Source of the DNA: a virus
Strand: one strand, 5' to 3'
Length of the DNA stretch: 64,000 nt
Virus record (IMG/VR): IMGVR_UViG_3300045051_000720
Coordinates: 155,465 to 219,464 of that record
Shown here piece by piece: positions 1-64,000 of this stretch (position 1 is the first letter of the stretch; each line of letters begins with the position of its first letter). The translations under genes were made by a program, and so were the position numbers. The notes beneath the pieces were generated by a model. The model was not told the DNA's origin and searched no databases. It was given only the letters and a program-made list of their open reading frames with translations.

Positions 1-159
1 ACCTATGGCCCCGATGGTGACCAACCCCTCCGCTGGGTCCCGCTCAAGGACTGTACGCTTGACCATCTCAAGGCCATCCAGAGGACCCAATCGCACATCG
101 TTGGCACGATAGCCGAGAAGGTCGTGGACTGGTGGGTTAAGGAGAAGGAGGGGCTATGA
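1..159 (+). CDS. Partial hypothetical protein (C-terminal end)
   Basis: The frame is open from the first base of the window and ends at a TGA that overlaps the next start codon (ATGA). The visible 52 residues are charged, with a Trp-containing end (VVDWWVKEKEGL). The 5' part lies outside the window. No family is recognised. Confidence 0.7.
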   Translation, partial: TYGPDGDQPLRWVPLKDCTLDHLKAIQRTQSHIVGTIAEKVVDWWVKEKEGL

Positions 160-656
160 CCTACGACCCCCACGTCTGGCTGGTATGGAGCCGGGAACAC
201 AACGCTTGGTGGCGACCCGCCGCGGCGGGGTATTGTACCAGCGTGCTGGACGCCGGGCGCTTCACGCTTGAAGAGGCCACCGATCACTGCAATCTGCGCT
301 CGCGCGTGGCTGGGGAACAAGACCCCGAGGTGATGATCCATGTGGACGATGCCCTCAAGGGACCGCACGGGCTGGATGACTATGCGCAATGCCGAGAGTG
401 GATAGATGAACTGGACCCCCTGCTATGGGTCCCACCCACCACCAAGACACCCGCGCAGCAGTTCCGCGAGCTGAAGGAAAGCAGCGAACGGTTCCGCTGC
501 GAGGTGATCGACCTGCGTTGTGCCCTCACCCAAGCCGAAGCTGAACTACGTGTGGGCGATAAATACTCGGTCTTGGCTGCGCTCCAGACCATCCGAGACG
601 CTCTCGCCGCACAGGTGCCGCGCGAACCGGCCAATGGGACGGGATGGAAAAGCTAA
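156..656 (+). CDS. Hypothetical protein, Trp-rich start and coiled coil
   Basis: 166 residues, start overlapping the previous stop (ATGA). The first 25 residues are rich in Trp; residues of about 95-150 have a heptad-like pattern of Leu, Glu and Arg that suggests a coiled coil. No catalytic motif is visible and no family is recognised. The coupling to its neighbours suggests an operon entering from the left. Confidence 0.75.
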   Translation: MTYDPHVWLVWSREHNAWWRPAAAGYCTSVLDAGRFTLEEATDHCNLRSRVAGEQDPEVMIHVDDALKGPHGLDDYAQCREWIDELDPLLWVPPTTKTPAQQFRELKESSERFRCEVIDLRCALTQAEAELRVGDKYSVLAALQTIRDALAAQVPREPANGTGWKS

Positions 657-862
657 TGGGCTTCGCACTTCCAACTTGTCAGCCTCCCACCCGCTGCTAC
701 GGCTGCCGTCATGGTGAGGTTTGGACAAACCCCGCTGGTCATGCCACCCTATGGTGCAACCGAGCCCAGCGCGCGGCGCGGGTGAAGCGCAGCAAGGCTT
801 TGTTTACCGTAGCCCAGCTCAACTCAACCCCTCGCCCGAAGTGGTGCCCGCTTTCTTCATGA
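644..862 (+). CDS. Small Cys-containing protein
   Basis: 72 residues overlapping the previous gene by 13 nt and the next by ATGA. Cysteines in C-x6-C-x2-C near the start, then single Cys residues at about 38 and 68, could bind a metal, but the spacing matches no zinc finger I can name. Basic middle part. Function unknown. Confidence 0.6.
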   Translation: MEKLMGFALPTCQPPTRCYGCRHGEVWTNPAGHATLWCNRAQRAARVKRSKALFTVAQLNSTPRPKWCPLSS

Positions 863-1290
863 CTCCTGACCAATCCGATCCTCTCCCTGACTCTGGCCAA
901 CGCGCCCAGTTCGCAACCGGCGCAGTGCGCGATCTTTCCCTTGGGAAGGGTCACTTTCACTCGATCCCTCCCATCGCTTTGCGTAAGCTGGCGAAGCGGT
1001 TCGAGGACGGCGCACGGAAGTACGCTAAAAATAATTTTGCCAAAGGTATCCCCCTCAGTCACTTCCAAGACAGCTTGACGCGTCATATCCTTGCTTGGGC
1101 AGAAGGCGACGAGACCGAAGACCACGCTGGAGCCATCTTGTGGAACGCCGCCGTGATGATCTGGACCGACGAGGAAATCAAGGCTGGTCGACTACCCAAA
1201 GAGCTGGACGACCTTCTATACCGCAACCGATGCACGACTACATCCGCCTCCACTCCGGCCGACGCTTCCACTTCCTCAAGCCCGCGCTGA
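859..1290 (+). CDS. dATP/dGTP diphosphohydrolase-domain protein (DUF5664-like)
   Basis: 143 residues. The core, about residues 32-110, has the pattern of the phage dATP/dGTP diphosphohydrolase N-terminal family: IPPIALRKLAKRFEDGARKY, then NFAKG, RHILAWAEGDETEDHAG and an alpha-helical end. These all-alpha MazG-related enzymes are thought to split dATP or dGTP. The start was chosen because ATG at 859 overlaps the previous stop; the longer open frame upstream lies over the previous gene. The Ser/Thr-rich last 20 residues overlap the next gene. It is followed by an HD-domain nucleotide hydrolase candidate, so the pair may adjust the dNTP pool. Substrate is inferred from family only. Confidence 0.75.
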   Translation: MTPDQSDPLPDSGQRAQFATGAVRDLSLGKGHFHSIPPIALRKLAKRFEDGARKYAKNNFAKGIPLSHFQDSLTRHILAWAEGDETEDHAGAILWNAAVMIWTDEEIKAGRLPKELDDLLYRNRCTTTSASTPADASTSSSPR

Positions 1291-1739
1291 ACGAGCTGTG
1301 CATCGAGGACGTAGCGCACGCCCTTGCTTACATCTGCCGATTCACTGGCCACACCCGCCAGCACTACTCGGTAGGGATGCACTCGTGTCTGGTGAGCGAC
1401 ATCCTCCCGCAAGACCTCAAGCTGTGCGGTCTCTTACACGATGCAAGCGAAGCATATTGCAACGATCTCGCAGCTCCGCTTAAGGCCGTGCTGCCTCAAT
1501 ATGTCGAGCTGGAGAATCGCGTGCAACGCCTCATCGCGCGCAAGTGGCGGTTACCCTATCCCTTCCCTGCCGCCGTCAAGACTGCCGATATGACTCTACT
1601 GGTCAGTGAGATCCGTGATCTCGTGCCCAAGGGCCAATGGAGAGAGTACCCCTACACGCCGCTCGATTATCGGATCAGACCTTGGACGCCTGAGCGCACG
1701 CGGCGCGAGTTCATGCGGCGGTTTCGCCGGTTGACATGA
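1230..1739 (+). CDS. HD-domain phosphohydrolase, YfbR/DatZ-like
   Basis: 169 residues. The order H (HTRQHYSVGMHS), HD (GLLHDASEAY), a conserved DL..PLK segment and a late D (TADMTLLVSEIRDL) is that of the YfbR-like HD family (5'-deoxynucleotidases) and of the phage dATP triphosphohydrolases called DatZ. Metal-binding His and Asp residues appear complete. It begins inside the 3' end of the previous gene (61-nt overlap, different frame). Beside the DUF5664-like gene it suggests removal of dATP or dAMP. Many phages without modified DNA carry this family, so a base-modification role is only a possibility; no purZ is in the window. Confidence 0.8.
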   Translation: MHDYIRLHSGRRFHFLKPALNELCIEDVAHALAYICRFTGHTRQHYSVGMHSCLVSDILPQDLKLCGLLHDASEAYCNDLAAPLKAVLPQYVELENRVQRLIARKWRLPYPFPAAVKTADMTLLVSEIRDLVPKGQWREYPYTPLDYRIRPWTPERTRREFMRRFRRLT

Positions 1740-1755
1740 TACGCGTTTCCACGCA

Positions 1756-1784
1756 TAGACACACCCCCTAAACCCTGCTATCCT
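1756..1784 (+). promoter_or_regulatory. Leaderless promoter for gene 1791
   Basis: TAGACA (1756-1761), 17 bp, TATCCT (1779-1784) with TG before the -10; six bases to the ATG at 1791, so the A of ATG is the predicted +1. Confidence 0.75.
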
Positions 1785-1790
1785 CTCCCT

Positions 1791-2369
1791 ATGGACCTTC
1801 TCGCCTCTCTCATCAAGGGTCTGAAGACCCCTCCCGAAGACACATCCCTCTGGGGTCGTCTGCTCTCCCACTGGTGGGAGGTCAAGTGGTGGTGGGGGGA
1901 TCATATCTGGTCACACGCGCCGCGCTGGCTGAGGCATAGCTGGAGGTCATTCGCGCGCTGGTGGCACGAGCAGATCACTTGCCGCATCAACCCGCGCCAG
2001 CGATGGTTCACCAAGCAGATCCCGCGGACTTGGACCGAGAAGGAGGAGCTGATCGAGCTATGCCTCTACGCCGCCATCATCCACTTCGTTGAGGGCGAAG
2101 ACTGCTTCAACACCACCACCATTGACGAACCCCTCGCGAGCGAGCTGCGTGCCGTATACGACTGGGCCAAAACCGGCCGCGCCGCGGCGTTGGCGGCTCA
2201 ACAGGCCTCGTGGCATCCCGGTGCATGGGAGATGTGTGGAGTCACCATCGGCGAGGGCGTGGAGCGGGGGTCCACGGAGGAATATCGCCGTCTTGGCGAC
2301 GAGATCGAGGCACGGGACACCAGATGGCTTCAGTGGATCGTGGTCAACCGCGCGCACCTATGGACCTAG
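1791..2369 (+). CDS. Conserved phage protein, Trp-rich
   Basis: 192 residues with a Trp/Arg-rich first part (HWWEVKWWWGDHIW and more) followed by RINPRQRWFTKQIPRTWTEKEELIELCL. A similar order of W-rich segment and 'RQRW.TK.IPR.W' is familiar from phage proteins of unknown function. No membrane segment is clear. Transcribed from its own leaderless promoter. Confidence 0.85.
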   Translation: MDLLASLIKGLKTPPEDTSLWGRLLSHWWEVKWWWGDHIWSHAPRWLRHSWRSFARWWHEQITCRINPRQRWFTKQIPRTWTEKEELIELCLYAAIIHFVEGEDCFNTTTIDEPLASELRAVYDWAKTGRAAALAAQQASWHPGAWEMCGVTIGEGVERGSTEEYRRLGDEIEARDTRWLQWIVVNRAHLWT

Positions 2370-2596
2370 ACGCCTTCACCACCACCGTCCTCTTCGTCGC
2401 CGCCATTGGATGGTCGGCGCTGGGCATCGCGATGTGCCATGAGCTGTACCATCTGGCCCCAACGTGGCGATGGAAGGCGTTTCTCATCGCAGCGGGCGGC
2501 CCAGCGGTCTGGGGCGTCGCGCTGTATCGAGGATTCAAGGCCCTCCGCCATAGGGTTCTTCACCACTTCGGCGTCGACCACTTCAGCTGCTCATGA
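2360..2596 (+). CDS. Small membrane protein
   Basis: 78 residues, starting at ATG 2360 inside the end of the previous gene (10-nt overlap). Residues of about 5-25 and 38-55 are hydrophobic (VLFVAAIGWSALGIAM and AFLIAAGGPAVWGVALY), so two membrane spans are likely, with a basic His-rich tail. Function unknown. Confidence 0.7.
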   Translation: MDLDAFTTTVLFVAAIGWSALGIAMCHELYHLAPTWRWKAFLIAAGGPAVWGVALYRGFKALRHRVLHHFGVDHFSCS

Positions 2597-2832
2597 CCCC
2601 TCAAGCCATCGCCACTCTCGCCGCCAGTCTGGGGTTCGACATCACACTGGACGGCGAGACCGTCCGGCTGGACGAGGATGTGTGGGTCTTGGACGATGAG
2701 TCGGGGGTCGAAGCGTGGGACAGGTATGTCGAGATCTGCCGGGTGTTGCACGCCCATGGGCTTGACATGCCCTTTGGTCTCGTTACCATAGAGCACGATC
2801 ACATCAGCGGTGTAATTACTGCGCCCTTATGA
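2593..2832 (+). CDS. Hypothetical acidic protein
   Basis: 79 residues, ATGA-coupled to the gene before. Acidic, with a short beta-like first half and WDRYVEICRVL helix. Ends shortly before the promoter of the TnpB-like gene. No family recognised. Confidence 0.7.
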   Translation: MTPQAIATLAASLGFDITLDGETVRLDEDVWVLDDESGVEAWDRYVEICRVLHAHGLDMPFGLVTIEHDHISGVITAPL

Positions 2833-2839
2833 ACAGAGC

Positions 2840-2868
2840 TTGACACTCTTGGTCAATCCTGCTATACT
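2840..2868 (+). promoter_or_regulatory. Strong leaderless promoter of the TnpB-like gene
   Basis: TTGACA (2840-2845), 17 bp, TATACT (2863-2868), the closest match to the sigma-70 consensus in the window. Seven bases separate it from the TTG start at 2876, so the message is predicted to be leaderless with a TTG start. Confidence 0.75.
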
Positions 2869-2875
2869 GTAACTG

Positions 2876-4645
2876 TTGAAGACTCTCATCTACCGCTTCC
2901 GACTTGCTCCTAGCGTGCATCAATGTGCCATGATTGAGGCGAGTAACACACAACTGTGTCGGGTATGGAATGCTTTAGTAGGTGCCACCAAGCACGCCGA
3001 GCACGAATGCAAGCATGGACGCAAGACTTGCGTGGTCAAGCGATTAACTGATTTGCTGACCCAGAAGAAAGTCGTCGGGATGCGCGCGGCTGCCGTGAAA
3101 AAGCTGGCAGAATCCAAAGCAATATCATTAACGGATGCCAACAATCTTCTCACCCGCGAGCAGGTCGCCCGTGAGAGTCGCACGATTGTGCGCAAGAATG
3201 GAACCAAAGCGCGACGGTGTTCTATTCGTAAGCTGGCGTTGGCCTATGCCATTGCTACGGTAGGTCATCAGATCAACCGCTTCGGAGTGGAATCCGCCGC
3301 GTTTTGGGGAGTGATTGAAAAATTCAAAACCTCTACCGCCGACTATCCATTGGGCAAACGGGGTGCGCCCCGATTCAAACGAGTGGGTGATAACGTGTCC
3401 ATGCAGGCTCAGACCAAGAATCAACACGTCAAGGAGGGGGTCGTTGACCTATCGCGTTTAGTCGGTTCTAGTTGTTCCTGTGTCCACATGATTCAACACC
3501 GCCCGATTCCAGACGGCGCGATTGTCAAGCAGATGGCCGTGGTTAAGCAAAATGACCGGCTGTTTGTGGCCATCTTTGTTGATGTGCCAGATGCGGCGGC
3601 GCAAAAGAGTTTAATGGCAGCTAGTGGAGCGACGGCTGGTATTGATCCCGGCCGTAAGACGGCAGTGTCGCTCAGTTCTACAGACGGAACAATCCAACAG
3701 GTTGTCTCGCCCCCACTCTTGCGGGACAAACGGTTCATGCGTCGCACGGCGCGGTTGGCACGCAAGTTGGACAGGCAACGCCGCTTTGCCAATCCAGACC
3801 GCTACAATGAGGATGGCACCTTCAAGCGCGGAGCGCGCGGTGTGTGGGTGACAACCAAGGGAATGACTAAGACCCAAAAGCGTGCGAACGATTTGCGTCG
3901 CCGTCTTGTGGATGTACGCACAGAGCACTATCGTCTCAAAGCGCGCGAAGTGTTGAATCAGTTTGACCACGTTGGGATCGGTACATGGCGGCCCAAGGGT
4001 GCGCCGGGTGAAGGACAAGCCAAACGCGCACAGTTGCGCAAGGACGCAGATAACGCTTTGGGTCAATTCGCGGGTATCCTTCGGGACTATGCTGCGCGCA
4101 ATGTGACCCCCAAGAAGATCTACGATATCAATGAGGTCAACACCACCCGTCGTTGCATCAATTGTGGCGAGATGACGGGGCCGAGTGGGTTGTCCAACCT
4201 TGGGGTGCGCGAGTGGACGTGTTCCCACTGTGGTGCCCACCATCAGAGAGACTTTGCTAGTGCGCGAGCTATCGCTCTGCGCACTCAAATCGTGGCCGAT
4301 ACGCATTTGGTTAACGATGGTCCAACGACCAAAATTCAGCCTGTTCGTTATGCCGCAAAGCGTAACAAACGAAGTGGGTTGGTGGCGACACCAATCAATG
4401 TGCCCGTGGAACAGGAAGCGGAGGCCGCGAGGTCCCGTCTGAGTAAAAACGGTGCTCGTGCGAGTGCCCCAGTGGTAGACCATCCGGCCGATTGCACTCG
4501 CGTGCGAAAAGCCAATGCTGACGAAGGCTCTAGCAATATCCTCGCGTCAGAGCCAGCTACCAATGCCTGCAAAGGTAACCATCGCTCGCATAGTTGCGCC
4601 GTAGAACTTGAGTCCACGGTAGTTGTGGAGGAACACTCACTATGA
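2876..4645 (+). CDS. tnpB: TnpB/OrfB-family RNA-guided nuclease homologue with rearranged RuvC site
   Basis: 589 residues from a TTG start set by the promoter. The N-terminus (YRFRLAPS.HQ) is typical of OrfB/TnpB. The RuvC-I Asp is in GIDPGRK (about D257), followed by a long Arg-rich bridge-like helix. At the usual RuvC-II place the sequence is DHVGIGTWRPKG, without the expected Glu. A Glu instead sits just before the zinc ribbon in INEVNTTRRC (about E420), the place used by 'rearranged' TnpB proteins and Fanzors. The zinc ribbon is C-x2-C (about 427/430) and C-x2-C (about 449/452), and the last Asp is in RDFASARAI (about D459). About 120 further residues form a basic, low-complexity tail unlike core TnpB; the 3' end of the gene may also encode guide RNA. 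No tnpA and no clear IS200/IS605 ends were seen. TnpB normally cuts DNA guided by omega RNA; activity here is inferred. It could also be a dead regulator (TldR-like) if E420 is not catalytic. Confidence 0.9.
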   Translation: MKTLIYRFRLAPSVHQCAMIEASNTQLCRVWNALVGATKHAEHECKHGRKTCVVKRLTDLLTQKKVVGMRAAAVKKLAESKAISLTDANNLLTREQVARESRTIVRKNGTKARRCSIRKLALAYAIATVGHQINRFGVESAAFWGVIEKFKTSTADYPLGKRGAPRFKRVGDNVSMQAQTKNQHVKEGVVDLSRLVGSSCSCVHMIQHRPIPDGAIVKQMAVVKQNDRLFVAIFVDVPDAAAQKSLMAASGATAGIDPGRKTAVSLSSTDGTIQQVVSPPLLRDKRFMRRTARLARKLDRQRRFANPDRYNEDGTFKRGARGVWVTTKGMTKTQKRANDLRRRLVDVRTEHYRLKAREVLNQFDHVGIGTWRPKGAPGEGQAKRAQLRKDADNALGQFAGILRDYAARNVTPKKIYDINEVNTTRRCINCGEMTGPSGLSNLGVREWTCSHCGAHHQRDFASARAIALRTQIVADTHLVNDGPTTKIQPVRYAAKRNKRSGLVATPINVPVEQEAEAARSRLSKNGARASAPVVDHPADCTRVRKANADEGSSNILASEPATNACKGNHRSHSCAVELESTVVVEEHSL

Positions 4646-4648
4646 GTG
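4613..4648 (+). other. Twin hairpins at the 3' end of the TnpB-like gene
   Basis: TCCAC (4613-4617) pairs with GTGGA (4625-4629), and CACTC (4634-4638) with GAGTG (4644-4648). The second spans the stop codon. omega RNAs of TnpB systems overlap the 3' end of tnpB, so these are candidate scaffold stems; both are only 5 bp and could be chance. Confidence 0.3.
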
Positions 4649-4664
4649 GGCGAAAGTTCGTTCA

Positions 4665-4940
4665 ATGCGGCCTCACCACATGCGCCAGACCCTCTGCTAC
4701 CTTGACACCCCTCGCGCGTGTGTGGACCTCATCGACCGGCTCAACGCCGAATATCGCCGCGAGTTCGGGCGCAGGTTGACGGTTGATATGACTCTCACTG
4801 TAGGGTCGCACCGTGATTTCCCATCGCGCCGTGATGGGACACCCCGCGATGAGTACAGCATCACCTTGCACGCGGACCCCGTAACCCAAGCCCCCGAGAT
4901 CACATGGCTCATATCGAACACCCAGATCCCCGCAGCGTGA
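4665..4940 (+). CDS. Hypothetical protein
   Basis: 91 residues from ATG 4665; a start at ATG 4680 is also possible, and the open frame extends back into the TnpB-like gene. Contains LCYLDTPRACVDLIDRLNAEYRRE, helical, then strands. No SD and no clear promoter: it may be read with the gene before. Family unknown. Confidence 0.6.
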   Translation: MRPHHMRQTLCYLDTPRACVDLIDRLNAEYRREFGRRLTVDMTLTVGSHRDFPSRRDGTPRDEYSITLHADPVTQAPEITWLISNTQIPAA

Positions 4941-5176
4941 AATGGCTTTACAAGATCCGCACCTATATCGCGCCTCCCATTGAGGTGGGTTCGAGATGGG
5001 TGTGTCGCTCAGACAAGGGTAATCCGTTCGTCGAGTACGCCTACGAGGTCGAGGCCGTTGAGAACGGCTTCGTGACCTATCGCTATATCCAACCCAAGAC
5101 TGGGTATCGGTATAGCGAACTCAGTTCACTCAGTGTCTCGTCTTTCCGCATCTGCTACTGCCCCCTTATCACATGA
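4904..5176 (+). CDS. Hypothetical protein
   Basis: 90 residues starting 37 nt before the previous stop, in another frame. Aromatic, beta-rich (GSRWVCRSDKGNPF, VTYRYIQPKTGYRYSEL), resembling small SH3-like folds, but this is only an impression. Unknown function. Confidence 0.65.
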   Translation: MAHIEHPDPRSVKWLYKIRTYIAPPIEVGSRWVCRSDKGNPFVEYAYEVEAVENGFVTYRYIQPKTGYRYSELSSLSVSSFRICYCPLIT

Positions 5177-5403
5177 CCATTCCGCTTCTCGACTGGGCCT
5201 CGGCCAACCCATGGTTGGCGTTTGGGCTATCGTTCCCCACCGCCATGGTCATCGTCAGCATGGCATGGCTCGTTGCCGCGTCGTGCGAGAACGCGATGAA
5301 CCTGATTTTGCGCCTCGTCAATCAGGTGGTCAACGGGGCAGTCATCCTATTTCGCGGCTACGCTCCCATGCCTGACGAGCCCGAGCCTGACGAACAGAAA
5401 TGA
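5173..5403 (+). CDS. Small membrane protein
   Basis: 76 residues, ATGA-coupled. One clear hydrophobic span (about residues 14-36) and a second weaker one (about 45-61), with an acidic Pro-rich tail PDEPEPDEQK. Function unknown. Confidence 0.7.
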   Translation: MTIPLLDWASANPWLAFGLSFPTAMVIVSMAWLVAASCENAMNLILRLVNQVVNGAVILFRGYAPMPDEPEPDEQK

Positions 5404-5462
5404 CCCTGCTGGTGGTGTTGGGGGTGTGCATCGTGTTGGCGTTTTTCAACCATGACGACTGA
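5400..5462 (+). CDS. Tiny membrane peptide, 20 residues
   Basis: ATGA-coupled to the gene before and overlapping the next start. The peptide is a single hydrophobic stretch (LLVVLGVCIVLAFF) ending NHDD. The coupling on both sides argues for translation; otherwise it could be chance. Confidence 0.45.
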   Translation: MTLLVVLGVCIVLAFFNHDD

Positions 5463-5949
5463 TTTCTTCGGCCTCTTCAATCCGCCCGGTCGGTACGGGA
5501 AGGTCATCAACTACGGGAGGACGACCGCCGTCACGTTGACCGGCTCGCCCGAGTTCCGCGCCAAGGGGTATAATCTGTTTGCGTCCTTCGGCAGCACCGA
5601 CAGCACGGACCTCCCGGTTATCCGCAAGGCCGACCGACCTGACACCGATTGGTTTTGCCTCCCTCTCGCGCGCATCGAGAGCGCGGTGCGGCTGTACCTC
5701 TATGGTCAACTGCGACAGGCGGCGCCCAAACGGGAGATCCGCGACGAGGAGGGCGACCTCCTTGAGATCGTCTGCGACACCGAGCCCGCGCTGTGGGAGG
5801 AGGCAAGTACACTCGCCGCGTGGTTTGTACAGGAGATGCCAGCCGACTGGGACGCCATCCCGGCGGACGACTGGGTCACGCTCCCCCATGATGAGTACAC
5901 CCTCGGCGAGGCGCGGTGCGCGACGCTGCCGGTGGGGCGAGAGGATTGA
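5452..5949 (+). CDS. Hypothetical protein
   Basis: 165 residues overlapping the tiny peptide gene. Two parts: a beta-rich first half (YGKVINYGRTTAVTLTGSPEF) and an acidic helical second half. Final gene of this operon; a new promoter follows its stop. No family recognised. Confidence 0.8.
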   Translation: MTTDFFGLFNPPGRYGKVINYGRTTAVTLTGSPEFRAKGYNLFASFGSTDSTDLPVIRKADRPDTDWFCLPLARIESAVRLYLYGQLRQAAPKREIRDEEGDLLEIVCDTEPALWEEASTLAAWFVQEMPADWDAIPADDWVTLPHDEYTLGEARCATLPVGRED

Positions 5950-5961
5950 TTCGGGATTGAC

Positions 5962-5990
5962 TTGACATCGCCGTTCAACCCTGAGACACT
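5962..5990 (+). promoter_or_regulatory. Leaderless promoter for gene 5997
   Basis: TTGACA (5962-5967), 17 bp, GACACT (5985-5990), six bases to ATG 5997. Confidence 0.65.
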
Positions 5991-5996
5991 CCCTCT

Positions 5997-6308
5997 ATGT
6001 TCGATCCCAAATACGGCCCCAACTGGGGCTTCGCCATCCCTGACAAACGAGAACGCCCGCCCATCGACATCGACCCGCGCGAGTGGGCTCGACGCACGCA
6101 GAGCAAGAGCTACATCCGCCGCATTAAGCGGTCCGTGCAGTCCGTCGATGGCTACTTTATGCGATGCCGTGGGCGGATGAGGGGACTAACGGGTCACCAG
6201 CGCGATGCGTGTCACTATTTCGCTGCCGTCAACACCGTCGAGGACTACCGCCGTGGGCGTAGTCGGACGGACACCAACGCCGCGCCCAAGGACAGCCTCC
6301 TTTACTGA
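5997..6308 (+). CDS. Hypothetical basic protein
   Basis: 103 residues, leaderless start. Basic middle (WARRTQSKSYIRRIKRSV) suggests nucleic-acid contact, though no domain is recognised. Its stop overlaps the next ATG by one base (TGATG), so it heads the operon that includes the lysis genes. Confidence 0.75.
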   Translation: MFDPKYGPNWGFAIPDKRERPPIDIDPREWARRTQSKSYIRRIKRSVQSVDGYFMRCRGRMRGLTGHQRDACHYFAAVNTVEDYRRGRSRTDTNAAPKDSLLY

Positions 6309-6700
6309 TGAACACTACATACCTCCTCCTCACCCTTATTGTCATTGCCATCGCCGTTGGGGGATGGATCGTGGCAATATATTCCTCCTACAACAGCACG
6401 ACGGAGACGGTTGGTGTGGCGACTGGCATCATCGGCTCAATCGTCAGTCTGGCTCTCGTCCTCGCCAGCTTTGGCGGCAATGGTACCCCCACCACCGATG
6501 AAACCACCTCCTTCTCTCTCGAACGCACTCCCTACCGAGTCATCCTCAAAGCGTTTGACCGCGAGGTCACGTTCACCGATGCGTTCACGGTCGCCAATGC
6601 GGACCGCATCGAGAGGGTGCGTCGCACCACCCAGCACAACGCGTGGGGGTTGGAGGTCGGTAACCCGACCATCGCGGCGGTGTTCAAAGAGACCAAGTGA
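6308..6700 (+). CDS. Membrane protein, possible holin
   Basis: 130 residues with two hydrophobic spans near the start (about 5-25 and 36-56) separated by a short polar turn, and a soluble C-terminal half. It lies directly before the endolysin gene, the usual place of a holin, but the long soluble tail is unusual for one. Role inferred from position only. Confidence 0.65.
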   Translation: MNTTYLLLTLIVIAIAVGGWIVAIYSSYNSTTETVGVATGIIGSIVSLALVLASFGGNGTPTTDETTSFSLERTPYRVILKAFDREVTFTDAFTVANADRIERVRRTTQHNAWGLEVGNPTIAAVFKETK

Positions 6701-6713
6701 TCCCTCGGGAGGC

Positions 6714-7220
6714 ATGATCCGCCACACTCTCGTCCGCTTGGTCTCGTTCGGGGCGATCCTTTGGCTGATGGCCGGTGTTGTTCGCGCCCAGCCTACGCAA
6801 GCGGACCCCTTTCGTTCGTATCTGGTCAGCGTAGAGGGGTATCGTCAGGCCCCTTATCGCGATCAGAATCATTGGGCCGTGGGCGTGGGCCACAATTTAT
6901 CTTCGCACAAACAGCCCGTTCGTACCTACTCCCGCGCCCAAATCGACTCTTTCTACCAAGACGATCTCGCGATTACCCTGCGCGCGGCGCGGGGTGGGGT
7001 AAGGGATTTCGATACGCTGCCCCTCAGTGCGCGGCAGGTGGTGGTGGGACTCATCTGGACCACCGGCCCGGCTGGATTCAGGGGGTTCACGCGCTTCCGT
7101 CAGGCCCTATCCACCCGCGACTACCACGATGCTGCGCGAGAACTTCGCGCTTCGAAATGGTGGACCCAAGTCGGCCAAGCCCGCGCGCGGCGGGCGTATG
7201 AGGCGTTGATGAGACTATGA
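6714..7220 (+). CDS. Signal-bearing GH24-type endolysin (lysozyme)
   Basis: 168 residues; start chosen at ATG 6714 because GGGAGG stands just before it, one of few clear Shine-Dalgarno sites here. A signal or signal-arrest segment covers about residues 6-26 (LVRLVSFGAILWLMAGVVRA). The lysozyme core follows: catalytic Glu in VSVEGYRQAPYRD, Asp nine residues later, then WAVGVGHN. T4 lysozyme has Thr where this protein has Ala (WAVGVGH against YTIGIGH), so the third residue of the Glu-Asp-Thr triad is replaced. It should cut peptidoglycan glycan strands in the periplasm after export. Next to a putative holin. Confidence 0.85.
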   Translation: MIRHTLVRLVSFGAILWLMAGVVRAQPTQADPFRSYLVSVEGYRQAPYRDQNHWAVGVGHNLSSHKQPVRTYSRAQIDSFYQDDLAITLRAARGGVRDFDTLPLSARQVVVGLIWTTGPAGFRGFTRFRQALSTRDYHDAARELRASKWWTQVGQARARRAYEALMRL

Positions 7221-7648
7221 TTGACATCACCCGACCTGTTCAGCTCAATAAGCTTCGCGAGCAACGCGAGGGGTTGCTCCCTACCGGTTATTGGTGCAAG
7301 GCATTTCTGCTGGAGGTACCGACCGTAGGACAGACGCTTCGCGCGGCCCGCTATGAACGTGCGCGCCAGCGTCCCGAGGAGCCGGAGTCGGTCAAGATCG
7401 AAGGGCTTTACGTCTCATCCCCCGTACGCACCATCACCGAGCGCGAGGACGGGTCGTTGGTGTGCGAGACCATGAACAGCACATGGGCGATTGTTCAGCT
7501 TGACAGTGGGGTTCAACCCGCCCAAGATGACACCCATGAAGGTCACGCACCCCCAAATCCTGCTCCTCCGCAAGGTGCGGAAGCCCCTGCCCCCGCCAAC
7601 GGTAGTGATCCCCGACAAGAAGCGCGCGGCGGCGCGCAAGCGGGTTAA
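7217..7648 (+). CDS. Hypothetical protein with Pro/Ala-rich tail
   Basis: 143 residues, ATGA-coupled to the endolysin gene. The first 100 residues look folded; the end is rich in Pro, Ala and Gly and overlaps another frame (7527-7661). The tail may be real or the gene may end its useful part earlier. Role in lysis is possible by position; no family seen. Confidence 0.65.
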   Translation: MIDITRPVQLNKLREQREGLLPTGYWCKAFLLEVPTVGQTLRAARYERARQRPEEPESVKIEGLYVSSPVRTITEREDGSLVCETMNSTWAIVQLDSGVQPAQDDTHEGHAPPNPAPPQGAEAPAPANGSDPRQEARGGAQAG

Positions 7649-7661
7649 GGTCAAACCATGA
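7527..7661 (+). CDS. Small basic protein overlapping the previous gene
   Basis: 44 residues, strongly basic and Pro-rich (RKVRKPLPPPTVVIPDKKRA), in a different frame from 7217-7648 over most of its length, but coupled by ATGA to the next gene. One of the two frames here may be a shadow; the ATGA link favours this one being translated. Confidence 0.4.
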   Translation: MTPMKVTHPQILLLRKVRKPLPPPTVVIPDKKRAAARKRVKVKP

Positions 7662-7813
7662 TCATCGCTCTCATCCTCTGGACGCTCATCGGTGGGTACT
7701 GGTACTACCAGACCACCTCCCTCTGGGCGGAGCGTCTGCTTTGGATCTCCATCCCACTGGGTGGCCCCGGCGTGTGGGTCATGGAGTGGGTGTTTCGGCG
7801 GGAGGACGTATGA
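7658..7813 (+). CDS. Small membrane protein
   Basis: 51 residues, ATGA-coupled on both sides. Hydrophobic, Trp/Tyr-rich (LILWTLIGGYWYYQTTSLW, then LLWISIPLGGPGVWVM), giving one or two spans, and a charged end. Possibly a lysis accessory by position, but this is only a guess. Confidence 0.65.
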   Translation: MIIALILWTLIGGYWYYQTTSLWAERLLWISIPLGGPGVWVMEWVFRREDV

Positions 7814-8046
7814 TCCAACCCAACTACCGCCGCGGCACGCGTTACTTCTACGTGCATTCCGCCAGCCTTGCCTGTGTTCATCTCGGACTGGGTGAGTCCT
7901 TCCGCGTTTATACCAAACGCCCCAGCCCGGCTAGTGAGTTCCATCGGGTCGAACTGAATGTGGTCCGGACCAAAGCCGAGGCGCGGGCGCTGGAGCGCAA
8001 GTGGGCCAAGGTGCGGGCACAGCGTGCGAGTCAGGCTTCCTCATGA
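7810..8046 (+). CDS. Hypothetical protein
   Basis: 78 residues, ATGA-coupled. Beta-like first part (GTRYFYVHSASLACVHLGLGESF) and a basic helical end (AEARALERKWAKVRAQRA). No family recognised. Confidence 0.7.
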   Translation: MIQPNYRRGTRYFYVHSASLACVHLGLGESFRVYTKRPSPASEFHRVELNVVRTKAEARALERKWAKVRAQRASQASS

Positions 8047-8246
8047 ACACCCTTTTCGACGCCATCAACAACGCCTGCGCGGCCCTGCCGGACAACTGGA
8101 CTGTCCATGTTCACGCTGAGAACGGCGCGGCGTGGGTTGAGCTGGAGGCACCCGATTTCGAGACCTTCGAGCCGTCGTGTCCCGATGATCCGCTCTCCAC
8201 ACAGATCGAACAGCTCATCGAGTTGGCACAGGCTAAGGCAAACTGA
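8043..8246 (+). CDS. Hypothetical acidic protein
   Basis: 67 residues, ATGA-coupled. Acidic, with VHVHAENGAAWVELEAPDFE in the middle. No family recognised. Confidence 0.7.
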   Translation: MNTLFDAINNACAALPDNWTVHVHAENGAAWVELEAPDFETFEPSCPDDPLSTQIEQLIELAQAKAN

Positions 8247-8248
8247 CC

Positions 8249-8410
8249 ATGCCCACGTCACCGCTATCCGAACTGACCCCCGAGCAAATCCAATCCCTGC
8301 TTGACCGCACCGATTGGTCCTCCTACTGGTGCGACGTAGCCGAACGCGTCAACGAGGGGTGTGAGCAGTACGAGCGGGCAAGCGCGGCGACGATTGGGGC
8401 ACTCCGCTAA
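8249..8410 (+). CDS. Hypothetical small protein
   Basis: 53 residues starting just after the previous stop. Helical and acidic (LSELTPEQIQSLLDRTDW). No family recognised. Confidence 0.55.
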   Translation: MPTSPLSELTPEQIQSLLDRTDWSSYWCDVAERVNEGCEQYERASAATIGALR

Positions 8411-8434
8411 CGCCCGATCTGAACCCATGCCGAT

Positions 8435-8656
8435 ATGAAGACATCGCACGAACTCGCGCGGGAGTTGCTCGCGCTGCCCGAGGGTAAGATATGGCATTAC
8501 GATCCCTCCTATGCGGACTCCGCCACGTGGGAGGAGGACCACACTGTCGCGGAGCCGGTGATTGAACCACATCTCATCCAGAACGACAGCCGGCGGTACT
8601 ACCTCATCAAGGGAGACCGCCCTGACTGGGCCAAGGACCGCGTGAAACCCCTTTAA
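8435..8656 (+). CDS. Hypothetical small protein
   Basis: 73 residues beginning [20 protein letters not shown]. The N-terminal 'ELA..LL.LP' pattern occurs in many small phage proteins of unknown role. No promoter or SD is obvious in the 24 bases upstream. Confidence 0.7.
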
Positions 8657-8660
8657 TCCT

Positions 8661-8831
8661 ATGCTCAACTACGCCCTCGTCTTCCTCGTCATCGCGATCC
8701 TATCTGGTGTCCTCGGCTTTGGGGTGCTGGTTGGCACCGCCGCGCTCGTCGCGAAGGTGAGCTTCGTTGCCTTTCTAGTCCTGTTCCTGTACGCCCTGTT
8801 CGGGGGCGAACTGCCATCCAATGAACCCTAA
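8661..8831 (+). CDS. DUF1328/YtjA-like membrane protein
   Basis: 56 residues: [20 protein letters not shown], then a Gly-Ala stretch and [15 protein letters not shown]. This is the two-span pattern of the DUF1328 (YtjA) family of small inner-membrane proteins of unknown function, common in proteobacteria and unusual on phages. Overlaps the next gene start by 11 nt. Confidence 0.75.
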
Positions 8832-9093
8832 TCCACTCAACCAACCCGGCGACGTAATCGCCTACCCGAAACTCGGGCGCGGGCAATGGGTCGTTGTCGC
8901 GACCTGCATGACAGGTGGCGGGACAGGTCACGGGCCGGGCGATGTGTACCCAGACGGTCACCAGCTCATCTTGCGGCGGCTCAAGGGTGATGTCGTTGAC
9001 TGGACGGTGCCCGAGAAGCGGTTCTATCAATCGGGGTCTTTTGTCGACAGTGTGATGCTGCCTTACCTCAAGCCAGTCAGGAGGTTGGGATGA
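8821..9093 (+). CDS. Hypothetical protein
   Basis: 90 residues. Gly-rich loop [18 protein letters not shown] between strands. Function unknown; starts inside the previous gene. Confidence 0.7.
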
Positions 9094-9293
9094 TCACTCT
9101 CGAAGGGGGCAAGTACACGGTTGAACTGGCGCCTGATGGGCGTCTTCGCGCCCTCCGCCACGGCAAGGAGTGGCGAGACCTGACGGGCGACAAGCTGGTT
9201 TTGGCGTTGGTGCACGAGGTGGAGAGGCTGCGCGGCAAACACACTGCCCGCCAATATATCGACGGCGAGGACGATCACGGGGCGGCGTGGTAG
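9090..9293 (+). CDS. Hypothetical small protein
   Basis: 67 residues, ATGA-coupled; last gene of the lysis-region operon, followed by a hairpin. First half beta-like (GGKYTVELAPDGRLRALRHGKEW), second half helical. Confidence 0.7.
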   Translation: MITLEGGKYTVELAPDGRLRALRHGKEWRDLTGDKLVLALVHEVERLRGKHTARQYIDGEDDHGAAW

Positions 9294-9316
9294 AGACTAC
9301 GTATTTTCCACACCCC

Positions 9317-9350
9317 CGCACGCGTGCAAAACCGTGCGATTTGCATTTTT
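9317..9350 (+). terminator. Probable terminator after the lysis-region operon
   Basis: CGCACG (9317-9322) pairs with CGTGCG (9333-9338), followed by a T-rich run (TTTGCATTTTT). Confidence 0.5.
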
Positions 9351-9354
9351 AGCC

Positions 9355-9622
9355 TTGACCAGACGCCTTGCCTCTGGCACTATCTCTTTCCATCGTGACT
9401 CCCCAAACGGTCTGCTGTCCAGCTCCGCCGCCTTGCTGGACTAGCCAAGCTTCTTATTCGCGCGGTACGTTGAGGATCATTCAGGTGGTCCTCCCCTGTT
9501 CGGTGCATTATGTGCTCACTCTCAACCACATGCCCATTGCCGACGATGACGACATCACCCCCCTTGTCCGTCTAGCCGAACACGAGTGGGCGGAGTGCTC
9601 AAGCGCGCGCCGCGCGGGATAG
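9355..9622 (+). other. Gene-poor stretch with promoter-like site and weak open frame
   Basis: TTGACC (9355-9360), 17 bp, CACTAT (9378-9383). An open frame from GTG 9395 to 9622 follows (75 residues, Cys-rich start, acidic end), 11 nt after the -10, further than usual here. Coding is uncertain. Confidence 0.35.
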
Positions 9623-9698
9623 AGCACGTCACCGTGCAGGATAGCGGTCGGAGTAAGTATAGTCCCCTACCTCACGATCAGCCCTTCGCTGATTGTTG

Positions 9699-9726
9699 TT
9701 GACAACGGGGTCTGGTAGAGTAGCGT
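9699..9726 (+). promoter_or_regulatory. Promoter with leader for the helix-turn-helix gene
   Basis: TTGACA (9699-9704), 16 bp, TAGCGT (9721-9726). The predicted start near 9733 leaves a leader of about 85 nt, unlike the leaderless units. A hairpin ATCAGC/GCTGAT lies just upstream, around 9677-9694. Confidence 0.5.
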
Positions 9727-9818
9727 CCATGCACTCATCCAACCTCGGATCACCACTGGCAACCACCCACGACGGGCGGCCCGGTGAATGGTTCGGGACT
9801 TGGCGATGAGGATACTCA

Positions 9819-10481
9819 ATGAACGCTACATCCCCAATCGCCACTGGCGATCTGAAGACGGACGGCAACTCGCCGCTCTCGACCGTACCCACCAACATCG
9901 ATCAACGCCTCGCCGAGATCGAAACCGAACGCGCGCGGCTCGTCGCGCTTGATGAAGAAAAGAACCGTCTGCTTCGCGAGAAGGAGATCGCGCTGGCCAA
10001 GCGGCGGCAGGAGACCCTCGCCACGTTGCCCGGCCTGTTGCAGGTTGGGTCGCTCAATGAGGTGCTCGATCTGATCCGCAACAGCGGAACGGTGCGGCCC
10101 GCCGCTTCGCGCACGAGTGGCGCCCGTATCCCCGAATCGACGCGCGCACAGGCCCGTCAGATGCTCGAAGCCGGTACGCCCGTCAACAAGGTCGCAAAGG
10201 CCTTGCGTATCGGCGAGGCCACGGTGTGGCTCTGGAAACGGAGCTGGGGTCTGACCAAGACCCGCACCGTGAAGGCCGCCAAGACCAAACCCGCCAAACG
10301 GCGCAACGCCCAGCCCGGCGCGCTGAGTGAAACCGAGCACGATCGGCTGATCGCGGAGCTGAAGGAGGGCAAGGTGCCCGTGGCGAAGCTGGCGAAGCAG
10401 TATCGCAGGTCGAGGGCGCGTATATATCAGATAGCCAACCACTTAGGCATCCCGACGCCCAGCCTGCGTCACGCCGCCTAG
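9819..10481 (+). CDS. DNA-binding protein with coiled coil and two helix-turn-helix motifs
   Basis: 220 residues. Residues of about 27-68 form a charged coiled coil, likely for dimerisation. Residues of about 107-140 (QMLEAGTPVNKVAKALRIGE then TVWLWKR) and about 172-208 (AELKEGKVPVAKLAKQYRRS then RIYQIANHLG) are two resolvase-type helix-turn-helix units. The start has GAGGA upstream. A lysine-rich linker joins the two. It could be the regulator that reads the AGGG-CCCT dyads, but nothing links them except presence. A host-silencing or packaging role is also possible. Confidence 0.75.
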   Translation: MNATSPIATGDLKTDGNSPLSTVPTNIDQRLAEIETERARLVALDEEKNRLLREKEIALAKRRQETLATLPGLLQVGSLNEVLDLIRNSGTVRPAASRTSGARIPESTRAQARQMLEAGTPVNKVAKALRIGEATVWLWKRSWGLTKTRTVKAAKTKPAKRRNAQPGALSETEHDRLIAELKEGKVPVAKLAKQYRRSRARIYQIANHLGIPTPSLRHAA

Positions 10482-10484
10482 TCG

Positions 10485-10513
10485 TTGACACTCGCCTTGA
10501 GGGTGGCTATGAT
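10485..10513 (+). promoter_or_regulatory. Promoter for HNH gene 10519
   Basis: TTGACA (10485-10490), 17 bp, TATGAT (10508-10513), five bases to ATG 10519; leaderless or nearly so. Confidence 0.75.
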
Positions 10514-10518
10514 AGAGG

Positions 10519-11055
10519 ATGCTCGATCAAGCCACCCTCAAAGAGTGGGTTCATTACGACCCCGAGACCGGCGTTTTCACGCGCCTCAAGGTAAACACCG
10601 TACGGTGGCAGTGCCTTGTCGGACAACCAGTCACCAATCGCCGTCACGGTTATATCCGCGTCTACATTGGGAGGCGGGAGTATCCGGCCCACCGCCTAGC
10701 ATGGCTCTACATGACAGGGGCATGGCCGAAGGTACAACTGGACCATATCAACCGCGTCAAGACCGACAATCGGTGGAGCAACCTGCGCGAGGCCACCATA
10801 GTTCAAAATGCCGGCAACGTTCCGCCCCAGCATCGTAAAACACATGGCCGTATGGGCAAGCAGTCCGGTGTCCGTGGTGTCTATTGGCGGGGAGGCTCAC
10901 CCGTCGACACCAAATGGGTTGCTCATCTCGACAACAAGCACCTCGGCGCGTTTGATACCATCGACGAAGCCAAGGCGGCCTACGAGGCGGCAGCAAAGGC
11001 CAAATGGGGTGAGTTCGCGCACGTCTGGGACCTGAGAGAGTCAGTCCAGTCTTGA
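10519..11055 (+). CDS. HNH homing endonuclease with AP2 domain
   Basis: 178 residues. A NUMOD4-like start (YDPETGVFTRLK) is followed by the HNH_3 core, VQLDHINRVKTDNRWSNLRE, and a C-terminal AP2-like DNA-binding domain (SGVRGVYWRGG, W, LGAFDTIDEAKAAYEAAA). Such free-standing phage nucleases cut a target site and spread their own gene. It has its own promoter and stands alone. All key residues (D-H, N, N) seem present. Confidence 0.9.
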   Translation: MLDQATLKEWVHYDPETGVFTRLKVNTVRWQCLVGQPVTNRRHGYIRVYIGRREYPAHRLAWLYMTGAWPKVQLDHINRVKTDNRWSNLREATIVQNAGNVPPQHRKTHGRMGKQSGVRGVYWRGGSPVDTKWVAHLDNKHLGAFDTIDEAKAAYEAAAKAKWGEFAHVWDLRESVQS

Positions 11056-11080
11056 CAGACCAGTTCAACGCCCCTATATT
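11052..11080 (+). promoter_or_regulatory. Leaderless promoter for gene 11087
   Basis: TTGACA (11052-11057), 17 bp, TATATT (11075-11080), six bases to a GTG start. Confidence 0.75.
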
Positions 11081-11086
11081 GGGCGC

Positions 11087-11242
11087 GTGAAGAAGACACT
11101 GACATCGGGCAAGGCCCGGACCATTGGGAAGGGGCGCACTCGCCTTGACGCCGCCGAGAAACGCCGCGCCAACCGTGGCACGCGGCAAGTGCTCAAGCGC
11201 GAGACCGAGGTACTCGGCTGGCTGGGTCAACGCATCCCATGA
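11087..11242 (+). CDS. Small basic protein
   Basis: 51 residues, GTG start fixed by the promoter six bases before and an ATGA link at the end. Very basic (KKTLTSGKARTIGKGRTRL), probably nucleic-acid binding. Unknown family. Confidence 0.7.
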   Translation: MKKTLTSGKARTIGKGRTRLDAAEKRRANRGTRQVLKRETEVLGWLGQRIP

Positions 11243-11514
11243 TCTACCTCGTCTCTGCCCACAACGCCATCGGCACCAAAAGCCGCGCGTTTGGCTGGTT
11301 CAGTACCGACCGCGAAGCCGACGAAGCTGTGGCCAACGACATCGGTGGCCTGCGGGAGGCTCTGTATGACTGGGTGGTCATCGAGAGCCAACCGTCCGGC
11401 ATCCACGCGACCGCGCGGGTGGTGAGGTGGTATAGATGGGGTGATGGGTGGTATAGATCACGCACCGCGCCCGAGTGGGCGAAGGGGATGTGCAATCTGG
11501 GAGGGGTCGGATGA
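11239..11514 (+). CDS. Hypothetical protein
   Basis: 91 residues, ATGA-coupled. MIYLVSAHNAIG, later DREADEAVANDIGG, then Trp/Tyr-rich end. The start looks like small phage proteins that hold a beta-alpha fold; no family named. Confidence 0.7.
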   Translation: MIYLVSAHNAIGTKSRAFGWFSTDREADEAVANDIGGLREALYDWVVIESQPSGIHATARVVRWYRWGDGWYRSRTAPEWAKGMCNLGGVG

Positions 11515-11699
11515 CCCGACAACGCGCTTTCCAGATCGCCCACCGCGAGGCGGGTCTCTGCACCCAGTGTTCTGAACCCGCGGCCAAGGGTGCGACTCGT
11601 TGTGCCAAGCACCTCAAGGCGGCGCGGCTGGAGGCACGGAAGCGGGCGGGGTGCAAGGCTTGGCGGGCTGGTGCGAGGGGTCGCCCACCCAAAGGATAG
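11511..11699 (+). CDS. Small basic protein with CxxC
   Basis: 62 residues, ATGA-coupled. LCTQCSEPAAKGATRCAKH gives C-x2-C and a third Cys plus His, a possible small zinc knuckle, followed by a basic tail. Similar short 'C..C..P......C..H' proteins are common in phages. Confidence 0.7.
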   Translation: MTRQRAFQIAHREAGLCTQCSEPAAKGATRCAKHLKAARLEARKRAGCKAWRAGARGRPPKG

Positions 11700-11739
11700 C
11701 GGTTTAGTACCCCGCGAGACACCGCCCCGCTTTTTTCGC

Positions 11740-11768
11740 TTGACGGCGGTGGTCAACTCGGGTACCTT
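11740..11768 (+). promoter_or_regulatory. Leaderless promoter for gene 11775
   Basis: TTGACG (11740-11745), 17 bp, TACCTT (11763-11768), six bases to ATG 11775. Confidence 0.7.
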
Positions 11769-11774
11769 GGCGCC

Positions 11775-12086
11775 ATGACCCAACGCACGACCATCCGCCA
11801 GATGTGGGAATACGGAGCAAACGCCGAAGGGTCATTGGTGCTAGCAAAACCCCTTGAGGGGTGGACCTGTAAAGGTCAATCCGTGTTGGTCGTGCCCTAC
11901 AATCCAACCTGCCGTCTCGCCACGATCAAACGGACGACCAAAACCCTCTGGCCACGCGCCAAGGGCAAGCGCCGTGAGGAGATGGAGGCGCTGGTGATGT
12001 ACGTGCTCGGCACCGCTTTGACCCCATCTCGGCGCCCGCGCTGGATGCCATCAAGCGTGGGGTCAACGAAGCCGGGTTGGTTCTAG
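11775..12086 (+). CDS. Hypothetical basic protein
   Basis: 103 residues from a leaderless start. Basic middle part. It ends in the dyad AGGG...CCCT (12085-12098) ahead of the next promoter. No family recognised. Confidence 0.75.
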   Translation: MTQRTTIRQMWEYGANAEGSLVLAKPLEGWTCKGQSVLVVPYNPTCRLATIKRTTKTLWPRAKGKRREEMEALVMYVLGTALTPSRRPRWMPSSVGSTKPGWF

Positions 12087-12099
12087 GGACTTGACCCTA

Positions 12100-12127
12100 T
12101 AGACACCACCGCACGACCTGCTATCCT
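12100..12127 (+). promoter_or_regulatory. Leaderless promoter for gene 12134
   Basis: TAGACA (12100-12105), 16 bp, TATCCT (12122-12127) with TG before it; six bases to ATG. Dyad AGGG (12085-12088)/CCCT (12095-12098) just upstream. Confidence 0.8.
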
Positions 12128-12133
12128 CCAGCC

Positions 12134-12316
12134 ATGCTCACCAAATCTGACACCGAACTCTGCACCATCATCCTCAACCGATGGGCGAGTCGCACTCGCC
12201 GTGCGGAGGCCCTGACCACTTTGGTCACCCGCCGCGAGGCGACCTCTTACGAGGCGGGAGTCAGATATGGCCATGCGCGAGGCAGTGCCACGGCGGACGC
12301 ACGGAGGGGACAATGA
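12134..12316 (+). CDS. Hypothetical small protein
   Basis: 60 residues, leaderless. Helical, with many Arg and Thr (ILNRWASRTRRAEALTTLV). ATGA link to the next gene. Confidence 0.7.
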   Translation: MLTKSDTELCTIILNRWASRTRRAEALTTLVTRREATSYEAGVRYGHARGSATADARRGQ

Positions 12317-12579
12317 CCCTTATCGATCTGCTCACCCGCGCCGGGAGCGACCTCAAGCACCAACGGCTTGACGAATCGTTCGTGTCCATGCGACAGAGAA
12401 AAACCCATGCTGAGGTTACTTTTTCGACCGAACCGGAGGTTGCGGCGCAACTCGCGCGCAGTATGTTGACTAATCAAGCGGCCGACTACGTGGGCATTGT
12501 CGTGTGGGTGCCGGCGTCGGCCTTCACTCAACACCGCGACGACGATCTCGTGATCAGAGGTCATTCGGCAACGCCTTGA
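12313..12579 (+). CDS. Hypothetical protein
   Basis: 88 residues, ATGA-coupled. Ends where the GAACGAAC-motif block begins. No family recognised. Confidence 0.7.
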   Translation: MTLIDLLTRAGSDLKHQRLDESFVSMRQRKTHAEVTFSTEPEVAAQLARSMLTNQAADYVGIVVWVPASAFTQHRDDDLVIRGHSATP

Positions 12580-12585
12580 ACGAAA

Positions 12586-12894
12586 ATGGCTTACAAATGC
12601 TCAGACCCCAAGTGCGGTAAGGTCCAAGTTGCCTCCACCCGTTGCCTAGCCTGTGGCGCGATCTGCTTGCCCCACGTCCTGCCGTGCTCGCCTGCTGGTG
12701 CCGATTGCGCTTCAACCACGATGCCGATCACTTCACTACCTACAATTTGGGAGGCGTTCTGCGACGCCAGTTACTACGATATGTGGGCCGTGCGCCGCAC
12801 AACCGAGACCGGCTGGGGTGAGTGCTTCCACCTCAACAGCAAGGCTGAGGCCGAAGGGCTGACCAAGCTGCTCAATGACCACAGTGTGCCTTGA
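12586..12894 (+). CDS. Cys-rich (zinc-ribbon-like) protein
   Basis: 102 residues. The first 30 residues hold CSDPKCG and TRCLACGAICLP, a likely zinc ribbon; the second half (WEAFCDASYYDMWAVRRT to the end) looks like a separate small domain. First gene of the block whose starts follow GAACGAA (here TGAACGAAA before ATG). Confidence 0.65.
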   Translation: MAYKCSDPKCGKVQVASTRCLACGAICLPHVLPCSPAGADCASTTMPITSLPTIWEAFCDASYYDMWAVRRTTETGWGECFHLNSKAEAEGLTKLLNDHSVP

Positions 12895-12904
12895 GGACGA
12901 AAAC

Positions 12905-13009
12905 ATGGACCTCGCTGACTACCTTCGCCGCATCGCCGCCGTTCCGCTGACCTCCGGAACCACGCGCTACGTTCCCGCGTTGTGCCGTCCTTGGCGGCGC
13001 AAACAGTGA
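12905..13009 (+). CDS. Tiny basic protein
   Basis: 34 residues, ATG after GGACGAAAAC, a variant of the block motif. Basic end CRPWRRKQ. Unknown. Confidence 0.4.
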   Translation: MDLADYLRRIAAVPLTSGTTRYVPALCRPWRRKQ

Positions 13010-13014
13010 ATGAC

Positions 13015-13086
13015 ATGACCTTCATCGTCATTAGCTGCCTCGCGGCGCTATTCGTTATGCTGTTCGCACACAACGATTGCCGGTAG
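13015..13086 (+). CDS. Tiny membrane peptide
   Basis: 23 residues, almost all hydrophobic (TFIVISCLAALFVMLFA), single span. Six bases after the previous stop. Confidence 0.4.
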   Translation: MTFIVISCLAALFVMLFAHNDCR

Positions 13087-13098
13087 AACGAACCTGAC

Positions 13099-13290
13099 AT
13101 GAAAAATCCATTCGACGCCAACCTAAGCAACGACGCCCTGCGCGAGATTCGCGCCATACTAGAGCGCGAGATGGCCGAACTCATGCGGGTCACTTCTCTT
13201 TGCTCTTACGCGCCCGCAATCGAAACGGGCCGCGCCAACATCGCCAAGGTTCGTAGCCTTATCGCCGCCATCGACGCCGCCCAGTCCTGA
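13099..13290 (+). CDS. Hypothetical helical protein
   Basis: 63 residues after the motif GAACGAACC. Helical, acidic first part (NDALREIRAILEREMAELM). Unknown. Confidence 0.65.
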   Translation: MKNPFDANLSNDALREIRAILEREMAELMRVTSLCSYAPAIETGRANIAKVRSLIAAIDAAQS

Positions 13291-13296
13291 ACGACC

Positions 13297-13521
13297 ATGA
13301 GCAAAATCCCCGACGCATTAGACCTCGCTCGCGAGGCACTTGACGAAGCCGAGTCCGAGATCAACGCGGTGCTTGATAGCTCGACACCGGAATGGCGTGC
13401 GCTTCACGCGCTTCATTCCGCGCTATCCTATCTGCGGATCGCAATCCGCGAAAACCGCGATTCAACAGCCCGCGCCGCGAACGTCGCAAGCTGTCTCGCC
13501 AACGGAATCCAGCCGGACTGA
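13297..13521 (+). CDS. Hypothetical helical protein
   Basis: 74 residues after TGAACGACC. Amphipathic helices throughout. Unknown. Confidence 0.65.
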   Translation: MSKIPDALDLAREALDEAESEINAVLDSSTPEWRALHALHSALSYLRIAIRENRDSTARAANVASCLANGIQPD

Positions 13522-13607
13522 CAGAACGAACCATCTTACGCCCCCTTGAGGCTTAGCCACTCTGGCACTCACCGGGGCACGCTTTAACCGAACGAGCCAT
13601 CTTGACC

Positions 13608-13718
13608 ATGAGCATTATTCGAGGCCATTGCTTCACCAACTTAGACGAGTACAAGCACGAGGAGTGGCCGGAAGCGTTTGTCGCCGTGCCGCGCGAAGGC
13701 GCTTCGCTCTATCGCTGA
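13608..13718 (+). CDS. Tiny protein
   Basis: 36 residues; upstream CCGAACGAGCC. Sequence SIIRGHCFTNLDEYKHEEWP looks protein-like, but there is little else to judge by. Confidence 0.4.
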   Translation: MSIIRGHCFTNLDEYKHEEWPEAFVAVPREGASLYR

Positions 13719-13754
13719 CAACGTGGATTCCTGACCCGCGAACGAACCGAACCG

Positions 13755-13960
13755 ATGACCAACGACGAGCGAGATTTACTTGTGAAAGTGCTATGCACGC
13801 AGGACGGGCGCGGGCCTGTCGTGAAACGTAACTCGATGCGTTGCTCATTGCTGAGCGTGTCGAGATCCAGCGCGAGAATGCCAAGCTGCGCGAGGAAATT
13901 GCCCGACGGAACCGACTCGACCAAATGCCGCACCACCACGGCGCAACGGCCTCGGAGTGA
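13755..13960 (+). pseudogene. Probably frameshifted small gene
   Basis: ATG 13755 follows CGAACGAACCGAACCG. The first 25 residues (MTNDERDLLVKVLCTQDGRG...) read well in one frame. From about 13830 the convincing coding pattern (DALLIAERVEIQRENAKLRE, then REEIARRNRL to a TGA at 13960) lies in another frame. A one- or two-base change near 13825-13835 would explain this; a sequencing error would too. Confidence 0.45.
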
Positions 13961-13973
13961 GGCGAACGAAGCT

Positions 13974-14270
13974 ATGAACGACAACTGCACCCCATGGCAG
14001 GCAACGCCAGCAGGCGACCTGCGGAACCAGATAATGAACTCCAACATCCCGAAGAACGAGCGGGAGTGGTGGGCAGCGCGCTGCATAAAAGAACTTGAAC
14101 GCAAGAACGCCAAGCTGCACGAGGCGCTGACAAAAGCGGAAGCGCACGACGAATCACTCCACGCTTTCGACGACCTGCAATGCTTTGTCGATGACCCTGA
14201 CACGCGTAACGAGTATTGGCCTGAATACTGCCGCCGCTGCAACCAACGGCAGGCGCTTGGAACGTCGTGA
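13974..14270 (+). CDS. Hypothetical protein with coiled coil
   Basis: 98 residues after GCGAACGAAGCT. Contains NEREWWAARCIKELERKNAKLHEALTK-type coiled coil and a Cys pair (CRRC) near the end. A short segment RENAKLR/RKNAKLHE is shared with the broken gene before it, suggesting duplication. Confidence 0.65.
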   Translation: MNDNCTPWQATPAGDLRNQIMNSNIPKNEREWWAARCIKELERKNAKLHEALTKAEAHDESLHAFDDLQCFVDDPDTRNEYWPEYCRRCNQRQALGTS

Positions 14271-14278
14271 ACGAAAAT

Positions 14279-14509
14279 ATGGACACACCACTATTCAGAC
14301 CCGAAGCGGTTGCGGCATTTAACGCATTCGCCGAGGCGTTATCAGGGGCGCCGGAAATCCGTCGCCTTACCGCAGTAATCGACTCGCACCATCAGCTCGC
14401 GGCCAAATGCCGTTCGCTGCTTTACAACGGCGGAGCCGGGCCGAATGCCTCACAGCTTCAGCGGGTGGACGCCATGCTCCGCACCATCGCCGGCCTGCCG
14501 CCAACCTGA
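14279..14509 (+). CDS. Hypothetical helical protein
   Basis: 76 residues from ATG 14279, placed after TGAACGAAAAT; a GTG at 14267 would overlap the previous stop and is less likely. Helical; the end QRVDAMLRTIAGLPPT is typical of small phage proteins of unknown role. Confidence 0.65.
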   Translation: MDTPLFRPEAVAAFNAFAEALSGAPEIRRLTAVIDSHHQLAAKCRSLLYNGGAGPNASQLQRVDAMLRTIAGLPPT

Positions 14510-14521
14510 CCCGAACAAACC

Positions 14522-14674
14522 ATGAGCGCCCCAACCTGTCCCCGTTGTGCCTCGCATCGCGTGTCCCGTGTGGGACTGCGCCGCTACGTGTGTGCCGCGT
14601 GCGGCAAGGCGTGGAGCGTTCGCAAACCGGCCTGCAATTGCCGCCAGTGCCGAACCAAACGCGGATGGAAGTAG
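14522..14674 (+). CDS. Small zinc-ribbon protein
   Basis: 50 residues with CPRCASH, later CAACGKAW, then CNCRQC. The first two pairs form a zinc ribbon of the kind found in InsA-like proteins; the last Cys cluster could bind a second metal. Basic overall. Confidence 0.6.
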   Translation: MSAPTCPRCASHRVSRVGLRRYVCAACGKAWSVRKPACNCRQCRTKRGWK

Positions 14675-14688
14675 GTCCATCGAACGAT

Positions 14689-14898
14689 ATGCAAATCGAA
14701 CTCGTGAGCGGCCCGTACAACGGGCGACGAATCGAAGACTTGGGAACGGTCGCAATCCGCATGGAGATAGCGGAGCGTTGGCCGCAGCAGGATGGCGACA
14801 AGTGCGGTGCTGCCGTGTACGAGCCGAATGCCGAGCGCACACACGCATTCTGGCTGAACAACGTGTGGGACGGAACCCACGTCGAAACAATCGAGTAA
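14689..14898 (+). CDS. Hypothetical protein
   Basis: 69 residues, ATG after TCGAACGAT. MQIELVSGPYNGRRIEDLG recalls small proteins with a 'L..GP.dG' strand-turn pattern; acidic. No certain family. Confidence 0.65.
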   Translation: MQIELVSGPYNGRRIEDLGTVAIRMEIAERWPQQDGDKCGAAVYEPNAERTHAFWLNNVWDGTHVETIE

Positions 14899-14908
14899 CC
14901 GAACGAAC

Positions 14909-15055
14909 ATGAAACGACTCCGCACCAAGTTTACCGACGATTTCCACTTCCGCCGCGCGCTGGAAACCGAACTCAAGCAGCGCATCGCCGACCGTGACTG
15001 GCTCAACCGGCAAATCAGACATATCCGTGCCGTCCTGCGGCTGCGTACGAACTGA
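14909..15055 (+). CDS. Small basic helical protein
   Basis: 48 residues after CCGAACGAAC. Arg/Lys-rich helix; probably binds nucleic acid. Unknown. Confidence 0.5.
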   Translation: MKRLRTKFTDDFHFRRALETELKQRIADRDWLNRQIRHIRAVLRLRTN

Positions 15056-15060
15056 ATGAC

Positions 15061-15195
15061 ATGCACTCGCTTTATTGGCTTTTCTTCCGCTCCCTCGCGT
15101 GCCGCCCCAGCATCGGGTTGCGCTGGCGTGTGTGGGCATGGATTAGCCGGCGCATTTCAGCCGCGAAGCACCGGGCGCGCGGCAACAAGTTTTAA
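15061..15195 (+). CDS. Small basic, aromatic protein
   Basis: 44 residues. Aromatic first half (LYWLFFRSLACRP), basic second half. A weak membrane anchor is possible. Confidence 0.45.
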   Translation: MHSLYWLFFRSLACRPSIGLRWRVWAWISRRISAAKHRARGNKF

Positions 15196-15219
15196 CCGAA
15201 CGAAGGGGCTGATTTTACC

Positions 15220-15567
15220 ATGAACAAGGTCATCACCGACGAGATGGTTGCGCAGCTTTCCAAACTCGAAAAGCTGCTGTTTTCTCTGCACCGCGACGAG
15301 TCCGACGCCGTGGCGTATAACCAACTCGGCTACGCATGGATCAGCTTGAAGCAGGCCCGCGAAGCGATTTTAGGCGAGATGCGCGACGAGCATTTGCTGG
15401 GCGAGCAAATCGACGTGTGGAAAGTCTCGGATGGCTCGTCATCGTATTACACGACCGACGAAGCCGCCGCGAAAACCGAGGCCGAAGGCTGCGACGACAT
15501 CACCATTTCGCGCGTGAGAATGGCGCGGAAGATTTACGACAACCTGCCCGAGTTCGCGGGCTTCTGA
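15220..15567 (+). CDS. Hypothetical protein
   Basis: 115 residues. Upstream CCGAACGAAGG lies 20 bases back. Helical first half, then IDVWKVSDGSSSYYTTDEAA, with a mixed alpha/beta look. No family recognised. Confidence 0.7.
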   Translation: MNKVITDEMVAQLSKLEKLLFSLHRDESDAVAYNQLGYAWISLKQAREAILGEMRDEHLLGEQIDVWKVSDGSSSYYTTDEAAAKTEAEGCDDITISRVRMARKIYDNLPEFAGF

Positions 15568-15588
15568 GGCGAACGAACAATCACACCG

Positions 15589-15813
15589 ATGAATCTATCC
15601 GAACTGAGGGGTTACAAACGCGGGCAGCGCGAGGGTGAGAAAATGCGCGCTCAACTGTTGCGCATGGCTGACTGGCTCGCGCGAACCCGCGCTGCTGCGC
15701 TCAAAATGGAGCAGCAGAACCGCGGCCGTTTCGACTCGCTCGCCGACTCTTGCAAGGCCGATGCGGCCAACGCGGAGAAGATGGAACGCGATTGCCGGGA
15801 TGCGGCGAAGTAA
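15589..15813 (+). CDS. Hypothetical helical protein
   Basis: 74 residues after GCGAACGAACAA. Long charged helix with many Arg, Glu and Ala. Probably a coiled coil. Confidence 0.65.
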   Translation: MNLSELRGYKRGQREGEKMRAQLLRMADWLARTRAAALKMEQQNRGRFDSLADSCKADAANAEKMERDCRDAAK

Positions 15814-15835
15814 ACCACCGGAACGAAAAGGAACT

Positions 15836-16207
15836 ATGACTTGGCACACTCTTTCCAGCATTTACCACGGCACCCGCCTCACTGAATTGCTCGCCGCCGC
15901 GTGTGACGATGGCATCGGCATCATCGCTCGCTGGACCCGTCGCGAAGACGGCGCGTGGGATGTTGAGGCAATGGACACCGAAGGCACAGACGGCATGAAG
16001 CCAGTGACGGAGTTTGACGAAGGCGAGTCGGTGCCACCGGAGCCGCCATCGGCGGAGGCGGAGCCAAAAGCAGAGGACGAGAGCGAGATTTGGCCACCAT
16101 GCCCCAAGTGTGGCAGTCAGCAGAGTTACGCGGTTGTCGGCACCCAGCGACGGTGCTGTACCAACTGCCGAACTAAGTTCTGGCCGGAGACCAACGCAAC
16201 CAAATGA
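15836..16207 (+). CDS. Protein with C-terminal zinc ribbon
   Basis: 123 residues from ATG 15836 (after GGAACGAAAAGG). First part unknown, an acidic Pro/Glu linker (about 68-90), then a clear zinc ribbon, CPKCGSQQSY and CCTNCRTKFW. Likely a nucleic-acid or protein-binding adaptor. Confidence 0.7.
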   Translation: MTWHTLSSIYHGTRLTELLAAACDDGIGIIARWTRREDGAWDVEAMDTEGTDGMKPVTEFDEGESVPPEPPSAEAEPKAEDESEIWPPCPKCGSQQSYAVVGTQRRCCTNCRTKFWPETNATK

Positions 16208-16317
16208 ACAAAGACCACAACTGGGAGGCATGGAAATCCGGCTTCATGAGCGGAGCGTTTCTAGCGATCTGCGTCATGTGCAGCATCATCTACCTCGTGA
16301 CCCACTGGACCCGTTGA
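16204..16317 (+). CDS. Tiny membrane protein
   Basis: 37 residues, ATGA-coupled. One span (GAFLAICVMCSIIYLVT). Confidence 0.5.
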   Translation: MNKDHNWEAWKSGFMSGAFLAICVMCSIIYLVTHWTR

Positions 16318-16365
16318 ACGAAACGAACGCTGCGAAATCACGTAAGTCACTCGGCAGATCGCCCA

Positions 16366-16411
16366 TTTTCGACATCCAACGACAGGCCTTTTCGACATCC
16401 AACGACAGGCC
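16366..16411 (+). repeat. Perfect 23-bp tandem direct repeat
   Basis: The unit beginning TTTTCGACATCC and ending CGACAGGCC occurs at 16366-16388 and 16389-16411 with no change. It stands at the right edge of the GAACGAAC-motif block, in non-coding DNA before gene 16429. Confidence 0.9.
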
Positions 16412-16428
16412 TTTCCTACGACTTTCCC

Positions 16429-16674
16429 ATGAACAACGACATTGCCTCGCGCATCCTCGCTTCGATTGCCGCCCTTCCGGTGCATGAGCAAGCCGATGCG
16501 ATTTCATCCCTCATCGGCTCGGCGCTCTATCAGATGCCCCTAGCTACGGTCAACGAGGTCCGCGCCGAGATCGCGGGCCAGTTCGATCCCACCATTCCAA
16601 TTGTCCGCACCACACTCGATCTGATTGATGGGCATCTGGCGCTGCGCGAGATCGGCGCGATCAACGAGCCATGA
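16429..16674 (+). CDS. Hypothetical helical protein
   Basis: 81 residues. Helical, with Ala- and Ile-rich segments. First gene right of the tandem repeat; no promoter of the common kind is seen. ATGA link to the next gene. Confidence 0.65.
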   Translation: MNNDIASRILASIAALPVHEQADAISSLIGSALYQMPLATVNEVRAEIAGQFDPTIPIVRTTLDLIDGHLALREIGAINEP

Positions 16675-16856
16675 CCGAGGTCGCACGCCACCTTTCCAAT
16701 CTGTCGTCGGTCCCGGGCTGGAACCTGACCACGGACAAGGTCACCGCGCGGGCGTTATTGGCGCACGAGTGGGTGTTCTGTCAGGGCGACATGCGGGACA
16801 TCTGCGTTCGGCATCTCGGGCTGGGCGTGTACAAGGTCTGGACGGAACCACGATGA
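16671..16856 (+). CDS. Hypothetical small protein
   Basis: 61 residues, ATGA-coupled. Contains HEWVFCQGDMRDICVRHLG. Unknown. Confidence 0.65.
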   Translation: MTEVARHLSNLSSVPGWNLTTDKVTARALLAHEWVFCQGDMRDICVRHLGLGVYKVWTEPR

Positions 16857-17062
16857 CTGGCTGGCGCACCTTCCGCTGCGCGTGCGGGCTGGCCTTTGAG
16901 GAGGCCACTCGCGACGCGCTTTCTCCTTCGCTCACTATCTGCCCGCGCTGCAATGAGGAGTGTTTTCCTGATGCTCATCGACTTGACGATCTGGCCACCC
17001 ACATGGGCAACCTGACCATGCCATGGTCGGCGCGGGTGAGGGTTTTGGGGGATTTGCCCTAG
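16853..17062 (+). CDS. Small Cys-rich protein
   Basis: 69 residues, ATGA-coupled. CACG early and CPRCNEEC later form a probable zinc ribbon. Ends in a CCCTAG just ahead of the next promoter. Confidence 0.65.
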   Translation: MTGWRTFRCACGLAFEEATRDALSPSLTICPRCNEECFPDAHRLDDLATHMGNLTMPWSARVRVLGDLP

Positions 17063-17089
17063 AGACAACGCCATCTGATCTGCTACCTT
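17062..17089 (+). promoter_or_regulatory. Leaderless promoter for gene 17096
   Basis: GAGACA (17062-17067), 16 bp, TACCTT (17084-17089) with TG before; six bases to ATG. Confidence 0.7.
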
Positions 17090-17095
17090 TTCACC

Positions 17096-17470
17096 ATGTC
17101 CACCCATTTCCCTCAATCCTCCGGTGGGTCCATCTACTTCCCCTGTTCACCCGACCAGTTCGCGGTGTTCAAGCGGGGCGATAGGGTCGTGCGCACAGCG
17201 GTCAGCGTCCCCTCTTCCTTTGAGTGGATAGAGAGCGGTGAGCCGCCGCAGAAGGACAAGGTCTATGTGGTTCGCGACTACCACTACGGCTACGCCGAGA
17301 CCAACGGCGGTCGCCCCCCTGTCTATGGCCAAATCCTCAATCTGGTCGAGTGCGTGTGTCATAGGACCCCGCAAGGACTTGAATACGGCTGGTTTCACGC
17401 GGGTTTTCGTAAGGTGACCGAGGAGGAGATCGCCGCGCGAGTGGCCCAGACACAGGAGGTTTCTTTATGA
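17096..17470 (+). CDS. Hypothetical protein
   Basis: 124 residues, leaderless. Beta-rich, with GDRVVRTAVSVPSSFEW and KVYVVRDYHYGYAE; the pattern resembles small SH3-like domains in phages, not certain. ATGA to the next gene. Confidence 0.75.
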   Translation: MSTHFPQSSGGSIYFPCSPDQFAVFKRGDRVVRTAVSVPSSFEWIESGEPPQKDKVYVVRDYHYGYAETNGGRPPVYGQILNLVECVCHRTPQGLEYGWFHAGFRKVTEEEIAARVAQTQEVSL

Positions 17471-17718
17471 CCACATCTATACCCCAATGGGTTCTCGACG
17501 CCGCCTCCGAGATCGGAGGGATCGGCGAGCATGGTGTCCAGCGCACCGCCCAGATCATCGCCAAGCACTGCCGCGCGAGTGATCGCTACCGGGCTGCTCT
17601 GGTCGCGCTGGTGGGTTCCGATGATCCCAAGACCCTGCGGGGCATCCGCGCCTATACGGTTCAGTATGCCCCCAACGAGACCGCCATTCTCAACGCCATC
17701 GATCTGTTGCTCGAATGA
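17467..17718 (+). CDS. Hypothetical helical protein
   Basis: 83 residues, ATGA-coupled. Contains a GG-rich turn (IGGIGEHGVQ) between helices. Unknown. Confidence 0.7.
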   Translation: MTTSIPQWVLDAASEIGGIGEHGVQRTAQIIAKHCRASDRYRAALVALVGSDDPKTLRGIRAYTVQYAPNETAILNAIDLLLE

Positions 17719-18095
17719 ACTGGCGCGCCATGGCCAAGGCCCCGAAGGACGGGACCCATATTCTGCTCGCCTACCCCTCGTTCAGCGACAACGGTCAGGT
17801 CTATGTGGGGATCGGGAGGTGGGTGGATTGCCCACCCCAAGCCGCGGTCGAGCGCGAATGCCGTGAGGCTTATGACCAACACCGTCCTGTTGTGCCTGTC
17901 GATCCGGGCAAACCCCACTGGGAGGTCGCCTATGTCGCGGAGCTGGAGCACGGCGGGGCCTATAACGGCCACTCCTACGAAGCGCGCTCGGCAACCATCC
18001 ACCATCCGTTTGGTTGGATGCCGTTGCCCAAGACGCCCAAGCGTATGTGGCGAGCGACCGCGTCGTTGTCCTACCTGTCCTACCTGAGGGATTGA
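17715..18095 (+). CDS. DUF551-like phage protein
   Basis: 126 residues beginning MNWRAMAKAPKDGTHILLAY, then a strand with GRWV and a late region FGWMPLPKTP. This 'W..m..aPkDG..vl' start with a later 'ThW.pLP'-like segment is the sign of DUF551, a widespread phage family of unknown role. Confidence 0.75.
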   Translation: MNWRAMAKAPKDGTHILLAYPSFSDNGQVYVGIGRWVDCPPQAAVERECREAYDQHRPVVPVDPGKPHWEVAYVAELEHGGAYNGHSYEARSATIHHPFGWMPLPKTPKRMWRATASLSYLSYLRD

Positions 18096-18100
18096 CCCTA

Positions 18101-18128
18101 TTGCGCGCGCCGCGCGGTGTGTTACCAT
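18101..18128 (+). promoter_or_regulatory. Leaderless promoter for gene 18135
   Basis: TTGCGC (18101-18106), 16 bp, TACCAT (18123-18128), six bases to ATG. Dyad AGGG-attga-CCCT lies just upstream. Confidence 0.65.
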
Positions 18129-18134
18129 CCGACC

Positions 18135-18680
18135 ATGAAGACCATCACCCTTCATCGCCTCAAGACCATCCTTGAGAACCTGACCCACGCCACGCCCGTG
18201 GGTGTCATCGCTTTGACCACCGCGGACTGCCGCGCCAAGGGGCCAACCGGCCCCAACCCATGGGGCAAGGATGGCGTCAAGAAACTGACTCGGCTTAACG
18301 CTATGATCGGCACGGACCACGAGCTGTCCATCCAGCGCCAACAGGCCCGCGAGGGTCAGGAAGCCGATTTCCTCGCTGCGCCGCGCTCATGGGGCGTTCG
18401 GATCGGACCGGGGTTGGTTGAGCATAGGGGGCAGTACTATTTGCCTCTCCAACTCAGTCCCGTCAACGCGGTGCGTCCATTATACTTGGTCCCCCGAGAA
18501 CGCGGGGCCAAGACCATCCTCACCGCCGTACCCAAGGAAATCGTTGCACCGTGGTTATCACCCGCGCGGGATGAGCGTGTCTATCAGGGGGTAGTCCGAC
18601 CGGTAGTTAGGCGCGATCTAAGGCTTGACAGTATCGTTAGCATCACTCTTGGCGGGGAGAAGTATCGCATTAGATCTTGA
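18135..18680 (+). CDS. Conserved phage protein of unknown function
   Basis: 181 residues. The segments GVIALTTADCRAKG, KLTRLNAMIG, RQQAREGQEADFLAAPRSWG and a C-terminal LDSIVSITLGGEKYRI follow a plan I know from phage proteins of unknown role. Leaderless. Its stop overlaps the -35 of the promoter that reads into the pentamer array, so its 3' end is close to that element. Confidence 0.8.
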   Translation: MKTITLHRLKTILENLTHATPVGVIALTTADCRAKGPTGPNPWGKDGVKKLTRLNAMIGTDHELSIQRQQAREGQEADFLAAPRSWGVRIGPGLVEHRGQYYLPLQLSPVNAVRPLYLVPRERGAKTILTAVPKEIVAPWLSPARDERVYQGVVRPVVRRDLRLDSIVSITLGGEKYRIRS

Positions 18681-18705
18681 CACTAGGCATCGTTTGGCAA
18701 CACTT
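18677..18705 (+). promoter_or_regulatory. Promoter reading into the pentamer array
   Basis: TTGACA (18677-18682), 17 bp, ACACTT (18700-18705). The predicted start, near 18712, is the beginning of the repeat array. The -10 is weak, so this is a candidate only. Confidence 0.5.
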
Positions 18706-18707
18706 AA

Positions 18708-19110
18708 AGGCGGGGCTTGGCAGGGCTGGGCACGGCGGGGCACGGTTAGGCAAGTGTAAGGCAAGGAACGCGGTTCGGTATGGCAACGCGGGGCGACGCC
18801 GGGTTTGGCCGGGCGTGGCCGGGCGCGGCGAGGTTGGGTTAGGCATGGAACATGGTGTGGTGAGGCTGGGTATGGCGGGGCATGAGTAGGGCGAGGAACA
18901 TGGTAGGGCAAGGCTGGGCGCGGCTGAGCAGGGTCAGGTCCGGTACGGCTAGGCTCGGTTAGGCAAGGTCCGGGGCAGCGCGAGGTGTGGCACGGCTTGG
19001 CTGGGCAACGCACGGCCGGGTCCGGCGAGGCAAGGAACGAGGTGAGGTGGGGCAGGGCAGCGCGCGGCGTGGTCAGGCAGGGCTTGGCAGGGCAACGCAA
19101 GGTCCGAGGC
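18708..19110 (+). repeat. Degenerate 5-bp-periodic array (GGC/GGT plus two variable bases), about 80 units
   Basis: For about 400 bases the + strand can be cut into 5-base units of the type GGCNN or GGTNN (equally NNGGY), for example GGCGG GGCTT GGCAG GGCTG, later CCGGT ACGGC TAGGC TCGGT. The frame slips by a base at a few places and some units carry CGC, GAG or GTG instead. The two free positions vary without obvious repeat. The + strand is strongly purine-rich and T is rare. It is not a CRISPR array (no repeat/spacer of normal size). Open frames on both strands exist only because the repeat lacks stop codons. It has a promoter-like site at its left and ends just before the promoter of gene 19246. 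Confidence 0.85.
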
Positions 19111-19138
19111 GCGACGGTCTATCCGCGCACAATTTCTC

Positions 19139-19167
19139 TTGACAGTAGGCTCTAACATCACTACCTT
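19139..19167 (+). promoter_or_regulatory. Promoter of the RAMP-like gene pair, with leader
   Basis: TTGACA (19139-19144), 17 bp, TACCTT (19162-19167). Predicted start near 19174 gives a leader of about 72 nt before ATG 19246, in contrast to the leaderless rule; the leader ends with CCGAACGAGACAACG. Confidence 0.65.
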
Positions 19168-19245
19168 CACATTATCTCCAATAGGCACCTACGCTCAGAC
19201 AATCACGTCAACGAGCATCACTCGTGACCGAACGAGACAACGCAC

Positions 19246-19908
19246 ATGCAAAAGTATAATATCGCACTCGTTGGGGCAAATCCGCTCCTTCTTCATCACG
19301 ACAACATCTCGTGGGCTGGGCTCATGAACGAATGGAATACGGACCCCGCGAACAAAGCCAAGTCCGTCGCGGGCGACGACCGCACTCCCGCTCACCGTTG
19401 GATTGGTTGTCTATACCACGAGGGTGGTCGTCTCATCGTCCCCAGCGATAACCTCATGACTATGCTGCGTGAGGGTGGCGCGCGATGTCCGACTGGAAAG
19501 AAAGGCGCGACGTTCAAACGTCAGACCCAATCCGGGCTGGTTGTCGACCAGAGCGGATGGTCCTTGACTGTTGATGGCAAGGAAATCCCCTATGATCCTA
19601 TTGCCAAGCTTATCGACGAGCCCGACTTCACCAAGCACGAGAAGACGGTAGCGAAGATGGGTTTTGCGCTGTTTGTTAAACGCGCCCGTGTCAACCAGAC
19701 CAAACATGTCCGTGTGCGTCCTCGGTTCGACCGTTGGGAGGCGGCGGGCTCCATTACCGTGTTCGACGATACTATCACTGACCGCGTACTCGAAGACATC
19801 CTCAAGTTTGGAGGTCGTTACGCCGGTCTTGGCGATTGGCGTCCATCATCCCCGAAATCCCCCGGACCATTCGGAACCTTCACGGTGACCGTTTCCCCCG
19901 CATCATGA
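19246..19908 (+). CDS. Conserved phage protein with RAMP/Cas7-like glycine-rich motif
   Basis: 220 residues. Starts with a strand and the segment GANPLLLHHDN; then WIGCLYHEGGRLIVPSDNLMTML, RARVNQTKHVRVRPRFDRWE and, near the end, GGRYAGLGDWRP (about 189-200) and GPFGTFTV. The plan (short first strand with 'pLL.H', 'g.l.iP..n....l', then 'vrprf..W' and 'G..vGlGdwRP...G.fG.f') matches a widespread uncharacterised phage family. A glycine-rich loop before a final strand is a mark of RAMP proteins such as Cas7 and Cas5, so an RNA-binding fold is a reasonable inference, not shown. It follows the 5-bp array directly and overlaps the next gene by ATGA. Confidence 0.8.
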   Translation: MQKYNIALVGANPLLLHHDNISWAGLMNEWNTDPANKAKSVAGDDRTPAHRWIGCLYHEGGRLIVPSDNLMTMLREGGARCPTGKKGATFKRQTQSGLVVDQSGWSLTVDGKEIPYDPIAKLIDEPDFTKHEKTVAKMGFALFVKRARVNQTKHVRVRPRFDRWEAAGSITVFDDTITDRVLEDILKFGGRYAGLGDWRPSSPKSPGPFGTFTVTVSPAS

Positions 19909-20378
19909 GCGCAACAACCAAACTCTTCGGCGGCGGCGTTCCTACTCAACCCGAGGTTGAAAGCCTGATCAAACGATTTGGTGTTCCTGCGGTAGGGACA
20001 TCGATTCTCTATGTCGATATTGCGGCTACCATTGGACATCCTGTTCGTAGCAATCGCTATCTCGCTGTAGTATCAAGGTGGCGTAAACGTCTGTTCCAGC
20101 AGCATAATCTATTGCTGGACCCTATTCATGGTGAATCCTATACGGTCTGTAACAACAGCCAACGTATTTCCCACAGCACTGGCAAGTACAAAAGCGGCCT
20201 TCGGCATATTCGACGTGCGTCCGAAGTAGCTGCTCGGACCGACACAGAAGGATTGCTTCCCGACGAGATGCGGGCTCGCGACCATATCGTCAAGACCGGT
20301 AATGCTTTGCAGCTAGCGGCGGCCACTGCCGCACGGCAACTCAAATATGTTGCGCCGGGGCTACCTCAGTCAACGTGA
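19905..20378 (+). CDS. Partner protein of the RAMP-like gene
   Basis: 157 residues, ATGA-coupled to 19246-19908. Contains ILYVDIAATIGHPVRSNRYLAVVSRWRKRLFQQHN, where an alpha-helical, winged-helix-like DNA- or RNA-binding unit seems likely, then ESYTVCNNSQRISHSTGKYK and a helical end. A downstream partner with 'r....v..WRkrl....n' is, as far as I recall, usual for this family of gene pairs. Function unknown. Confidence 0.75.
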   Translation: MSATTKLFGGGVPTQPEVESLIKRFGVPAVGTSILYVDIAATIGHPVRSNRYLAVVSRWRKRLFQQHNLLLDPIHGESYTVCNNSQRISHSTGKYKSGLRHIRRASEVAARTDTEGLLPDEMRARDHIVKTGNALQLAAATAARQLKYVAPGLPQST

Positions 20379-20400
20379 AGATGTCACGTACCGTTTTACC

Positions 20401-20838
20401 ATGACCATCGTTGACACCTCCACCCGCCTCCCCACCACCCCCGGACCCTACGCGGTTCTGGTCAAACCCGCACAGGGCTACCACCGCGCCATTGAGACCG
20501 GCGTGAGCTGGGATGGGTCATGGAAAGGGACCGATGATCCCGTCGTCGCGTGGGTTGACACCGCCGCGCGCGTTGCCGTTGTGCCTTCTCCGACTCAGGC
20601 GGTTGAACCCTCATCCTATTCCCTCACCCTCGTGGGCTTCGATCCTACCAGCAAGATCGGCGTGATCAAGCTCGTGCGCGAGCTGACGGGGCTCGGGTTG
20701 GCTGAATCCAAAGCGACGGTCGAGGCCCTTGCGATCAAACCCCTCATGATCAAGGAGAATGCTTCTCGCGCCGAGGTAACCGCACTGGACACCCGTCTGC
20801 GCGCGGCGGGTGGGGTGACCAAACTGGAGGCCGTATGA
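20401..20838 (+). CDS. Protein with ribosomal L7/L12 C-terminal-like domain
   Basis: 145 residues. The first 65 residues are a separate beta-rich part (APYAVLVKPAQGYHRA... type). Residues of about 72-144 match the bacterial L7/L12 C-terminal domain: SYSLTLVGFDPTSKIGVIKL, VRELTGLGLAESKATVEAL, PLMIKENASRAEVTALDTRL and RAAGGVTKLE. The Lys and Gly residues of the factor-binding face (KIGVIK, GLGL.ESK) are mostly kept. In ribosomes this domain recruits EF-Tu and EF-G. Here it may bind ribosome factors or simply reuse the fold. Start: ATG 20401, 20 bases after the previous stop. Confidence 0.85.
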   Translation: MTIVDTSTRLPTTPGPYAVLVKPAQGYHRAIETGVSWDGSWKGTDDPVVAWVDTAARVAVVPSPTQAVEPSSYSLTLVGFDPTSKIGVIKLVRELTGLGLAESKATVEALAIKPLMIKENASRAEVTALDTRLRAAGGVTKLEAV

Positions 20839-21053
20839 CCGACCGACTCAAAGGCTGCACTGTGATCTTCGATCACGACATCCGCGTGGATGACGCCGAG
20901 GCCCTACTCAATGCTATACGCATGATCAAAGGTGTCCAATCGGTCGAACCCTCCATCAGCACGAGCGAGGATTGGATGGCCGCGCGCAAGGCGAAGACTG
21001 ATATGATCAATGCCTTCCAGACGTGGCTCAACGAGCAGTGGGACAAGCGATGA
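20835..21053 (+). CDS. Conserved small phage protein
   Basis: 72 residues, ATGA-coupled. LKGCTVIFDHDIRVDDAEAL then LNAIRMIKGVQSVEPSIS is a pattern I know from several phages: a small beta-alpha-beta protein of unknown role, with 'F..DIR.DDAE....AI.MI.GV..V.P'. Confidence 0.8.
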   Translation: MTDRLKGCTVIFDHDIRVDDAEALLNAIRMIKGVQSVEPSISTSEDWMAARKAKTDMINAFQTWLNEQWDKR

Positions 21054-21484
21054 ACCGTTCCACTTTTCTCCGTACCATCCTCGCCGCCCCAGCCGCGCTG
21101 TGGGCTTTGACCCGTCCCACCCACGCGGTCGATTGGCGCAAGGAGGTAGACCCCAAGCTACCCCGCGTTCGCGCGGCGGTGTGCTATCAGCGGTTCTACA
21201 CCAAACTGACCGAGCGTGTCGTCCCACTGCGCGGGCCTTACAGTGTGCCGCTCCGAACCCATTGGATTGTCGGAAGTACGGCCGAGGGTGACACCGACCG
21301 CTTCCGCCAGCTCGAACGGTTCGAGCGTGGCGAGTGGGTGGTCGAAGACTGTTGGCGCGAGCAGGGAAGAAAACGCATCAGGGGTTCGCTCCAACTGAAC
21401 CGATGGTCCTACGTCTCTAATCGTGCGTCGTGGGCGCGGGACATCGTTGCTATCGCGCGGTGGTCAGAGTGGGAGACGACATGA
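21050..21484 (+). CDS. Exported protein of unknown function
   Basis: 144 residues. Signal peptide at residues 1-25 (NRSTFLRTILAAPAALWALTRPTHA), probably Sec-type with cleavage after AHA-like THA. The mature part is basic and Trp-containing. ATGA-coupled on both sides. Periplasmic or secreted. Confidence 0.7.
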   Translation: MNRSTFLRTILAAPAALWALTRPTHAVDWRKEVDPKLPRVRAAVCYQRFYTKLTERVVPLRGPYSVPLRTHWIVGSTAEGDTDRFRQLERFERGEWVVEDCWREQGRKRIRGSLQLNRWSYVSNRASWARDIVAIARWSEWETT

Positions 21485-21684
21485 CCCACCCAACAGATCT
21501 CCGCGATACCGTCAGTTCCCGCATCCGCCGCACGGTCGCGGCCAAGGCTTACAACCGCATCCATGCGTTCAACGCGGGCCGCGCCGAACCCCTCACCGAT
21601 GACGAAACCCACTGCTGGGCGGCGGGCTTCATTCAAGGCTACCTGCTGCGCCGCAACGAGCAGGCCAAGAAGAAGACGCGGTGA
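21481..21684 (+). CDS. Hypothetical small protein
   Basis: 67 residues. Basic, helical; DDETHCWAAGFIQGYLLRRNE is a segment similar to those seen in other small phage proteins. Next gene begins with GTGA at its stop. Confidence 0.7.
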   Translation: MTHPTDLRDTVSSRIRRTVAAKAYNRIHAFNAGRAEPLTDDETHCWAAGFIQGYLLRRNEQAKKKTR

Positions 21685-21992
21685 ACCCCGTCCGTCAGCG
21701 GGTCGTTGAGAACCCAACCCTGATCGTGGACACCACCACCGCCGCGATGGTGGCTTGGCTTCGCGCCGCCGGCTTCGTGGATGGCGATCTCAAGGACATC
21801 TCGGACCGCCCACCCGAGGGCGTGTACCTGCGTCGGGGCACCACCTACGTGTTTATCGCGACCTACGAAGGTCGCTTCTGCGAGGCCATCATCGAGCGAC
21901 TAGACCAACCCAAACAGCCCAAGCGGAGGGTGGTTGGTACTGGGACGATTGCGCGATCGATGGACGAGCTGGTGGTGGTCATAGGGTCTTGA
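21681..21992 (+). CDS. Hypothetical protein
   Basis: 103 residues, GTG start inferred from the GTGA overlap. Alpha/beta; AAMVAWLRAAGFVDGDLKDI. Its end lies within the dyad and promoter of the next gene. Confidence 0.65.
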   Translation: MNPVRQRVVENPTLIVDTTTAAMVAWLRAAGFVDGDLKDISDRPPEGVYLRRGTTYVFIATYEGRFCEAIIERLDQPKQPKRRVVGTGTIARSMDELVVVIGS

Positions 21993-21998
21993 CCCTAC

Positions 21999-22027
21999 TT
22001 GACAACCGCGTTCAACTCGGGTAGGGT
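21999..22027 (+). promoter_or_regulatory. Leaderless promoter for gene 22034
   Basis: TTGACA (21999-22004), 17 bp, TAGGGT (22022-22027), six bases to ATG. Dyad AGGG (21983-21986)/CCCT (21993-21996) upstream. Confidence 0.7.
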
Positions 22028-22033
22028 ACCACG

Positions 22034-22498
22034 ATGTCATCCTGCACCTGTCAATCCTGCCAAGGAGCTTGTAAGCGCAAACCCGGCTGGTTCAAGCCCG
22101 GTGAGGTTGAAGCCGTGGCCGCGTTCATGGGGTTGACGCTGCCCGAGCTGTTCGCCAAACACTTGGCGGCGGATTGGTGGGAGGATAGCGAACCTACCTT
22201 CGTGCTCTCTCCCGGCATCATCCGCTTTGGTGAGCCCCACGTGGGCACCGAGATGCCCGGCAACCCGCTGGGCCAGTGTGTGTTCTACAAGGATGGGCGC
22301 TGTTCCATCCATAAGGTCAAGCCTTTTGAGTGCCGGGCCTACCATCATGAGCTGACTCACGAACAGGTCAAAACCAACCATCGCGCGGCCTTCGAGGCTT
22401 GGGCCATGCCCGAGCACCAGAAGCAGATCGCGGACCTGTTGGGCCGCGAGCCGGTGGCTGAGTCGTACAGCATCTTTGACTCCTTCATGTGGCGATGA
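22034..22498 (+). CDS. YkgJ-like CxxCxxC metal-binding protein
   Basis: 154 residues. CTCQSCQGACKRKPGWF at the start and later GQCVFYKDGRCSIHKVKPFE with CRAYHH: this eight-Cys plan is that of the YkgJ / Fe-S-zinc cluster family (UPF0153-like). Members are thought to hold a Zn or Fe-S site; the reaction is unknown. Presence on a phage is recurrent but unexplained. Leaderless. Confidence 0.85.
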   Translation: MSSCTCQSCQGACKRKPGWFKPGEVEAVAAFMGLTLPELFAKHLAADWWEDSEPTFVLSPGIIRFGEPHVGTEMPGNPLGQCVFYKDGRCSIHKVKPFECRAYHHELTHEQVKTNHRAAFEAWAMPEHQKQIADLLGREPVAESYSIFDSFMWR

Positions 22499-22818
22499 AA
22501 CCCGAACGCCGTCACAGTCGGTCCGAGTGCAAGAAGATGGACCGCTTCCTCAAGGACCACGCGTGGGGTGGCTACTGGTACCGCCCGCACAAGCTGCGCA
22601 AGATCAGGTACACGGACGCCGACATCGCACTCCTGCTTGAGGCCCGCAATGCGGCGCAAGAGGCTGGTCGCCGTCGCATGGTGGCGCGCGGGTTGTGGCA
22701 GTACGCGCAAGCTGGTGAACTGACCCTCGAACAGGCCAAGCGGTGGGTGGCCGAGGGCAAGCGATTGCCTGACGAGGTGCTGAAGGAGCATGGGCTGGTC
22801 GGGCCTTCGTATTCATGA
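22495..22818 (+). CDS. Hypothetical basic protein
   Basis: 107 residues from ATG 22495 (ATGA). Basic start (KPERRHSRSECKK) and long helix. Unknown. Confidence 0.7.
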   Translation: MKPERRHSRSECKKMDRFLKDHAWGGYWYRPHKLRKIRYTDADIALLLEARNAAQEAGRRRMVARGLWQYAQAGELTLEQAKRWVAEGKRLPDEVLKEHGLVGPSYS

Positions 22819-23048
22819 GCCTCGCCTCTCGCCAACGTGAACTCGCCCGTCGTCTGTCCAATCCTCCGCGCAACCCTACTTCGTCCGAACGACGCCGTGG
22901 TGCTCCACCCCTCAAGCCCGAGGAGTGGGAACGGTTGCGGGCATGGCAGGTGGCCCAGCGCGCGGCTCTGTGCGGCCCATGGTTGCCGTGGCCGGATGGC
23001 GAGCTGATACCGATCCCCACACCCGATCTCTATCCCGACCCCCTATGA
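22815..23048 (+). CDS. Hypothetical basic protein
   Basis: 77 residues, ATGA-coupled. Basic and Pro-rich; SLASRQRELARRLSNPPRNP then LKPEEWERLRAWQVAQRAA. Unknown. Confidence 0.65.
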   Translation: MSLASRQRELARRLSNPPRNPTSSERRRGAPPLKPEEWERLRAWQVAQRAALCGPWLPWPDGELIPIPTPDLYPDPL

Positions 23049-23257
23049 CCACCCGTCTTCCGTGGCCAGAGGTCCAGCGCCTGTACGTGGGCCGCACCTT
23101 TCGGCGGCGCACGCCCCGGCAGGAGACTCGCTGGGTGACCGATGTCACGCTCCGCGGGGACGTGGTTTATCAGTTTGACCGGAACCGCTCATGGACCAAA
23201 ATCGCGCCACAGGCTGAGTGGCTAGACTGGGTCGCCAAGGCCAAGGAGATCGCATGA
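23045..23257 (+). CDS. Hypothetical basic protein
   Basis: 70 residues, ATGA-coupled. Beta-rich with many Arg and Trp; the pattern W..V..LYVGRTFRRRT suggests a small barrel. Unknown. Confidence 0.65.
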   Translation: MTTRLPWPEVQRLYVGRTFRRRTPRQETRWVTDVTLRGDVVYQFDRNRSWTKIAPQAEWLDWVAKAKEIA

Positions 23258-23556
23258 CCACACGACGCTCGTTCCTCGCTACCCTTGCCGCGCTGCCCGT
23301 GGCCGGGCTGGCTATCGCGCGAGCACTGGCCTCGCCACTACCCCCACCTCCGGCTAGCACCATCACGCTATTCGGCTGCACCACGCGTGCGCAAGCCAAG
23401 CGGGCCGCGCTGTGGTACCGGCAGTGTGGCTGGAAGAGCAACCCGGCGTGGGTGATGTACAACCATCTGGTCGCGACACACGGCCCAGCCGCCGTGGACC
23501 ACAAGTCCTTCGCCCGGCTGGCCGCGTACTGTGACGAACCCGTGAAGAAGATCTAG
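23254..23556 (+). CDS. Exported protein, TAT-like signal
   Basis: 100 residues. Start TTRRSFLATLAALPVAGLAIARALA has the twin-Arg pattern RRSFL and a hydrophobic stretch. The mature part has the segment FGCTTRAQAKRAALWYRQ. Probably exported folded; no known enzyme domain. Confidence 0.7.
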   Translation: MTTRRSFLATLAALPVAGLAIARALASPLPPPPASTITLFGCTTRAQAKRAALWYRQCGWKSNPAWVMYNHLVATHGPAAVDHKSFARLAAYCDEPVKKI

Positions 23557-23572
23557 AGGAAGGACCTGTCTC

Positions 23573-23815
23573 ATGACCAATTGGACTCCCTCAACCCACT
23601 GGGACCACGCCATCCCTACCTCCATTCCCGAGGTCATTGCGCTGCTCGAACGGCGCATCGAGGTCCATGCCAAGTGGCTGGACTGGTTTGAGAACGGTCC
23701 TAGCGCCGAAACCGCCCGCGCGACAGAGGAGGGAGTTGGATGCGCTGCGTCGCAACGCGCGTATATCGCCCAGTATCGGGGCGCTATCGCGGCGCTTAGG
23801 GACAACACCCTATAG
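23573..23815 (+). CDS. Hypothetical helical protein
   Basis: 80 residues; GAGGAAGGA is present about 14 bases upstream. Acidic helix and a Cys. Ends at the dyad ahead of the next promoter. Confidence 0.65.
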   Translation: MTNWTPSTHWDHAIPTSIPEVIALLERRIEVHAKWLDWFENGPSAETARATEEGVGCAASQRAYIAQYRGAIAALRDNTL

Positions 23816-23841
23816 ACACCGCGCGTTCGATCCGCTACCGT
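23813..23841 (+). promoter_or_regulatory. Leaderless promoter for gene 23848
   Basis: TAGACA (23813-23818), 17 bp, TACCGT (23836-23841), six bases to ATG. Dyad AGGG (23798-23801)/CCCT (23808-23811). Confidence 0.75.
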
Positions 23842-23847
23842 CTCGCC

Positions 23848-24114
23848 ATGACTCCACGCACCGACGCCCAAGTCTGCCGACTAACCAAGCCCCTGACCGG
23901 GTTTGCGTCCTATCCCGACACCACTGAGGTCGTGCCGGCAGAACTGGCTCGTGAACTGGAGCGGCGTTTGACCACCCTTGGCGGCATCCAAACCCTCTGC
24001 TCAGAAGCCGCCCGCGCGTTACGTCAGATCAAGGACCTCGCCAATGTCAACGAGCACACGCGCCAGATGCTGGTCAGCATTGGCAACAACCTCAACGAAG
24101 CATCACGTCGATGA
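23848..24114 (+). CDS. Hypothetical helical protein
   Basis: 88 residues, leaderless. VVPAELARELERRLTTLGGIQ is a typical coiled helix of phage proteins that often start 'D.Ev.....V..d.Ar.LE'. Unknown function. Confidence 0.7.
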   Translation: MTPRTDAQVCRLTKPLTGFASYPDTTEVVPAELARELERRLTTLGGIQTLCSEAARALRQIKDLANVNEHTRQMLVSIGNNLNEASRR

Positions 24115-24455
24115 ACCCCCTCTCCTACGACGATCTACTCGCCGCCAACCGCGCGGCCAATGCTCTGATCTCCCAACAGGCCGATGAGATGGCCGCGCTC
24201 CAAGCTCGCCTAGACCAGATCGCCGCCGCCCTAAGCCACCCTGAGGCCACCCATGCCGAGGTGCTGGAGGACATCGCCATCCTCAGGCAGCTCATGTGCG
24301 CTGGGCGCGACCTAGAGGACACCGTAAAACGGTATCTCGAACGGCGCGACGCTGGCTACCCAAAGGTCGCTGAGGAGTACGTGCAGGGTATGCGGCGGGA
24401 CGTGACCAAGTGGGAAGGGGTCAACCGCCGGGACCCAGCGTTCATCTCGTCATGA
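24111..24455 (+). CDS. Hypothetical coiled-coil protein
   Basis: 114 residues, ATGA-coupled. Long coiled coil over the first 90 residues. Unknown. Confidence 0.7.
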   Translation: MNPLSYDDLLAANRAANALISQQADEMAALQARLDQIAAALSHPEATHAEVLEDIAILRQLMCAGRDLEDTVKRYLERRDAGYPKVAEEYVQGMRRDVTKWEGVNRRDPAFISS

Positions 24456-24745
24456 GTATCCGGCCTTCCCCTCTCGCTCTTGACATCGCGCGTCATTTGG
24501 TCGGTGAGTGGTCAATCGGCCTCGTGTGGCGTGACGACGATAAGACCGACATTGGGTTCGCGACCGAAGAGGAGATCGCCGCCGCGATTGACACCATCCT
24601 CCTCCCCCGCCTCGCCGCGCACGCTGATGCCATCGAGGACGCCCTGAACGGGTCTGTCGATTCCCGCCCCTATCCTGACGGTCCCAATCTGGACCGCGAC
24701 ACCCGCGCCGCGCTGCGCAAGAGCCTTGAGGAGTTGAAACCATGA
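24452..24745 (+). CDS. Hypothetical protein
   Basis: 97 residues, ATGA-coupled. Acidic; EEEIAAAIDTILLPRLAAHADAIEDAL helices. Unknown. Confidence 0.65.
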   Translation: MSIRPSPLALDIARHLVGEWSIGLVWRDDDKTDIGFATEEEIAAAIDTILLPRLAAHADAIEDALNGSVDSRPYPDGPNLDRDTRAALRKSLEELKP

Positions 24746-24975
24746 CCCGTGCCGAACGCCGCGAACGCGCGCAACGCATCGTTGCCGACCTAAACGACAG
24801 CAGTGACGAGTGCCTGATGGCCCTAGACGACCTGCTCATCCTCGATCTGGAGGACGCCCTTGCCGCGCTGGTGTGGTCCTGTACTCCCACCCGCATCCCA
24901 TCCGATGTCGGGTATCCCGGCGTCAAGGCTCCCGATAAGAGAGTGCTCGAAACCGCGCGCCGCCTTCTGCCATGA
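24742..24975 (+). CDS. Hypothetical helical protein
   Basis: 77 residues, ATGA-coupled. Acidic helix-rich (DECLMALDDLLILDLEDAL). Unknown. Confidence 0.65.
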   Translation: MTRAERRERAQRIVADLNDSSDECLMALDDLLILDLEDALAALVWSCTPTRIPSDVGYPGVKAPDKRVLETARRLLP

Positions 24976-25277
24976 ACACCCCCGACCTTCCCGATGACAT
25001 CAGAGACGCCATCGACCGCGCCGCGCGTGCGGTTCGCCGCCGTCATCAACACCGCGCCGGCTATCTGGTTGACAAGGATGGTCCCTTCGTAGCCGAGCCT
25101 TCGCTCGACGACTTCGCCGAGGACATCGCCGACCAGCTCGTGATCCCACTGGCCCGGCGAGACGCGCAGGTTGAGGCTTTGCTCGCTGCCATCGAGGAGG
25201 CTATCTCGTTGAACGACAACGGGATGAGCGCGCTGGCGTGGGAGCGGCTGCGCAGTGCCATCACCACTTTGACATGA
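24972..25277 (+). CDS. Hypothetical protein
   Basis: 101 residues, ATGA-coupled. Basic first third, acidic rest. Unknown. Confidence 0.65.
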   Translation: MNTPDLPDDIRDAIDRAARAVRRRHQHRAGYLVDKDGPFVAEPSLDDFAEDIADQLVIPLARRDAQVEALLAAIEEAISLNDNGMSALAWERLRSAITTLT

Positions 25278-25576
25278 AGACCCGTTCCCGCAAAGCCCAC
25301 GCACGGTTCAACGCCTCGCTGGGGATCAAGCCTCGATTTGAAGGACTCCCGCCCGCCAAGGAGATGGGCCTCAAGCACGAGGAGTGGGTCGCGCTGATTC
25401 ACATTCGCAAACTTTACGGTGAGGTCCGTGATGGGTTGAACTACCTCACCATTGACCAGTGCGAGGCCAAGCTCGCGGAGGCCGAGTCGTGTCTCAGACT
25501 CCATTTTCCTGATTGGACCAGTCAACGTCTAGTCCAGATGTCCCAAGAGGACCTTTACGAGAGCGCGGCTGGGTGA
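25274..25576 (+). CDS. Hypothetical protein
   Basis: 100 residues, ATGA-coupled. Helical, with LKHEEWVALIHIRKLYGEV. Unknown; last gene of this operon. Confidence 0.65.
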   Translation: MKTRSRKAHARFNASLGIKPRFEGLPPAKEMGLKHEEWVALIHIRKLYGEVRDGLNYLTIDQCEAKLAEAESCLRLHFPDWTSQRLVQMSQEDLYESAAG

Positions 25577-25607
25577 TATTCCCCAGCCATATGAGGGACA
25601 CACCCTA

Positions 25608-25635
25608 TGGTGTTCCACCGCCGGTCTGCTATACT
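25608..25635 (+). promoter_or_regulatory. Leaderless promoter for gene 25643
   Basis: TGGTGT (25608-25613, weak), 16 bp, TATACT (25630-25635) with TG before, seven bases to a GTG start. The strong -10 with TGn may make up for the poor -35. Confidence 0.55.
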
Positions 25636-25642
25636 AGACACC

Positions 25643-25939
25643 GTGAATACACCTATCCTCTCAGTTACCTTGACCGCCGCGCAGGGCCGCACCCTGCTTG
25701 CCTCTCTTCCCGAGGCCCCCGAAGGCTTGACCTACATCTGCATCGGCCCCAACGTCTGGGGCTCCGCCAAGGTGGCGTCGAGCGCCGCGAAACGAGCGCG
25801 CGAGGAGGGTGGTGGCAAGGGACCCTACATCATCCATCTGGTCAACGGGGGTGCCGAGGTTGACTGCGTGAGCGGCAACCTCTACTACGCCAAGAGCACG
25901 ACTGGCCTTCAACTCGGCATCGCCCGATTCAAGCAATGA
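25643..25939 (+). CDS. Hypothetical protein
   Basis: 98 residues, GTG start fixed by the -10 seven bases before. Alpha/beta with a Gly-rich EEGGGKGPYIIHLV. Unknown. ATGA link to the next gene. Confidence 0.7.
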   Translation: MNTPILSVTLTAAQGRTLLASLPEAPEGLTYICIGPNVWGSAKVASSAAKRAREEGGGKGPYIIHLVNGGAEVDCVSGNLYYAKSTTGLQLGIARFKQ

Positions 25940-26193
25940 ACCAACCTGTCGCCAATCCCGGCTATGACGGCACCGTCAAGGTGCTGCGCGAGGCTGGGTA
26001 CCACTGCACCCGCCAGTTCCGCTGTTCCGACTCCATGCGGAAGGGCTACATCCCCTGCGAGGAGCTGATGGAGGTCTGGCTGGGACCCAAGGGCGTCCTC
26101 ATCGTGCAGAAGTGGACCAAGGGTTGCGGCGCGCAGGTCTACCTTGGCTGGGGTGCTGGTCAGACCTTTGACGAGCTGAAGGCGGCGTTATGA
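25936..26193 (+). CDS. Hypothetical Cys-containing protein
   Basis: 85 residues, ATGA-coupled. Four Cys spread along the chain (HCTRQFRCSD, IPCEEL, KGCGA). Unknown. Confidence 0.65.
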   Translation: MNQPVANPGYDGTVKVLREAGYHCTRQFRCSDSMRKGYIPCEELMEVWLGPKGVLIVQKWTKGCGAQVYLGWGAGQTFDELKAAL

Positions 26194-26420
26194 CCAAGAC
26201 CGACCGATTCGCCAAGGCGCTCCTCGAAAACGGCTTTCGTGAGTACCGCCAAGACGGTAAACGTGCGTTCGAGCGTAGCGGTAACCGTCGTCACGCGAGC
26301 TTTACCCTGCTAGGCAACGGGTGGGTTCATGTGTACACGCGCGAGTTCCCTGCCCGGGAGGGATGGGCCATATACAACTGCCGCGTCAGTGAGGCGCGCA
26401 AACTGATTGGATGGGTATGA
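26190..26420 (+). CDS. Hypothetical protein
   Basis: 76 residues, ATGA-coupled. FAKALLENGFREYRQDGKRAF then beta strands; looks like a small nucleic-acid-binding fold (HicA-like length), yet the HicA His motif is absent. Unknown. Confidence 0.65.
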   Translation: MTKTDRFAKALLENGFREYRQDGKRAFERSGNRRHASFTLLGNGWVHVYTREFPAREGWAIYNCRVSEARKLIGWV

Positions 26421-26674
26421 GCACCACCAAACGCCCCCGCGCCACGAAGCGTGTCCGCACGACGCTCGACGTACTCCATCGCCGTCGCTACGATCTGTTT
26501 GCCTTGACTACCGAGGAAAATGCCAAACTGCGCCACGCCCTCCAGCTCCACATCGATTTTCTTGACTCCCTGCCTCGGGGTTGGCTGGGTCGCACGGTCG
26601 CGGACATCGGCCTCCTCAACGACGCCTACCTTGCCTCGCGTGCGGTGGGTGTGGTCAGCCGGAAGGAACGATGA
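26417..26674 (+). CDS. Hypothetical basic protein
   Basis: 85 residues, ATGA-coupled. Basic N-terminus (TTKRPRATKRVRTTL) then helices. Unknown. Confidence 0.65.
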   Translation: MSTTKRPRATKRVRTTLDVLHRRRYDLFALTTEENAKLRHALQLHIDFLDSLPRGWLGRTVADIGLLNDAYLASRAVGVVSRKER

Positions 26675-26997
26675 GCACGCTACTCAAGCGCAAGGTCACT
26701 CGCATCACGCAGTCTTCACTCGACGGCTGCTTTGGTCCCGACCGGGGTCGGCGTATCGCCATTACTCTGGTCCCCGGCACGGATGTCATCCCCGATCTCA
26801 TCGTCCTCCGTCCCCACGGCACGCGCCGGCCCGAGTCAATCGCGGCCATCGATTGCTATGCGTACGCGATGAGGTGTCGCGTTTCCAAAGCCCAGCGCGA
26901 CAAAGCCCTCGCCAAGGCCCAAGCAATCAAGGCCCGCAAGGACGCGGCGAAGCGCGAGCGTGAGCTGGCGCGGGCGGTACGGAGGGAGCAATCATGA
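26671..26997 (+). CDS. Hypothetical basic protein
   Basis: 108 residues, ATGA-coupled. Folded first half (RGRRIAITLVPGTDVIPDLIVLR), Lys/Ala-rich helical end, likely nucleic-acid binding. Confidence 0.65.
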   Translation: MSTLLKRKVTRITQSSLDGCFGPDRGRRIAITLVPGTDVIPDLIVLRPHGTRRPESIAAIDCYAYAMRCRVSKAQRDKALAKAQAIKARKDAAKRERELARAVRREQS

Positions 26998-27341
26998 ACC
27001 GCGAGCGTATCGACCTCTGCGCCGTCTGCGTCCCGGTCATCAAGGACCGCTTCATGCACGCGGCTGACCTATTCGAGCCCTTCAAGGTGCTCATCGAGGA
27101 GCCCATCCACATCTCGGGCTACATTGCCGAGGGCAACGATACCGCGTCCTGCATCACCAAGACCCGTGCCGCGCTAGAGAAGACCGGCGACTATCGGGTC
27201 ATCGCCATCTGGTGCTTGCAGCATCCAGAGGGAGCCTATCGTGACGAGACGGTCAAGGTGGTCAGCACCGGTCACGGCTGGTGTCTATTCCACGAGCTGT
27301 TGGAGCGGTATCAGTATCCGGTTGAGGTCTCTCCCCTATAG
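26994..27341 (+). CDS. Hypothetical protein
   Basis: 115 residues, ATGA-coupled. Alpha/beta with several Cys. Ends just before TAGACA of the next promoter. Unknown. Confidence 0.7.
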   Translation: MNRERIDLCAVCVPVIKDRFMHAADLFEPFKVLIEEPIHISGYIAEGNDTASCITKTRAALEKTGDYRVIAIWCLQHPEGAYRDETVKVVSTGHGWCLFHELLERYQYPVEVSPL

Positions 27342-27367
27342 ACATCCCCATCCAACTCGTCTATCCT
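27339..27367 (+). promoter_or_regulatory. Leaderless promoter for gene 27374
   Basis: TAGACA (27339-27344, its TAG being the previous stop codon), 17 bp, TATCCT (27362-27367), six bases to ATG. Confidence 0.8.
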
Positions 27368-27373
27368 CCCACC

Positions 27374-27688
27374 ATGAACACCTTCGTCATGCTTTCCGAC
27401 TGCGTGGACCCCAGCGACCCCCAAGGTCGCACCTATCGCGAGATCAACGCCGCGAAGACACACGGCATCCCCATTGGCGCGCTTGTCGAGATCGGTCATC
27501 TCGACTATCCCTCCCCGATGGACGGCGCGCGGCTGTTTGTTGTCGCGCATAACCGTGATTGTGACGGCACTCCCCTGTATGCCCTCTGCGCGGACCCCGA
27601 GGACACAATCGTCCAGCGTAAGGGATTCGCCAACGACAAATGGCATCATGGGTACAGCGAGGACAGTCTGACGGTTATCCGACCATGA
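27374..27688 (+). CDS. Hypothetical protein
   Basis: 104 residues, leaderless. Beta-rich with GALVEIGHLDYP and ARLFVVAHNRDCDGTPLYAL, like a small barrel. Unknown. Confidence 0.75.
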   Translation: MNTFVMLSDCVDPSDPQGRTYREINAAKTHGIPIGALVEIGHLDYPSPMDGARLFVVAHNRDCDGTPLYALCADPEDTIVQRKGFANDKWHHGYSEDSLTVIRP

Positions 27689-27864
27689 CCCACCCCCTCA
27701 CCAACGCTCCTCTCTTCCGCGGCGAGCTGATCAACGGCGAACCCGCGCGGTTCTACGTGTGGGAGCCACTAGGCAACGCCCAAGAGGTCTGCCACCGATT
27801 CGATGACGAGTGCCTAGCCACGCAATGTGCGGTGAGACTCGGCACGACAGTGGAGGTCGAATGA
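27685..27864 (+). CDS. Hypothetical small protein
   Basis: 59 residues, ATGA-coupled. Unknown. Confidence 0.6.
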   Translation: MTHPLTNAPLFRGELINGEPARFYVWEPLGNAQEVCHRFDDECLATQCAVRLGTTVEVE

Positions 27865-28103
27865 GCCACACCCGCCGCGATCATCCTCCCGCCGCCGGCC
27901 TTCACGGCGACTCCGTGATGGACGAACCCCACAAGGGCATCTGGCACCGCCAAGACCACCACTACGGCGACCAGCGCAAGATGCGCGCCAAGGCCAAGGT
28001 GGCGATTCGGCGGCGTGACCGCAAGCGGTTGGGCAAGCCGACTGAGGAGTCGGGGGTGATCGAACCGGTGGCCAAGCGCACGCGATTCGGGTCCATCAAA
28101 TGA
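27861..28103 (+). CDS. Small basic, His-rich protein
   Basis: 80 residues, ATGA-coupled. His/Lys/Arg-rich middle (HKGIWHRQDHHYGDQRKMRA). Likely binds nucleic acid. Unknown. Confidence 0.65.
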   Translation: MSHTRRDHPPAAGLHGDSVMDEPHKGIWHRQDHHYGDQRKMRAKAKVAIRRRDRKRLGKPTEESGVIEPVAKRTRFGSIK

Positions 28104-28507
28104 GCTTTATCCGTTGCCTGTCCAACCCCGAGGGTCTGTACGTTTACCATGACGTATGCGGCTTCATCTCCGTCCACGGGCCTGTCAATACCCGAATCGG
28201 GTTGCGCGACTGGGGTACCCTCAAGCGAATCTACCGCGCTAACCGCATTGCCGACATGGATGGCAAACGCCTCAAGGTCACCCACGACGTGACCGTGAAC
28301 CAGCGCGGGCGAGAGGTAGACAGGAGCAAGTGGTCTCTTCGGCGCCGCGTGTCCGGCCCGCGCTGTGACCTCAAGGTCCGCATCGCCATCTTGCACAGGC
28401 GCACGTGGCACCGATTCTACCTCTGGGAGGTCACCTATCGCTACCTGATGGACAACGCCATCGCGCAGGACGATTGGGCACGTGACAAGCGCATGGTACG
28501 CATATGA
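28100..28507 (+). CDS. Hypothetical basic protein
   Basis: 135 residues, ATGA-coupled. Alpha/beta, basic; TRIGLRDWGTLKRIYRANRI. Unknown. Confidence 0.7.
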   Translation: MSFIRCLSNPEGLYVYHDVCGFISVHGPVNTRIGLRDWGTLKRIYRANRIADMDGKRLKVTHDVTVNQRGREVDRSKWSLRRRVSGPRCDLKVRIAILHRRTWHRFYLWEVTYRYLMDNAIAQDDWARDKRMVRI

Positions 28508-28932
28508 TCCTCTCCATCAGCGCGCCGTTCTGGCAGGTCGAGAAGTGGACCCACTCATGGCGCCATCGCGTGTGCCTCATTGAAGGCTTGACCTGCATCC
28601 AAGGCCAGACCCACTACAACGGGAGCACCCCTACCGCCATTGTGGTCGATGCCACCATCGCGCCGATTGTGCTGCGCCTGAACGAGCTGGGCCACACGAC
28701 CCAGTTCTCATGCAGTGGGCTGAAGGAGGATCATGACGATCCCCGCTGGGGGCACTTCGACGGGACGCATTGGGCCTATCTGGCGTTTGACCAGTGTGAT
28801 CCCACTCTCGCGCCGCGCGGGGTGGTGGTCCAAGACACCCACCATGTCCATTGGACCTTCAGCCGTCAACTCACCCATCTCCGCACGCAATGGGAAGAGC
28901 TGGCGGCGCGGTTGGGAGTGGAGCTGTTGTAG
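28504..28932 (+). CDS. Conserved phage protein with FSCSG motif
   Basis: 142 residues, ATGA-coupled. VDATIAPIVLRLNELGHTTQ followed by FSCSGL and H residues matches a common phage protein pattern ('...ia..I..LN..G..T..SCSG...DH...'), function unknown. The Cys-Ser-Gly with nearby His could be an active or metal site. Confidence 0.75.
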   Translation: MILSISAPFWQVEKWTHSWRHRVCLIEGLTCIQGQTHYNGSTPTAIVVDATIAPIVLRLNELGHTTQFSCSGLKEDHDDPRWGHFDGTHWAYLAFDQCDPTLAPRGVVVQDTHHVHWTFSRQLTHLRTQWEELAARLGVELL

Positions 28933-28946
28933 GGTAAACACCCTGC

Positions 28947-28975
28947 TTGACGGGCCACCCATCATCGAGTAACCT
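28947..28975 (+). promoter_or_regulatory. Leaderless promoter for gene 28982
   Basis: TTGACG (28947-28952), 17 bp, TAACCT (28970-28975), six bases to ATG. Perfect dyad AGGGT-AAAC-ACCCT... at 28931-28944. Confidence 0.75.
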
Positions 28976-28981
28976 ACCACC

Positions 28982-29140
28982 ATGCGCTATCACTATCTCC
29001 TCACTCTCTCCACCTTCTGCCTTGGCTGGGCCGCGATCGATGTAGTCAAGGGAACCATCAAGACATCGACCCATGGGTTCACCCTCGCCGCGCTGGCGCT
29101 GGTTGTGATCTATCTGGCGATCAAGGAGGCTCGTTCATGA
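28982..29140 (+). CDS. Small membrane protein
   Basis: 52 residues, leaderless, ATGA link to the next gene. Two spans (LLTLSTFCLGWAAIDVV and FTLAALALVVIYLAI). Unknown. Confidence 0.7.
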   Translation: MRYHYLLTLSTFCLGWAAIDVVKGTIKTSTHGFTLAALALVVIYLAIKEARS

Positions 29141-29445
29141 AAGCCATCGGCTATATCACCGTCACCATCCTCGCCATCGTCCTCTCCACCATCTGGGGCG
29201 GCTATATCCTCTCGATCCTGTGGTCGTGGTTCATGGTCAAGGCATTCGCCCTGCCCGTACTCACCACCGGCCAAGCGATTGGCGTCTCGCTGGTTGTCGG
29301 TTACTTCCATCGGGGACTGGCTACCACCAAGACCAAGGAGGAAGACTCGTTTGGTGAAACGCTTGCCCGTTCGGCGGCGATGGGGTTCGTGTTTCCCTTG
29401 GTGTTCCTCGCGATTGGGTGGGTTGTTCATGTCTGCGTTGGTTGA
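29137..29445 (+). CDS. Membrane protein, about three spans
   Basis: 102 residues, ATGA-coupled. Spans near 5-25, 40-58 and 84-101, with a charged cytoplasmic-type loop (TTKTKEEDSFGE) between the second and third. Unknown. Confidence 0.7.
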   Translation: MKAIGYITVTILAIVLSTIWGGYILSILWSWFMVKAFALPVLTTGQAIGVSLVVGYFHRGLATTKTKEEDSFGETLARSAAMGFVFPLVFLAIGWVVHVCVG

Positions 29446-29448
29446 CCC

Positions 29449-29730
29449 ATGACACCTACCTACCTCGTCTGGGTCAAAGGCCCTCGCGGAACCAAGCTGC
29501 TCCCCATCCAAGCGGGCGACCGCATCTCTTGCCGCCGCACCGTCAAGCCGCGCAATGTGCTCGGGACGGTGTTGGAGGTCAAGGGTGGTCTCCGCGTCGA
29601 ACTGGACCCCTACGACAGCAACGAGGTCAGTCTGCCGGGTGGCGAGATGACCCTCCGCCCGCGCTGGTTGGTGGGCGCATGGCGCGATGGGATTCACCTT
29701 CACGATCTGCCCGAGAACGCCTCGCGATGA
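29449..29730 (+). CDS. Hypothetical protein
   Basis: 93 residues. Beta-rich (LVWVKGPRGTKLLPIQAGDR), SH3-like look. Unknown. Confidence 0.65.
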   Translation: MTPTYLVWVKGPRGTKLLPIQAGDRISCRRTVKPRNVLGTVLEVKGGLRVELDPYDSNEVSLPGGEMTLRPRWLVGAWRDGIHLHDLPENASR

Positions 29731-30329
29731 CCGATCAACCCTCACCCCTCGCCATCAAGCTGGCCGCGCGTTTCCATCCCAAGGGACCAGACGCCGCCGC
29801 GCAGGTCCAATCCGTCCTCGACTCCCACCAGTGCGACGAATGGGAGCGCAAGCGCGCTGAGAACGCGCGCCAACCCCGATTCGCTGACAACATCTGGGTC
29901 AAACGCGCCCGCGCGCCGTCCTATGTCGCGGAGTGGCTCACCCTCTCTCTGGCTCCCGCAGAGGACGATCACCCCTATCGGGTTCAGCTCCGGCGGTATT
30001 GCACGCCGGGCCGCATTGCGACCTACTCGTTTGACATGCAGATTGCCGCGTGCGCGGGCGTAGGTCCGCGGTTCCGGTACTATAGCGAGCCGTGGTGCCC
30101 CATCGCCAAGGCCATCCAGATGGCGCAGGTTGATCTCGACAGGCCACAGGTGGTCGCACTGTGCGTGAAGGCGTTCGAGGTTGAGTGCATCGTCCGTGCC
30201 TACGGGCACGAGTTTATCTGGCTGCTTGACATCCTCGCGCCGAAATCGCGCACCTACCGCGCGGTCAAGCGGGTATGCGACCAGACCATGGAGGCGCGAG
30301 CGACGCGTCTCAAAACCTCGAAACCATGA
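29727..30329 (+). CDS. Hypothetical protein
   Basis: 200 residues, ATGA-coupled; one of the larger genes in this region. Helical first third with many charges, then alpha/beta. No motif recognised. Confidence 0.75.
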   Translation: MTDQPSPLAIKLAARFHPKGPDAAAQVQSVLDSHQCDEWERKRAENARQPRFADNIWVKRARAPSYVAEWLTLSLAPAEDDHPYRVQLRRYCTPGRIATYSFDMQIAACAGVGPRFRYYSEPWCPIAKAIQMAQVDLDRPQVVALCVKAFEVECIVRAYGHEFIWLLDILAPKSRTYRAVKRVCDQTMEARATRLKTSKP

Positions 30330-30679
30330 AACCCCGCCTCTACATTGCCTTCGGCTATCACCTGTCCTGCATCGCGGACGAGCACCGCTCGGCCAACGGC
30401 TCTTGTCAGGTCAGCGTGGCCGCGCTGGTGCCGACCAAGAAACGGTTCGCGGAGCTGCTGTGTGAGATGGGCCGTGGGAACGTAACCCCGCGCGACGTGA
30501 ACAGCACCCTGCGTACCCTCAACACCTACTGCCTCGTACAGGTAGCGCACGAACACATGGCTGTGTACCCCACCGTGACCGCGGCGGTAGTGAAGGTCAA
30601 CACCCTCTACTATAGCCCGGACGGCCACTGCATGGAGGGGTACGTAAAGGAATGGTTTGAGGTCACGTCTCGGTCATGA
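30326..30679 (+). CDS. Hypothetical protein
   Basis: 117 residues, ATGA-coupled. LYIAFGYHLSCIADEHRSAN at the start, basic centre. Unknown. Confidence 0.7.
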   Translation: MKPRLYIAFGYHLSCIADEHRSANGSCQVSVAALVPTKKRFAELLCEMGRGNVTPRDVNSTLRTLNTYCLVQVAHEHMAVYPTVTAAVVKVNTLYYSPDGHCMEGYVKEWFEVTSRS

Positions 30680-30972
30680 ACACCGAGCCCCTATCCACTT
30701 TCCTGCGTTCCGCCATCGCATTGCTCGACAGCGTGACCGGACAGACGCGCATCCAGCGTTTTCTCTACCTCCGTTACGACCTGCTTAACCTCCACTATCC
30801 CCATGAGCCGTTCGGCGTCGATCAGGGCACTCCTGACGTGTTCGCCGAGATGCTGTCCTATGTCACAGGCGCGCAACCTATTCCCGAGCGCAAGCCCGGG
30901 TCGGATGCCCAAACGGACCAGACCTATTGGCGACGCTACCGTGACTGGCTGCGGCAGTATGTCGTGAGGTAG
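30676..30972 (+). CDS. Hypothetical protein
   Basis: 98 residues, ATGA-coupled. Aromatic, helical. Unknown; last gene of this operon. Confidence 0.65.
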   Translation: MNTEPLSTFLRSAIALLDSVTGQTRIQRFLYLRYDLLNLHYPHEPFGVDQGTPDVFAEMLSYVTGAQPIPERKPGSDAQTDQTYWRRYRDWLRQYVVR

Positions 30973-30980
30973 ATTCCCTA

Positions 30981-31008
30981 TTGCGCCCCGCCACAGACCT
31001 GCTACCAT
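30981..31008 (+). promoter_or_regulatory. Promoter for gene 31019
   Basis: TTGCGC (30981-30986), 16 bp, TACCAT (31003-31008) with TG before it. Ten bases to ATG, so a leader of about four bases. Confidence 0.55.
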
Positions 31009-31018
31009 CCCCCGTGAC

Positions 31019-31270
31019 ATGAAGCGCCTGCCCTACATCAACCCGTGCTTCCGCAAGCACCTTGACGGGACATGGAGCTGGCGCGCGGTTGTGTTCGCCA
31101 GTACGCCCCCTAACGCATACCAACGTCGCCACGGGTTCATGCAGATGGCCCATTGCACACTCGAAATGGCCACCTCGCCTCAGCCCACTCTTGAGGAGGC
31201 CGAAGCCGATCTAAAGGCCGCGCTCAAGGTGCTTGGGCTCTCTCGCGCCAAGTCCTCGCCACGCTCATGA
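31019..31270 (+). CDS. Hypothetical protein
   Basis: 83 residues. Beta-rich and basic first half, helix at the end (LEEAEADLKAALKVLG). Unknown. Confidence 0.65.
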   Translation: MKRLPYINPCFRKHLDGTWSWRAVVFASTPPNAYQRRHGFMQMAHCTLEMATSPQPTLEEAEADLKAALKVLGLSRAKSSPRS

Positions 31271-31434
31271 ACCACCTCCTCTTCACCATCTCTGTGCCCA
31301 CCCGCGCGCGCAAGCCCGAGATCATTGACCGCGAATGGGAACGCATCAAGCGCCGGCTTGAGCGAGCAGCGACCCGATCTAAGGACCCCGAGCGGCGCGC
31401 TGTGGTGACGCCTGTGGTTCAACACCTCTCATGA
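31267..31434 (+). CDS. Small basic protein
   Basis: 55 residues, ATGA-coupled on both sides. Basic helix (WERIKRRLERAATRSK). Unknown. Confidence 0.6.
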   Translation: MNHLLFTISVPTRARKPEIIDREWERIKRRLERAATRSKDPERRAVVTPVVQHLS

Positions 31435-31946
31435 CTGACCTCACCCCCCTATCCGACGAGCTGAGCGACCTCGACACCATCGACGAGACCGCCATCCGCT
31501 GGCTCCTCGATCTCAAGGACATCGGCGAGCGCGCCTCATCGCGGCTGTTTGAGCGTTGTGCCTCTATCCTATCCGTCGCGCGGCAGTGTCGGGACACCCA
31601 TCTGTACATCCCCTTCCACAAGGCTTATCATCGTACCCATGAGGCTTTAGTCGGCACACTATTCGAGGGCCATGGTTCCATCGACACCTTCGAGGTCTAT
31701 ACCGAGAGGGTCACTCTCAACACCATCTCGTACGGACGGCACGGTGACGGCGATGAACATTGGAAGCTCTCCTTTCCCATCGCGTGGCTGTGGATGTCAT
31801 ATGACGACGTGAAGCTGCTGTGCAACGCCGAGCTGGATGTGTTGGCGACCAAAGAGTGCCGCAAAGAGGACGTTGTCAAGGCCATCCGCGAAGCCGCCGA
31901 GCGCGCCAAGCTGGTGGAGTTGCGTGCCAAATACCCCGACCTATGA
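31431..31946 (+). CDS. Hypothetical protein
   Basis: 171 residues, ATGA-coupled. Helical N-terminus, beta-rich centre (FEVYTERVTLNTISYG), helical end. Unknown. Confidence 0.7.
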   Translation: MTDLTPLSDELSDLDTIDETAIRWLLDLKDIGERASSRLFERCASILSVARQCRDTHLYIPFHKAYHRTHEALVGTLFEGHGSIDTFEVYTERVTLNTISYGRHGDGDEHWKLSFPIAWLWMSYDDVKLLCNAELDVLATKECRKEDVVKAIREAAERAKLVELRAKYPDL

Positions 31947-32056
31947 CCTACCGCACCGCCACCCGCCGTCTGATGAAACGGTTGCGCGATGTATGTCGGA
32001 GCATCGCATCTGGCTACCATCCCAGTTGGTGGTTGACGTGGCGATGGCCCGACTAA
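31943..32056 (+). CDS. Tiny basic protein
   Basis: 37 residues, ATGA-coupled. Arg/Trp-rich. Unknown. Confidence 0.45.
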   Translation: MTYRTATRRLMKRLRDVCRSIASGYHPSWWLTWRWPD

Positions 32057-32068
32057 ACACCTTTCTCC

Positions 32069-32200
32069 ATGACCCTTTACCTCCGCGCTCTCTGGCGGCT
32101 GCTCTTGTTCAAAACCAGCGCCCCAATGACCGATCATCAGTACCACACCATGATGGCACAGGCTGGCGCGCGGTGCCGGCACTGCGGGCTGCATCTATGA
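32069..32200 (+). CDS. Small protein with CxxC
   Basis: 43 residues. Ends GARCRHCGLHL, so it may hold a half zinc site. ATGA link to the next gene supports it. Confidence 0.5.
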   Translation: MTLYLRALWRLLLFKTSAPMTDHQYHTMMAQAGARCRHCGLHL

Positions 32201-32460
32201 TCTCATCTCTCAAACCCGACCCCGCCATCCTCGGACCGATTGACGAGGCCCTGACCGCCTTTTATCCTGACCCTTGGACCTATCGGCACGAGGAGGGGGT
32301 AGCGTACTGGCGATGGCTCTGTGTGGATCGAATCGTGACACCGGAAGAGCTGGGTGTCATGCTGGACACCGTGCGCGGACTCAACCCGCGCGGGTTTTTT
32401 CGAGGGACGGTACTAGGCAAGCCGCTGACGGCTATTTTCTTCTATCCCGCGTTCTCGTAG
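32197..32460 (+). CDS. Hypothetical protein
   Basis: 87 residues, ATGA-coupled. Aromatic helices. Stop TAG is part of TAGGGT ahead of the next promoter. Unknown. Confidence 0.7.
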   Translation: MISSLKPDPAILGPIDEALTAFYPDPWTYRHEEGVAYWRWLCVDRIVTPEELGVMLDTVRGLNPRGFFRGTVLGKPLTAIFFYPAFS

Positions 32461-32474
32461 GGTAATCCCCCCGC

Positions 32475-32503
32475 TAGACAGACCCCAATCGATCGGCTAT
32501 CCT
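32475..32503 (+). promoter_or_regulatory. Leaderless promoter for gene 32510
   Basis: TAGACA (32475-32480), 17 bp, TATCCT (32498-32503), six bases to ATG. Confidence 0.8.
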
Positions 32504-32509
32504 GCTCTC

Positions 32510-33397
32510 ATGACCATCCAACCCGCCATTGGCGACCAGCTTCGCATCAAGGTCCTCGCCGAGAACCGCGAATGGGGCTACAACCCCGCACCGGACGGCA
32601 CCATCGTCACGGTCCGCGATTTCGGCCGCATCACGTACGGCCGGACCAACAACTTCGGTCTTCGTCCCGGCGTTTACCTCAACCGTTGCTGGCTCGATGT
32701 CGAGTTGGACGGCAAGGTGGAGTCGATTTCCCACTGCCACCTCGAAGGGTTGAAGGGCGAGTACGTCGGCAGCGACGCGTTTGAGAACCGAGCCACTGAT
32801 CGCATTGGCGATTTGCCCTCCACTCCGATCTGGGAGGAGGACATCGTGGTCGCGCCGGCTGAACGCCAATACCCCGAACCCCGTGACGGTCTGGTCGTAC
32901 AGGGCATCGATTACGGCTGGGTCCATGGACTCGACTACGCGCGTCTGAGCAGCAGCGCGGATGCGGGCTGGTATACCTCCTACCCCATCCGCGATCTCGT
33001 GCTCAAGCGGCGCGGACCGGTGTGGACCTATTACAACGATCCGGCCTCCCTCGACCTGAGCGACGCCGATCTCATCAACCTGCACAAACGCCTCGGGTTG
33101 GCGCGCGAGCAGTGCAACCCCCGGACCAACGACTATAGCTGGACCGTCAGTGAGGCTCTTGAGGACATCCGGGCTGGTAAGGTAGACGCCATCAGTGCAT
33201 CGCCGGGTCTGTTCGGTGCCAGCGCGTCCCTCTCGATCTACCGGTTTGATGATCCCAAGGTGGGAGTCAAAGCCCGTGCCGCGACCATCGCGGGATGGGC
33301 TGGTGCGACGCCCGAATCACTCGCCGAGTACGACAAGCCCCATTTGGAGCAGCGCGCGCGGGTTGACGCCCTGCTACGCGACCACGCACGACGATGA
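32510..33397 (+). CDS. Hypothetical protein, 295 residues
   Basis: One of the largest unknown proteins here. First 100 residues beta-rich (GDQLRIKVLAENREWGYN, DGTIVTVRDFGRITYG), like repeated SH3-type strands; then about 100 mixed residues and a helical end. No catalytic motif recognised. Leaderless; first of a four-gene operon. Confidence 0.8.
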   Translation: MTIQPAIGDQLRIKVLAENREWGYNPAPDGTIVTVRDFGRITYGRTNNFGLRPGVYLNRCWLDVELDGKVESISHCHLEGLKGEYVGSDAFENRATDRIGDLPSTPIWEEDIVVAPAERQYPEPRDGLVVQGIDYGWVHGLDYARLSSSADAGWYTSYPIRDLVLKRRGPVWTYYNDPASLDLSDADLINLHKRLGLAREQCNPRTNDYSWTVSEALEDIRAGKVDAISASPGLFGASASLSIYRFDDPKVGVKARAATIAGWAGATPESLAEYDKPHLEQRARVDALLRDHARR

Positions 33398-33750
33398 GCA
33401 CCACCCGAGGCTACCACTGGACCTCCCGCGCGTGGTACGCGGACGCCTGCCGTCGTCCCGACATCACCGATGAGGTGACATTCGGGCTCTACTGCACCGA
33501 TGGCGGCACGACTGGCGAGATGACCATGAAATGGGTTGACCTCGGCCCCTATGCCGCCGCCCAACTGTGCGTCTTCAACGATGCGTGGAAGGTACTCGCC
33601 TCCATGACCGATCTGATCGGCGCGTTGGGCAGGTTGGGCGAGCATGTGACGGCGGAGCAGTTCTGCGCGGTTCTGCGTAATCTCGGGTTCAAGGACCTGA
33701 CTGCCTACGCGACGCCTGAACGGTATCGTATCGACCATCCAATCCCATGA
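33394..33750 (+). CDS. Hypothetical protein
   Basis: 118 residues, ATGA-coupled. TDEVTFGLYCTDGGTTGEMT and MKWVDLG then helices ending DLTAYATPERY. Resembles small phage proteins of unknown role. Confidence 0.7.
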   Translation: MSTTRGYHWTSRAWYADACRRPDITDEVTFGLYCTDGGTTGEMTMKWVDLGPYAAAQLCVFNDAWKVLASMTDLIGALGRLGEHVTAEQFCAVLRNLGFKDLTAYATPERYRIDHPIP

Positions 33751-34055
33751 TCAATCCTCTCCACCCCTCCCTCTTCCGCGAAGCAGCGCGCCGCATTGCC
33801 CAAGGCGAGACCCATTTTGCGTGCTGCGCCTTGGACGAAGCCAGTGAGGCGGAGGGTATCCACTTCCATGCGGATAGCCCCGCCTGCCTGTGGTTCGCGG
33901 ATGTGTTTAAGCCGCGGGGTGCGTATGCGAACAGCCCGTGGTACAGCAGTCAGTCCGATGGTTGTGAGTATTCGACCTATGCTCGTGACCAGATGGCCCG
34001 GTCTCTCGGGCTTTTGCTCGCCGCTGAGCTGATCGAAGAGGGGTTTGAGCCATGA
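33747..34055 (+). CDS. Hypothetical protein
   Basis: 102 residues, ATGA-coupled. LFREAARRIAQGETHFACCA then helices; similar 'F...ARR...G...F.C.A' starts are seen in phage proteins. Cys pair adjacent. Confidence 0.7.
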   Translation: MINPLHPSLFREAARRIAQGETHFACCALDEASEAEGIHFHADSPACLWFADVFKPRGAYANSPWYSSQSDGCEYSTYARDQMARSLGLLLAAELIEEGFEP

Positions 34056-34387
34056 GCAACGGCGAAGACTCCATCTGGGTCGAGACCAAGCCTCACCTAC
34101 GCCCCGGTGCCAAGCAGCGGCGCGTGGTGTGCGCAGCCAACCGCAGTTGGGGATGCCTCGTTGTCGGTCCTCGCCACGGTGACGCTGTTATGCGCGAGCA
34201 GGTAGACGCGCGCGTGCATGGTGGGGAAGACCCGGCGTGGTGGCGCGGGGCCGAGCAGGGTTTCGTGGACCAATGGGGCACCTTCATGGACCGCAAGGAG
34301 GCTTACGCCGTGGCGGTGGCCGCTGGTCAGATTCTCTATGGGCCGCACCTGTCGGGCGGCGAGCTTGACTCAAGCGACTTGTACTGA
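34052..34387 (+). CDS. Conserved phage protein of unknown function
   Basis: 111 residues, ATGA-coupled. RRVVCAANRSWGCLVVGPRH, GDAVMREQVDAR, AEQGFVDQWGTFMDRKEAY, AVAVAAGQI and a final SSDLY follow the plan of a common phage family ('vGpRH.D..M..q........EQGF.dq.G.f..R.eA...A...GQ.......L.SEdLY'). Confidence 0.85.
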   Translation: MSNGEDSIWVETKPHLRPGAKQRRVVCAANRSWGCLVVGPRHGDAVMREQVDARVHGGEDPAWWRGAEQGFVDQWGTFMDRKEAYAVAVAAGQILYGPHLSGGELDSSDLY

Positions 34388-34400
34388 GGTCAACCCCTCA

Positions 34401-34428
34401 TTGTCCCGCCCAACCATCCTGCTATCAT
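34401..34428 (+). promoter_or_regulatory. Leaderless promoter for gene 34435
   Basis: TTGTCC (34401-34406), 16 bp, TATCAT (34423-34428) with TG before; six bases to ATG. GAGG-tcaac-CCCTC dyad upstream. Confidence 0.7.
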
Positions 34429-34434
34429 CCTTCC

Positions 34435-34722
34435 ATGAACCCCCTCGATCAAGCCTTCCGCGCCCAGTTTGGTGACGCCTATCCCACTCGCCGCGCCGAG
34501 GCCGAGGCGTTCATGGAGCGGGCGCTGCAAAACGCGCTGGTGATGCGTTGGGTTGGGTCGTTATCCCCAGCTTTTCTCGCGGCGGTCGTGGCGAATCGGG
34601 CCGCTGTGCTCAACTGCCCTATTGCCGAGATCGACCCGACCTTTCAAGGTCCCGACGAGATCGACTGGCTTTGGCACTCCTACCGGGCCACGATCCGGCT
34701 TTTTGCCGACGACGAGCTATGA
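34435..34722 (+). CDS. Hypothetical protein
   Basis: 95 residues, leaderless. Helical; EAEAFMERALQNALVMRWVG. Unknown. Confidence 0.7.
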   Translation: MNPLDQAFRAQFGDAYPTRRAEAEAFMERALQNALVMRWVGSLSPAFLAAVVANRAAVLNCPIAEIDPTFQGPDEIDWLWHSYRATIRLFADDEL

Positions 34723-34736
34723 GGGATTCTCCCTAC

Positions 34737-34765
34737 TGGACGATCGGGTGCCTTTCCGGTATCCT
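34737..34765 (+). promoter_or_regulatory. Leaderless promoter for gene 34772
   Basis: TGGACG (34737-34742), 17 bp, TATCCT (34760-34765), six bases to ATG. AGGGattctCCCT just upstream. Confidence 0.75.
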
Positions 34766-34771
34766 GCCCCC

Positions 34772-34990
34772 ATGCCCTCTGAAGACGATTACTTCACCGA
34801 CCGCATCCGCAAGCTTGCGTCGGTGCGCCGCATGCACCATGAGCGCGCTACTGAGTCGATTTACCAACTGGAGCGCGGGTTGCCGGGGAACGATCCCCTC
34901 CGCGCCGCGTTTTATCGCCTGCGCACTGAGCTGGCGGCCCGTTATGCCGAGCTGATTGCGCGGGATAATCGACCGACCCAAACACCATGA
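34772..34990 (+). CDS. Hypothetical helical protein
   Basis: 72 residues, leaderless. Long charged helix. Unknown. Confidence 0.7.
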   Translation: MPSEDDYFTDRIRKLASVRRMHHERATESIYQLERGLPGNDPLRAAFYRLRTELAARYAELIARDNRPTQTP

Positions 34991-35187
34991 CCAACATGTC
35001 CTACTGCCGCTTCCGCAACACGCTGGAAGCCCTCCGCGAGTGTGCCGACGACCTCGCCAACAAGGAAACACTCGATGAGCTGGCGTCGGCCGACGAACGC
35101 GAAGCCGCGCGCCGTCTACTCAAGCTCTGCGATACGCTCGCGAGCGATTGGGGCATCGAGGTTGAGCAAGCCAGCCACAAGGGCTGA
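34987..35187 (+). CDS. Conserved small phage protein (MSYCRF type)
   Basis: 66 residues, ATGA-coupled. MSYCRFRNTLEALRECADDL, later REAARRLLKLCDTL: this is a recurrent small phage protein ('MSYCRFeNT..dL..C...l.......s..E..A...l...C..i') with unknown role. Start may be the second ATG (34996). Confidence 0.8.
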   Translation: MTNMSYCRFRNTLEALRECADDLANKETLDELASADEREAARRLLKLCDTLASDWGIEVEQASHKG

Positions 35188-35193
35188 CGAATC

Positions 35194-35409
35194 ATGACGC
35201 CGCTCGAAAAGGCCGACGAGATACTTGCGGAAGCAATCCGCATTCGGGACACCCACAGCGGTTGTCACTCACTGCCGTCGAGCGTTTACGACCTGACTCA
35301 GTTCCGAAAAGCACTCGAACGCCATCCAGACGACGCCGAATCCCTTCTGGCGTGGATGGAGTTTACCATCGCCCATATCCGTCGCAAGGTCGGTTTGCTC
35401 AAGACCTGA
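35194..35409 (+). CDS. Hypothetical helical protein
   Basis: 71 residues. All helical. Unknown. Confidence 0.6.
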   Translation: MTPLEKADEILAEAIRIRDTHSGCHSLPSSVYDLTQFRKALERHPDDAESLLAWMEFTIAHIRRKVGLLKT

Positions 35410-35427
35410 GCTGTCACCCTCTTTATT

Positions 35428-35727
35428 ATGTCCCGCCCACCCTTTACCCGCCCTCTTCCCGATCCCGTGCGTGACCGCACGGTTTACGTCACCGATCAGG
35501 TCTATACGCTCAAACGCACGCCTCCCGATCACGTCCGGGGGCTCGTCAAGGGCGCGAGGGTTCGGCTCATCACCGGGGTTGGTGACATACCCGGCGCGCA
35601 TCCCGATCACGACTGGCGAACGATCTGCCCGGCGCGCAGCAAGGTCGCGCAGTTCTATGGCGTGATGGCCAGCGATCTGCGGAAGGCGCGGAATGGGTCG
35701 ATTCGGCGAGTGGCTGTCACCGCATGA
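35428..35727 (+). CDS. Hypothetical basic protein
   Basis: 99 residues. Beta-rich; GLVKGARVRLITGVGDIPG. Unknown. ATGA link to the next gene. Confidence 0.65.
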   Translation: MSRPPFTRPLPDPVRDRTVYVTDQVYTLKRTPPDHVRGLVKGARVRLITGVGDIPGAHPDHDWRTICPARSKVAQFYGVMASDLRKARNGSIRRVAVTA

Positions 35728-36011
35728 ACCTTACCCCCGTCCGCCTCTACATCGGTGGGGCGTATCGCACGATCCCCGCGCGGGTGGATGGGCGAATTGC
35801 GGTCGTCAGCCTGCGGTGTCGCTCAATGAACGGCGAGGACTGCGATCGGTGGTTTCCGTTCGACACCCACCACGGAGCCAAGCTCGCGGATGGGTGCGGG
35901 ACGATGAAACGGGCGGTCGAGATCGGTCGTGAGACCATAGCCAGCATGGTCGGTGCTGGGGTGATCCCCCCGGTTGACAAACCGGCGAGAGGGTGTAAGG
36001 TGGGGGTATGA
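35724..36011 (+). CDS. Hypothetical protein
   Basis: 95 residues, ATGA-coupled. Carries, within its last 13 codons, the promoter of the next gene. Unknown. Confidence 0.65.
   Translation: MNLTPVRLYIGGAYRTIPARVDGRIAVVSLRCRSMNGEDCDRWFPFDTHHGAKLADGCGTMKRAVEIGRETIASMVGAGVIPPVDKPARGCKVGV
35974..36001 (+). promoter_or_regulatory. Leaderless promoter inside gene 35724
   Basis: TTGACA (35974-35979), 16 bp, TAAGGT (35996-36001), six bases to ATG 36008. It overlaps the coding end of the gene before. Confidence 0.65.
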
Positions 36012-36316
36012 CTCCCTTCTCTCATCTCACGGTCCTGCGCACCGGTCCCGCCGAGCGGTATGTTTTGGTGGACGACAACGGCGAGCATGTTATCAGCATG
36101 TACGCCGCCGACCCGCGCGGCAAGGAGCGTGCCGAGTGGCTGGCCGCGACAATCAATGGGCGTATCCCTGTCGTGGGCGCCGAGGCGGTTGACTGCCTGA
36201 CCACGCTTCTGCAAACCATCGCCGATGACGGGCAACTGGAACAACTCACCACCCCCGAGTTTCGCGCGCGGTGTGAAGCCATCACCGGTCCCATCAAGCG
36301 AGCCCTGTTCAAATGA
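36008..36316 (+). CDS. Hypothetical protein
   Basis: 102 residues; can be read both by ATGA coupling and from a leaderless transcript. Beta-rich start, KERAEWLAATIN helix. Unknown. Confidence 0.7.
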   Translation: MTPFSHLTVLRTGPAERYVLVDDNGEHVISMYAADPRGKERAEWLAATINGRIPVVGAEAVDCLTTLLQTIADDGQLEQLTTPEFRARCEAITGPIKRALFK

Positions 36317-36534
36317 GTGCGCAACGCTTCACCACCGACATCGGCGGTTTCATCGAGACCCACTCATCGCTCACCGTAGCCATCCGACACGTTGAGCAAT
36401 CGGCCTCATTTGCTTCCCCCATCGAGTGGGACGAAGAAAAGCGGCCCTATGGCACTGTTCACATCGCGCGTCAGATGGGCAGCGACCAATACCCGCGCAT
36501 CGTGGGCAAAGTGTTCGTGTCGGAGGTTACATGA
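36313..36534 (+). CDS. Hypothetical protein
   Basis: 73 residues, ATGA-coupled. Unknown. Confidence 0.6.
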   Translation: MSAQRFTTDIGGFIETHSSLTVAIRHVEQSASFASPIEWDEEKRPYGTVHIARQMGSDQYPRIVGKVFVSEVT

Positions 36535-36836
36535 CCCTCATCGATCCCTCTACCGATCCCGTCTACCGTGTCCGCCGGGCTATGGAGAGACTGGAGTCAC
36601 TGAGTAACGGCGTTCATCGCTGCGCTACCACCGCGCAACTGATTGCCGATGGTTTTGCCGCTCTTGACACCCTTCGCGCGCCTGTTGTGGAGCCAGCCAC
36701 GCCCGCCGCGCAATGGACCGCCCTCAAGGCCGAGATGAGCGCACGCATCGAAGCGATTGACCGCGCCACTCCATGGGCCGAGACCGAGCCGCGCTGGTGG
36801 CTGGAGATGATGGAGGTCAAGAGGCACCTGCTGTGA
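36531..36836 (+). CDS. Hypothetical helical protein
   Basis: 101 residues, ATGA-coupled. Helical; RAMERLESLSNGVHRCATTA. Unknown. Confidence 0.65.
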   Translation: MTLIDPSTDPVYRVRRAMERLESLSNGVHRCATTAQLIADGFAALDTLRAPVVEPATPAAQWTALKAEMSARIEAIDRATPWAETEPRWWLEMMEVKRHLL

Positions 36837-36839
36837 CCC

Positions 36840-37121
36840 ATGGAGACCCGCATAATCCCCCTCCAAACCGCGCTTGACCTTCTCCACGCCTGCGTGGCGG
36901 TTGAGGCCAACGGCGAGTTGTGCCGTCCTATGTTCCCCGACTCCGACGATCCGCATGATCGCGATGTGTTCCTGCTTACCGCCCATTTCACCTTCCGCGC
37001 TGGTGACAACACCACTGTCCAAGCGCGCCCGGACGGGTTCGTGCTGCAAAGCGTTGGCGGGACGCGGGTGTTGGTGATGCCTCTGATGGGGTGCATGGGT
37101 TTGGGGTCTTCCCCTCACTAG
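36840..37121 (+). CDS. Hypothetical protein
   Basis: 93 residues. Beta-rich with FPDSDDPHDRDVFLLTAHFT. Its stop TAG is the start of the next -35 (TAGACA). Unknown. Confidence 0.65.
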   Translation: METRIIPLQTALDLLHACVAVEANGELCRPMFPDSDDPHDRDVFLLTAHFTFRAGDNTTVQARPDGFVLQSVGGTRVLVMPLMGCMGLGSSPH

Positions 37122-37146
37122 ACAGCACCCAACCATCTGCTATCCT
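37119..37146 (+). promoter_or_regulatory. Leaderless promoter for gene 37153
   Basis: TAGACA (37119-37124), 16 bp, TATCCT (37141-37146) with TG before; six bases to ATG. GGGGtcttCCCC upstream. Confidence 0.8.
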
Positions 37147-37152
37147 CCCTCC

Positions 37153-37323
37153 ATGAACCTGTTCATCGCTCTCGTCTTCGCCGCCGCCCTTTGGATGACG
37201 GACATCAACCTCGCCAACACCGCTGCCGCGGTCGCGGGGCGTCATGTCAACGGGGCCAATCCCCGCCATACCGGTATCGCCATGGCCCTGTTGTGGGGGC
37301 TGTTTTTCTATCTCGTCCGATGA
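37153..37323 (+). CDS. Small membrane protein
   Basis: 56 residues, leaderless. Two hydrophobic spans (LFIALVFAAALWMT and IAMALLWGLFFYLV). ATGA link to the next gene. Unknown. Confidence 0.7.
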   Translation: MNLFIALVFAAALWMTDINLANTAAAVAGRHVNGANPRHTGIAMALLWGLFFYLVR

Positions 37324-37610
37324 ACCCACTCCGCCCCGCCGCTGAAGCACGCGTTGATGCGATTTTCACCGCCGCCGCAGAATGGGTCGTTGCCTCGCGC
37401 GGTTCGATCTCTGCGGAGAACCAAGCCATGGACAACCTCCGCGCGGCCATTCGATTGGCCCTTAAGGAGCAGGACCGCGATACGCGACATGCCTGCGCCG
37501 AGGCTGTGCTCGGGGTGGGTGCCGGCGAAACCAACATCTCCATTCGTCTCATAACCGACGCCGTATGCACCCGTGCACACGCCGTCTGCATGAACACCCA
37601 TGCGGTGTGA
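37320..37610 (+). CDS. Hypothetical helical protein
   Basis: 96 residues, ATGA-coupled. Helical, Cys-containing end. Unknown. Confidence 0.65.
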   Translation: MNPLRPAAEARVDAIFTAAAEWVVASRGSISAENQAMDNLRAAIRLALKEQDRDTRHACAEAVLGVGAGETNISIRLITDAVCTRAHAVCMNTHAV

Positions 37611-37632
37611 CCAGATAGGGTAAACACCCGGC

Positions 37633-37660
37633 TAGACGCCTCGCAATGGTGTGCTATCCT
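37633..37660 (+). promoter_or_regulatory. Leaderless promoter for gene 37667
   Basis: TAGACG (37633-37638), 16 bp, TATCCT (37655-37660) with TG before; six bases to ATG. Dyad AGGGTaaacACCC upstream. Confidence 0.8.
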
Positions 37661-37666
37661 CACCCC

Positions 37667-37888
37667 ATGACCCTTCCCTCCGAGTATCTGATCCTCCGCC
37701 AGCCCGGCCGTGTGGCCGAGGTGGTGTTTGTCCAGCACGGCGCCGAGCATGTCATGTTCTCGGGCAAGCGGTGGGATGCGAGGCGTTCTCTTCTGCGCAT
37801 CCGCCAATCCATCGGGTTTGAGCATCTGCCTGTGTACGTGCGCAAGGAGACCGGGGCGATTGAGCTGAGCGAGCGAGTGACGCTCTAG
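37667..37888 (+). CDS. Hypothetical protein
   Basis: 73 residues, leaderless, single-gene unit. Mixed alpha/beta. Unknown. Confidence 0.7.
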   Translation: MTLPSEYLILRQPGRVAEVVFVQHGAEHVMFSGKRWDARRSLLRIRQSIGFEHLPVYVRKETGAIELSERVTL

Positions 37889-37901
37889 GGGGTTGTTCCC
37901 A

Positions 37902-37929
37902 TAGACACCGCGCGCCAACCTGTTACCCT
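37902..37929 (+). promoter_or_regulatory. Leaderless promoter for gene 37936
   Basis: TAGACA (37902-37907), 16 bp, TACCCT (37924-37929) with TG before; six bases to ATG. Confidence 0.75.
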
Positions 37930-37935
37930 CCCATC

Positions 37936-38337
37936 ATGAGACCTTCCCGACCCGTCCAACCGAACCAGATCGACCTGCTGGCAGACGCTCCTGCCAATGC
38001 GCTGCTGTTCAGCGCGCTGTGCGAACAGATCAAACCCGACAGCCCTCTCTTCGGTCCCATCCGTAAGGACCACGGGCTCGTCACCCTTCAGATCGTGATC
38101 AACGGGGTGGAGCTGCCCAACCCGCTCACGGCACTGGAAAAGGTGGCCAAGGCGTGGGGCGAGCAGAGCGAGGCTGAAGTCGGTCGCCGTGCGCTGGAGA
38201 TGGTCACAGAAGCGGGTTTGACCGGGGTGCACGAGGCATTCGAGAAGACCCGCCGCACCATGGAGGAAGCCCGGCGCGAGCTGAAGCGCGTGCTGGTCGA
38301 GAAAGCGGGCGCGCAGTTCTATGGGGACGATGACTAG
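37936..38337 (+). CDS. Hypothetical protein
   Basis: 133 residues, leaderless, single-gene unit. Alpha/beta first half, charged helical second half (KTRRTMEEARRELKRVLVEK). Unknown. Confidence 0.75.
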   Translation: MRPSRPVQPNQIDLLADAPANALLFSALCEQIKPDSPLFGPIRKDHGLVTLQIVINGVELPNPLTALEKVAKAWGEQSEAEVGRRALEMVTEAGLTGVHEAFEKTRRTMEEARRELKRVLVEKAGAQFYGDDD

Positions 38338-38350
38338 GGGCGACGCCCTA

Positions 38351-38378
38351 TAGACACCTCCCACCCATCTGGTAGGAT
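38351..38378 (+). promoter_or_regulatory. Leaderless promoter for gene 38385
   Basis: TAGACA (38351-38356), 16 bp, TAGGAT (38373-38378), six bases to ATG. AGGGgcgacgCCCT upstream. Confidence 0.75.
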
Positions 38379-38384
38379 GACCCC

Positions 38385-38870
38385 ATGACCTTCGATCAAA
38401 CCCTAGCCGCCCTCCCCCTGCGCCGCACCTACCCGCGCGGCAAGCTCCGCCCCATCAAACAGGCCGAGAGCGATGCCTTCAACGCGGCGGTGATGGCCTA
38501 CATGGAGGGCTATCCTCTGGCCCCGATCCGCGTTCCGACTGACGACTGGACCGCCGAGGGTCGGCGTCTGTGCTGCATGGCTCGGGATGAGGATGAGCAA
38601 GCGTGGCTGGTTGACACTGAGTTCGGACCCCTCCGCGTGGCGGTGCCGCGTCTTGATCACGAGGTGCTATTCACGGTCTGGACCTGCTTCATGGGCACGC
38701 CTGACCAGTGCTGCGCTGCGGCCAAAGCCTTCGACTCCAACCCCTTCAGCGGCAAGTGGAACGTGCACCAGTATGAGGCCGCAGACGCGCTGCGTCAGCT
38801 TGACCACCAACTCATGATGGCCAACGCCGCGAGCAAGCCAACCCCCGTTTTGGGGGTTTCTCCCCACTAG
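38385..38870 (+). CDS. Hypothetical protein
   Basis: 161 residues, leaderless. Four Cys in the middle part (LCCMARDED, GTPDQCCAAAK). Its last codons carry a hairpin (38840-38858). Unknown. Confidence 0.75.
   Translation: MTFDQTLAALPLRRTYPRGKLRPIKQAESDAFNAAVMAYMEGYPLAPIRVPTDDWTAEGRRLCCMARDEDEQAWLVDTEFGPLRVAVPRLDHEVLFTVWTCFMGTPDQCCAAAKAFDSNPFSGKWNVHQYEAADALRQLDHQLMMANAASKPTPVLGVSPH
38840..38858 (+). terminator. Possible terminator inside the 3' end of gene 38385
   Basis: AACCCCC pairs with GGGGGTT around a GTTTT loop, followed by TC. It lies within the coding end, ahead of the next promoter. Short T run makes it uncertain. Confidence 0.4.
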
Positions 38871-38895
38871 ACACGGCGACCAAACCTGCTATCCT
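38868..38895 (+). promoter_or_regulatory. Leaderless promoter for gene 38902
   Basis: TAGACA (38868-38873), 16 bp, TATCCT (38890-38895) with TG before; six bases to ATG. Confidence 0.8.
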
Positions 38896-38901
38896 GAGAC
38901 C

Positions 38902-39186
38902 ATGGACCCGACCACCGAACGCCACCTCCGCCGCATCGTCAAGGCCCCGCTTGCCCAGTGGGCAACCCTCGCGGCCAAGCTACCCCCGAGCCAACAGTTC
39001 GACATCGCCCGCGCGGTTGATTCCGACGCCGAACGGTGCGCGCTGCTGGGGGCGTATCTCAGTGCCCTGTCGTATGGGGCCGAGCACGCCACCGCCCGCA
39101 AACGCGCCGCGTGTGTCGTCACAAAGGTCCGCTCAGCAATGGGCTACTCCTACCCCGGCCAAGGCTTGGCGCAGGCGAGCTGGTAG
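38902..39186 (+). CDS. Hypothetical helical protein
   Basis: 94 residues, leaderless, single-gene unit. All-helical. Unknown. Confidence 0.7.
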   Translation: MDPTTERHLRRIVKAPLAQWATLAAKLPPSQQFDIARAVDSDAERCALLGAYLSALSYGAEHATARKRAACVVTKVRSAMGYSYPGQGLAQASW

Positions 39187-39199
39187 GGTCTTTTCCCTA

Positions 39200-39227
39200 T
39201 TCCCATCCCCCGCCAACCTGCTACCAT
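39200..39227 (+). promoter_or_regulatory. Leaderless promoter for gene 39234
   Basis: TTCCCA (39200-39205, weak), 16 bp, TACCAT (39222-39227) with TG before; six bases to ATG. Dyad AGGGtcttttCCCT upstream. Confidence 0.65.
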
Positions 39228-39233
39228 CGCCTT

Positions 39234-39566
39234 ATGAAACGCTTAATCGCCTTCCTGACCCTCGCGGTTTTCACCGCTTTGTTCGCCGCCCCGTGTTCCG
39301 CCACCGAGACCCCGCGCACCTCAACCGAGGCCGTGTTTTACGCCCAAGGGGCGATTGACACCAACGCCGAAACGGCCCTCGCGCTGCCCGCACAACGCTC
39401 ATCCTTCCGCACCATGGCGGGGGTGAACCGAAACAACGCGGGGGTGTTTCTCGCCTTCGCGGCACTCACATCCGATCCGGCGCAGGCGGCGGCCAATCGG
39501 ATTATCGGGTTTTACTTCCTCGGGCGCGCCGACGCCTTCGATTTGCTCGCTGATCTGGAGGGCTGA
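39234..39566 (+). CDS. Exported protein of unknown function
   Basis: 110 residues, leaderless. Signal peptide, residues 1-22 (KRLIAFLTLAVFTALFAAPCSA). An Ala-Pro-Cys at 19-21 is not a clear lipobox. The mature part is Ala-rich. Probably periplasmic. Confidence 0.75.
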   Translation: MKRLIAFLTLAVFTALFAAPCSATETPRTSTEAVFYAQGAIDTNAETALALPAQRSSFRTMAGVNRNNAGVFLAFAALTSDPAQAAANRIIGFYFLGRADAFDLLADLEG

Positions 39567-39595
39567 CCTTGGGGCATCGTCCCCGATCTGGACCT

Positions 39596-39626
39596 AGCCC
39601 CGGGTTGCCACGCGCGATCCGGGGCT
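39596..39626 (+). terminator. Hairpin after gene 39234
   Basis: AGCCCCGG (39596-39603) pairs with CCGGGGCT (39619-39626). Only two T follow, so it may be a terminator of another kind. Confidence 0.4.
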
Positions 39627-39639
39627 TTGGGCGTCGCCA

Positions 39640-39702
39640 ATGCTTGCGGTGTGCGTAATCGTTTTGCTTCTGATCGTGCTGGCGTCCAGCAGGGAGGAGT
39701 GA
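39640..39702 (+). CDS. Tiny membrane peptide, 20 residues
   Basis: MLAVCVIVLLLIVLASSREE: a single hydrophobic span with a charged tail, the same design as the peptide at 5400-5462. No promoter or SD is clear, so coding is uncertain. Confidence 0.35.
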   Translation: MLAVCVIVLLLIVLASSREE

Positions 39703-39749
39703 GGACAACTCCCTATGGTCAAACGCTCTCCCATCGCATACCCTACATC

Positions 39750-39992
39750 ATGAAACCACGCTTCCCCCTTGGCCGCATCGTTGACGGCGGCCCGCCCATG
39801 CTCTACACGATCCGCGAGCTGCCTAGCGGCCTGTTCCTCTACCAACGCCGCCCGGAATACGGCTGGGGCCACAGCGCGCCCGGCTGGACGATTCACCGGG
39901 AGCAACCCGGCAAGGGGCGGCCGGTTGAATCAATCGGCCACGGTCGCACACTGCGAGAGGCCATCGAAAAGGCGAAGGGGATCAAGCCGTGA
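39750..39992 (+). CDS. Hypothetical protein
   Basis: 80 residues. Beta-rich, Pro/Gly/Trp-containing. A TACCCT stands five bases before the ATG, so it may be another leaderless gene with a weak -35. GTGA link to the next gene. Confidence 0.65.
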   Translation: MKPRFPLGRIVDGGPPMLYTIRELPSGLFLYQRRPEYGWGHSAPGWTIHREQPGKGRPVESIGHGRTLREAIEKAKGIKP

Positions 39993-40234
39993 GCCCAGCA
40001 CAGGCCAAGCTCCTGCGCGAACTGATTGAGGCCGAACGGGCACACGCCGCCGCGGTGCTAGAGCACACGCGCCGCGAGGGGGAGGGATGGGCGTATCCCC
40101 AGCCCGGTCTCAGATGGGTTGAGGTAAGCGGCCCGACCGTCCGCACAGCTTACGCCCTTGCCGATGCGGGTCTTGTGGACCTAGAAGGACGCGCCGAGGG
40201 GCGGCAGTTGTGGGCGCGGCTCGCCATAGGGTAA
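39989..40234 (+). CDS. Hypothetical protein
   Basis: 81 residues, GTG start inferred from the GTGA overlap. Helix, then a winged-helix-like end (VRTAYALADAGLVDLEGRAEG). It may bind DNA, with low certainty. Stop within TAGGGT of the next unit. Confidence 0.65.
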   Translation: MSPAQAKLLRELIEAERAHAAAVLEHTRREGEGWAYPQPGLRWVEVSGPTVRTAYALADAGLVDLEGRAEGRQLWARLAIG

Positions 40235-40243
40235 ACCCCCGAC

Positions 40244-40271
40244 TAGACATCCCCTCTCGTTCTGGTAAACC
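40244..40271 (+). promoter_or_regulatory. Leaderless promoter for gene 40278
   Basis: TAGACA (40244-40249), 16 bp, TAAACC (40266-40271) with TG before; six bases to ATG. Confidence 0.7.
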
Positions 40272-40277
40272 GACCCG

Positions 40278-40487
40278 ATGAAGACCTCCAAAGCCATCTA
40301 TGAGCAAACCGCCGCCATCCTGCGCGCGCGTCTGCCCGACGAACCCGACATGAGCAACGTTGGCGACTATTGGGCGGTGGAAAACGTGCGCCTGTTGGCG
40401 CTCGCTTTTGCCGATGCCTACACCGTCGACAACCCGAGGTTTGACCGATTCCGCTTCTTTGCGGCTTGCGGATTGGCGGGCAAATGA
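40278..40487 (+). CDS. Hypothetical helical protein
   Basis: 69 residues, leaderless. KAIYEQTAAILRARLPDEPD, FADAYTVDNPRFDRFRFFAACGL: a pattern seen in small phage proteins of unknown role. ATGA link. Confidence 0.75.
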   Translation: MKTSKAIYEQTAAILRARLPDEPDMSNVGDYWAVENVRLLALAFADAYTVDNPRFDRFRFFAACGLAGK

Positions 40488-40987
40488 CCAGCGAGCTTTA
40501 CTGGCGCGGCGGTCCGGCAGAGACCTCAGAACGCACGCTTGACCGCGACGGCGACACCTTTTGGGCCAAGCGCACGGCGCGCCGCTGTGCTAGGCAGATG
40601 CGAGAGCTAGCCGCCGCGCTGCCCGACGACGCCCCAAAGGCTGAACAGCGCCGGGCTTGCTTGCTCACTCGCGCCGCCGAGATCGAGGCGGGTCAATCCA
40701 ACCCCGTGCATCACTTTCGCGTTGCCGTGCCTTTCGAGCGTGTCGCCCCCTCCGGACGCAAGTCAAAGCGCGTGATGACGTACCCGTGTTCTGGTTGCCT
40801 GCTCTACACCTTCGACGAGGCTTGGCTTCTGATGGAGACCTTCGCCGCGCGCAGCTACGCCGCGGGCACGGAATGCGATGTGTGGGCGGAAGGACGCGGG
40901 CAGAATTTCACGCTCGACATCATCTATGACGGCATCGCCGACCCCATGCGCGAGGTATCGCCCGGCCCGTCTAGGGAGAATCCCTGA
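40484..40987 (+). CDS. Hypothetical protein
   Basis: 167 residues, ATGA-coupled. Basic helical first half, CSGC pair in the middle, aromatic end. Unknown. Confidence 0.7.
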   Translation: MTSELYWRGGPAETSERTLDRDGDTFWAKRTARRCARQMRELAAALPDDAPKAEQRRACLLTRAAEIEAGQSNPVHHFRVAVPFERVAPSGRKSKRVMTYPCSGCLLYTFDEAWLLMETFAARSYAAGTECDVWAEGRGQNFTLDIIYDGIADPMREVSPGPSRENP

Positions 40988-41015
40988 TGGACACGCCGCG
41001 CGGAGCTGCTAGACT
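40988..41015 (+). promoter_or_regulatory. Leaderless promoter for gene 41023
   Basis: TGGACA (40988-40993), 16 bp, TAGACT (41010-41015) with TG before; seven bases to ATG. From here to about 53 kb the gap is usually seven or eight. Confidence 0.7.
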
Positions 41016-41022
41016 ACGCCCG

Positions 41023-41424
41023 ATGCACCTCACCTATACGATCAGCCCCGACCGTCGCACCCTCACGATCCGCGCCGATGAACGCACTCGCGTGGAGCTG
41101 CGCGAGTTGCTGGCAGAAAACCCCGACCGTGACAACCTGTGGGACGCTTTCGAGAACCTGATATGCAACAGCGAGCTGGGATGGATCGACCCCGCCACCT
41201 GTGGCGATCTGACGGACGCTCCGATCCTTGGCGTGCTGAGCGATGAACGCCCCGGCAAGGGCCGTGATGGGGACCTTGGAAGCGGGTCCGTCCTCGTTTC
41301 CACTGGGCGCGATGGGTTCACGGTCTGCGATGTGGTCGAACGGTGGGGCTTCATGTCCTACGCCGTGCGCGATCCCCTCGCGGACCTCTGCGACACAGGC
41401 GAGGCCGTTTTCACCGCGCCGTGA
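41023..41424 (+). CDS. Hypothetical protein
   Basis: 133 residues, leaderless. Beta-rich start (HLTYTISPDRRTLTIRAD) and a pattern 'LGVLSDERPGKG' then CDVVERWGFMSYAVRDPLAD. Similar small phage proteins exist; no function known. Overlaps the next start (TGATG). Confidence 0.75.
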   Translation: MHLTYTISPDRRTLTIRADERTRVELRELLAENPDRDNLWDAFENLICNSELGWIDPATCGDLTDAPILGVLSDERPGKGRDGDLGSGSVLVSTGRDGFTVCDVVERWGFMSYAVRDPLADLCDTGEAVFTAP

Positions 41425-41720
41425 TGCAAACCCTGCTAGACACTCACGCCGCCGGGCTGCGCGTTGATCGGGTCTCCCCGCACCGTTGGACGGTCTGGGC
41501 TCCTTCCGATCAAGCCGCCGACACCCTATCCCGCGCGCTGCTTCCGTTCATGGACGCCGGGGTTGAAGGCCACGAGTATTGGCGCACCCTTGGCGAGATC
41601 GTGCCTGTGAAGGTGATGCGGAAGGGCAGAGATCGCGTGAGGGTGCTTTCGCCCGGCTACCCGCCGCGCGGGATGTTTTCCAATCTCCGGGCGCTGGAGA
41701 GGGTGTTGACGGTAGGGTGA
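41424..41720 (+). CDS. Hypothetical protein
   Basis: 98 residues. Beta-alpha-beta pattern. Unknown; stop within TAGGGT. Confidence 0.7.
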   Translation: MQTLLDTHAAGLRVDRVSPHRWTVWAPSDQAADTLSRALLPFMDAGVEGHEYWRTLGEIVPVKVMRKGRDRVRVLSPGYPPRGMFSNLRALERVLTVG

Positions 41721-41729
41721 TCTCCCGAC

Positions 41730-41757
41730 TAGACATCCCATCCGGGTCTGATAGACT
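41730..41757 (+). promoter_or_regulatory. Leaderless promoter for gene 41766
   Basis: TAGACA (41730-41735), 16 bp, TAGACT (41752-41757), eight bases to ATG. Confidence 0.7.
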
Positions 41758-41765
41758 GCGCCCCG

Positions 41766-42299
41766 ATGAAACACGCTAACGGCTTTTACTATCTCGCCCC
41801 CCTCCTACGCTGCGACACGATCCGCGATCTGCAATGGCGACTGACGCGCAAGGCAGAGCAACGCGATCCTCGCTTGCTGGAAACGGTCGAGGTTCGCCCG
41901 ATGGTATGGGACCGCCGCCACCGCGATCTCGTGGCTCAAGTCCACGCGCAGATCATGGAGCGTTGCAAGCGGTTGTTCCCGCGCCTGTTGCGCTCCTATG
42001 AGTGGATCGCCGAGCGCAACTGCGAACACCTTGCGACGTTGACTCCCGAACAGGCCCGCGCCGCGTTCGATCTGTATCACAACACCGGGTTAAACGGCGG
42101 ATCGTGGGGTTGTCTCGACTGGTTCGAGGTACTGCCCCCGGGTATCACCCATCAAGCCGCCGCCGATGCGTTGGGTGAAGGATTCACTGTTGATCGCGGC
42201 TGGCACAACGAGGGCGGGCGGTCTGTCAAGCGGCATAGTGAGTTCACCCCCGGCGCGGCGAAGCCACGCAAGGGGACAATGGTGGCGAAACGCATCTAG
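41766..42299 (+). CDS. Hypothetical protein
   Basis: 177 residues. Helical, basic; CDTIRDLQWRLTRKAEQRDP. Unknown. Confidence 0.75.
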   Translation: MKHANGFYYLAPLLRCDTIRDLQWRLTRKAEQRDPRLLETVEVRPMVWDRRHRDLVAQVHAQIMERCKRLFPRLLRSYEWIAERNCEHLATLTPEQARAAFDLYHNTGLNGGSWGCLDWFEVLPPGITHQAAADALGEGFTVDRGWHNEGGRSVKRHSEFTPGAAKPRKGTMVAKRI

Positions 42300-42312
42300 T
42301 GTGATCCCCCTC

Positions 42313-42340
42313 TGGTATTGACCCAACGATCTGCTATCCT
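42313..42340 (+). promoter_or_regulatory. Leaderless promoter for gene 42348
   Basis: TGGTAT (42313-42318, weak), 16 bp, TATCCT (42335-42340) with TG before; seven bases to ATG. Confidence 0.6.
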
Positions 42341-42347
42341 ACCCCCC

Positions 42348-42623
42348 ATGACAACCCGCCAACGTTTGACTGAGGATCGCACGCGCCGCGCCAAGGTGGC
42401 GCAACAAGATCGCGTTTTCGCCTATATCGCCGAGCAACGCGCCGCCGATCCCCAAGCGTGGGACGCCAAGGTAAACGCTTTCGTGCTCGCCAACGATTGC
42501 GCCGGGGCCACCCTACAGCCTGACGGCTGGTTCACGGACCCGCAAGGGCGGCGGCTTTACCCCGTGGGCTCGGTGCGCTGGCAATGGGAGGAAGAACGAT
42601 TCGCGGCGGCAGAGTTGGGGTGA
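42348..42623 (+). CDS. Hypothetical protein
   Basis: 91 residues, leaderless. Helical start, then a beta-like end (LQPDGWFTDPQGRRLYPVGS). Unknown. Confidence 0.7.
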   Translation: MTTRQRLTEDRTRRAKVAQQDRVFAYIAEQRAADPQAWDAKVNAFVLANDCAGATLQPDGWFTDPQGRRLYPVGSVRWQWEEERFAAAELG

Positions 42624-42631
42624 TCCCCCTA

Positions 42632-42659
42632 TTGTGCTTCCCAGCCCCTATGGTATAGT
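42632..42659 (+). promoter_or_regulatory. Leaderless promoter for gene 42668
   Basis: TTGTGC (42632-42637), 16 bp, TATAGT (42654-42659) with TG before; eight bases to ATG. GGGGtgatCCCC upstream. Confidence 0.7.
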
Positions 42660-42667
42660 CACCCCCG

Positions 42668-43297
42668 ATGAATCCGACTACCGAATCCCCCGAATCGCTC
42701 CCCGACTATCAGATCGCCGCGCAGGAGCTTGCCGCCCTTTGGGCCGCCCTTGGCTTCACTGCCGAGATCACTGGAGCACACGCTGCCATTGAGCCCGCCA
42801 CCTCTGCGGAGGGTCGCGAGTGGGCACACGTCGCCGCTACCGTCACGATCACCCGTCAGCCCATGGACAATGGGCACGGGCGCACGATGGGCAAAGCCGC
42901 TTCCGCGTCCTTTGACTGGAAAATGGGGATAGGTTTGGCCGATTGGCCCGCCATCCTCAAGCGCACGCATGTTTCATCCGACGACTACGTTGCGATCAAG
43001 GCCATGGCCGGGCATGGTTCCCTCTCCGCCGCCGCGCAGGTGAGGCTTGCCGCCAAGTACCTGCCGGCCTTTGTCAAGCAGGTCAACCCCGCCGAAGTGC
43101 TCGCGCGGTGTTGCGCGGACGGTCAAGAGGCTTCCGGCTCATCCTTTGAGGATTGGGCCGGCAATTTCGGTTACGATACTGACAGCCGCAAGGCGGAAGC
43201 CGTTTATCTCGCCTGTCAAGAGGCGGGAACCAAAGCGCGCAAACTGGTTGACGGCAACACGTTCGCGAAGCTTGCCGAGCTGGCAAACCGGCTTTAG
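42668..43297 (+). CDS. Conserved phage protein of unknown function
   Basis: 209 residues. The segment PAEVLARCCADGQEASGSSF, EDWAGNFGYDTDSRKAEAVY is typical of a phage family often found in runs of early genes. Role unknown. Leaderless single-gene unit. Confidence 0.8.
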   Translation: MNPTTESPESLPDYQIAAQELAALWAALGFTAEITGAHAAIEPATSAEGREWAHVAATVTITRQPMDNGHGRTMGKAASASFDWKMGIGLADWPAILKRTHVSSDDYVAIKAMAGHGSLSAAAQVRLAAKYLPAFVKQVNPAEVLARCCADGQEASGSSFEDWAGNFGYDTDSRKAEAVYLACQEAGTKARKLVDGNTFAKLAELANRL

Positions 43298-43310
43298 GGT
43301 TTCCCCTCAC

Positions 43311-43339
43311 TTGACTCCCTCCCCCTATTGTGGGACACT
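43311..43339 (+). promoter_or_regulatory. Leaderless promoter for gene 43347
   Basis: TTGACT (43311-43316), 17 bp, GACACT (43334-43339), seven bases to ATG. AGGGtttCCCCT upstream. Confidence 0.65.
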
Positions 43340-43346
43340 GCGAGCG

Positions 43347-43730
43347 ATGAACAAACCCAACACACACGCCCCGGCCGCCACCGCGCAGACGATCAACACG
43401 CAAACGCCCGGCCCGCTCACCGTCGCAGCACTCTCTGGCAAGATCACCGCGGGCGGCATGACCATTGCGGCGAGCTACGATCTACGGCATGACAGCCACG
43501 GCAAGGAGGAGCATGCGAACCGGCGTTTGCTCGCCGCCAGTTACACCGCCTTTGACCGCGCCGGGCGCGAGCTTGGGATCGATGCGGTCGATCTGGCGGA
43601 ACGGATCGATCTCGCCGCGCTGATTCGTGCGGCCCGTGAACTGCTCGACGCCGCCGAGCGCGACACGTTCAAGAGTCACGGACGCGGGCAGAGTGAGATC
43701 GAAGCGATGCGCCGAGCATTGGCGATCTAG
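43347..43730 (+). CDS. Hypothetical protein
   Basis: 127 residues. Low-complexity Thr/Ala start, then beta (SYDLRHDSHGKEEHANRRLL) and helices ending in RGQSEIEAMRRALAI. Unknown. Confidence 0.7.
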   Translation: MNKPNTHAPAATAQTINTQTPGPLTVAALSGKITAGGMTIAASYDLRHDSHGKEEHANRRLLAASYTAFDRAGRELGIDAVDLAERIDLAALIRAARELLDAAERDTFKSHGRGQSEIEAMRRALAI

Positions 43731-43743
43731 GGCCAACCCCCCA

Positions 43744-43772
43744 TAGACACCTGCCCCGCTTTGGTCTAACCT
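43744..43772 (+). promoter_or_regulatory. Leaderless promoter for gene 43780
   Basis: TAGACA (43744-43749), 17 bp, TAACCT (43767-43772), seven bases to ATG. Confidence 0.75.
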
Positions 43773-43779
43773 TGGGACG

Positions 43780-44373
43780 ATGAAAACGATTGCGCTTCCC
43801 GTTACCGTCGCCGCTATGCGCGGCGAGAATCACCCGGCCGATTTTAAGCTTGCCTTGGCAGGCGGTTTGACTGCTCACATCCGAACCGAACGCGACGACG
43901 ATCACGAAGCCCCTTGGGAGGACGGCGACGGGCGCGGGATTGTGTCGAATTGGACAACCCGCGACAAGCGGCCCGGCGAGCGCGTTTTGTCTTCGGACGG
44001 ACGCAGCAAACGGTTTTACGATTACGCGGCGACCATTGAGATCGCCAAGCGTGACGGCTGGGACGCCCCGCCATACAAGACGGGAACGAAGGACCAACAG
44101 GCCGCGCGAGCCGTTGAGGCCGATTTCGAGTTTTGCCGCAGTTGGTGCGCCGATGAATGGGAGTATATTGGCGTGATCGTCACCCTTACGGACGGCACCG
44201 GGCGGAAGGTAGGCAAAGATTCGATTTGGGGGATCGAATCGTGCGAGAATCCCGGGCATGGGTTTTATTGGCACGAACAAGCGGCCGAAATGGTCAACGC
44301 CCTTGCCGAAGCGCACGCCGCGGAGAGTGCGGAACGTGCCGAGTGGGAAGCCCGGGACACGGTGACGATCTAG
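43780..44373 (+). CDS. Conserved phage protein of unknown function
   Basis: 197 residues. The order 'TTRDKRPGERVLSSDGRSKR', FYDYAATIEIAKRDGWDAPP, CADEWEYIGVIVTLTDGTGR, SIWGIESCEN is a known plan of phage proteins without assigned function. Leaderless. Confidence 0.8.
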   Translation: MKTIALPVTVAAMRGENHPADFKLALAGGLTAHIRTERDDDHEAPWEDGDGRGIVSNWTTRDKRPGERVLSSDGRSKRFYDYAATIEIAKRDGWDAPPYKTGTKDQQAARAVEADFEFCRSWCADEWEYIGVIVTLTDGTGRKVGKDSIWGIESCENPGHGFYWHEQAAEMVNALAEAHAAESAERAEWEARDTVTI

Positions 44374-44387
44374 GGTGTAGTCCCTAC

Positions 44388-44415
44388 TAGACAAACCCCC
44401 GATCCTCTGTCACAC
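44388..44415 (+). promoter_or_regulatory. Leaderless promoter for gene 44424
   Basis: TAGACA (44388-44393), 16 bp, TCACAC (44410-44415, poor), eight bases to ATG. AGGGtgtagtCCCT upstream. Confidence 0.6.
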
Positions 44416-44423
44416 TGGCGACG

Positions 44424-45095
44424 ATGAACACAACCGCCCCCGCCAACCTCGCAACCCTCGCCCCGGCCATTTGCCGCGCGCTGGGGTTTAACAGCCTCCA
44501 CCATTGGACGGCTTCTGATTTCCAGACCTACCCGCGCAGCGACGGTGAATGCACCCTAACCCGCGCCGACGGTCTTGCGCTTTACGTGGTCGCCGGGGGT
44601 TACGGCAAGGCCGGACGCATCACGATCACGCACTCGCGCCCGCGCGGCGTCAAGGGCGAATGGGTCGAGCTTTGGGGCGAAGGCGCCGCCAAGATCAACA
44701 GCCCCGAGATCACCGTTGCGGCCACGGCTGACGCCGAGCGGATCGCCAAGGAGATCGCGCGCCGGTTGCTCCCCGATGCGGAGTGCGTGCAAGGCTTGGC
44801 CATGGCGCGGATTGACGCCGATCGGGCCTACCGGGACAGCCGGCTTGCCCTCCTCCGCGCGATCTGCGAAGCGGCGGGCGAGCCCGTACCCGGTGAACAC
44901 CGCCACAACCGGGAGCAGGTTTACAGCGTTGACATTTACGCCAGCGACGCCGCGCGGAAAGAATACAGCCCGATCGCCCGCGCCGAGGTGCGCGGGGGTT
45001 ATGCCGAGATCAAAGTTGACGCCAAGCCCGGACAGGCGGAAGCCCTGATCGCGTTCCTCCGCTCCCCCGCCTACCTCAACGCGGGCACCGTTTAA
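44424..45095 (+). CDS. Hypothetical protein
   Basis: 223 residues. Alpha/beta; NLATLAPAICRALGF start, helices in the centre and a beta end (YSPIARAEVRGGYAEIKVD). Unknown. Confidence 0.75.
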   Translation: MNTTAPANLATLAPAICRALGFNSLHHWTASDFQTYPRSDGECTLTRADGLALYVVAGGYGKAGRITITHSRPRGVKGEWVELWGEGAAKINSPEITVAATADAERIAKEIARRLLPDAECVQGLAMARIDADRAYRDSRLALLRAICEAAGEPVPGEHRHNREQVYSVDIYASDAARKEYSPIARAEVRGGYAEIKVDAKPGQAEALIAFLRSPAYLNAGTV

Positions 45096-45112
45096 CCCTT
45101 CACCCTTTCGCC

Positions 45113-45319
45113 ATGACTCACCCGACCATTACCACGCAAGGCGCCTTGCGCGCCGCGTTTTGGGAGACGTACTCCGATTCAATCGCCCGCCACTACCGGC
45201 GCGGCAAACGTCAAAACGATTACCCCGCCGATGTGCGCATGGCTTGGGTTGACTACGTTGACGCCTGCCAGCGCAACGGGGCGATCTCGGAAAAGCTGGC
45301 GCAGCGTGCGACCCTCTAA
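45113..45319 (+). CDS. Conserved small phage protein
   Basis: 68 residues. LRAAFWETYSD, then KRQNDYPADVRMAWVDYVDA, then NGAISEKLAQRATL. This is a frequent small phage protein ('lR.aFW...........qNdYp.d.R.afvDyvd.l.r.G.IS..La.r..L'), role unknown. Probably read from the 44424 promoter. Confidence 0.85.
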   Translation: MTHPTITTQGALRAAFWETYSDSIARHYRRGKRQNDYPADVRMAWVDYVDACQRNGAISEKLAQRATL

Positions 45320-45341
45320 CGGGTTGCGCTTGTTTCCCCGC

Positions 45342-45370
45342 TTGACCCGCGCCCCCTCTTTGCCTAGTCT
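45342..45370 (+). promoter_or_regulatory. Promoter of a candidate small RNA
   Basis: TTGACC (45342-45347), 17 bp, TAGTCT (45365-45370). No start codon follows at the usual distance; a hairpin and terminator do. Confidence 0.6.
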
Positions 45371-45376
45371 CCCTTT

Positions 45377-45462
45377 AGGGTGAGAGATCACCCGCTCACG
45401 CAAACGGTTGTGTGTTCATCCTCGGGCCGGTGGGCTAACGCTCGCCGGCCCTTGGTGTTTTT
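45377..45462 (+). ncRNA. Candidate small RNA with terminator
   Basis: After the promoter there is a hairpin GGGTG-agagat-CACCC (45378-45393), about 30 unpaired bases, then a strong terminator: GGGCCGG (45424-45430) with CCGGCCC (45445-45451) and a T-rich run TTGGTGTTTTT. No open frame with a plausible start fits. About 85 nt. Could instead be a leader/attenuator before gene 45515, but that gene has its own promoter. Confidence 0.6.
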
Positions 45463-45478
45463 GGGGGTTTGTCCTCAG

Positions 45479-45507
45479 TTGACGGACGGGCGGCAATGGG
45501 TTAGGGT
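45479..45507 (+). promoter_or_regulatory. Leaderless promoter for gene 45515
   Basis: TTGACG (45479-45484), 17 bp, TAGGGT (45502-45507), seven bases to ATG. Confidence 0.7.
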
Positions 45508-45514
45508 TGAGGGG

Positions 45515-45745
45515 ATGAATACGATCCCCGCCAAGGTAACAAACCCTCGCGAAGTGCGCTATCTTGCCCCGCAAGGGAGCGAGCTTGCCCCCTACGTCCC
45601 CGTTGGCGACTGGCAACCCTTCCCGGCTTGGCTTCACCTTGCCGATCATATCGCGCACAACCTGCCGCGATCGTGGCGTTGTGAAGGTGAGGCGCGGTTT
45701 TATGTCGCGCCAAGCGGTGCAATCGGCTTTTGCGAAGTCCGCTAG
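45515..45745 (+). CDS. Hypothetical protein
   Basis: 76 residues from ATG 45515, fixed by the promoter; the longer frame upstream crosses the small RNA. Beta-rich. Unknown. Confidence 0.7.
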   Translation: MNTIPAKVTNPREVRYLAPQGSELAPYVPVGDWQPFPAWLHLADHIAHNLPRSWRCEGEARFYVAPSGAIGFCEVR

Positions 45746-45759
45746 GGTCTTCCCCCCTC

Positions 45760-45789
45760 TAGACAACACCCCCCGCGATCTGGCAGGAT
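45760..45789 (+). promoter_or_regulatory. Leaderless promoter for gene 45798
   Basis: TAGACA (45760-45765), 18 bp, CAGGAT (45784-45789), eight bases to ATG. Confidence 0.6.
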
Positions 45790-45797
45790 AGCCCCCG

Positions 45798-46115
45798 ATG
45801 AACACAACCGCCGCCCGTTTCACTGTGGAGCACAAAGGCCGCGCACACGGCTTTGCCACTCTCCCCGCCGCCAAGGCTTGCGCCGACAAGGTATTTGCGC
45901 AAACTGGCGTGGCCCTTGGCATCACGCCCGCTTTCCTCATTCGCGACAACGCCGGGCGCGGCTATCTCGCGGCCAACGCTTCAACCTCCTTTGACCTACC
46001 GCGCAATTGGACAACCGCCCGCCGGGCGCGTCTGTTCGCGACGTTTGACGAGGCGAGCGCGCACGCGCAAGCCTTTTTCCGGGCCGGGTTTGTGAGGATT
46101 GAGGCCGCGCAATGA
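45798..46115 (+). CDS. Hypothetical protein
   Basis: 105 residues. Beta-alpha pattern with FTVEHKGRAHGFATLPAAKA. Unknown. ATGA link. Confidence 0.7.
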   Translation: MNTTAARFTVEHKGRAHGFATLPAAKACADKVFAQTGVALGITPAFLIRDNAGRGYLAANASTSFDLPRNWTTARRARLFATFDEASAHAQAFFRAGFVRIEAAQ

Positions 46116-46330
46116 GCCGATCCGCAGAGCTTGCGGAGTTAGAACGGGCCTTTGCCGCTGGCAACGTATCCGCGGAGGTCGCCCAAAAGCGCGCCGCGCA
46201 ACTACTTGGCGCCTTTCGCAATGACTGGCGCACGCGCGGCCGGTGCGTGTTTCTTTGGAATGCCGCCCGCGCCAAGGTGGGAGACAAACAGAAAGCCGCG
46301 CGCAAGCGTGGCACGGGCAAGGGGCGCTAA
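46112..46330 (+). CDS. Small basic protein
   Basis: 72 residues, ATGA-coupled. Helical start, strongly basic end (KQKAARKRGTGKGR). Nucleic-acid binding is likely. Confidence 0.65.
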   Translation: MSRSAELAELERAFAAGNVSAEVAQKRAAQLLGAFRNDWRTRGRCVFLWNAARAKVGDKQKAARKRGTGKGR

Positions 46331-46344
46331 GGTGTTTACCTTAC

Positions 46345-46373
46345 TAGACAACACCCCCGCGATCCTATAGGGT
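46345..46373 (+). promoter_or_regulatory. Leaderless promoter for gene 46381
   Basis: TAGACA (46345-46350), 17 bp, TAGGGT (46368-46373), seven bases to ATG. Dyad AAGGT-gttt-ACCTT upstream. Confidence 0.75.
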
Positions 46374-46380
46374 TGACCCG

Positions 46381-46809
46381 ATGAACACCCCTCGTTACAC
46401 CGTTTTAGACACCTATCCGGCCGATCTCCGCAACGAGACGCCGCCGCGCCGTGAAGAGATCGCAGAGATTCAGGATCGCGAAGCGGGCGATCTGTTGTGC
46501 TACGCCAACCCGGCACACGCCGCGCGGATTTGTCAAGCGGTCAATGGCTACGCCGCCGCCCTCAACGTGCTGCGCGAAGTGCTCGACGATTGCACCGATC
46601 ACACGGGGATCGGGGTGGGCGGCGGAACGCTTGCCCGGGTCCGCGCTGTGCTCGCGGACAACGAGGGAGTAACCCCGGACCCGATCGCCTCCCTCCTTTG
46701 GCGTCTCACCTGTCACGTTGAGGGGTTAGCCGCTTACACTCTCCCCGCGACTGCCGATCTGTGCAATGAAATCCGCCGCACTCTCGGCAAACCGGAGATC
46801 AAGCCGTGA
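46381..46809 (+). CDS. Hypothetical protein
   Basis: 142 residues. Helical; contains AARICQAVNGYAAALNVLRE, a pattern common in phage proteins that begin 'Ar.i..avNa'. Unknown function. GTGA link. Confidence 0.75.
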   Translation: MNTPRYTVLDTYPADLRNETPPRREEIAEIQDREAGDLLCYANPAHAARICQAVNGYAAALNVLREVLDDCTDHTGIGVGGGTLARVRAVLADNEGVTPDPIASLLWRLTCHVEGLAAYTLPATADLCNEIRRTLGKPEIKP

Positions 46810-47075
46810 ACCTCCTAGCCCCCACCGATCCGCGCTACCTTCGCCGCCTTGTGCGCGAGTGCAACGCCCTGCCGGATGGCTTCTATGCCGATCACGGCAC
46901 CTTGCGCGCCCGATTCAACCGCACCCGGTTTACAACCGCCGGCCACTTCACAAGCGGCGGAGCGTTCCAAGCGCGCCCCATAGGGGATCGCCGTTGGCTC
47001 ACCCTTGATCCCGCACAGATCGCGAGCATAGGCGACGCCTACGGGCGCAACGTGTGCGCGAGTCGTACCCCATGA
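46806..47075 (+). CDS. Hypothetical protein
   Basis: 89 residues, GTG start from GTGA overlap. Basic, beta-rich (DGFYADHGTLRARFNRTRFT). Unknown. Confidence 0.65.
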   Translation: MNLLAPTDPRYLRRLVRECNALPDGFYADHGTLRARFNRTRFTTAGHFTSGGAFQARPIGDRRWLTLDPAQIASIGDAYGRNVCASRTP

Positions 47076-47359
47076 TCGATCCCCTTTCCGCCTTTGCTAA
47101 CGCGATGACGCTCGCCCGGGTTGAGGAATTGACCCGCCAGCGCGACGCCTTACAGCGCGAGATCGCCGCGATTGAAGCACACGATCCCGCGACGCTTGCC
47201 CGGTTTCACCTTTACACCGGGGAGCAAATCACCCGGCATGGACTCGACTGCGCGGCGCGCGAACGGGCGCGGTTCACCCCGGCGGAACAGGCCGCCGCCA
47301 ACGCGCGAGCCCTCGCCGCGAGTCAAGCGGAGTTTGACGCATACAAAGCGCGACGCTAG
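47072..47359 (+). CDS. Hypothetical helical protein
   Basis: 95 residues, ATGA-coupled. Coiled-coil start (RVEELTRQRDALQREIAAIE). Unknown. Confidence 0.65.
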   Translation: MIDPLSAFANAMTLARVEELTRQRDALQREIAAIEAHDPATLARFHLYTGEQITRHGLDCAARERARFTPAEQAAANARALAASQAEFDAYKARR

Positions 47360-47372
47360 GCGATCAACCCTA

Positions 47373-47401
47373 GAGACAAGCGCGCCGCTATGGGTTAGGC
47401 T
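47373..47401 (+). promoter_or_regulatory. Leaderless promoter for gene 47409
   Basis: GAGACA (47373-47378), 17 bp, TAGGCT (47396-47401), seven bases to ATG. Confidence 0.7.
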
Positions 47402-47408
47402 TGATCTG

Positions 47409-48050
47409 ATGAAAACGCCCCTTTGCTACGTCTTGACCCAAACGCGGGATCGTGAATATGCCCACTTGCGGCTGACAATCCGCCACCTTGGCGATACCCG
47501 GTTCGGTGACTCGCCGACCGCTGAAATCCGGTTTCAAACCGATGCGGAGAATCACAAGAGGACCGGGGGCGGCTTTTGGTACGGTTACCGGATCGAGATC
47601 AACGCCAAGAGCGGCGCGGAAGCCGCGCGCCTTGCCAGCGCGATCACCCGGGTTGAAAAGACGATTGAAGAGCGCAAGTCGGAAGACTACGCCGCGCGCC
47701 AGATCACCCCGGCAAACCTGTTATGGGCTCTGGATCAAGCCAAGATCGGCCGCGCCGTGTTCGATGGCCGGACGGACCTTTACACCTTGATCGGCAAGCT
47801 CCCCGATCCCGCGCTCCGGCAATGGGGCAACCGATCCGTGAGTGTGTTGGCGGAAGACGCGGAACGCGCGCGCCGCTTGCTCGCGGTCAAAACCGCGGAA
47901 TACAGCCTCAGCGCACTTGAAGAGTGGATCGCCGCTGGCAAGCCCGTCACTGAGGGGCGCGACGTTGCGCCGGTAGTCGAACCGCTTGACAAGCTTCTCG
48001 CCGATCCCTTCGCGCCGATTGCCACCCCTCAAGCCCCCGCTAGCATATAG
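47409..48050 (+). CDS. Hypothetical protein
   Basis: 213 residues, leaderless. Beta-rich start (CYVLTQTRDREYAHLRLTIR), a helix with EAARLASAITRVEKTIEERK, and a helical end. Unknown. Confidence 0.75.
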   Translation: MKTPLCYVLTQTRDREYAHLRLTIRHLGDTRFGDSPTAEIRFQTDAENHKRTGGGFWYGYRIEINAKSGAEAARLASAITRVEKTIEERKSEDYAARQITPANLLWALDQAKIGRAVFDGRTDLYTLIGKLPDPALRQWGNRSVSVLAEDAERARRLLAVKTAEYSLSALEEWIAAGKPVTEGRDVAPVVEPLDKLLADPFAPIATPQAPASI

Positions 48051-48063
48051 GGGATCAACCCTA

Positions 48064-48092
48064 TAGACGGCGGACCCGTTATGCTATAGGCT
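48064..48092 (+). promoter_or_regulatory. Leaderless promoter for gene 48100
   Basis: TAGACG (48064-48069), 17 bp, TAGGCT (48087-48092), seven bases to ATG. AGGGgatcaaCCCT upstream. Confidence 0.75.
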
Positions 48093-48099
48093 ACCGGTG

Positions 48100-48777
48100 A
48101 TGAACGCAACCCTATCCCGTAACGCCCGGCGCGCTTTGCTTGTGCGCCGTTTTCGTTCGCTTCGCCTCGGCGGAGCTGCCGCCCTTTCCCTCTTGACCGT
48201 CCGCGCCATCGATGCGGAAAGCTCCCGTGAGGCCGCCCGAATTGCGGCGAGTATCGCCAAGGGGCGCGAGCGGGATCGATCGGTACAGGATGACACCCCG
48301 ATCGCCGAGATCGGCGAGTCTCACGGGTTGAGTCTGCGCGGATATACGCTCACACACGCCGACCGCGCCACCCTCGCCGCGAGTTTGGGCCGGGCGCCCC
48401 GCGCGTTGGTCGTCAAATCCGCGCCGGTTGTCAATGATGAGCCGATCGATCCCGGTTTCATCCCGGCCCCGGTTGAGCCCTACGCCCCGATCATCACGCA
48501 CGATCCCGCGATCGATGCGCAAGCCGCGATCGAAGCCGCCGCGGAGGTTGCGGAGATCGAAGCTCGTGACGCGCGCGACGCTGACGCGCTCTCTTTCGTC
48601 TCCGATCTCGAAAGCGGGATCGTTGACTATACGCCGGCCATCCCGACGATCGCGACGGTCGCCCCGGTTGACAACAGCGAACACGCGCAACTCGCGCGCC
48701 TTGTACTGGCAAACGTTGCCATTGCCCGGGAAGCAGCGCACGTCGCGCGGCGCAATGGTCGCACCGTCGCCGCCTAG
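48100..48777 (+). CDS. Ala/Arg-rich hypothetical protein
   Basis: 225 residues from ATG 48100 (a GTG one codon earlier is possible). Basic start, middle part rich in Pro and Ile, Ala/Glu-rich end. Low complexity; may be partly disordered. Unknown. Confidence 0.65.
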   Translation: MNATLSRNARRALLVRRFRSLRLGGAAALSLLTVRAIDAESSREAARIAASIAKGRERDRSVQDDTPIAEIGESHGLSLRGYTLTHADRATLAASLGRAPRALVVKSAPVVNDEPIDPGFIPAPVEPYAPIITHDPAIDAQAAIEAAAEVAEIEARDARDADALSFVSDLESGIVDYTPAIPTIATVAPVDNSEHAQLARLVLANVAIAREAAHVARRNGRTVAA

Positions 48778-48797
48778 TCTTCACTCTCCCACCCCCG

Positions 48798-48827
48798 CCC
48801 CGGGTACGCCAAAAGCGCGGCCCGGGG
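48798..48827 (+). terminator. Hairpin after gene 48100
   Basis: CCCCGGG (48798-48804) pairs with CCCGGGG (48821-48827). No T run, so termination is not certain. Confidence 0.4.
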
Positions 48828-48844
48828 TTGCGTGGTCAAAACGC

Positions 48845-48873
48845 TTGACACTATCATCCAACATTTTTAGACT
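48845..48873 (+). promoter_or_regulatory. Promoter for HNH gene 48882
   Basis: TTGACA (48845-48850), 17 bp, TAGACT (48868-48873), eight bases to a TTG start. Confidence 0.65.
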
Positions 48874-48881
48874 AGGGATCG

Positions 48882-49325
48882 TTGGCATCCATCTCTAAAC
48901 TAAACGCAATTATTGAAACCGTCTCCGGAGGAGACGACGTAAAATGCTGGATATGGCCCTATTACAAAAACGCTTGCGGTTACGGTCGAGTCAGTTTCAA
49001 AGGGAAAGCGTGTTTTGTTCACCGCTTGATTTATCAGCTTAGAGTTGGTCCCGTGCCGGACGGATGCGAACTTGATCACTTGTGCCGCAATAAAGCTTGT
49101 TTCAATCCCAAACACCTAGAGCCAGTATCGCATCGGGAAAACGTTATGCGAGGCGATGGAGTAGCCGCGAAACACGCGCATAAAACCCATTGCATACACG
49201 GACATCCATTTTCGCCAGAAAATACACGTATTAGAATACGTCCTAACGGACCCGAACGTGTCTGCATAGCTTGTATACGCAATTACAACGAAAGACGCCG
49301 ACAAATGCGGCTAAAAAATGACTAG
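48882..49325 (+). CDS. HNH homing endonuclease
   Basis: 147 residues, TTG start by promoter position. HNH_3 core: HRLIYQLRVGPVPDGCELDH, then LCRNKACFNPKHLEPVSHRENVMRG with the D-H, N and H residues in place, and a second Cys/His group (THCIHGHPF, CIACIRNYNERRR) usual for this group. It is poorer in G and C than its neighbours, which suggests recent arrival. Overlaps the next gene by 8 nt. Confidence 0.9.
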   Translation: MASISKLNAIIETVSGGDDVKCWIWPYYKNACGYGRVSFKGKACFVHRLIYQLRVGPVPDGCELDHLCRNKACFNPKHLEPVSHRENVMRGDGVAAKHAHKTHCIHGHPFSPENTRIRIRPNGPERVCIACIRNYNERRRQMRLKND

Positions 49326-49497
49326 ATATCCCGCCACCCCCCGCACCCTTAACCCGGATCACTTCTACGGCTCGACGCCGATCCCGCACGGGCGCACGAT
49401 TCCCCATGACAGGCAATCGCTTGCGGCGCAAGGGTTTACCTTTGCGATCATGGCACTTGCCTTTGTCGCTTTCGTCATGCTTGCCGCTTGGCTCTAG
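49318..49497 (+). CDS. Small membrane protein
   Basis: 59 residues. Polar first half, one span at the end (FAIMALAFVAFVMLAAW). Starts inside the HNH gene's last codons. Unknown. Confidence 0.6.
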   Translation: MTRYPATPRTLNPDHFYGSTPIPHGRTIPHDRQSLAAQGFTFAIMALAFVAFVMLAAWL

Positions 49498-49525
49498 GGT
49501 TGATCCCTCAATCGTGCAAACGGGC

Positions 49526-49553
49526 TTGACACTGTACCGATCGCGGCTAGGTT
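49526..49553 (+). promoter_or_regulatory. Leaderless promoter for gene 49561
   Basis: TTGACA (49526-49531), 16 bp, TAGGTT (49548-49553), seven bases to ATG. Confidence 0.7.
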
Positions 49554-49560
49554 CGCCCCG

Positions 49561-50049
49561 ATGAATGCAACCCGTTTCAATCTCACCTTTGAAGTGATCA
49601 CCGAACGATCCGCCGAGCAAGGCGACTTTGCCCGGCATGGATTTTTGCCCCGATCGGGCGATATCCCGCGTCGCACTTATATGCCGAAAAACCCGCACGC
49701 CTTTACGCTGCGCGAAGCGATCGAAATCATGGCGCGACACAATAGCGGGTTTGCCCGCTGCGAGGCGGACAGTTGCCCCGTCAGCCGTCCGCGTTGGCTG
49801 ACGATCCGCGGGGAGATCGATGATTATCCCGGCATGCCGGACGCCCTAGGCGTGTCGCTGCATATCCCGGAGACGGTTAGCACGGCGAGCGCGCGGCGGA
49901 TCGCGCGTTTGCTTGGGTGTTATGGGTTGCCCCGGTTCCGCTCTCACGTCGCGGAAATCGCCTTTGCCATCGGAGCCGATGCCATGCGCGGGCTTGGCGC
50001 GAAAGGGTTTGACAATGACGGGATCGCTGGTCAAACCTCCCCCCGATGA
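49561..50049 (+). CDS. Conserved phage protein of unknown function
   Basis: 162 residues. The order LREAIEIMARH, EADSCPVSRPRWLTIRGEID, SLHIPETVSTASARRIARLL and LGCY is a familiar phage plan ('EaDs.pv..prW......................HiP......s..Ri.rllg'). Role unknown. Leaderless. Confidence 0.8.
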   Translation: MNATRFNLTFEVITERSAEQGDFARHGFLPRSGDIPRRTYMPKNPHAFTLREAIEIMARHNSGFARCEADSCPVSRPRWLTIRGEIDDYPGMPDALGVSLHIPETVSTASARRIARLLGCYGLPRFRSHVAEIAFAIGADAMRGLGAKGFDNDGIAGQTSPR

Positions 50050-50144
50050 AAACAAACACCCTTGCACCGTTCCGCCAGTGGGGGAACGCTCACCGGCACG
50101 CCGCGCCGTTTGTCCTGCCTTATGCCGTCAACGTTGGCCGGTGA
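50046..50144 (+). CDS. Tiny protein
   Basis: 32 residues, ATGA-coupled. FRQWGNAHRHAAPFVLPYAV. Uncertain; the better coding pattern moves to another frame soon after. Confidence 0.35.
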   Translation: MKTNTLAPFRQWGNAHRHAAPFVLPYAVNVGR

Positions 50145-50343
50145 AACCCAACGCGCGCAAAACGGCGCAACCGTTTTTGGCAAACACGCTTCCCCGTCAA
50201 AATCCGTCAGCTCGACAACGCATTCGCGTTTGCCCGCTTACGCGGAAAGGTTAGAGCGGGCTTGGCAAATTATCATCCGACACGGGTATTCATCCGGGGG
50301 CGGTTCCCATAGGGGGATCGCCCCTTGTGCTTTTTGCTATTGA
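50141..50343 (+). pseudogene. Possible broken small gene
   Basis: A GTGA-linked frame runs 50141-50254, but the most protein-like stretch (AYAERLERAWQIIIRHGYSS) is in another frame that ends at 50343. This suggests a frameshifted gene, or two overlapping small genes. A GGGG-gatcg-CCCC hairpin with TTGTGCTTTTT (about 50313-50336) follows and may end transcription. Confidence 0.3.
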
Positions 50344-50367
50344 CAGGGGGAAGGATCGGACCACACT
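50340..50367 (+). promoter_or_regulatory. Leaderless promoter for gene 50376
   Basis: TTGACA (50340-50345), 16 bp, CACACT (50362-50367), eight bases to ATG. Confidence 0.6.
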
Positions 50368-50375
50368 TCGCCCCG

Positions 50376-50942
50376 ATGAATACTGAAACCATAAGCGCAA
50401 GCGCGCTTGCCATCGTCGCCGGGATCGATTGGGATCGCGGCTATTTCACGCGGGAAGAGTGCACGGCGATCGAAACTGGATTCCGCAACCCGTTCCGCGT
50501 TGAGCGTCTGACGCGCGATCTTGAAGCCGTTCGCCGCGTTGAGAATATCTCAACGGCGGATTTCAGCGACACGGCGCGCGAATGCACGCGGCTGTTTGGC
50601 AACGGTCAAACGCTCGACAAGCCTCTAGAGGCAATGGCGATTGCGCTTGACCACGAAATTTGCGAAGAAAACAAGCGCGCGAACATTGTGCGCGCTTTCG
50701 GATTCAAACGCGGACCCGATGAGGCTTGGCGCTTGTGGATCGTGTTGACGCGGGAAGGATCGAAGCTTTTCCCCACGGAAAAGGCTTGCGCAAACCTTTG
50801 GGCGGGATGGGGTTTTGATGCCGCCGCGTCGCCGCAATCGGAGTATTCTCCGACCGGCCGAATGTTTCAGGGTGAATTGCACGTTCGCCGCGCAAGCAAC
50901 AGCTGCGCGATCCTGACGCAATCCGGCGCGCGAGACGTTTAG
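50376..50942 (+). CDS. Hypothetical protein
   Basis: 188 residues. Helical first half, beta/alpha end. Unknown. Confidence 0.75.
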   Translation: MNTETISASALAIVAGIDWDRGYFTREECTAIETGFRNPFRVERLTRDLEAVRRVENISTADFSDTARECTRLFGNGQTLDKPLEAMAIALDHEICEENKRANIVRAFGFKRGPDEAWRLWIVLTREGSKLFPTEKACANLWAGWGFDAAASPQSEYSPTGRMFQGELHVRRASNSCAILTQSGARDV

Positions 50943-50981
50943 GCTTGATCGGATCGGATCAAATCGTCAACCCTGTCACCG

Positions 50982-51281
50982 ATGAAAACGGAAATCCGGA
51001 TCACCCCTAATCGCGATCGGGGCTATGATGCCACGATCTACAGCGTGCGCGCCGTGCGCCTGTCCGCGTTTATGCGCAACCTTTGCGAGCGTACCGGATC
51101 GGATGGGAAGGAGCGCGAACCGATGCACACTGTAAACGCCCCAAGCGAAGCGAAAGCGCGCGAAATGGCGCAAGCTTGGATTGATGCGCAACCCAAGCGC
51201 ACGCGCAAGCCTCGCGCGCTTTCGGAAAGCGAATGCGAGACGCGCGAAGCGATCGCTAACGAAAAGCGCGCGCACGGTTGA
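50982..51281 (+). CDS. Hypothetical basic protein
   Basis: 99 residues. A weak promoter (TTGATC 50945, 16 bp, TCAACC) ends nine bases before the ATG. Beta start (TEIRITPNRDRGYDATIYS), charged helical end. Followed by a strong terminator. Confidence 0.7.
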   Translation: MKTEIRITPNRDRGYDATIYSVRAVRLSAFMRNLCERTGSDGKEREPMHTVNAPSEAKAREMAQAWIDAQPKRTRKPRALSESECETREAIANEKRAHG

Positions 51282-51300
51282 CCGTCTCTCCCACCCTTCA

Positions 51301-51331
51301 CCCCTAGGTTGCCAAAGCCTAGGGGTTTTCT
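51301..51331 (+). terminator. Rho-independent terminator
   Basis: CCCCTAGG (51301-51308) pairs perfectly with CCTAGGGG (51318-51325), then TTTTCTATTT. Confidence 0.85.
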
Positions 51332-51333
51332 AT

Positions 51334-51362
51334 TTGACAGACCCTCCGGATCGCGTTCTATT
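51334..51362 (+). promoter_or_regulatory. Leaderless promoter for gene 51370
   Basis: TTGACA (51334-51339), 17 bp, TCTATT (51357-51362), seven bases to ATG. It begins within the T run of the terminator. Confidence 0.65.
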
Positions 51363-51369
51363 GCCAACG

Positions 51370-51699
51370 ATGAAACCCTCGAAACTCTTATCCGATCCGC
51401 GTCTCGCCGCGTCGCGCGACGCTTTCACCCTCGCCGCTAAATACTCGCGCCTATGGGATCAAACCGTTGCGCGCGGGATCAAACGCTTTGGCGAACGTCC
51501 GCAAGGTGGCCACGTCTCCGGAATCTATTCCGAACACTTCCCGCAACGCTGGCAAACCCGGTTGCGCAACCTTGCGCGAGCCGTCACCGAACACTCGGAT
51601 CGCGCCTATGCCAGCAAGCCCGCGCGCGTGCGTCTGGCAACCTTGCGCCAATTGCGCGCAGCAATCCACGCGCGAGACGGATCGGGCTTTTACGGTTAA
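51370..51699 (+). CDS. Hypothetical basic protein
   Basis: 109 residues, very basic and helical (SEHFPQRWQTRLRNLARAV). Possibly nucleic-acid binding. Unknown. Followed by a terminator. Confidence 0.7.
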   Translation: MKPSKLLSDPRLAASRDAFTLAAKYSRLWDQTVARGIKRFGERPQGGHVSGIYSEHFPQRWQTRLRNLARAVTEHSDRAYASKPARVRLATLRQLRAAIHARDGSGFYG

Positions 51700-51724
51700 T
51701 CTGCTACCCTCCGCGCAAGCGTTC

Positions 51725-51750
51725 AACCCGGTGCAAAGCCGGGTTTTTTC
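51725..51750 (+). terminator. Rho-independent terminator
   Basis: AACCCGG (51725-51731) pairs with CCGGGTT (51739-51745), followed by TTTTC. Confidence 0.8.
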
Positions 51751-51844
51751 GTGCCTACTCGCGCAGATTGCATGATGCGGCTGATTTGCATTAGACCTAG
51801 GGGATCAACCCTACCGCACTAGGCTTGCAATCGCGCGCGAGGGT

Positions 51845-51850
51845 TATACT
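51845..51850 (+). promoter_or_regulatory. -10 element for gene 51860
   Basis: TATACT with a dyad AGGGgatcaaCCCT at about 51799-51812 upstream. A TTGCAA stands 14 bp before, too near for a normal -35. Nine bases to the GTG. Confidence 0.45.
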
Positions 51851-51859
51851 TTCCCCCCT

Positions 51860-52345
51860 GTGAATACCTCTAACCCGTCAGATCAAAACGTGGCGCAAGC
51901 CATTGTGTTCTCTCCCGAAAACGAATCAAAAGCAATTGCTTGGCTCCGCACGCGCGGAGGAATTGCGGTTTGGTCTAATAAAGACCTAGGCTCGCCGGAC
52001 CTAGGCTCGCAATCCTTCACCCCGGCATTGACTGAAGACGGCAAGCCCTATCCCTCGCCAAATTGGCGTTGCGGAACGTCCGGACCCGATCGGATCGTCA
52101 CCGATGTCACGCAAGTGATCGTTCAGACCTACCGGGAAGTTGCGCGCGTTAAGATTCGCCGCGGTCTGCCCTATCTGGGATGCGTGCACCGTGCGGATCG
52201 CGATCGTCTCGACAAAGCTTTAGCGGCGGCCGGACCGGCGGCCGGATGGAACGCGGATTATTCCCGTATGGCATACGGATCGCCTTGGTTTGAGGCAGTG
52301 ATCAGCGTACCGGCGGAAACGCGCGCGCCTAACCTTTCGCTCTAA
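51860..52345 (+). CDS. Conserved phage protein of unknown function
   Basis: 161 residues, GTG start. AIAWLRTRGGIAVWSNKDLG, then 'TPALT.DGKP.P.PNWR' and PDRIVTDVTQVIVQTYREVARVKI: a plan known from phage proteins ('A..W...RGGi.vw.s..l..p......p.......p.w......p.r.vtd...v.v'). A 13-bp unit (GACCTAGGCTCGC) is repeated inside, giving DLGS-PDLGS. Confidence 0.75.
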   Translation: MNTSNPSDQNVAQAIVFSPENESKAIAWLRTRGGIAVWSNKDLGSPDLGSQSFTPALTEDGKPYPSPNWRCGTSGPDRIVTDVTQVIVQTYREVARVKIRRGLPYLGCVHRADRDRLDKALAAAGPAAGWNADYSRMAYGSPWFEAVISVPAETRAPNLSL

Positions 52346-52349
52346 TCCC

Positions 52350-52745
52350 ATGAAACTGTCTTCCCCATTTTTCATCTCCGCGCGTTTGGCTCCGGCGGTC
52401 CGCATTGCGGACGCGGTTTTGTCCTTTGATCGCGGTCAATTCGTGCTGGATTTGCCAGACGGATCGGAGCACCGGATCACTGACTTTCACTTTCCGGCCG
52501 GACGCGTGCACGGTGCAACGGATGAAAGCGAATTGCAAGACGCGTTTGGCGCGATCCTGTCTTTCCTGTCAGCTTGTGCCGAGTCTCGCGCATACGCTCG
52601 GCGCCGCGGACGTGATGAGAGTGAAGGTGAAAACAGTGATCTCTTTCCCGCGAACGTCGGCGAGTGGGCGGAAAGTGTATCGGATGAACTTGGCATGCTG
52701 GCATGCGAACTAGAGGAAACCCGCGGATTAATCGCGCCGGAATAG
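52350..52745 (+). CDS. Hypothetical protein
   Basis: 131 residues. Beta-rich first half, acidic helical second half. Unknown. Confidence 0.7.
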   Translation: MKLSSPFFISARLAPAVRIADAVLSFDRGQFVLDLPDGSEHRITDFHFPAGRVHGATDESELQDAFGAILSFLSACAESRAYARRRGRDESEGENSDLFPANVGEWAESVSDELGMLACELEETRGLIAPE

Positions 52746-52767
52746 GCTTTCCCTCCCTTCCCACCTT

Positions 52768-52799
52768 AAACCCGCGTGCGTCAATGCTGCGGGTTTTTA
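52768..52799 (+). terminator. Rho-independent terminator
   Basis: AAACCCGC (52768-52775) pairs with GCGGGTTT (52789-52796), followed by more T. Confidence 0.8.
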
Positions 52800-52858
52800 C
52801 TTGGCTAGGCGATTGCCAGTTGCGAATGAGTTGCGAGTAGGAAAACGCGAAAACGCTG

Positions 52859-52887
52859 TTGACAGTAGCCAAAAACTCCATTTGCTA
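52859..52887 (+). promoter_or_regulatory. Leaderless promoter for gene 52896
   Basis: TTGACA (52859-52864), 17 bp, TTGCTA (52882-52887), eight bases to ATG. Confidence 0.6.
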
Positions 52888-52895
52888 GGCGTTGC

Positions 52896-53435
52896 ATGAA
52901 ATCTTACCTTCACACTTGGATCGGAGACGAGCCGCGCGGCTCTTTGCCTTGCACGTTGGCGGAATTGCTGGCATTTGGCGTTCCAATGTCCGCAATCGAA
53001 TCGGATATGCGCGGCGAGTTGAAAACGATTGGACCGTGGCAAATCCCGGTTTCCTACCGTGCGCTAGCAATGTCGACGGTTTACACGGACGAAACGCGCG
53101 CAATGTGGTCCGCGCAGACTGATTCGAAGACCGTGCATGGGATGCGGACAATGACGCAATGTCATCAGGAAGGATATCAACTAGAGGGTAGGGTAACAGT
53201 CGACGGGAAATCCCACCGTGCGTTTACGTCTTCGCAACTCTTCAGCGTTCGCATGCCAGACGGCACGATCAAACTTGTCAAGATGGCCACGATTCATGTC
53301 TGCATCGATGACAAAGAGCAAACCGCGCAGATCACCGCGTTGCGCGCGGCCGGTCTGATTCCCTCTCACGTTGCCAAGCAAAGAGAGCCAATAACTCGCG
53401 CGGAGACTCTTTGCGCGTTGCTTGGCTACCGTTAA
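52896..53435 (+). CDS. Hypothetical protein
   Basis: 179 residues. Contains TQCHQEGYQLEGRVTVDGKS followed by HRAFTSSQLFSVRM and a helical end; the middle looks beta-rich. Unknown. Confidence 0.75.
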   Translation: MKSYLHTWIGDEPRGSLPCTLAELLAFGVPMSAIESDMRGELKTIGPWQIPVSYRALAMSTVYTDETRAMWSAQTDSKTVHGMRTMTQCHQEGYQLEGRVTVDGKSHRAFTSSQLFSVRMPDGTIKLVKMATIHVCIDDKEQTAQITALRAAGLIPSHVAKQREPITRAETLCALLGYR

Positions 53436-53457
53436 AGGGGTTTCTCCTTCCCTTTCT

Positions 53458-53486
53458 AGACCTACTCGCAAGGGTAGGTCTTTTTT
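53458..53486 (+). terminator. Rho-independent terminator
   Basis: AGACCTAC (53458-53465) pairs with GTAGGTCT (53474-53481), then TTTTTG. Ends the long rightward gene run. Confidence 0.85.
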
Positions 53487-53841
53487 GCGTCTAATGCACA
53501 GGAAAGAGGCCTAGGGAGGGAATGAGGGAAGGTTTCCCCCAATAGGAGGAAAGACAGTAAAAGGAAAGAACCCCAAGGGAGGGTAGCAAAGCAGAGTTTG
53601 GCTAGGGTGGGAGGGTAGTCCGTCCCTCCCTCAATAACCCCTAACTAGTTAGGCACCTAACTATCTCACTTCCCCTCCCTTCCCATAGGTTCAGCCTATG
53701 GTTTCCCCCCTAGGGTGTTCCACGTGGAACAATTAGGTGATCAACCCTACTACTCTAGGCTTGCTCTCTACCCTCTAACCCTCCCTAGTGGTGGCAAGGC
53801 GCAAACCGGGCGCTGAATCCAAAACCTAGTCTAGTCCAACG
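53487..53841. other. Non-coding region with inverted repeats and purine/pyrimidine runs
   Basis: A purine-rich run (about 53498-53630) faces a pyrimidine-rich one. Inverted repeats: GGGAGGG...CCCTCCC (about 53610-53631), CCTAACTAGTTAGG (53639-53652), CATAGG...CCTATG (53684-53700), and the parS-like palindrome (53716-53731). CTAG is unusually common. No coding frame. A role in replication start or partition is an inference. Confidence 0.6.
53716..53731. promoter_or_regulatory. parS-like centromere site
   Basis: TGTTCCACGTGGAACA is a perfect 16-bp palindrome and matches the well-known ParB-binding consensus (TGTTNCACGTGNAACA). No parA or parB is in the window. Confidence 0.8.
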
Positions 53842-54135
53842 ATGAAAACTCCCTCCGTCTACTGTGTTCTTAGTCTGAATCAGCTAGAGGCAATGATCAC
53901 CCAAGCCCGCCAGCAAATGGCCATTTCTCGGGATCAAGGTCTCCGGCCGGCCGATTCCGTTAATGGCCAAGCGTGCGCAATCTTCTATGGCGATCGGCAC
54001 GAAGACCGGACGGCAGGCATGGATCAAATCTCCTTCACTATGCTGCGCGACTCCGCTTCTAGTGAACCGGTCTTGCTATTCTCCGCCGCATCTCGCGTGC
54101 CGTCGCTTCCCATCCCCGCGCGCGTTTCCCTCTAA
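53842..54135 (+). CDS. Hypothetical protein
   Basis: 97 residues. TAGTCT (53827-53832) stands nine bases before ATG, without a clear -35. SVYCVLSLNQLEAMITQARQ then a beta part (AGMDQISFTMLRD). Unknown. Confidence 0.7.
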   Translation: MKTPSVYCVLSLNQLEAMITQARQQMAISRDQGLRPADSVNGQACAIFYGDRHEDRTAGMDQISFTMLRDSASSEPVLLFSAASRVPSLPIPARVSL

Positions 54136-54242
54136 CCCTCAAGTGTTTACGTCTATGCCTTCCCTCCCTTCCGCTCTTTGCGCCAAGTGTCCGGACGTTG
54201 TTTCGTTCGTTCGCCTTTAAGCCTCTCCCTCCCTACCCTTCG

Positions 54243-54271
54243 CCCTACCCTTACCCGGGTAGGGTTTTTTT
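54243..54271 (+). terminator. Rho-independent terminator
   Basis: CCCTACCC (54243-54250) pairs with GGGTAGGG (54257-54264), followed by seven T. Confidence 0.85.
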
Positions 54272-55001
54272 GTGCCTACACTTCACACACTAGGCGCGCC
54301 TAGGTGTATACCAAGCGCACGCACGCATGCCACATTGCGCCAACGGTCACAGCGTCTCTTAGGAGTATGAGTCTGTCCCTACCTAGTAACCAAGCTCTAG
54401 CATGCGAGCGATAGCAGTGCGGCTCTTTAGTTAGCCGACTAGTCACCCCTTCACTCGCCTAGTTTTGCGCCACTCGCGCGCGACGCTAGGCGCAACTGCG
54501 TCCGGGTTTTGCTCATAGCCTCAGACCGTACCAAACCGGGCTTGCCAACCCTCGCCGCTATAGCCTACGCGCACGAGGCTGTAGAATCAAAAATCCGACT
54601 GTCAGATTGATCTGTGCCTCTAGAGGTAAACCCCCCTTGCTGCGGTCTAGTGGCTGCCGCGCATCAAATCGCCTTAAATCGCACGCAATGGCCATTGCTG
54701 CACAAATCGATGCGACGCAACGAATTGAGTTGTTCTCCCTATTGACAACGCGCCCATCCCCCAGATCAAAATGAGGGATCATCCCGATTGACATAGGGTG
54801 AGCACCCTAACGCGCCTAGGGGGTATTTATTCGAAAAATGGGGGGAAGACCCTACCCCGTCGCGGCGGCGGGGGGCTTACATCCTGCCGCTCAACCCCAT
54901 TTTTCGCAGGCTGCGCAAGGCAGATTTATTCATTTCCTACGTCTGTCTCCCCCTATTCGTTCAGACCACCCTTCAAAAAATCCGCGAGGCAATTTTTCAA
55001 A
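54272..55001. other. 730-bp gene-free region between the rightward run and the mixed-strand part
   Basis: No convincing frame on either strand. It holds many short inverted repeats and CTAG sites, GGCGCGCC at about 54292, a TTGACA followed at once by the perfect dyad AGGGTGAGCACCCT (about 54791-54808) but without a -10, and T/A-rich tracts near 54825-54840 and 54970-55005. A replication or packaging function is possible; nothing proves it. Confidence 0.5.
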
Positions 55002-55322
55002 TTACTGCCACCTTGTGGCCATAGACCCCCTCAACCCACCATTCCTCCGTACTGCCGCCGGTCGCGCTGGCTTCGCGACATAATCATACCTTCCCTCCGC
55101 TTTTTCCCGAGCGACCCGTCGCGCGATCCTGTAGTCCAACCACTGGTCGAATGTCCAACCCTCTGGGCATGAACGCACAACGCGCGATTTGGCCCGGCGA
55201 GGCGACCACGCCGCGATCAGAGCGTTCACTCCCACCCGTACGGCCGACCGACGTGCGATTGATGAGAAAAAAGAGACCAGCGACCTACCCGAGAAAAATG
55301 ATCGGCCAAGCGCGAGACGCAT
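55002..55322 (-). CDS. Hypothetical basic protein
   Basis: 106 residues; start set by a leaderless promoter on this strand. Contains PEGWTFDQWLDYRIARRVAR and a basic, Ala/Arg-rich end. Unknown. A plus-strand open frame over the same DNA looks less protein-like. Confidence 0.6.
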   Translation of the reverse strand: MRLALGRSFFSGRSLVSFFSSIARRSAVRVGVNALIAAWSPRRAKSRVVRSCPEGWTFDQWLDYRIARRVAREKAEGRYDYVAKPARPAAVRRNGGLRGSMATRWQ

Positions 55323-55328
55323 GGCACC

Positions 55329-55357
55329 ATCGTGGCGACGTTCCCTACACCTGTCAA
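55329..55357 (-). promoter_or_regulatory. Leaderless promoter, minus strand, for gene 55322
   Basis: Reading the minus strand: TTGACA (55357-55352), 17 bp, CACGAT (55334-55329), six bases to ATG at 55322. Confidence 0.65.
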
Positions 55358-55409
55358 GCACCAAAAACACGGCCCGCCCGCGCGGCGCGCGCCTCGTGTA
55401 TATCACCGT

Positions 55410-55709
55410 ATGAGTCGACTCCTCGCTATCGACGCAGATCTGAGTGCCCCGCCCTCCAGCCCGAGTTGCTTTCGGGATGTCTCGTTGCAAGCGGCTATCC
55501 ATCACTACGATACGATAGCGATCTGCCCACCCGACTGGGTGGACTCCTACGACACGTGGTTCGCCAGCTATGGGCTCTGGGACTACCTCGACGCCATCCT
55601 CACGCCCGCCGAAGCCGAACACGAAGACATCACGATTCATGTCCAAGGTGGCCCCAACGCGCGGCTCAATGTGCTCAACCTTCACGCGGTCATTCGGATG
55701 TTGACATGA
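55410..55709 (+). CDS. Hypothetical protein
   Basis: 99 residues. TATATC stands five bases before the ATG; -35 not clear. ICPPDWVDSYDTWFASYGLW suggests a small acidic, aromatic protein. Its stop lies in the -35 region of the next gene. Unknown. Confidence 0.65.
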   Translation: MSRLLAIDADLSAPPSSPSCFRDVSLQAAIHHYDTIAICPPDWVDSYDTWFASYGLWDYLDAILTPAEAEHEDITIHVQGGPNARLNVLNLHAVIRMLT

Positions 55710-55729
55710 GGGGTTAACACACCTACCAT
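55701..55729 (+). promoter_or_regulatory. Leaderless promoter for gene 55736
   Basis: TTGACA (55701-55706), 17 bp, TACCAT (55724-55729), six bases to GTG. Confidence 0.75.
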
Positions 55730-55735
55730 GGATTG

Positions 55736-55909
55736 GTGAACCCACCCTGCGCCGTTCAAGCCTGCCCTGCCAACCGGGACCTTTTCTGCTCGCGACCTAC
55801 CCTAATCCAGATCAACGAGGCAGGGGTATGCAAGACCGGCGCGCGGTTTTTAAGACGCGAGCCCAAGGTCGTCAAGTCACCTTTACGTCGACTAACCCCA
55901 TGTCACTAA
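55736..55909 (+). CDS. Small Cys-rich protein (DUF1540-like pattern)
   Basis: 57 residues, GTG start by promoter. Its first part has C-x4-C-x6-C and a later Cys: CAVQACPANRDLFCSRPTLI then INEAGVCKTGARF. This looks like the DUF1540 pattern ('C.v..C.yN....C.a..I.v......C'), small proteins thought to bind metal. Basic tail. Overlaps the next gene by 10 nt. Confidence 0.6.
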   Translation: MNPPCAVQACPANRDLFCSRPTLIQINEAGVCKTGARFLRREPKVVKSPLRRLTPCH

Positions 55910-56172
55910 CCCCCAACTGGATGGTCGAGGACAACCTTGATCGGTCCGTTCGTGACGGAGTCCGGCGCGCCCAGCGGCGCGCATTAGAAATCTGCATCTG
56001 CACGGCCTTTATGACTGCCGACCGCCGCAGTTGGCCGGTAGGTAAAGCCTTCGCCCGCGCCAAGGAGGATATGAGCCCCGACGAGCTGGCCGCCCTCCAA
56101 TCTATTACCTCCTTCGACAACGACCTCCCATGCCCAAGCTCCAACCCCCCGACCTCGACTCATCCGGTCTGA
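55900..56172 (+). CDS. Hypothetical protein
   Basis: 90 residues from ATG 55900. Helical; Pro/Ser-rich end which overlaps the next gene by 43 nt. Unknown. Confidence 0.6.
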   Translation: MSLTPNWMVEDNLDRSVRDGVRRAQRRALEICICTAFMTADRRSWPVGKAFARAKEDMSPDELAALQSITSFDNDLPCPSSNPPTSTHPV

Positions 56173-56402
56173 CCATCGACTCTCATCTGGCCCTGTGGAC
56201 CGATTTCGCGCGCGATGCGCTGCACGGTATTCTATCCTTCCACGGGACCCACTCGTCACCCAAGTCGATCGCCACCCTAGCCGCTCAAGTGGCCGACGAG
56301 ATGCTCAACCAGCGCGCAGCGCGGCGGGTCGCGCACAAAGACGCCAAGGAAGCCGAGCGCGCTAAGGGACAGATTGGCGCAGTCGTTCAACAATTTGAGT
56401 AA
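56130..56402 (+). CDS. Hypothetical helical protein
   Basis: 90 residues. HLALWTDFARDALHGILSFH then charged helix RVAHKDAKEAERAKGQ. Unknown. Confidence 0.65.
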   Translation: MPKLQPPDLDSSGLTIDSHLALWTDFARDALHGILSFHGTHSSPKSIATLAAQVADEMLNQRAARRVAHKDAKEAERAKGQIGAVVQQFE

Positions 56403-56451
56403 CCTTCCCTCGTAGGGCACTTGGCATAGCGTGTGCAAGACCCCAATCCCT

Positions 56452-56850
56452 ATGATCCAATCCTACCCCATCTCGCGCTATCTACCCGCATTTCGCTCCA
56501 TCCAGCCGCTTTTCAGCGCGTTGGAGCAAACCCTCGACGATTTGGCCTATCCGACCCGCCTCGTGTTGGAGGACGAAACCGACGCCGCCTATGTGCTTAC
56601 CCTCGCGCTGCCGGGGTTCAAGAAGGGCGAGGTTGACGTAGAGGTGAGGGACGACACCCTCGCGGTGTTCGCCTCGCGCAAGGGGACCAAAACCGATCAC
56701 GCCTCAGATCGTCACACAGTCCAGAGGTCCATCACCCTGCCCGGTGACATCGACGCCGCCAAGATCGAGGCGCGGCTTGAAGATGGCGTTCTGACGCTCA
56801 CCCTGCCCAAGACCGCCGCAGCGGTGCCGCGCAAGGTCGACATCAAGTAG
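56452..56850 (+). CDS. hsp20: Small heat-shock protein (Hsp20 / alpha-crystallin)
   Basis: 132 residues from ATG 56452; a GTG at 56431 is an alternative. The alpha-crystallin domain covers about 35-130: DAAYVLTLALPGFKKGEVDV, VQRSITLPGDIDAAKIEARL and the hallmark EDGVLTLTLPK. Short N-terminal arm and IK end rather than a full I-x-I. Such chaperones hold unfolding proteins; phages, above all large ones, sometimes carry them. Its end overlaps the end of the opposite-strand gene by 8 nt. Confidence 0.9.
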   Translation: MIQSYPISRYLPAFRSIQPLFSALEQTLDDLAYPTRLVLEDETDAAYVLTLALPGFKKGEVDVEVRDDTLAVFASRKGTKTDHASDRHTVQRSITLPGDIDAAKIEARLEDGVLTLTLPKTAAAVPRKVDIK

Positions 56851-57349
56851 CGCGCCAGTCCACGTCTCCGTACAGATCGTCGGGTATCACCACGTTGGCC
56901 GGTTTGGCGTGTCGTTCGATGGCGCGTGCAAGGGTGGAGGCCATCTCGGCAGGTGTCCACCCGCTCAGTCCCGCCCCTATCGGGGTGAACAACACCTCCC
57001 GCGTCGGATTGGCTTCTGCCCACTCAAACAGGGCGACAATCTGATCCTCGATGTCGCGCAACGGGGTACTGCGCTTCCAACCGGGCCGCTCGATGGTCTG
57101 GATGGCATAGGACGTGCCTTCGCGGCCTTGTTGCAATCCCCGTGCTACGCCAAACACCGCCCAGCGACCCACCCGATCTGGATGACCCACTGGTGCGCAT
57201 ATGGCAGCGAGGAAGGCGGGATCTGTACGCCATGTGTTGGCGGCGGTACCACGCATAGCCAGCCCAGCCGCTCCTGCACCGTGAAAACCGCTGGCGTTGC
57301 TGCCGAACAGAAACACCTGATGCGGCGCGAGGGTCGTTATCGCCTTCAC
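56843..57349 (-). CDS. Macro-like phage protein (FGSN..G.HGAGAA family)
   Basis: 168 residues, GTG start in a GTGA overlap. VFLFGSNASGFHGAGAAGLA, RGLQQGREGTSYAIQTIERP, then helices and VLFTPIGAGLSGWTPAEMAS. The order of 'F.fGSN..G.hGaGaA', 'GLQ...sYaI.T' and 'v..ig.G..g.....' marks a phage family with a macro-domain-like fold, known as A1S_2505-like. It could bind or remove ADP-ribose; activity is inferred. Confidence 0.8.
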   Translation of the reverse strand: MKAITTLAPHQVFLFGSNASGFHGAGAAGLAMRGTAANTWRTDPAFLAAICAPVGHPDRVGRWAVFGVARGLQQGREGTSYAIQTIERPGWKRSTPLRDIEDQIVALFEWAEANPTREVLFTPIGAGLSGWTPAEMASTLARAIERHAKPANVVIPDDLYGDVDWRAT

Positions 57350-57624
57350 CCCTTCCACCCCTCCTCGGGCCGCAGGTTTGCTTCCCTCCACTCATCCTCA
57401 TCTTCGGCTGGCAGCATGACACCCGACACCAGCGGCGTACCCTTTTTCTCCGCCGCCTCGGCCAGTTCAGTCAGATCTTTACGATCCGGCCACGGGCCGA
57501 TCGCCCGGAGGAACAAGAGGACCACGCCCTCGTTCTCGTGGCGCGAGTGAAGGGTCACCCGTGCGGTGTATCGCCTCCCGTCGCGGCGCGAGGTGTAGGT
57601 GTAGCGGTAGATGGGGTCGGTCAT
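57346..57624 (-). CDS. Hypothetical protein
   Basis: 92 residues, ATGA-coupled to the gene before it on this strand. Beta-rich first part (YRYTYTSRRDGRRYTARVTL), acidic end. Unknown. Confidence 0.65.
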   Translation of the reverse strand: MTDPIYRYTYTSRRDGRRYTARVTLHSRHENEGVVLLFLRAIGPWPDRKDLTELAEAAEKKGTPLVSGVMLPAEDEDEWREANLRPEEGWKG

Positions 57625-58115
57625 ACCCTCACCGTCCCGTAGTTCTGCCCGCGCTTGCAGAAGGCAAAGGTGCCCACCACCTCGCCGCGCACCATCTCGC
57701 GCGCGAAGCCCGTGTCGAAATCGTCCATGAAAACGGTGAACGCGCGCGCAGTGGTCTTTGACACAAAACACAGGTACGCTGCGCTCCGCCCCCGCCGATA
57801 CCCATCATAGACCAGCGTGTCCTCAAACGGCGCGTTGGGTTTCCATACGATCTGATCGTGCTGACCGACCATCGGTTTGTCGCTGTTCCATCCCTGTTGA
57901 GTCTGCGGCGTGGGGTAGATGACCAAGCCCATCTCCTCGTGGGTGAATGTGCGGATGGGTTCGCGTTTTTGCGCACCATACCCATGCCACCCCCACACAT
58001 CCGTCCCATCCCAATCCTCGGCGCTTAGGTAGCGCGGGTAGGTGGGTTCGGGGTAGTGGAGCTGGTTACCCCACAGGTCGAAGGGGATGGGGCCGGCGTA
58101 GCGTTTACTGCTCAT
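57621..58115 (-). CDS. Hypothetical protein
   Basis: 164 residues. Trp/Tyr-rich, beta-like (DGTDVWGWHGYGAQKREPIR). Starts 11 nt before the end of the gene before. Unknown. Confidence 0.7.
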   Translation of the reverse strand: MSSKRYAGPIPFDLWGNQLHYPEPTYPRYLSAEDWDGTDVWGWHGYGAQKREPIRTFTHEEMGLVIYPTPQTQQGWNSDKPMVGQHDQIVWKPNAPFEDTLVYDGYRRGRSAAYLCFVSKTTARAFTVFMDDFDTGFAREMVRGEVVGTFAFCKRGQNYGTVRV

Positions 58116-58314
58116 CGGGGAGGTCGAGCGGTTTGGTGGCGGTCAACTCGCATGCCCAGTGTTCCTTCTCGTCAACGGGGTCATCCCACGTGACGAGGTA
58201 GGTCAAGATCCCCTCTGCACGGACCAGATATCCAGTCACCATCCCTTTCCGCTCGGCGTTGACGACGAGATAGATGACCGATCCGATATCGTACTCGGGG
58301 GTGGGGAGTCTCAT
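58105..58314 (-). CDS. Hypothetical small protein
   Basis: 69 residues, ATGA-coupled. PEYDIGSVIYLVVNAERKGM and VTGYLVRAEGILTYLVTWDD are typical of a small SH3-like barrel ('fdiG..Vyl......g.VtGi......v.Y.V.W'). Phage proteins of this kind are common; role unknown. Confidence 0.7.
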   Translation of the reverse strand: MRLPTPEYDIGSVIYLVVNAERKGMVTGYLVRAEGILTYLVTWDDPVDEKEHWACELTATKPLDLPDEQ

Positions 58315-58814
58315 TGCGCGCGAAACTGGGCCTCCAGTGCACGGCAGGCGGCCTGTTCGGCGGAGGTGAGTTCGGGCGGTCCGTCTGGGTCAAACGAGGC
58401 GAATAGCTCTGCCCACGGTGTGGGCGGCAACCGCACGGGTCGGCGCGGCGCGGTGTAGTCACCTCCTTCTATCCCAACGGACGTTAACGCATCACGATAC
58501 GTCAAGCTGTTGCACAGGCCCGATACGAACGCTATGGCCTCGTCCAGATCGACTCGGAAGAACTCACGTCCCTCGTTCACGCGCGCATTATCAAATCGTT
58601 CATGGGTAAGGCGTTCCGCCTCAAATGCATCGTCGAAGTCGTGGTAGTATGCCAAGATCATCTCTTCGGGTACCCCGGTCCCCGCGCTCAGCTCTTTCGC
58701 TCGCTGAAGGGGGTGCTTGCGCGTGGCCCCGATCTTGACCAACCCGGGCATGTGGGGATTGGCCACCAAGTAGACAAAACCTTGGCGACCGTTGTCAAGA
58801 TAGAGCGAGGACAT
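58311..58814 (-). CDS. GIY-YIG-like nuclease (T5orf172 type)
   Basis: 167 residues; ATG 58814 chosen from the promoter, six bases before. Segments GFVYLVANPHMPGLVKIGAT, 'RAKELSAGTGVPE', DDAFEAERLTHERFDNARVN and GREFFRVDLDEAI follow the T5orf172/GIY-YIG plan, with the Glu of 'AE...H' kept. It may cut DNA. The C-terminal 60 residues are extra. Confidence 0.8.
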   Translation of the reverse strand: MSSLYLDNGRQGFVYLVANPHMPGLVKIGATRKHPLQRAKELSAGTGVPEEMILAYYHDFDDAFEAERLTHERFDNARVNEGREFFRVDLDEAIAFVSGLCNSLTYRDALTSVGIEGGDYTAPRRPVRLPPTPWAELFASFDPDGPPELTSAEQAACRALEAQFRAQ

Positions 58815-58820
58815 ACCCTC

Positions 58821-58849
58821 ATGGTAGCCGGGTTGGACGGGTGTGTCAA
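58821..58849 (-). promoter_or_regulatory. Leaderless promoter, minus strand, for gene 58814
   Basis: On the minus strand: TTGACA (58849-58844), 17 bp, TACCAT (58826-58821), six bases to ATG. It is back-to-back with the promoter at 58857. Confidence 0.8.
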
Positions 58850-58856
58850 GAGGGAG

Positions 58857-58885
58857 TTGACAAGACCCCGCTAGGTGTATATCAT
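58857..58885 (+). promoter_or_regulatory. Promoter with structured leader for gene 58949
   Basis: TTGACA (58857-58862), 17 bp, TATCAT (58880-58885). Leader of about 57 nt with hairpins GGGC-aatccc-GCCC and GGCCGA-gtag-TCGGCC just before the SD AAGGAG. Confidence 0.75.
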
Positions 58886-58948
58886 ATCTCGATGGGCAAT
58901 CCCGCCCATTACAACCGGGCCGAGTAGTCGGCCTAGAAGGAGTACACC

Positions 58949-59815
58949 ATGACAGCACACATCAATGTGGACCTCAAGGTCCACGTCAACGGCAACGCAG
59001 TTGCTACCTATACCCACGAGGGTCGCACCTACGTGGAGGCTCGCGAGGGGTCTGAATACGCCCTCTTCATCAAGAACAACAACCCCTTCCGCGTGAAGGT
59101 GGTTCTTAGCGTCGACGGAATCAACGTGGTTGGAGGCGAGGCCGCCACAGGCGAGCGCGAGGAGACGGGCTATATCCTCGATGCCTATCAATCGACCACC
59201 ATCAAGGGCTATCGCGTCGATGACAACACCGTCGCCGCTTTTCGCTTCACCAAAGCGGACGGCGGTTATGCCAAGGCCGAGAAGGGCCTGACGGGCACTA
59301 CAGGCGTGATTGGCTGCCGGGTGTGGCGAGAAAAACCCGCGCCCGCACCCGTCATCAAGGAGATCCATCACCATCATGGTTCGTATGGCCAGCTGTGGCC
59401 CTATCGTCCGCGCTACTATGGCGATCCCATCTGGTACTGGAACGACTCATCTTTTTGCACGCTGACGTGCGGTACCAGCAATGTGGCAGGAGGTGCAGTG
59501 GCTTACAACGCCTGTGCGCAAGCGTCTGTCGACAATGCCGTGCGCATGATGAACTGCTCCATGCAGTCCTCGACGCAGTTGGTCCCAGAGACTAACCCCT
59601 TTGACGCCGGGTCTACGTGGGGCGGGAAAGTCGAGTCTAAGGTTACTGCGGTCGGCTTCGAGGCTGAGACCTTGCTGGACACCCTCACCATCTACTACGC
59701 TTTCAAGGCGGGGTTGATGGCGTTGGGCGTAGACACGAGCCGCGCCCAGAAGGTGGCCTTCCCACAAGCGTTTAGCGGGGCCTACTGCAAGCCACCCGCG
59801 AGTTGGGTAGGCTAA
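58949..59815 (+). CDS. Conserved phage protein of unknown function
   Basis: 288 residues with a good SD (AAGGAG) before ATG. First 130 residues are beta-rich: EGRTYVEAREGSEYALFIKN, VVLSVDGINVVGGEAATGE, GYILDAYQSTTIKGYRVDDN, and VAAFRFTKADGGYA, then GVIGCRVW. This plan ('V.LsVDG.nv..G.......GyvI.p.....i.G.r......aaF.F.....sYa......GvIG') is found in phage and bacterial proteins of unknown function. The rest has a His/Pro/Tyr-rich linker and a Cys-containing end. Given its own promoter and SD it may be made in quantity. Confidence 0.8.
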   Translation: MTAHINVDLKVHVNGNAVATYTHEGRTYVEAREGSEYALFIKNNNPFRVKVVLSVDGINVVGGEAATGEREETGYILDAYQSTTIKGYRVDDNTVAAFRFTKADGGYAKAEKGLTGTTGVIGCRVWREKPAPAPVIKEIHHHHGSYGQLWPYRPRYYGDPIWYWNDSSFCTLTCGTSNVAGGAVAYNACAQASVDNAVRMMNCSMQSSTQLVPETNPFDAGSTWGGKVESKVTAVGFEAETLLDTLTIYYAFKAGLMALGVDTSRAQKVAFPQAFSGAYCKPPASWVG

Positions 59816-59928
59816 GCGCCGTACACCTGCCGCGCGCCCGTTTCAGGGCCGAGCCCGCGCCGCGCGCGGCGGTGTATCTCTCATCGGTGGGTCACCACCT
59901 GTTCTTTTCTGCGCCAACCCCTCATCCA

Positions 59929-60705
59929 TTGAGCAACAAACGCCGTCTGGCCAAAGCCAAGTCTCATCCTGCCACCACAATTCAGCTTCCCGTTGATCGC
60001 AGTCCAAAGGTCCATCAACGAGACAAGCTGAGTCAAACGCTAGCCATCCGACAACGCGACGATCTAACCGAACGACAGAAGGTCATCCTAGAGACCGCAC
60101 TACATCGCGACACCCGTGCGCTTTTTATTGACGGTGTGTGGGGCAGCGGTAAGACCTATCTCGCTGTACTCGCGTCCCTTATGTTGCTTAACACCGGGCG
60201 TGTTGACCAAATCGTTTACATTCGCAACCCGATTGAGGCTACCACGACAGGCAAGCTGGGTTATCTCAAAGGCGATCAGGGGGAGAAGATGGCTCCTTAC
60301 TGTGCGCCTCTCTATGACAAGCTAGACGAGATGCTCTGCAAGGGAGACATCGACTCTTTGGTCAAGGATGATCGTGTAGAAACACTACCCCTCGGCTTCA
60401 TCCGTGGACGCAGCTGGAACTGCAAAGCCATTATCGTAGACGAGGCCTCGTCTATGACGTGGGACGATCTGTTACTCATCCTCTCGCGATGCGGTGAGTT
60501 CACTCGCGTCTTCCTAATCGGAGACAGTATTAACCAGAACGACATCGGGTCTAAAGCGGGCTTTCGCCGCATGTTTGCTACTTTCGACGACCCCGACAGC
60601 AAGGAGCATGGGGTGTTTGCATTCGAACTGCGCGAACCGAGCGACATCGTGAGGAGTCGGTTTCTACGCTACGTGATGACCAAGACGGGGGTCATAAAAG
60701 GATAG
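59929..60705 (+). CDS. phoH: PhoH-like ATPase
   Basis: 258 residues from a TTG at 59929; an in-frame ATG at 59803 overlaps the previous gene and is less likely. Walker A is GVWGSGKTYLA (about 80-90), followed by VYIRNPIEA and, later, a Walker B IIVDEASSMTWDDLL. The rest, RVFLIGDSINQNDI and FELREPSDIVRSRFLRYVM, completes the PhoH fold. PhoH proteins are common in phages; their role, perhaps in RNA handling, is unsettled. Confidence 0.9.
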   Translation: MSNKRRLAKAKSHPATTIQLPVDRSPKVHQRDKLSQTLAIRQRDDLTERQKVILETALHRDTRALFIDGVWGSGKTYLAVLASLMLLNTGRVDQIVYIRNPIEATTTGKLGYLKGDQGEKMAPYCAPLYDKLDEMLCKGDIDSLVKDDRVETLPLGFIRGRSWNCKAIIVDEASSMTWDDLLLILSRCGEFTRVFLIGDSINQNDIGSKAGFRRMFATFDDPDSKEHGVFAFELREPSDIVRSRFLRYVMTKTGVIKG

Positions 60706-60716
60706 CCCATCAAGTG

Positions 60717-60722
60717 TATAGT
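60717..60722 (+). promoter_or_regulatory. -10 element for gene 60730
   Basis: TATAGT with TG before it, seven bases from ATG 60730. No good -35. Confidence 0.5.
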
Positions 60723-60729
60723 CAACGTC

Positions 60730-61437
60730 ATGTCTTACGGACTCATCTATCTCGCCACTAATCAAGATAACGGGCTCAAATATATCGGACAGACTGTGGC
60801 TACCCTCATCACGAGACGCCAAAAACACATTGATTCGGTAAACGCGGGTAGCACGACCTATTTTCACAACGCGATGCGTAGTCATGGGATAAACGCATTT
60901 GCGTTTACTGTGATCGATACCGCCGACTCCCAAGATGAACTAGACCGCAAAGAGCGGTATTGGATACAGTATTATGAGACTCGCGAGCGCACTAAGGGAT
61001 ATAACACCAAAGACGGCGGTAAACTAGGTGCCGTCCTCAACGAAGATATTATCCGCAAAATCAGTCAAGCCAATACAGGTAAAAAACGTTCCCCGGAAGC
61101 ACGAGCGAAAATGTCGGCCCGCAAAAAGGGTATCCCTAATCCCGCGCATTCGGAACGGATGAAACGTCTGTTTCAGGAGAGACCTAGCTGGTGGATAGGC
61201 AAGACGCATACCGAGGACACAAAGAGGCTACTGGCCGATAAACACCGAGGCAAACACCATTCGCCACATACGCAATACCCGTCAGTAACTATACAATGCG
61301 TGGAGACGGGTGTAATTTTCCCGTCCATCTCTGCCGCGGCACGCCATGTAGGTGTCAATCCGTCAGGCTTCGACCGGCTTAAAAAACATCCGAATCAGCG
61401 TGTCAAAGGGTTTCATTGGGTGCGTCTGACAGCTTAA
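60730..61437 (+). CDS. GIY-YIG homing endonuclease
   Basis: 235 residues. GIY-YIG core: GLIYLATNQDNGLKYIGQT, R and H in TRRQKHID, Glu in ELDRKERYWIQYYE. NUMOD3 repeats follow (ISQANTGKKRSPEARAKMSA, RKKGIPN..HSERMKRL), and an HTH-like end (ISAAARHVGVNPSGFDRLKK). A mobile nuclease; poorer in G and C than its neighbours. It sits between phoH and a fragment that resembles the end of a PhoH protein. Confidence 0.9.
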   Translation: MSYGLIYLATNQDNGLKYIGQTVATLITRRQKHIDSVNAGSTTYFHNAMRSHGINAFAFTVIDTADSQDELDRKERYWIQYYETRERTKGYNTKDGGKLGAVLNEDIIRKISQANTGKKRSPEARAKMSARKKGIPNPAHSERMKRLFQERPSWWIGKTHTEDTKRLLADKHRGKHHSPHTQYPSVTIQCVETGVIFPSISAAARHVGVNPSGFDRLKKHPNQRVKGFHWVRLTA

Positions 61438-61441
61438 TTAA

Positions 61442-61570
61442 CCCTCCTACCGCGAGAAGGGTATCCACTACGTATCCTTCACGGAGGATGACATCCTGCG
61501 GTCCGGCATCACCCGCGAACTGGTCAAGGCCCTAGCTGCTTACCGGGCCTCAATCAGGCCAGCTCACTAA
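61442..61570 (+). pseudogene. 3' remnant of a gene, PhoH-end-like
   Basis: Right after the GIY-YIG gene a frame without a start codon reads YREKGIHYVSFTEDDILRSG then ITRELVKALAAYRASIRPAH and a stop. It is similar in layout to the PhoH C-terminal part (GVFAFELREPSDIVRSRFLRYV): hydrophobic strand, 'DDI.RS', then a helix. It looks like the cut-off end of a gene interrupted or replaced by the homing endonuclease. Confidence 0.5.
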
Positions 61571-63219
61571 TACTGGACTCCAACCACCCGCCAGTTAGAC
61601 GCATCACTGCGTACGGTCACGCCCTGCCCCTGCCCGCTGACCACCCAGCTGGACAGTCCATTGATGGTCTGAGCACCCACCGGGACCACCGCCACGCGAT
61701 TGGCTGAACTGTCAGTTTTGATCACGGTGAACTGCTGGCCGAGATTGAACTCGGCGGTCGGTAGATAACCCGTGCGCGGCCCCGAGGTGGCGTCCATCAG
61801 CAGCGTGTCCCACCGGAAGTCGAGAGTGGCGTTGGCGGTGGACGAATAGACGGGGACACTGATCGCCTTGTTGAAATCCTGCGTGCCCGGCCCGAGGTTA
61901 CCGAAGGCCTGCGCGCCGCTGATGAATCCCGGCGAAGGGAGGGCCATGAACCCCGCTGAATCAGCGCGGGCAGTGTTGTTGCCCTCGAACAGGAGGCTGC
62001 GGAACCCCACGGTAGCATTGGCGGTATAGAACGAAATACCCGCCACGTCCGCGCGCCCGCTGAACATGTTGCCACAGAGGTTCAGCCCGTTGCAGATGTA
62101 GTCGGCGTCCAAGAACACGAAATCGAAGCCGCTGACCGTGGAGAACGAGTTCCCGCAGATGGACAGATCGTTCCACGCCTTCGCATTGATGCCGTGCGCG
62201 CCGTTGGTGATGCCGATGATCATGGCGATGTTGTTGCCCATGATCTTGATGTTGTCGCTGTACTGGAGGTCCACATGCGTGCCGGTGAAGCCGGTGACGT
62301 GGTTGCCCGTGACCGTGACGAAGGTGGAGCCCGAGTTGAGGCTGATGGCGTTGCCAGTGCTCAGCACACCAGCCGCGGACCGCCCATCAATCGTGTTGCC
62401 CGTCACCGTGACCTCCGAACAGGCGGCCACCTCGATGCCGTACGTGCTCGGCGCGTTGATGACGTTGCCAGACACCGTCATCTTTTTCGATCCAGACAGC
62501 GAGATCCCCATGGTCACGCCGCGAATGGTGTTGCCGGTCACCGCGCAGGAGTCCACGCTCGTTTGCAGCTCAATCCCCTGCACGATGGTACCCTCAAGGA
62601 TGTTGTTCGCGATGGTGTGGCCGCCATAGGGGGCACTCGCTGTCCCATGGAAGGTGATGCCGCTGCCGCCGCTGATGGCCGCACCGAGGTAGTTGCCCAC
62701 GATGCGGCAGTTCACCGGCTGGGTGCCGCCGCTGGTGTTGCCGAAAATCGCGGTGCCGTAGGCGGTGAAGCGGTTATCGCGAATCAGGATGTCCGAGCAC
62801 GCGCCGAGCACGCGCACGCCGCAGTCGGCGGTGTTCTGGAACGTGCAGTCGGCCACCGTGATCTTGGAGCAGGTGATGAGGTCAATCAGCCCGTTGTTGA
62901 CCGCCGCCGCCGCGCTGACCCACGCGCCGTCCAGCGTGAAGCCGTAGAACTGGACGTTCGTGCGGCTGGTGCAGGTGAACATCACGTATTGGGCCTCGCT
63001 GGACCCAATCAGTTTGGCCCCATAGCCCATGAACCGCATGTTGTCGTTGGTGATGGTCAGGGCCGCGCTCAGTTTGTATGTGCGACCGGACTGGAATACG
63101 ACCGACCCGCCCGGCCCAGCCGCCGTGATCGCACGCGTGATGGCCGCGTAATCGTCGATGACGCCATCGCCCACCGCACCATAATCGGCTACGTTGACTG
63201 TATAGGTTGTGTTTGCCAT
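61567..63219 (-). CDS. Tailspike, right-handed beta-helix (pectate-lyase-like)
   Basis: 550 residues from ATG 63219 (the open frame extends further but crosses the next gene). Starts TVNVADYGAVGDGVIDDYAA, the classic entry of phage tailspike beta-helices, with GGSVVFQSGRTYKLSAALTI after it. Then many repeats with N, G and V (TVTGNTIDGRS, VTVTGNHVTGF and so on) and a small beta end. Such proteins bind or cut surface sugars. The sugar cannot be told. Confidence 0.9.
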   Translation of the reverse strand: MANTTYTVNVADYGAVGDGVIDDYAAITRAITAAGPGGSVVFQSGRTYKLSAALTITNDNMRFMGYGAKLIGSSEAQYVMFTCTSRTNVQFYGFTLDGAWVSAAAAVNNGLIDLITCSKITVADCTFQNTADCGVRVLGACSDILIRDNRFTAYGTAIFGNTSGGTQPVNCRIVGNYLGAAISGGSGITFHGTASAPYGGHTIANNILEGTIVQGIELQTSVDSCAVTGNTIRGVTMGISLSGSKKMTVSGNVINAPSTYGIEVAACSEVTVTGNTIDGRSAAGVLSTGNAISLNSGSTFVTVTGNHVTGFTGTHVDLQYSDNIKIMGNNIAMIIGITNGAHGINAKAWNDLSICGNSFSTVSGFDFVFLDADYICNGLNLCGNMFSGRADVAGISFYTANATVGFRSLLFEGNNTARADSAGFMALPSPGFISGAQAFGNLGPGTQDFNKAISVPVYSSTANATLDFRWDTLLMDATSGPRTGYLPTAEFNLGQQFTVIKTDSSANRVAVVPVGAQTINGLSSWVVSGQGQGVTVRSDASNWRVVGVQY

Positions 63220-63233
63220 GGGTGTGGGGGTGC

Positions 63234-63530
63234 TTACATCATGCGGAGCCACGAGCCGCCGTCGCTCTGAAGGACGACACAAGCGTATGGAGTGACCGTG
63301 CAGTTGGTACCGTAGTCCACAGAACCGGTGAGCAGGAGAGACGCGCCGGTATTGATGCTCTTGATCGTGAGTTGAGCGCCGGAGATGACGCTCGGCGCGG
63401 CCAACGTGCCGGTCCACGAGAGTGCTCCTTGGCCCGACCAGAGGTAGCGCGAACCGTAGCCGCTGAGCGTAAAATTGCCGGTCACGTTGGACCAAGGGAG
63501 GAGGGTGAATTGTGTAGGGAAATAGGCCAT
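63234..63530 (-). CDS. Small tail-fibre-like protein
   Basis: 98 residues. Gly/Ser/Thr-rich beta (TGNFTLSGYGSRYLWSGQGA), ending GGSWLRMM. Between tailspike and tail-fibre genes, probably a structural tail or adsorption component. Confidence 0.7.
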   Translation of the reverse strand: MAYFPTQFTLLPWSNVTGNFTLSGYGSRYLWSGQGALSWTGTLAAPSVISGAQLTIKSINTGASLLLTGSVDYGTNCTVTPYACVVLQSDGGSWLRMM

Positions 63531-63533
63531 GGG

Positions 63534-64000
63534 TTATAGAATCGCCCACACCGTGCCGTCATATTGCGCAATAACGGCGTCGCCAGTATTGAGGGGCATG
63601 GTAGCGGCGGTAGTGTTGGTAAAGAGGTTGGCACCATTACCTGAGACCGTGATCAATCCCGCCCCCTTGTTCTTTATCAGGTACCGCTGGCCCGTGCCGG
63701 GGCCGGCGGGCAGCGTCACGGTGAAGGCCGAGCCGGAGTTGCAGACCACGGTGTCATACGAGGTGTCAAGGGTCGTGCCGGTGGTGATGACTGCGATCTT
63801 GGACAGCCGACCGCCGGCCGTGGAGAGATTACCAGTCCCGGAGACGGTGAGGTTGCCGGCGAGGGTGGCGTTGCCTGTGGTGCCTAACGAGAAAATGGAT
63901 GAGCCGCCGTCAACCGTCATATACAGCGTGGTCGCGCCGCCGAAAATGTCCCAATCATGCGCCCCCGAACGGGTCAATCGGAGTTGACCGTCTGCGCTGG
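63534..64000 (-). CDS. Tail-fibre protein, partial (5' end outside the window)
   Basis: The frame stays open to the window end. Visible part begins ADGQLRLTRSGAHDWDIFGG, followed by NATLAGNLTVSGTG, a common fibre repeat, and a beta-rich end with LPAGPGTGQRYLIKNKGAG, seen at the tips of many fibres, and DAVIAQYDGTVWAIL. Trimeric fibre part that meets the host. Confidence 0.85.
   Translation of the reverse strand, partial: SADGQLRLTRSGAHDWDIFGGATTLYMTVDGGSSIFSLGTTGNATLAGNLTVSGTGNLSTAGGRLSKIAVITTGTTLDTSYDTVVCNSGSAFTVTLPAGPGTGQRYLIKNKGAGLITVSGNGANLFTNTTAATMPLNTGDAVIAQYDGTVWAIL

What the first reader, a model, noticed from the sequence alone, without database searches (positions are those of the whole stretch)
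2876..4645. Phage TnpB-like nuclease with the Fanzor-type rearranged active site
Seen: RuvC-I Asp and the last Asp are present and the zinc ribbon is whole, yet the normal RuvC-II Glu position holds GIGTW. A Glu stands instead in NEVNTTRRC, before the first CxxC. Known: in some TnpB proteins and in Fanzors the catalytic Glu moved to this very place. Inference: it can be active, domesticated by the phage without tnpA. The alternative is a nuclease-dead TldR-type regulator.
Basis: partly seen in the sequence, partly recalled or inferred. Interest (0 to 1): 0.75.

Follow-up and report, generated by a model that had tools for sequence, protein, structure and literature searches.

The report
Phage TnpB nuclease with Fanzor-type active site
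A large bacteriophage carries a gene for a TnpB-type RNA-guided DNA-cutting enzyme whose catalytic residues are arranged exactly as in Fanzors, the eukaryotic relatives, an arrangement reported as very rare in bacteria, so it is probably active and is a useful data point on where Fanzors came from.

Summary
The ORF at 2876-4645 (+) is a 589-aa TnpB-family protein in a 219-kb tailed-phage record. It has D257 (RuvC-I), E420 six residues before the first zinc-ribbon CxxC, and D459 (RuvC-III); the usual RuvC-II Glu is Gly369. DPG plus the moved Glu is the published fingerprint of Fanzors and cyanobacterial 'pro-Fanzors' (under 1% of TnpBs), and the protein matches that published regular expression exactly. 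The Gly-for-Glu swap is not decay: it occurs in 32/32 other moved-Glu TnpBs, in mimivirus Fanzor2, and in 0/15 canonical ones. The predicted fold is whole TnpB (Z 21.8 to ISDra2 TnpB). Most likely it is an active RNA-guided nuclease on a lone, tnpA-less element; nuclease-dead TldR is less likely. Moved-Glu TnpBs with DLG are common in phages, so that trait alone is ordinary; DPG plus moved Glu was seen only here. Descent from the Fanzor clade is unresolved: the query is a very long branch, profiles score it almost equally against all groups, and cyanobacterial pro-Fanzors could not be fetched. The guide RNA, element ends, target and activity are unproven.

The parts
2840..2868 (+). sigma-70-type promoter-like site, TTGACA-17-TATACT with extended -10 TG; the TTG start codon lies 7 bases after the -10 hexamer, so any transcript from it would be nearly leaderless
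   Evidence: 11 of 12 consensus matches, but 2 sites found against 1.4 expected in shuffles; consensus match only
2876..4645 (+). TnpB-family RNA-guided nuclease gene, 589 aa, TTG start (an in-frame TAA lies two codons upstream)
3644..3652 (+). RuvC-I motif D257-P258-G259 (DPG)
3767..3832 (+). insertion LDRQRRFANPDRYNEDGTFKRG after RuvC-I, shared with several canonical-Glu TnpB groups
3980..3985 (+). G369-T370 where canonical TnpBs have the RuvC-II Glu
4133..4135 (+). E420, relocated RuvC-II Glu (NEVNTTRRC)
4154..4231 (+). zinc ribbon C427-x2-C430-x18-C449-x2-C452
4250..4252 (+). D459, RuvC-III Asp (HHQRD)
4313..4642 (+). C-terminal extension, residues 480-589, predicted disordered (block pLDDT 32-50); probably the coding shadow of the guide-RNA scaffold, which overlaps the 3' end of tnpB in known TnpB elements
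   Evidence: pLDDT; fold z -2.5 for 4440-4670; -4.2 for 4260-4439, but other windows in the region reach -4.6

Best explanation
The gene encodes a catalytically competent RNA-guided DNA endonuclease of the TnpB family. Its RuvC triad is D257, E420 and D459, with the Glu supplied from the strand that leads into the zinc ribbon instead of the usual RuvC-II strand, as in Fanzors and moved-Glu TnpBs. It very likely binds a guide RNA made from the 3' end of its own transcript (scaffold overlapping codons about 480-589, guide from the sequence just beyond the element) and cuts DNA that matches the guide next to a short motif. On a lone, tnpA-less element in a phage this would act like a homing nuclease: it cuts copies of the locus that lack the element, in co-infecting phages or sister genomes, so that repair copies the element in. 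Shown here: family, intact triad residues and zinc ribbon, moved-Glu pattern, whole TnpB fold prediction, no tnpA in the record, no CRISPR array. Inferred: catalysis, the guide RNA, target choice and the homing role.
For: Intact D/E/D and four zinc cysteines. The Gly369/Glu420 pattern is identical to 32/32 moved-Glu TnpBs and to mimivirus Fanzor2 L79, PDB 9b0l. Exact match to the DPG + moved-Glu expression of PMC10711439, a paper that treats Fanzors with this site as RNA-guided endonucleases. AlphaFold model: RuvC blocks at pLDDT 75-96 over residues 250-370 and 390-470, strand 253-258 carrying D257, strand 414-419 ending just before E420, helix 458-477 carrying D459. Structural match over residues 1-476 to TnpB-omegaRNA-DNA 8h1j (Z 21.8, rmsd 4.0, 358 aligned) and to Fanzor2 9b0l (Z 15.5). 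No Y1 or serine transposase. No CRISPR-like repeat array in 219 kb.
Against: No activity data. No close relative was found, so neither purifying selection on the active site nor a covarying guide RNA could be tested. The 3'-end RNA structure signal is not clearly above background. No empty site was found, so the element ends and the guide are unknown.
Confidence: 0.72

Rival explanations
1. A nuclease-dead TldR-type regulator: an RNA-guided DNA-binding repressor that has lost cleavage and silences a host or phage gene.
For: Canonical RuvC-II Glu is absent; TldRs are phage-encoded in some cases and arose by repeated RuvC inactivation (PMC13418256); no transposase in the record.
Against: RuvC-I Asp, RuvC-III Asp and all zinc ligands are intact, and a Glu sits at the one alternative position used by Fanzors, with the same Gly replacement as 32/32 relatives. 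Many TldRs are linked to a non-transposon partner gene; here the nearest neighbours are small ORFs with no family match.
Confidence: 0.12
2. A decaying insertion-sequence fragment: a lone tnpB that was active in the source element but has no RNA, mobility or role in this phage.
For: G+C of 52-58% across most of the gene against about 60-64% in the flanks; no tnpA; no detectable element ends; C-terminal tail shows no confident fold.
Against: 589 uninterrupted codons with every catalytic residue kept; strong promoter-like site immediately upstream.
Confidence: 0.13
3. A Cas12-like (type V-U) CRISPR effector carried by the phage.
For: Best PADLOC profile is Cas12u2 (E 1e-25, 89 bits, residues 6-473); a cyanophage V-U2 system is on record (PMC6293099).
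Against: No repeat array anywhere in the 219-kb record; PHROG 506, annotated as transposase, scores higher (121 bits); such a profile match is expected for a TnpB.
Confidence: 0.03

Closest known systems
Pro-Fanzors / Fanzor2 (DPG + moved-Glu TnpBs; mimivirus L79, PDB 9b0l)
   Same: DPG in RuvC-I (by the published signature), Gly at the canonical Glu, Glu six residues before CxxC, zinc ribbon, RuvC-III Asp; about 500-600 aa; 30% identity to L79 over the C-terminal 127-aa stretch.
   Different: Pro-Fanzors are reported only from cyanobacterial IS607 elements (PMC10711439); this is in a phage with no IS607-type recombinase found. Common descent is not shown: the tree places the query on a very long branch.
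Moved-Glu TnpBs with DLG (Pseudomonas luteola, Moraxella, Burkholderia, Acinetobacter phage HFM1, many viral contigs)
   Same: Same Gly/Glu exchange, very similar zinc-ribbon block (up to 58% identity over residues 418-469).
   Different: DLG instead of DPG in 32/32; mostly 340-450 aa, without the LDRQRR..NP..YN.DGT insertion or the long C-terminal tail; the query falls outside their clade in both trees, though grouping with them is not rejected (AU p 0.27).
IS200/IS605 TnpB with canonical Glu (ISDra2 TnpB; the phage's own second TnpB)
   Same: Overall fold (Z 21.8 to 8h1j), guide-RNA architecture expected; some canonical groups share the LDRQRR..NP..YN.DGT insertion.
   Different: Catalytic Glu in RuvC-II; DPG absent.
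TldR
   Same: TnpB-derived, phage-borne, no transposase, canonical Glu missing.
   Different: The triad is completed by the relocated Glu; no partner gene recognised.

Membership tests
TnpB family (RNA-guided nucleases) | WED/REC/RuvC/zinc-ribbon fold with D-E-D triad | tested here: met
   NCBIfam score is below its curated cut-off (75 vs 100 bits).
TnpB family (RNA-guided nucleases) | Guide RNA from the 3' end of the element | tested here: inconclusive
   Fold z -2.5, but other windows are as extreme; no relatives for covariation; no Rfam match.
Fanzor / pro-Fanzor signature (PMC10711439) | DPGx(120,160)Ex6CxxCx(12,18)CxxCx(4,8)D | tested here: met
   residues 257-459.
Pro-Fanzor clade | Phylogenetic placement with DPG + moved-Glu TnpBs and Fanzor2 | tested here: inconclusive
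   Only a 127-aa stretch of one Fanzor2 was available; the query is a long branch; profile scores for moved-Glu, canonical and insertion groups are 82, 71 and 86 bits.
Pro-Fanzor clade | Cyanobacterial IS607 element with serine TnpA | tested here: not met
   No PF00239 recombinase in the record; record may be incomplete; host unknown.
Moved-Glu TnpB (DLG clade) | D-hydrophobic-G in RuvC-I with moved Glu | tested here: not met
   The query has DPG.
TldR | RuvC triad inactivated | tested here: not met
   D257, E420, D459 present in the Fanzor arrangement; activity itself untested.
CRISPR type V effector | Associated CRISPR array | tested here: not met
   No 16-mer repeated at 40-110-base spacing in the record.

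The most novel reading that the evidence does not exclude
The protein is a phage-borne member of the pro-Fanzor/Fanzor lineage outside cyanobacteria and outside IS607, or a deep sister of it, which would make large phages carriers or sources of the enzyme type that became Fanzor. The equally open alternative is that DPG plus relocated Glu arose a second time here, which would show that the rearrangement can evolve repeatedly.
Probability: 0.35. Interest if true: 0.7.

Novelty: new variant of a known kind. Interest (0 to 1): 0.5.

Why it matters
PMC10711439 argues that DPG plus relocated Glu marks one narrow lineage, reported only in cyanobacterial IS607 elements, that seeded all eukaryotic Fanzors. 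A complete match in a phage, combined with an insertion otherwise found here only in canonical-Glu TnpBs, either widens that lineage to phages or shows the arrangement evolved more than once. It is also a compact, testable RNA-guided nuclease whose catalytic Glu can be checked by a single substitution.

Tried and rejected
Close relatives: viral contigs scanned with the protein and with alignments and with DNA patterns for NE.NTT..C..C and for the insertion (a first insertion pattern was written one codon short and found nothing); genome contigs once, with one narrow pattern set; phages and plasmids; about 400 sampled genomes (which drew the same sample twice, so this is one test). No protein with DPG plus moved Glu turned up. 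These scans favour proteins with particular short motifs, so absence is not proof. Cyanobacterial pro-Fanzors: no handle to a cyanobacterial genome could be obtained. Tree: the query joins a Streptomyces plasmid canonical TnpB (98/97), but both are long branches and the program warns of it; not used as evidence of kinship. Mosaic origin, suggested by the insertion: the insertion turned out to be widespread among canonical groups, so it does not by itself indicate recombination. Empty site: 65 loci with a related neighbour phosphatase share no other neighbour. Copies of the element ends elsewhere in the phage: none convincing. Rfam: nothing.

Full report
What is there. Window 2876-4645 (+) is one open frame of 589 codons with a TTG start. 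The window is the last 64 kb of a 219,464-base virus record that encodes a lambda-J-like tail tip protein, ribonucleotide reductase, a DnaB-like and a Pif1/Dda helicase, RtcB, a PhoH-like protein and a homing endonuclease, so it is a large tailed phage. The host is unknown.

Family. Residues 2-482 match PHROG 506 (transposase, E 1e-34); NCBIfam guided_TnpB matches residues 6-468 (E 6.5e-21, below the curated cut-off); Pfam TNB domain E 9e-10. The AlphaFold model from a 39-sequence alignment has mean pLDDT 67.6, with the RuvC core mostly at 75-96 and residues 480-589 mostly disordered. Its best structural match is the ISDra2 TnpB-RNA-DNA complex 8h1j (Z 21.8 over 358 residues spanning 1-476); mimivirus Fanzor2 9b0l follows at Z 15.5.

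Active site. D257, C427/C430/C449/C452 and D459 are present. The canonical RuvC-II Glu is replaced by G369 (FDHVGIGTWRPKG), and E420 lies six residues before C427 (NEVNTTRRC). In an alignment with 47 other TnpBs, 32 of 32 proteins with Glu at this second position have Gly at the first; 15 of 15 canonical proteins have Glu at the first and none at the second. Mimivirus Fanzor2 has the same exchange (FDKICIGKLNVK ... NEYLTTKTC). The query is therefore a coherent moved-Glu enzyme and not a canonical TnpB that lost its Glu.

RuvC-I reads DPG, not D-hydrophobic-G. PMC10711439 defines Fanzors and pro-Fanzors by DPG plus the moved Glu, finds the combination in under 1% of TnpB-family proteins, and reports pro-Fanzors as cyanobacterial IS607 proteins. 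The query matches that paper's regular expression exactly, at its upper spacing limit. Among the fetched moved-Glu proteins, from viral contigs, plasmids and genomes, RuvC-I was D-L-G almost throughout and never DPG. The moved Glu alone is ordinary in phages: 78 of 80 loci in one viral scan.

Kinship. Both trees place the query outside the DLG moved-Glu clade on a very long branch. Holding it with that clade is not rejected (AU p 0.27). Profiles of moved-Glu, canonical and insertion-bearing TnpBs score it 82, 71 and 86 bits, which does not discriminate. Only a 127-residue stretch of one Fanzor2 could be used and no cyanobacterial pro-Fanzor was available. The signature is shared; shared descent is open.

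Context and mechanism. No Y1 or serine transposase is in the record and no CRISPR-like array. The gene has 52-58% G+C across most of its length against about 60-64% in the flanks, which suggests acquisition from elsewhere. A near-consensus promoter ends seven bases before the start codon. The same phage has a second TnpB with canonical Glu at G000:C1:149571-150812 (-), just outside the window. In known TnpB elements the guide RNA comes from the 3' end of the gene and overlaps the coding sequence (established knowledge); here residues 480-589 look like such a coding shadow, but RNA-fold z-scores there (-4.2 at best) are matched by other windows. The best-supported reading is an active RNA-guided nuclease on a lone element, acting as a homing-type nuclease; catalysis, guide and target are inferred.

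Verdict. Observation confirmed and strengthened. Interpretation partly supported: active rearranged site probable, TldR unlikely, domestication unproven. New variant of a known kind.

Noticed in passing
G000:C1:149571-150812 (-), about 4.7 kb before the window; L003:1375-2616 (-): Second TnpB in the same phage, 413 aa, canonical RuvC-II Glu (CIEDL) and DFG in RuvC-I; PHROG 506 score 395 bits. Two TnpBs with different active-site layouts in one phage.
   Followed up: partly
window 2840-2876: Near-perfect sigma-70-type promoter with the -10 hexamer ending 7 bases before a TTG start codon: a possible leaderless TTG-initiated message.
   Followed up: partly
G000:C1:23256-25775 (+); L006:3256-5772: 839-aa phage protein with a 2'-5' RNA ligase-like domain that also weakly matches the anti-CBASS protein Acb1 (below Pfam's cut-off).
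   Followed up: no
window 60730-61434: Homing endonuclease (PHROG 314, E 1.8e-44) next to a PhoH-like gene: another mobile nuclease in the same phage.
   Followed up: no
L109, L133, L154, L155, L157, L160 and others (several contigs of one genome): Moraxella atlantae NBRC 14588 appears many times in the genome scan, so its genome carries many copies of a DLG moved-Glu TnpB element; Lampropedia hyalina likewise.
   Followed up: no
L207, L208, L211, L214 against L001, L019, L022, L201, L204: The LDRQRR..NP..YN.DGT insertion after RuvC-I is present in otherwise distant canonical TnpB groups, with and without a zinc ribbon; its role is unknown.
   Followed up: partly

Follow-up and report, generated by a model that had tools for sequence, protein, structure and literature searches.

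The closest described counterpart of the locus analysed here is VIPR, a kind of system known since April 2026 from a preprint (PMC13142463), which was the sole publication on VIPR found in our literature search. In VIPR, vrRNAs composed of GGY/NN units are carried by Vipr, a RAMP protein, and the NN letters read DNA with a one-base skip (PMC13142463). In Escherichia phage SUSP1, the vrRNAs co-purify with Vipr, DNA recognition by the NN letters skips one base at a time, reprogramming of these letters sets the choice of target, and binding leads to repression of transcription and to a block of phage (PMC13142463). Published vrRNAs are 9-16 units long (PMC13142463). VIPR has been proposed as an ancestor of CRISPR RAMPs and as an inter-phage weapon.

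The window, i.e. the whole 64-kb stretch of DNA that was analysed, is the final part of a 219,464-base virus record. We consider, with a probability of approximately 93%, that this jumbo phage record harbours a phage-borne VIPR locus that would operate as described below. The locus is most likely a minimal CRISPR-like system, in which a small RNA-coating protein and approximately six guide RNAs would switch off genes of rival viruses. An initial sequence-only reading had presented it as an undescribed system; as VIPR was already reported (PMC13142463), it is rather a further VIPR example, seen here in a 219-kb virus record and with a distinctive guide-array layout. Its features, all on the plus strand, are as follows, with guides given as the NN letters of the unit parse.

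18677-18705, plus strand: promoter-like sequence TTGACA-17-ACACTT, just before guide 1, with a weak -10 box (ACACTT)
18707-18769, plus strand: guide 1, nine clean units (AA GG TT AG TG AC GG AC TA), followed by an irregular stretch and AA-GGAAC
18770-18851, plus strand: guide 2, 16 units (GC TC AT AA GG GA CG TT CG GT CG GC GA TG TA AT), ending in GGAAC
18852-18899, plus strand: guide 3, six clean units (AT GT GA TG AT GG) and an irregular stretch like that of guide 1, approximately nine units in total, ending in GGAAC
18900-18971, plus strand: guide 4, 14 units (AT AG AA TG GC TG AG CA CC AC TA TC TA AA), ending in GGTCC, a boundary less certain than the GGAAC ones
18972-19038, plus strand: guide 5, 13 units (GG AG GA GT AC TT TG AA AC CG CC GA AA), ending in GGAAC
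19039-19105, plus strand: guide 6, 13 units (GA GA GG AG AG GC GT CA AG TT AG AA AA), ending in GGTCC
19139-19167, plus strand: predicted promoter TTGACA-17-TACCTT of the vipr-vap operon, which fits a promoter class repeated in the record
19246-19908, plus strand: ORF A, 220 aa, Vipr (single-domain RAMP, phrog_4652), from PHROG assignment, fold and profile match
19905-20378, plus strand: ORF B, 157 aa, winged-helix-like Vap-like accessory protein, from a family profile shared with SUSP1 vap and an AlphaFold model; overlaps ORF A

Positions 18707-19105 form an NN-GGY pentamer array. Between 18700 and 19120, the identity at lag 5 reaches 0.517, versus 0.323 +/- 0.021 for 500 shuffles that preserve dinucleotides (z 9.1). 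Harmonics are seen at lags 10, 15, 20, 25 and 30, and this is the region of highest lag-5 signal in the window. Across 71 clean units, the information at N, N, G, G and Y amounts to 0.11, 0.05, 1.48, 2.00 and 0.95 bits, respectively, and 15 of the 16 possible NN pairs are present. The periodicity and the bits per position agree with the initial description of some 400 bases of five-base units, with GGC or GGT mostly fixed and two variable bases. Within the window, GGYNN chains are found on the plus strand at the array only, with none on the minus strand, and the 219,464-base record contains no second GGYNN array on either strand. Tandem Repeats Finder gave no report in the array, and Rfam revealed no known RNA within 17500-21500. 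Stretches of DNA in the Mycobacterium phages Donkeykong and Philus match the array at 68-71% identity.

The sequence-only reading mentioned few frame slips along one RNA of approximately 80 units. Slips are indeed present, but they are not random: in the unit parse, the register shifts by +2 at six sites, all of them GGAAC or GGTCC and usually with RA in front. They divide the array into six segments of approximately 9-16 units, the published length of vrRNAs, and rather than one long RNA the array appears to represent approximately six concatenated guides. Guides 1 and 3 each contain a similar irregular stretch. No long 3' tail such as those of the SUSP1 vrRNAs is evident between the guides, where the short RA-GGAAC/GGTCC element is found instead. 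Among the clean units, 28 are common to different guides versus 29.5 +/- 2.1 in shuffles; as this sharing is no higher than in shuffled sequences, the guides differ from one another and are not duplications.

ORF A belongs to phrog_4652 (E 3.3e-16), as does SUSP1 Vipr (E 1.4e-96), and the profile of its family matches the solved SUSP1 Vipr chain (PDB 36pp) with an E value of 4.9e-44. A single BLASTP comparison showed the two proteins to be 22% identical along almost their entire length (E 9e-12). The AlphaFold model of ORF A, built from an alignment with 51 relatives found beside arrays, has a pLDDT of 92.5 and a pTM of 0.88. With this model, a Foldseek search of the PDB at E<=1e-3 yielded 24 matches, all of which are CRISPR-complex chains (type VII, Csm and III-D) that we read as RAMP subunits. 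The RAMP fold of ORF A is thus predicted with high confidence, in line with the RAMP-like character first suspected for this protein. All conserved Vipr residues are present in ORF A, which corresponds to the ~20-kD RAMP protein, Vipr, expected in VIPR loci. Homologues of ORF A were also found on Azospirillum oryzae and Bradyrhizobium plasmids (H44-H46, 25-28% identity).

As noted from the outset, the two genes are coupled through an ATGA overlap, with ORF B starting at 19905. ORF B joins a family of array-adjoining genes, with an E value of 1.3e-9 on first detection, and the final profile of this family, ORF B included, finds SUSP1 vap (E 6.5e-17); the direct match to the PHROG of vap is weak (phrog_5926, E 0.14). 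Through this profile family, the locus has the vap gene found beside vipr in VIPR. In the AlphaFold model of ORF B (pLDDT 90.9), a winged-helix-like N-terminal part is accompanied by two long helices; the PDB matches obtained with Foldseek were all weak and of HTH type. The gene directly 3' of ORF B (20347-20838, plus strand) codes for a product that contains the C-terminal domain of ribosomal L7/L12 (PF00542, E 5e-14). Further away in the window are the genes for a 589-aa TnpB/Cas12f-like protein (2876-4645, plus strand; Cas12f1-like TNB domain, E 8.8e-10), the second protein of RNA-guided type encoded by this phage, and for a GIY-YIG/NUMOD3 protein that is probably a homing endonuclease (60730-61437, plus strand).

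TTGACA boxes are present at 18625, 18677 and 19139, and promoters had been proposed at both edges of the array. The proposal holds best for the right edge, where the box at 19139 has the spacing and the AAC...CTA context of a promoter class, TTGACA-N9-AAC-N4-CTAnnnT, that is recurrent in the record, with many sites in G000:C1:1-157000 (L122-L129), often with an ATG close behind. From these sequence features, it is very likely that the vipr-vap operon is served by a promoter of its own at the right edge, separate from the array. The candidate at the left edge (18677) has a weak -10 box and was missed by a generic sigma-70 scan, which detected no plus-strand promoter at the locus; that the array is transcribed from its own promoter there is plausible.

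We looked for similar loci from both sides. In an array-first approach, IMG/VR was scanned for nine consecutive GGYNN units, which yielded at least 120 stretches. Among the matches listed, an ORF A homologue is present in 60 of 121 loci, window included, at a median distance of 26 bases from the array. No ORF A homologue was found in the available DNA of the other 61 array loci (e.g. L033 and L049), some of which are short or break off at the array, while some are plain repeats and some may be orphan guide arrays. For the protein-first approach, a search with ORF A as the single query found no relatives. Using the three closest sequences as queries and disregarding arrays, we collected 78 relatives from IMG/VR, some of them on near-identical contigs. 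Same-strand arrays lie within -800/+1400 bases of 74 of these genes, as opposed to opposite-strand arrays in none of the 78, and the remaining flanks of these loci (340 kb) contain nine chains only. ORF B homologues were detected in 50 of the 78 loci by a single-sequence search. Among isolate phages, arrays are present in LESphi2, LittleE, Trine and wV8 (4/4), and SUSP1 has one as well. Similar arrays thus do occur beside homologues, and together with the strong lag-5 signal and the predicted RAMP fold, all three tests proposed in the sequence-only reading turned out in its favour. The strand-specific linkage in the protein-first set makes the locus an independent support for the pairing of array and protein.

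Could the array have arisen without any guide function? Slippage can produce period-5 repeats, and the region is G-rich, as might be expected of a degenerate microsatellite or a compositional artefact beside an unrelated gene. However, slippage does not yield a fixed GGY with near-random NN letters; unit sharing between the guides is at the shuffled level (28 vs 29.5 +/- 2.1), and the gene-linked arrays of the relatives, on the same strand in 74/78 cases and on the other in 0/78, contradict this explanation, whose probability we regard as negligible. The recognition sites of TRAP, triplets with two bases between them, look like a 5-base period. The triplets and two free bases of the array resemble such sites, and the RAMP-like protein might bind its own GGY repeats in a cis-regulatory leader that controls the operon, with NN letters devoid of target information; in relatives, the array frequently stops a short distance before the start codon of gene A or B. 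Arrays are nevertheless also found downstream of both genes, with up to twelve different guides, an independent promoter is predicted at 19139, between the array and the gene, and the choice of target follows NN reprogramming in SUSP1 (PMC13142463). On the strength of array placement, this promoter and the SUSP1 data, we set the leader aside as highly improbable.

A decayed or drifted VIPR locus, whose guides no longer act, would account for the irregular stretches of guides 1 and 3 and for targets not having been found. Both ORFs are intact, though, the conserved Vipr residues are all there, GGY is retained in most units and so is the operon promoter, which makes such decay very unlikely. We therefore favour a functional VIPR locus. 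Its array, guide segmentation, family membership and predicted fold of ORF A, array-gene linkage and Vap relationship are established by the present analysis. As the anatomical features that could be compared agree with those of SUSP1 VIPR except for the missing long tail, we take the same mechanism for the locus, with guide binding, one-base skip and repression carried over from the published work on SUSP1 (PMC13142463). The region 18707-19105 would be transcribed as, or processed into, approximately six vrRNAs, each an NN-GGY run ending in RA-GGAAC (or GGTCC); we infer both transcription and processing at GGAAC. Vipr (ORF A) would bind the guide with approximately one subunit per five-base unit, such that GGY is held and NN presented. 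The NN letters would then pair with double-stranded DNA as NN-x-NN-x, one base being skipped at each step, and the bound complex would prevent genes in rival phages or satellites, the presumed targets, from being transcribed, with the assistance of the putative DNA-binding Vap (ORF B). That the array RNA is coated or read by the RAMP-like protein and that its two variable bases are informative had been anticipated from the sequence, and by analogy this matches the SUSP1 mechanism (PMC13142463).

Eight-unit NN-x-NN patterns of five guides (1, 2, 4, 5 and 6) were searched for in IMG/VR, and with the published rule no target was found above chance. Pattern matches were few, being many for the GC-rich guide 2 only, and those of guides 2, 4, 5 and 6 did not extend past the search pattern. 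A candidate target of guide 1 in a prophage (L182), with 18/18 matching NN letters, was rejected: 16 of them are the search pattern itself, and the following units mismatch. Searches with nearly full-length guides 2 and 4 and three mismatches yielded nothing in 50 records, 49 of which are of relatives, and no target of guide 5 was found in the phage itself. When 220 nine-unit windows were compared with both strands of 3.6 Mb of collected sequence, none of the skip rules 0-3 stood out, nor did any with 180 guides against 4.9 Mb. The absence of such a signal is expected, since the collected sequence is not enriched for targets.

The punctuation of the array is shared by relatives. The shift is exactly +2 in 68 of their 85 short gaps between consecutive chains, and GGAAC is found in nearly all of 40 gaps displayed. 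Most guides that terminate in this way comprise 8-11 units (n=77, with copies from near-identical contigs counted). In the protein tree, the GGAAC delimiter is common to one clade that comprises the window, L261 (Geothrix campi), L188/L189 and L190-L196; the automatic parse also gave single cases in L225, L226 and L264. Long arrays of other phages (L057 and L110) have another delimiter, a 4-base unit in GGCAGGC with a -1 shift, every ~8-10 units, and tail-like spacers take the place of the delimiter in L073 and L060. We tentatively propose, as a possibility that is on balance rather doubtful, that GGAAC-delimited, spacer-free arrays represent a distinct VIPR sub-architecture, in which GGAAC would serve as both tail and boundary, i.e. 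as a processing or phasing signal. If so, many guides could be obtained from one transcript without separate tails. GGAAC or GGTCC with the exact +2 shift provides a sequence rule for cutting long arrays into guides, which is required before target prediction in the clade of the window.

Among known systems, class 1 CRISPR-Cas complexes resemble the locus through their RAMPs (type VII Cas7, Csm3/Csm5), whose fold is that predicted for ORF A, and, by analogy, through a guide RNA that is coated by a protein filament and left unpaired at periodic positions. They differ in their 6-base period, as opposed to the 5-base period in the window, and TM-scores are ~0.4-0.5. A CRISPR array was considered and rejected: Tandem Repeats Finder revealed no long identical repeats and spacers at the locus, the units of which are of 5 bases with a fixed GGY, and no cas family was recognised among the neighbouring ORFs tested (Pfam, NCBIfam) or, with PADLOC, for ORFs A and B. 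With the type II VIPR of SUSP1 (PMC13142463), the locus shares the Vipr PHROG, the Vap profile family, and GGY/NN guides that have a corresponding length and the same orientation as the genes. In contrast with the separate ~100-nt vrRNAs with structured 3' tails of SUSP1, the guides of the window are joined without spacers, with GGAAC/GGTCC punctuation and a +2 shift, and Vipr identity is 22%. Judging from their description, the 'staggered arrays with overlapping vrRNAs' of VIPR (PMC13142463, fig. S18) are likewise multi-guide, without separate units, and on that description the GGAAC-delimited layout may correspond to them.
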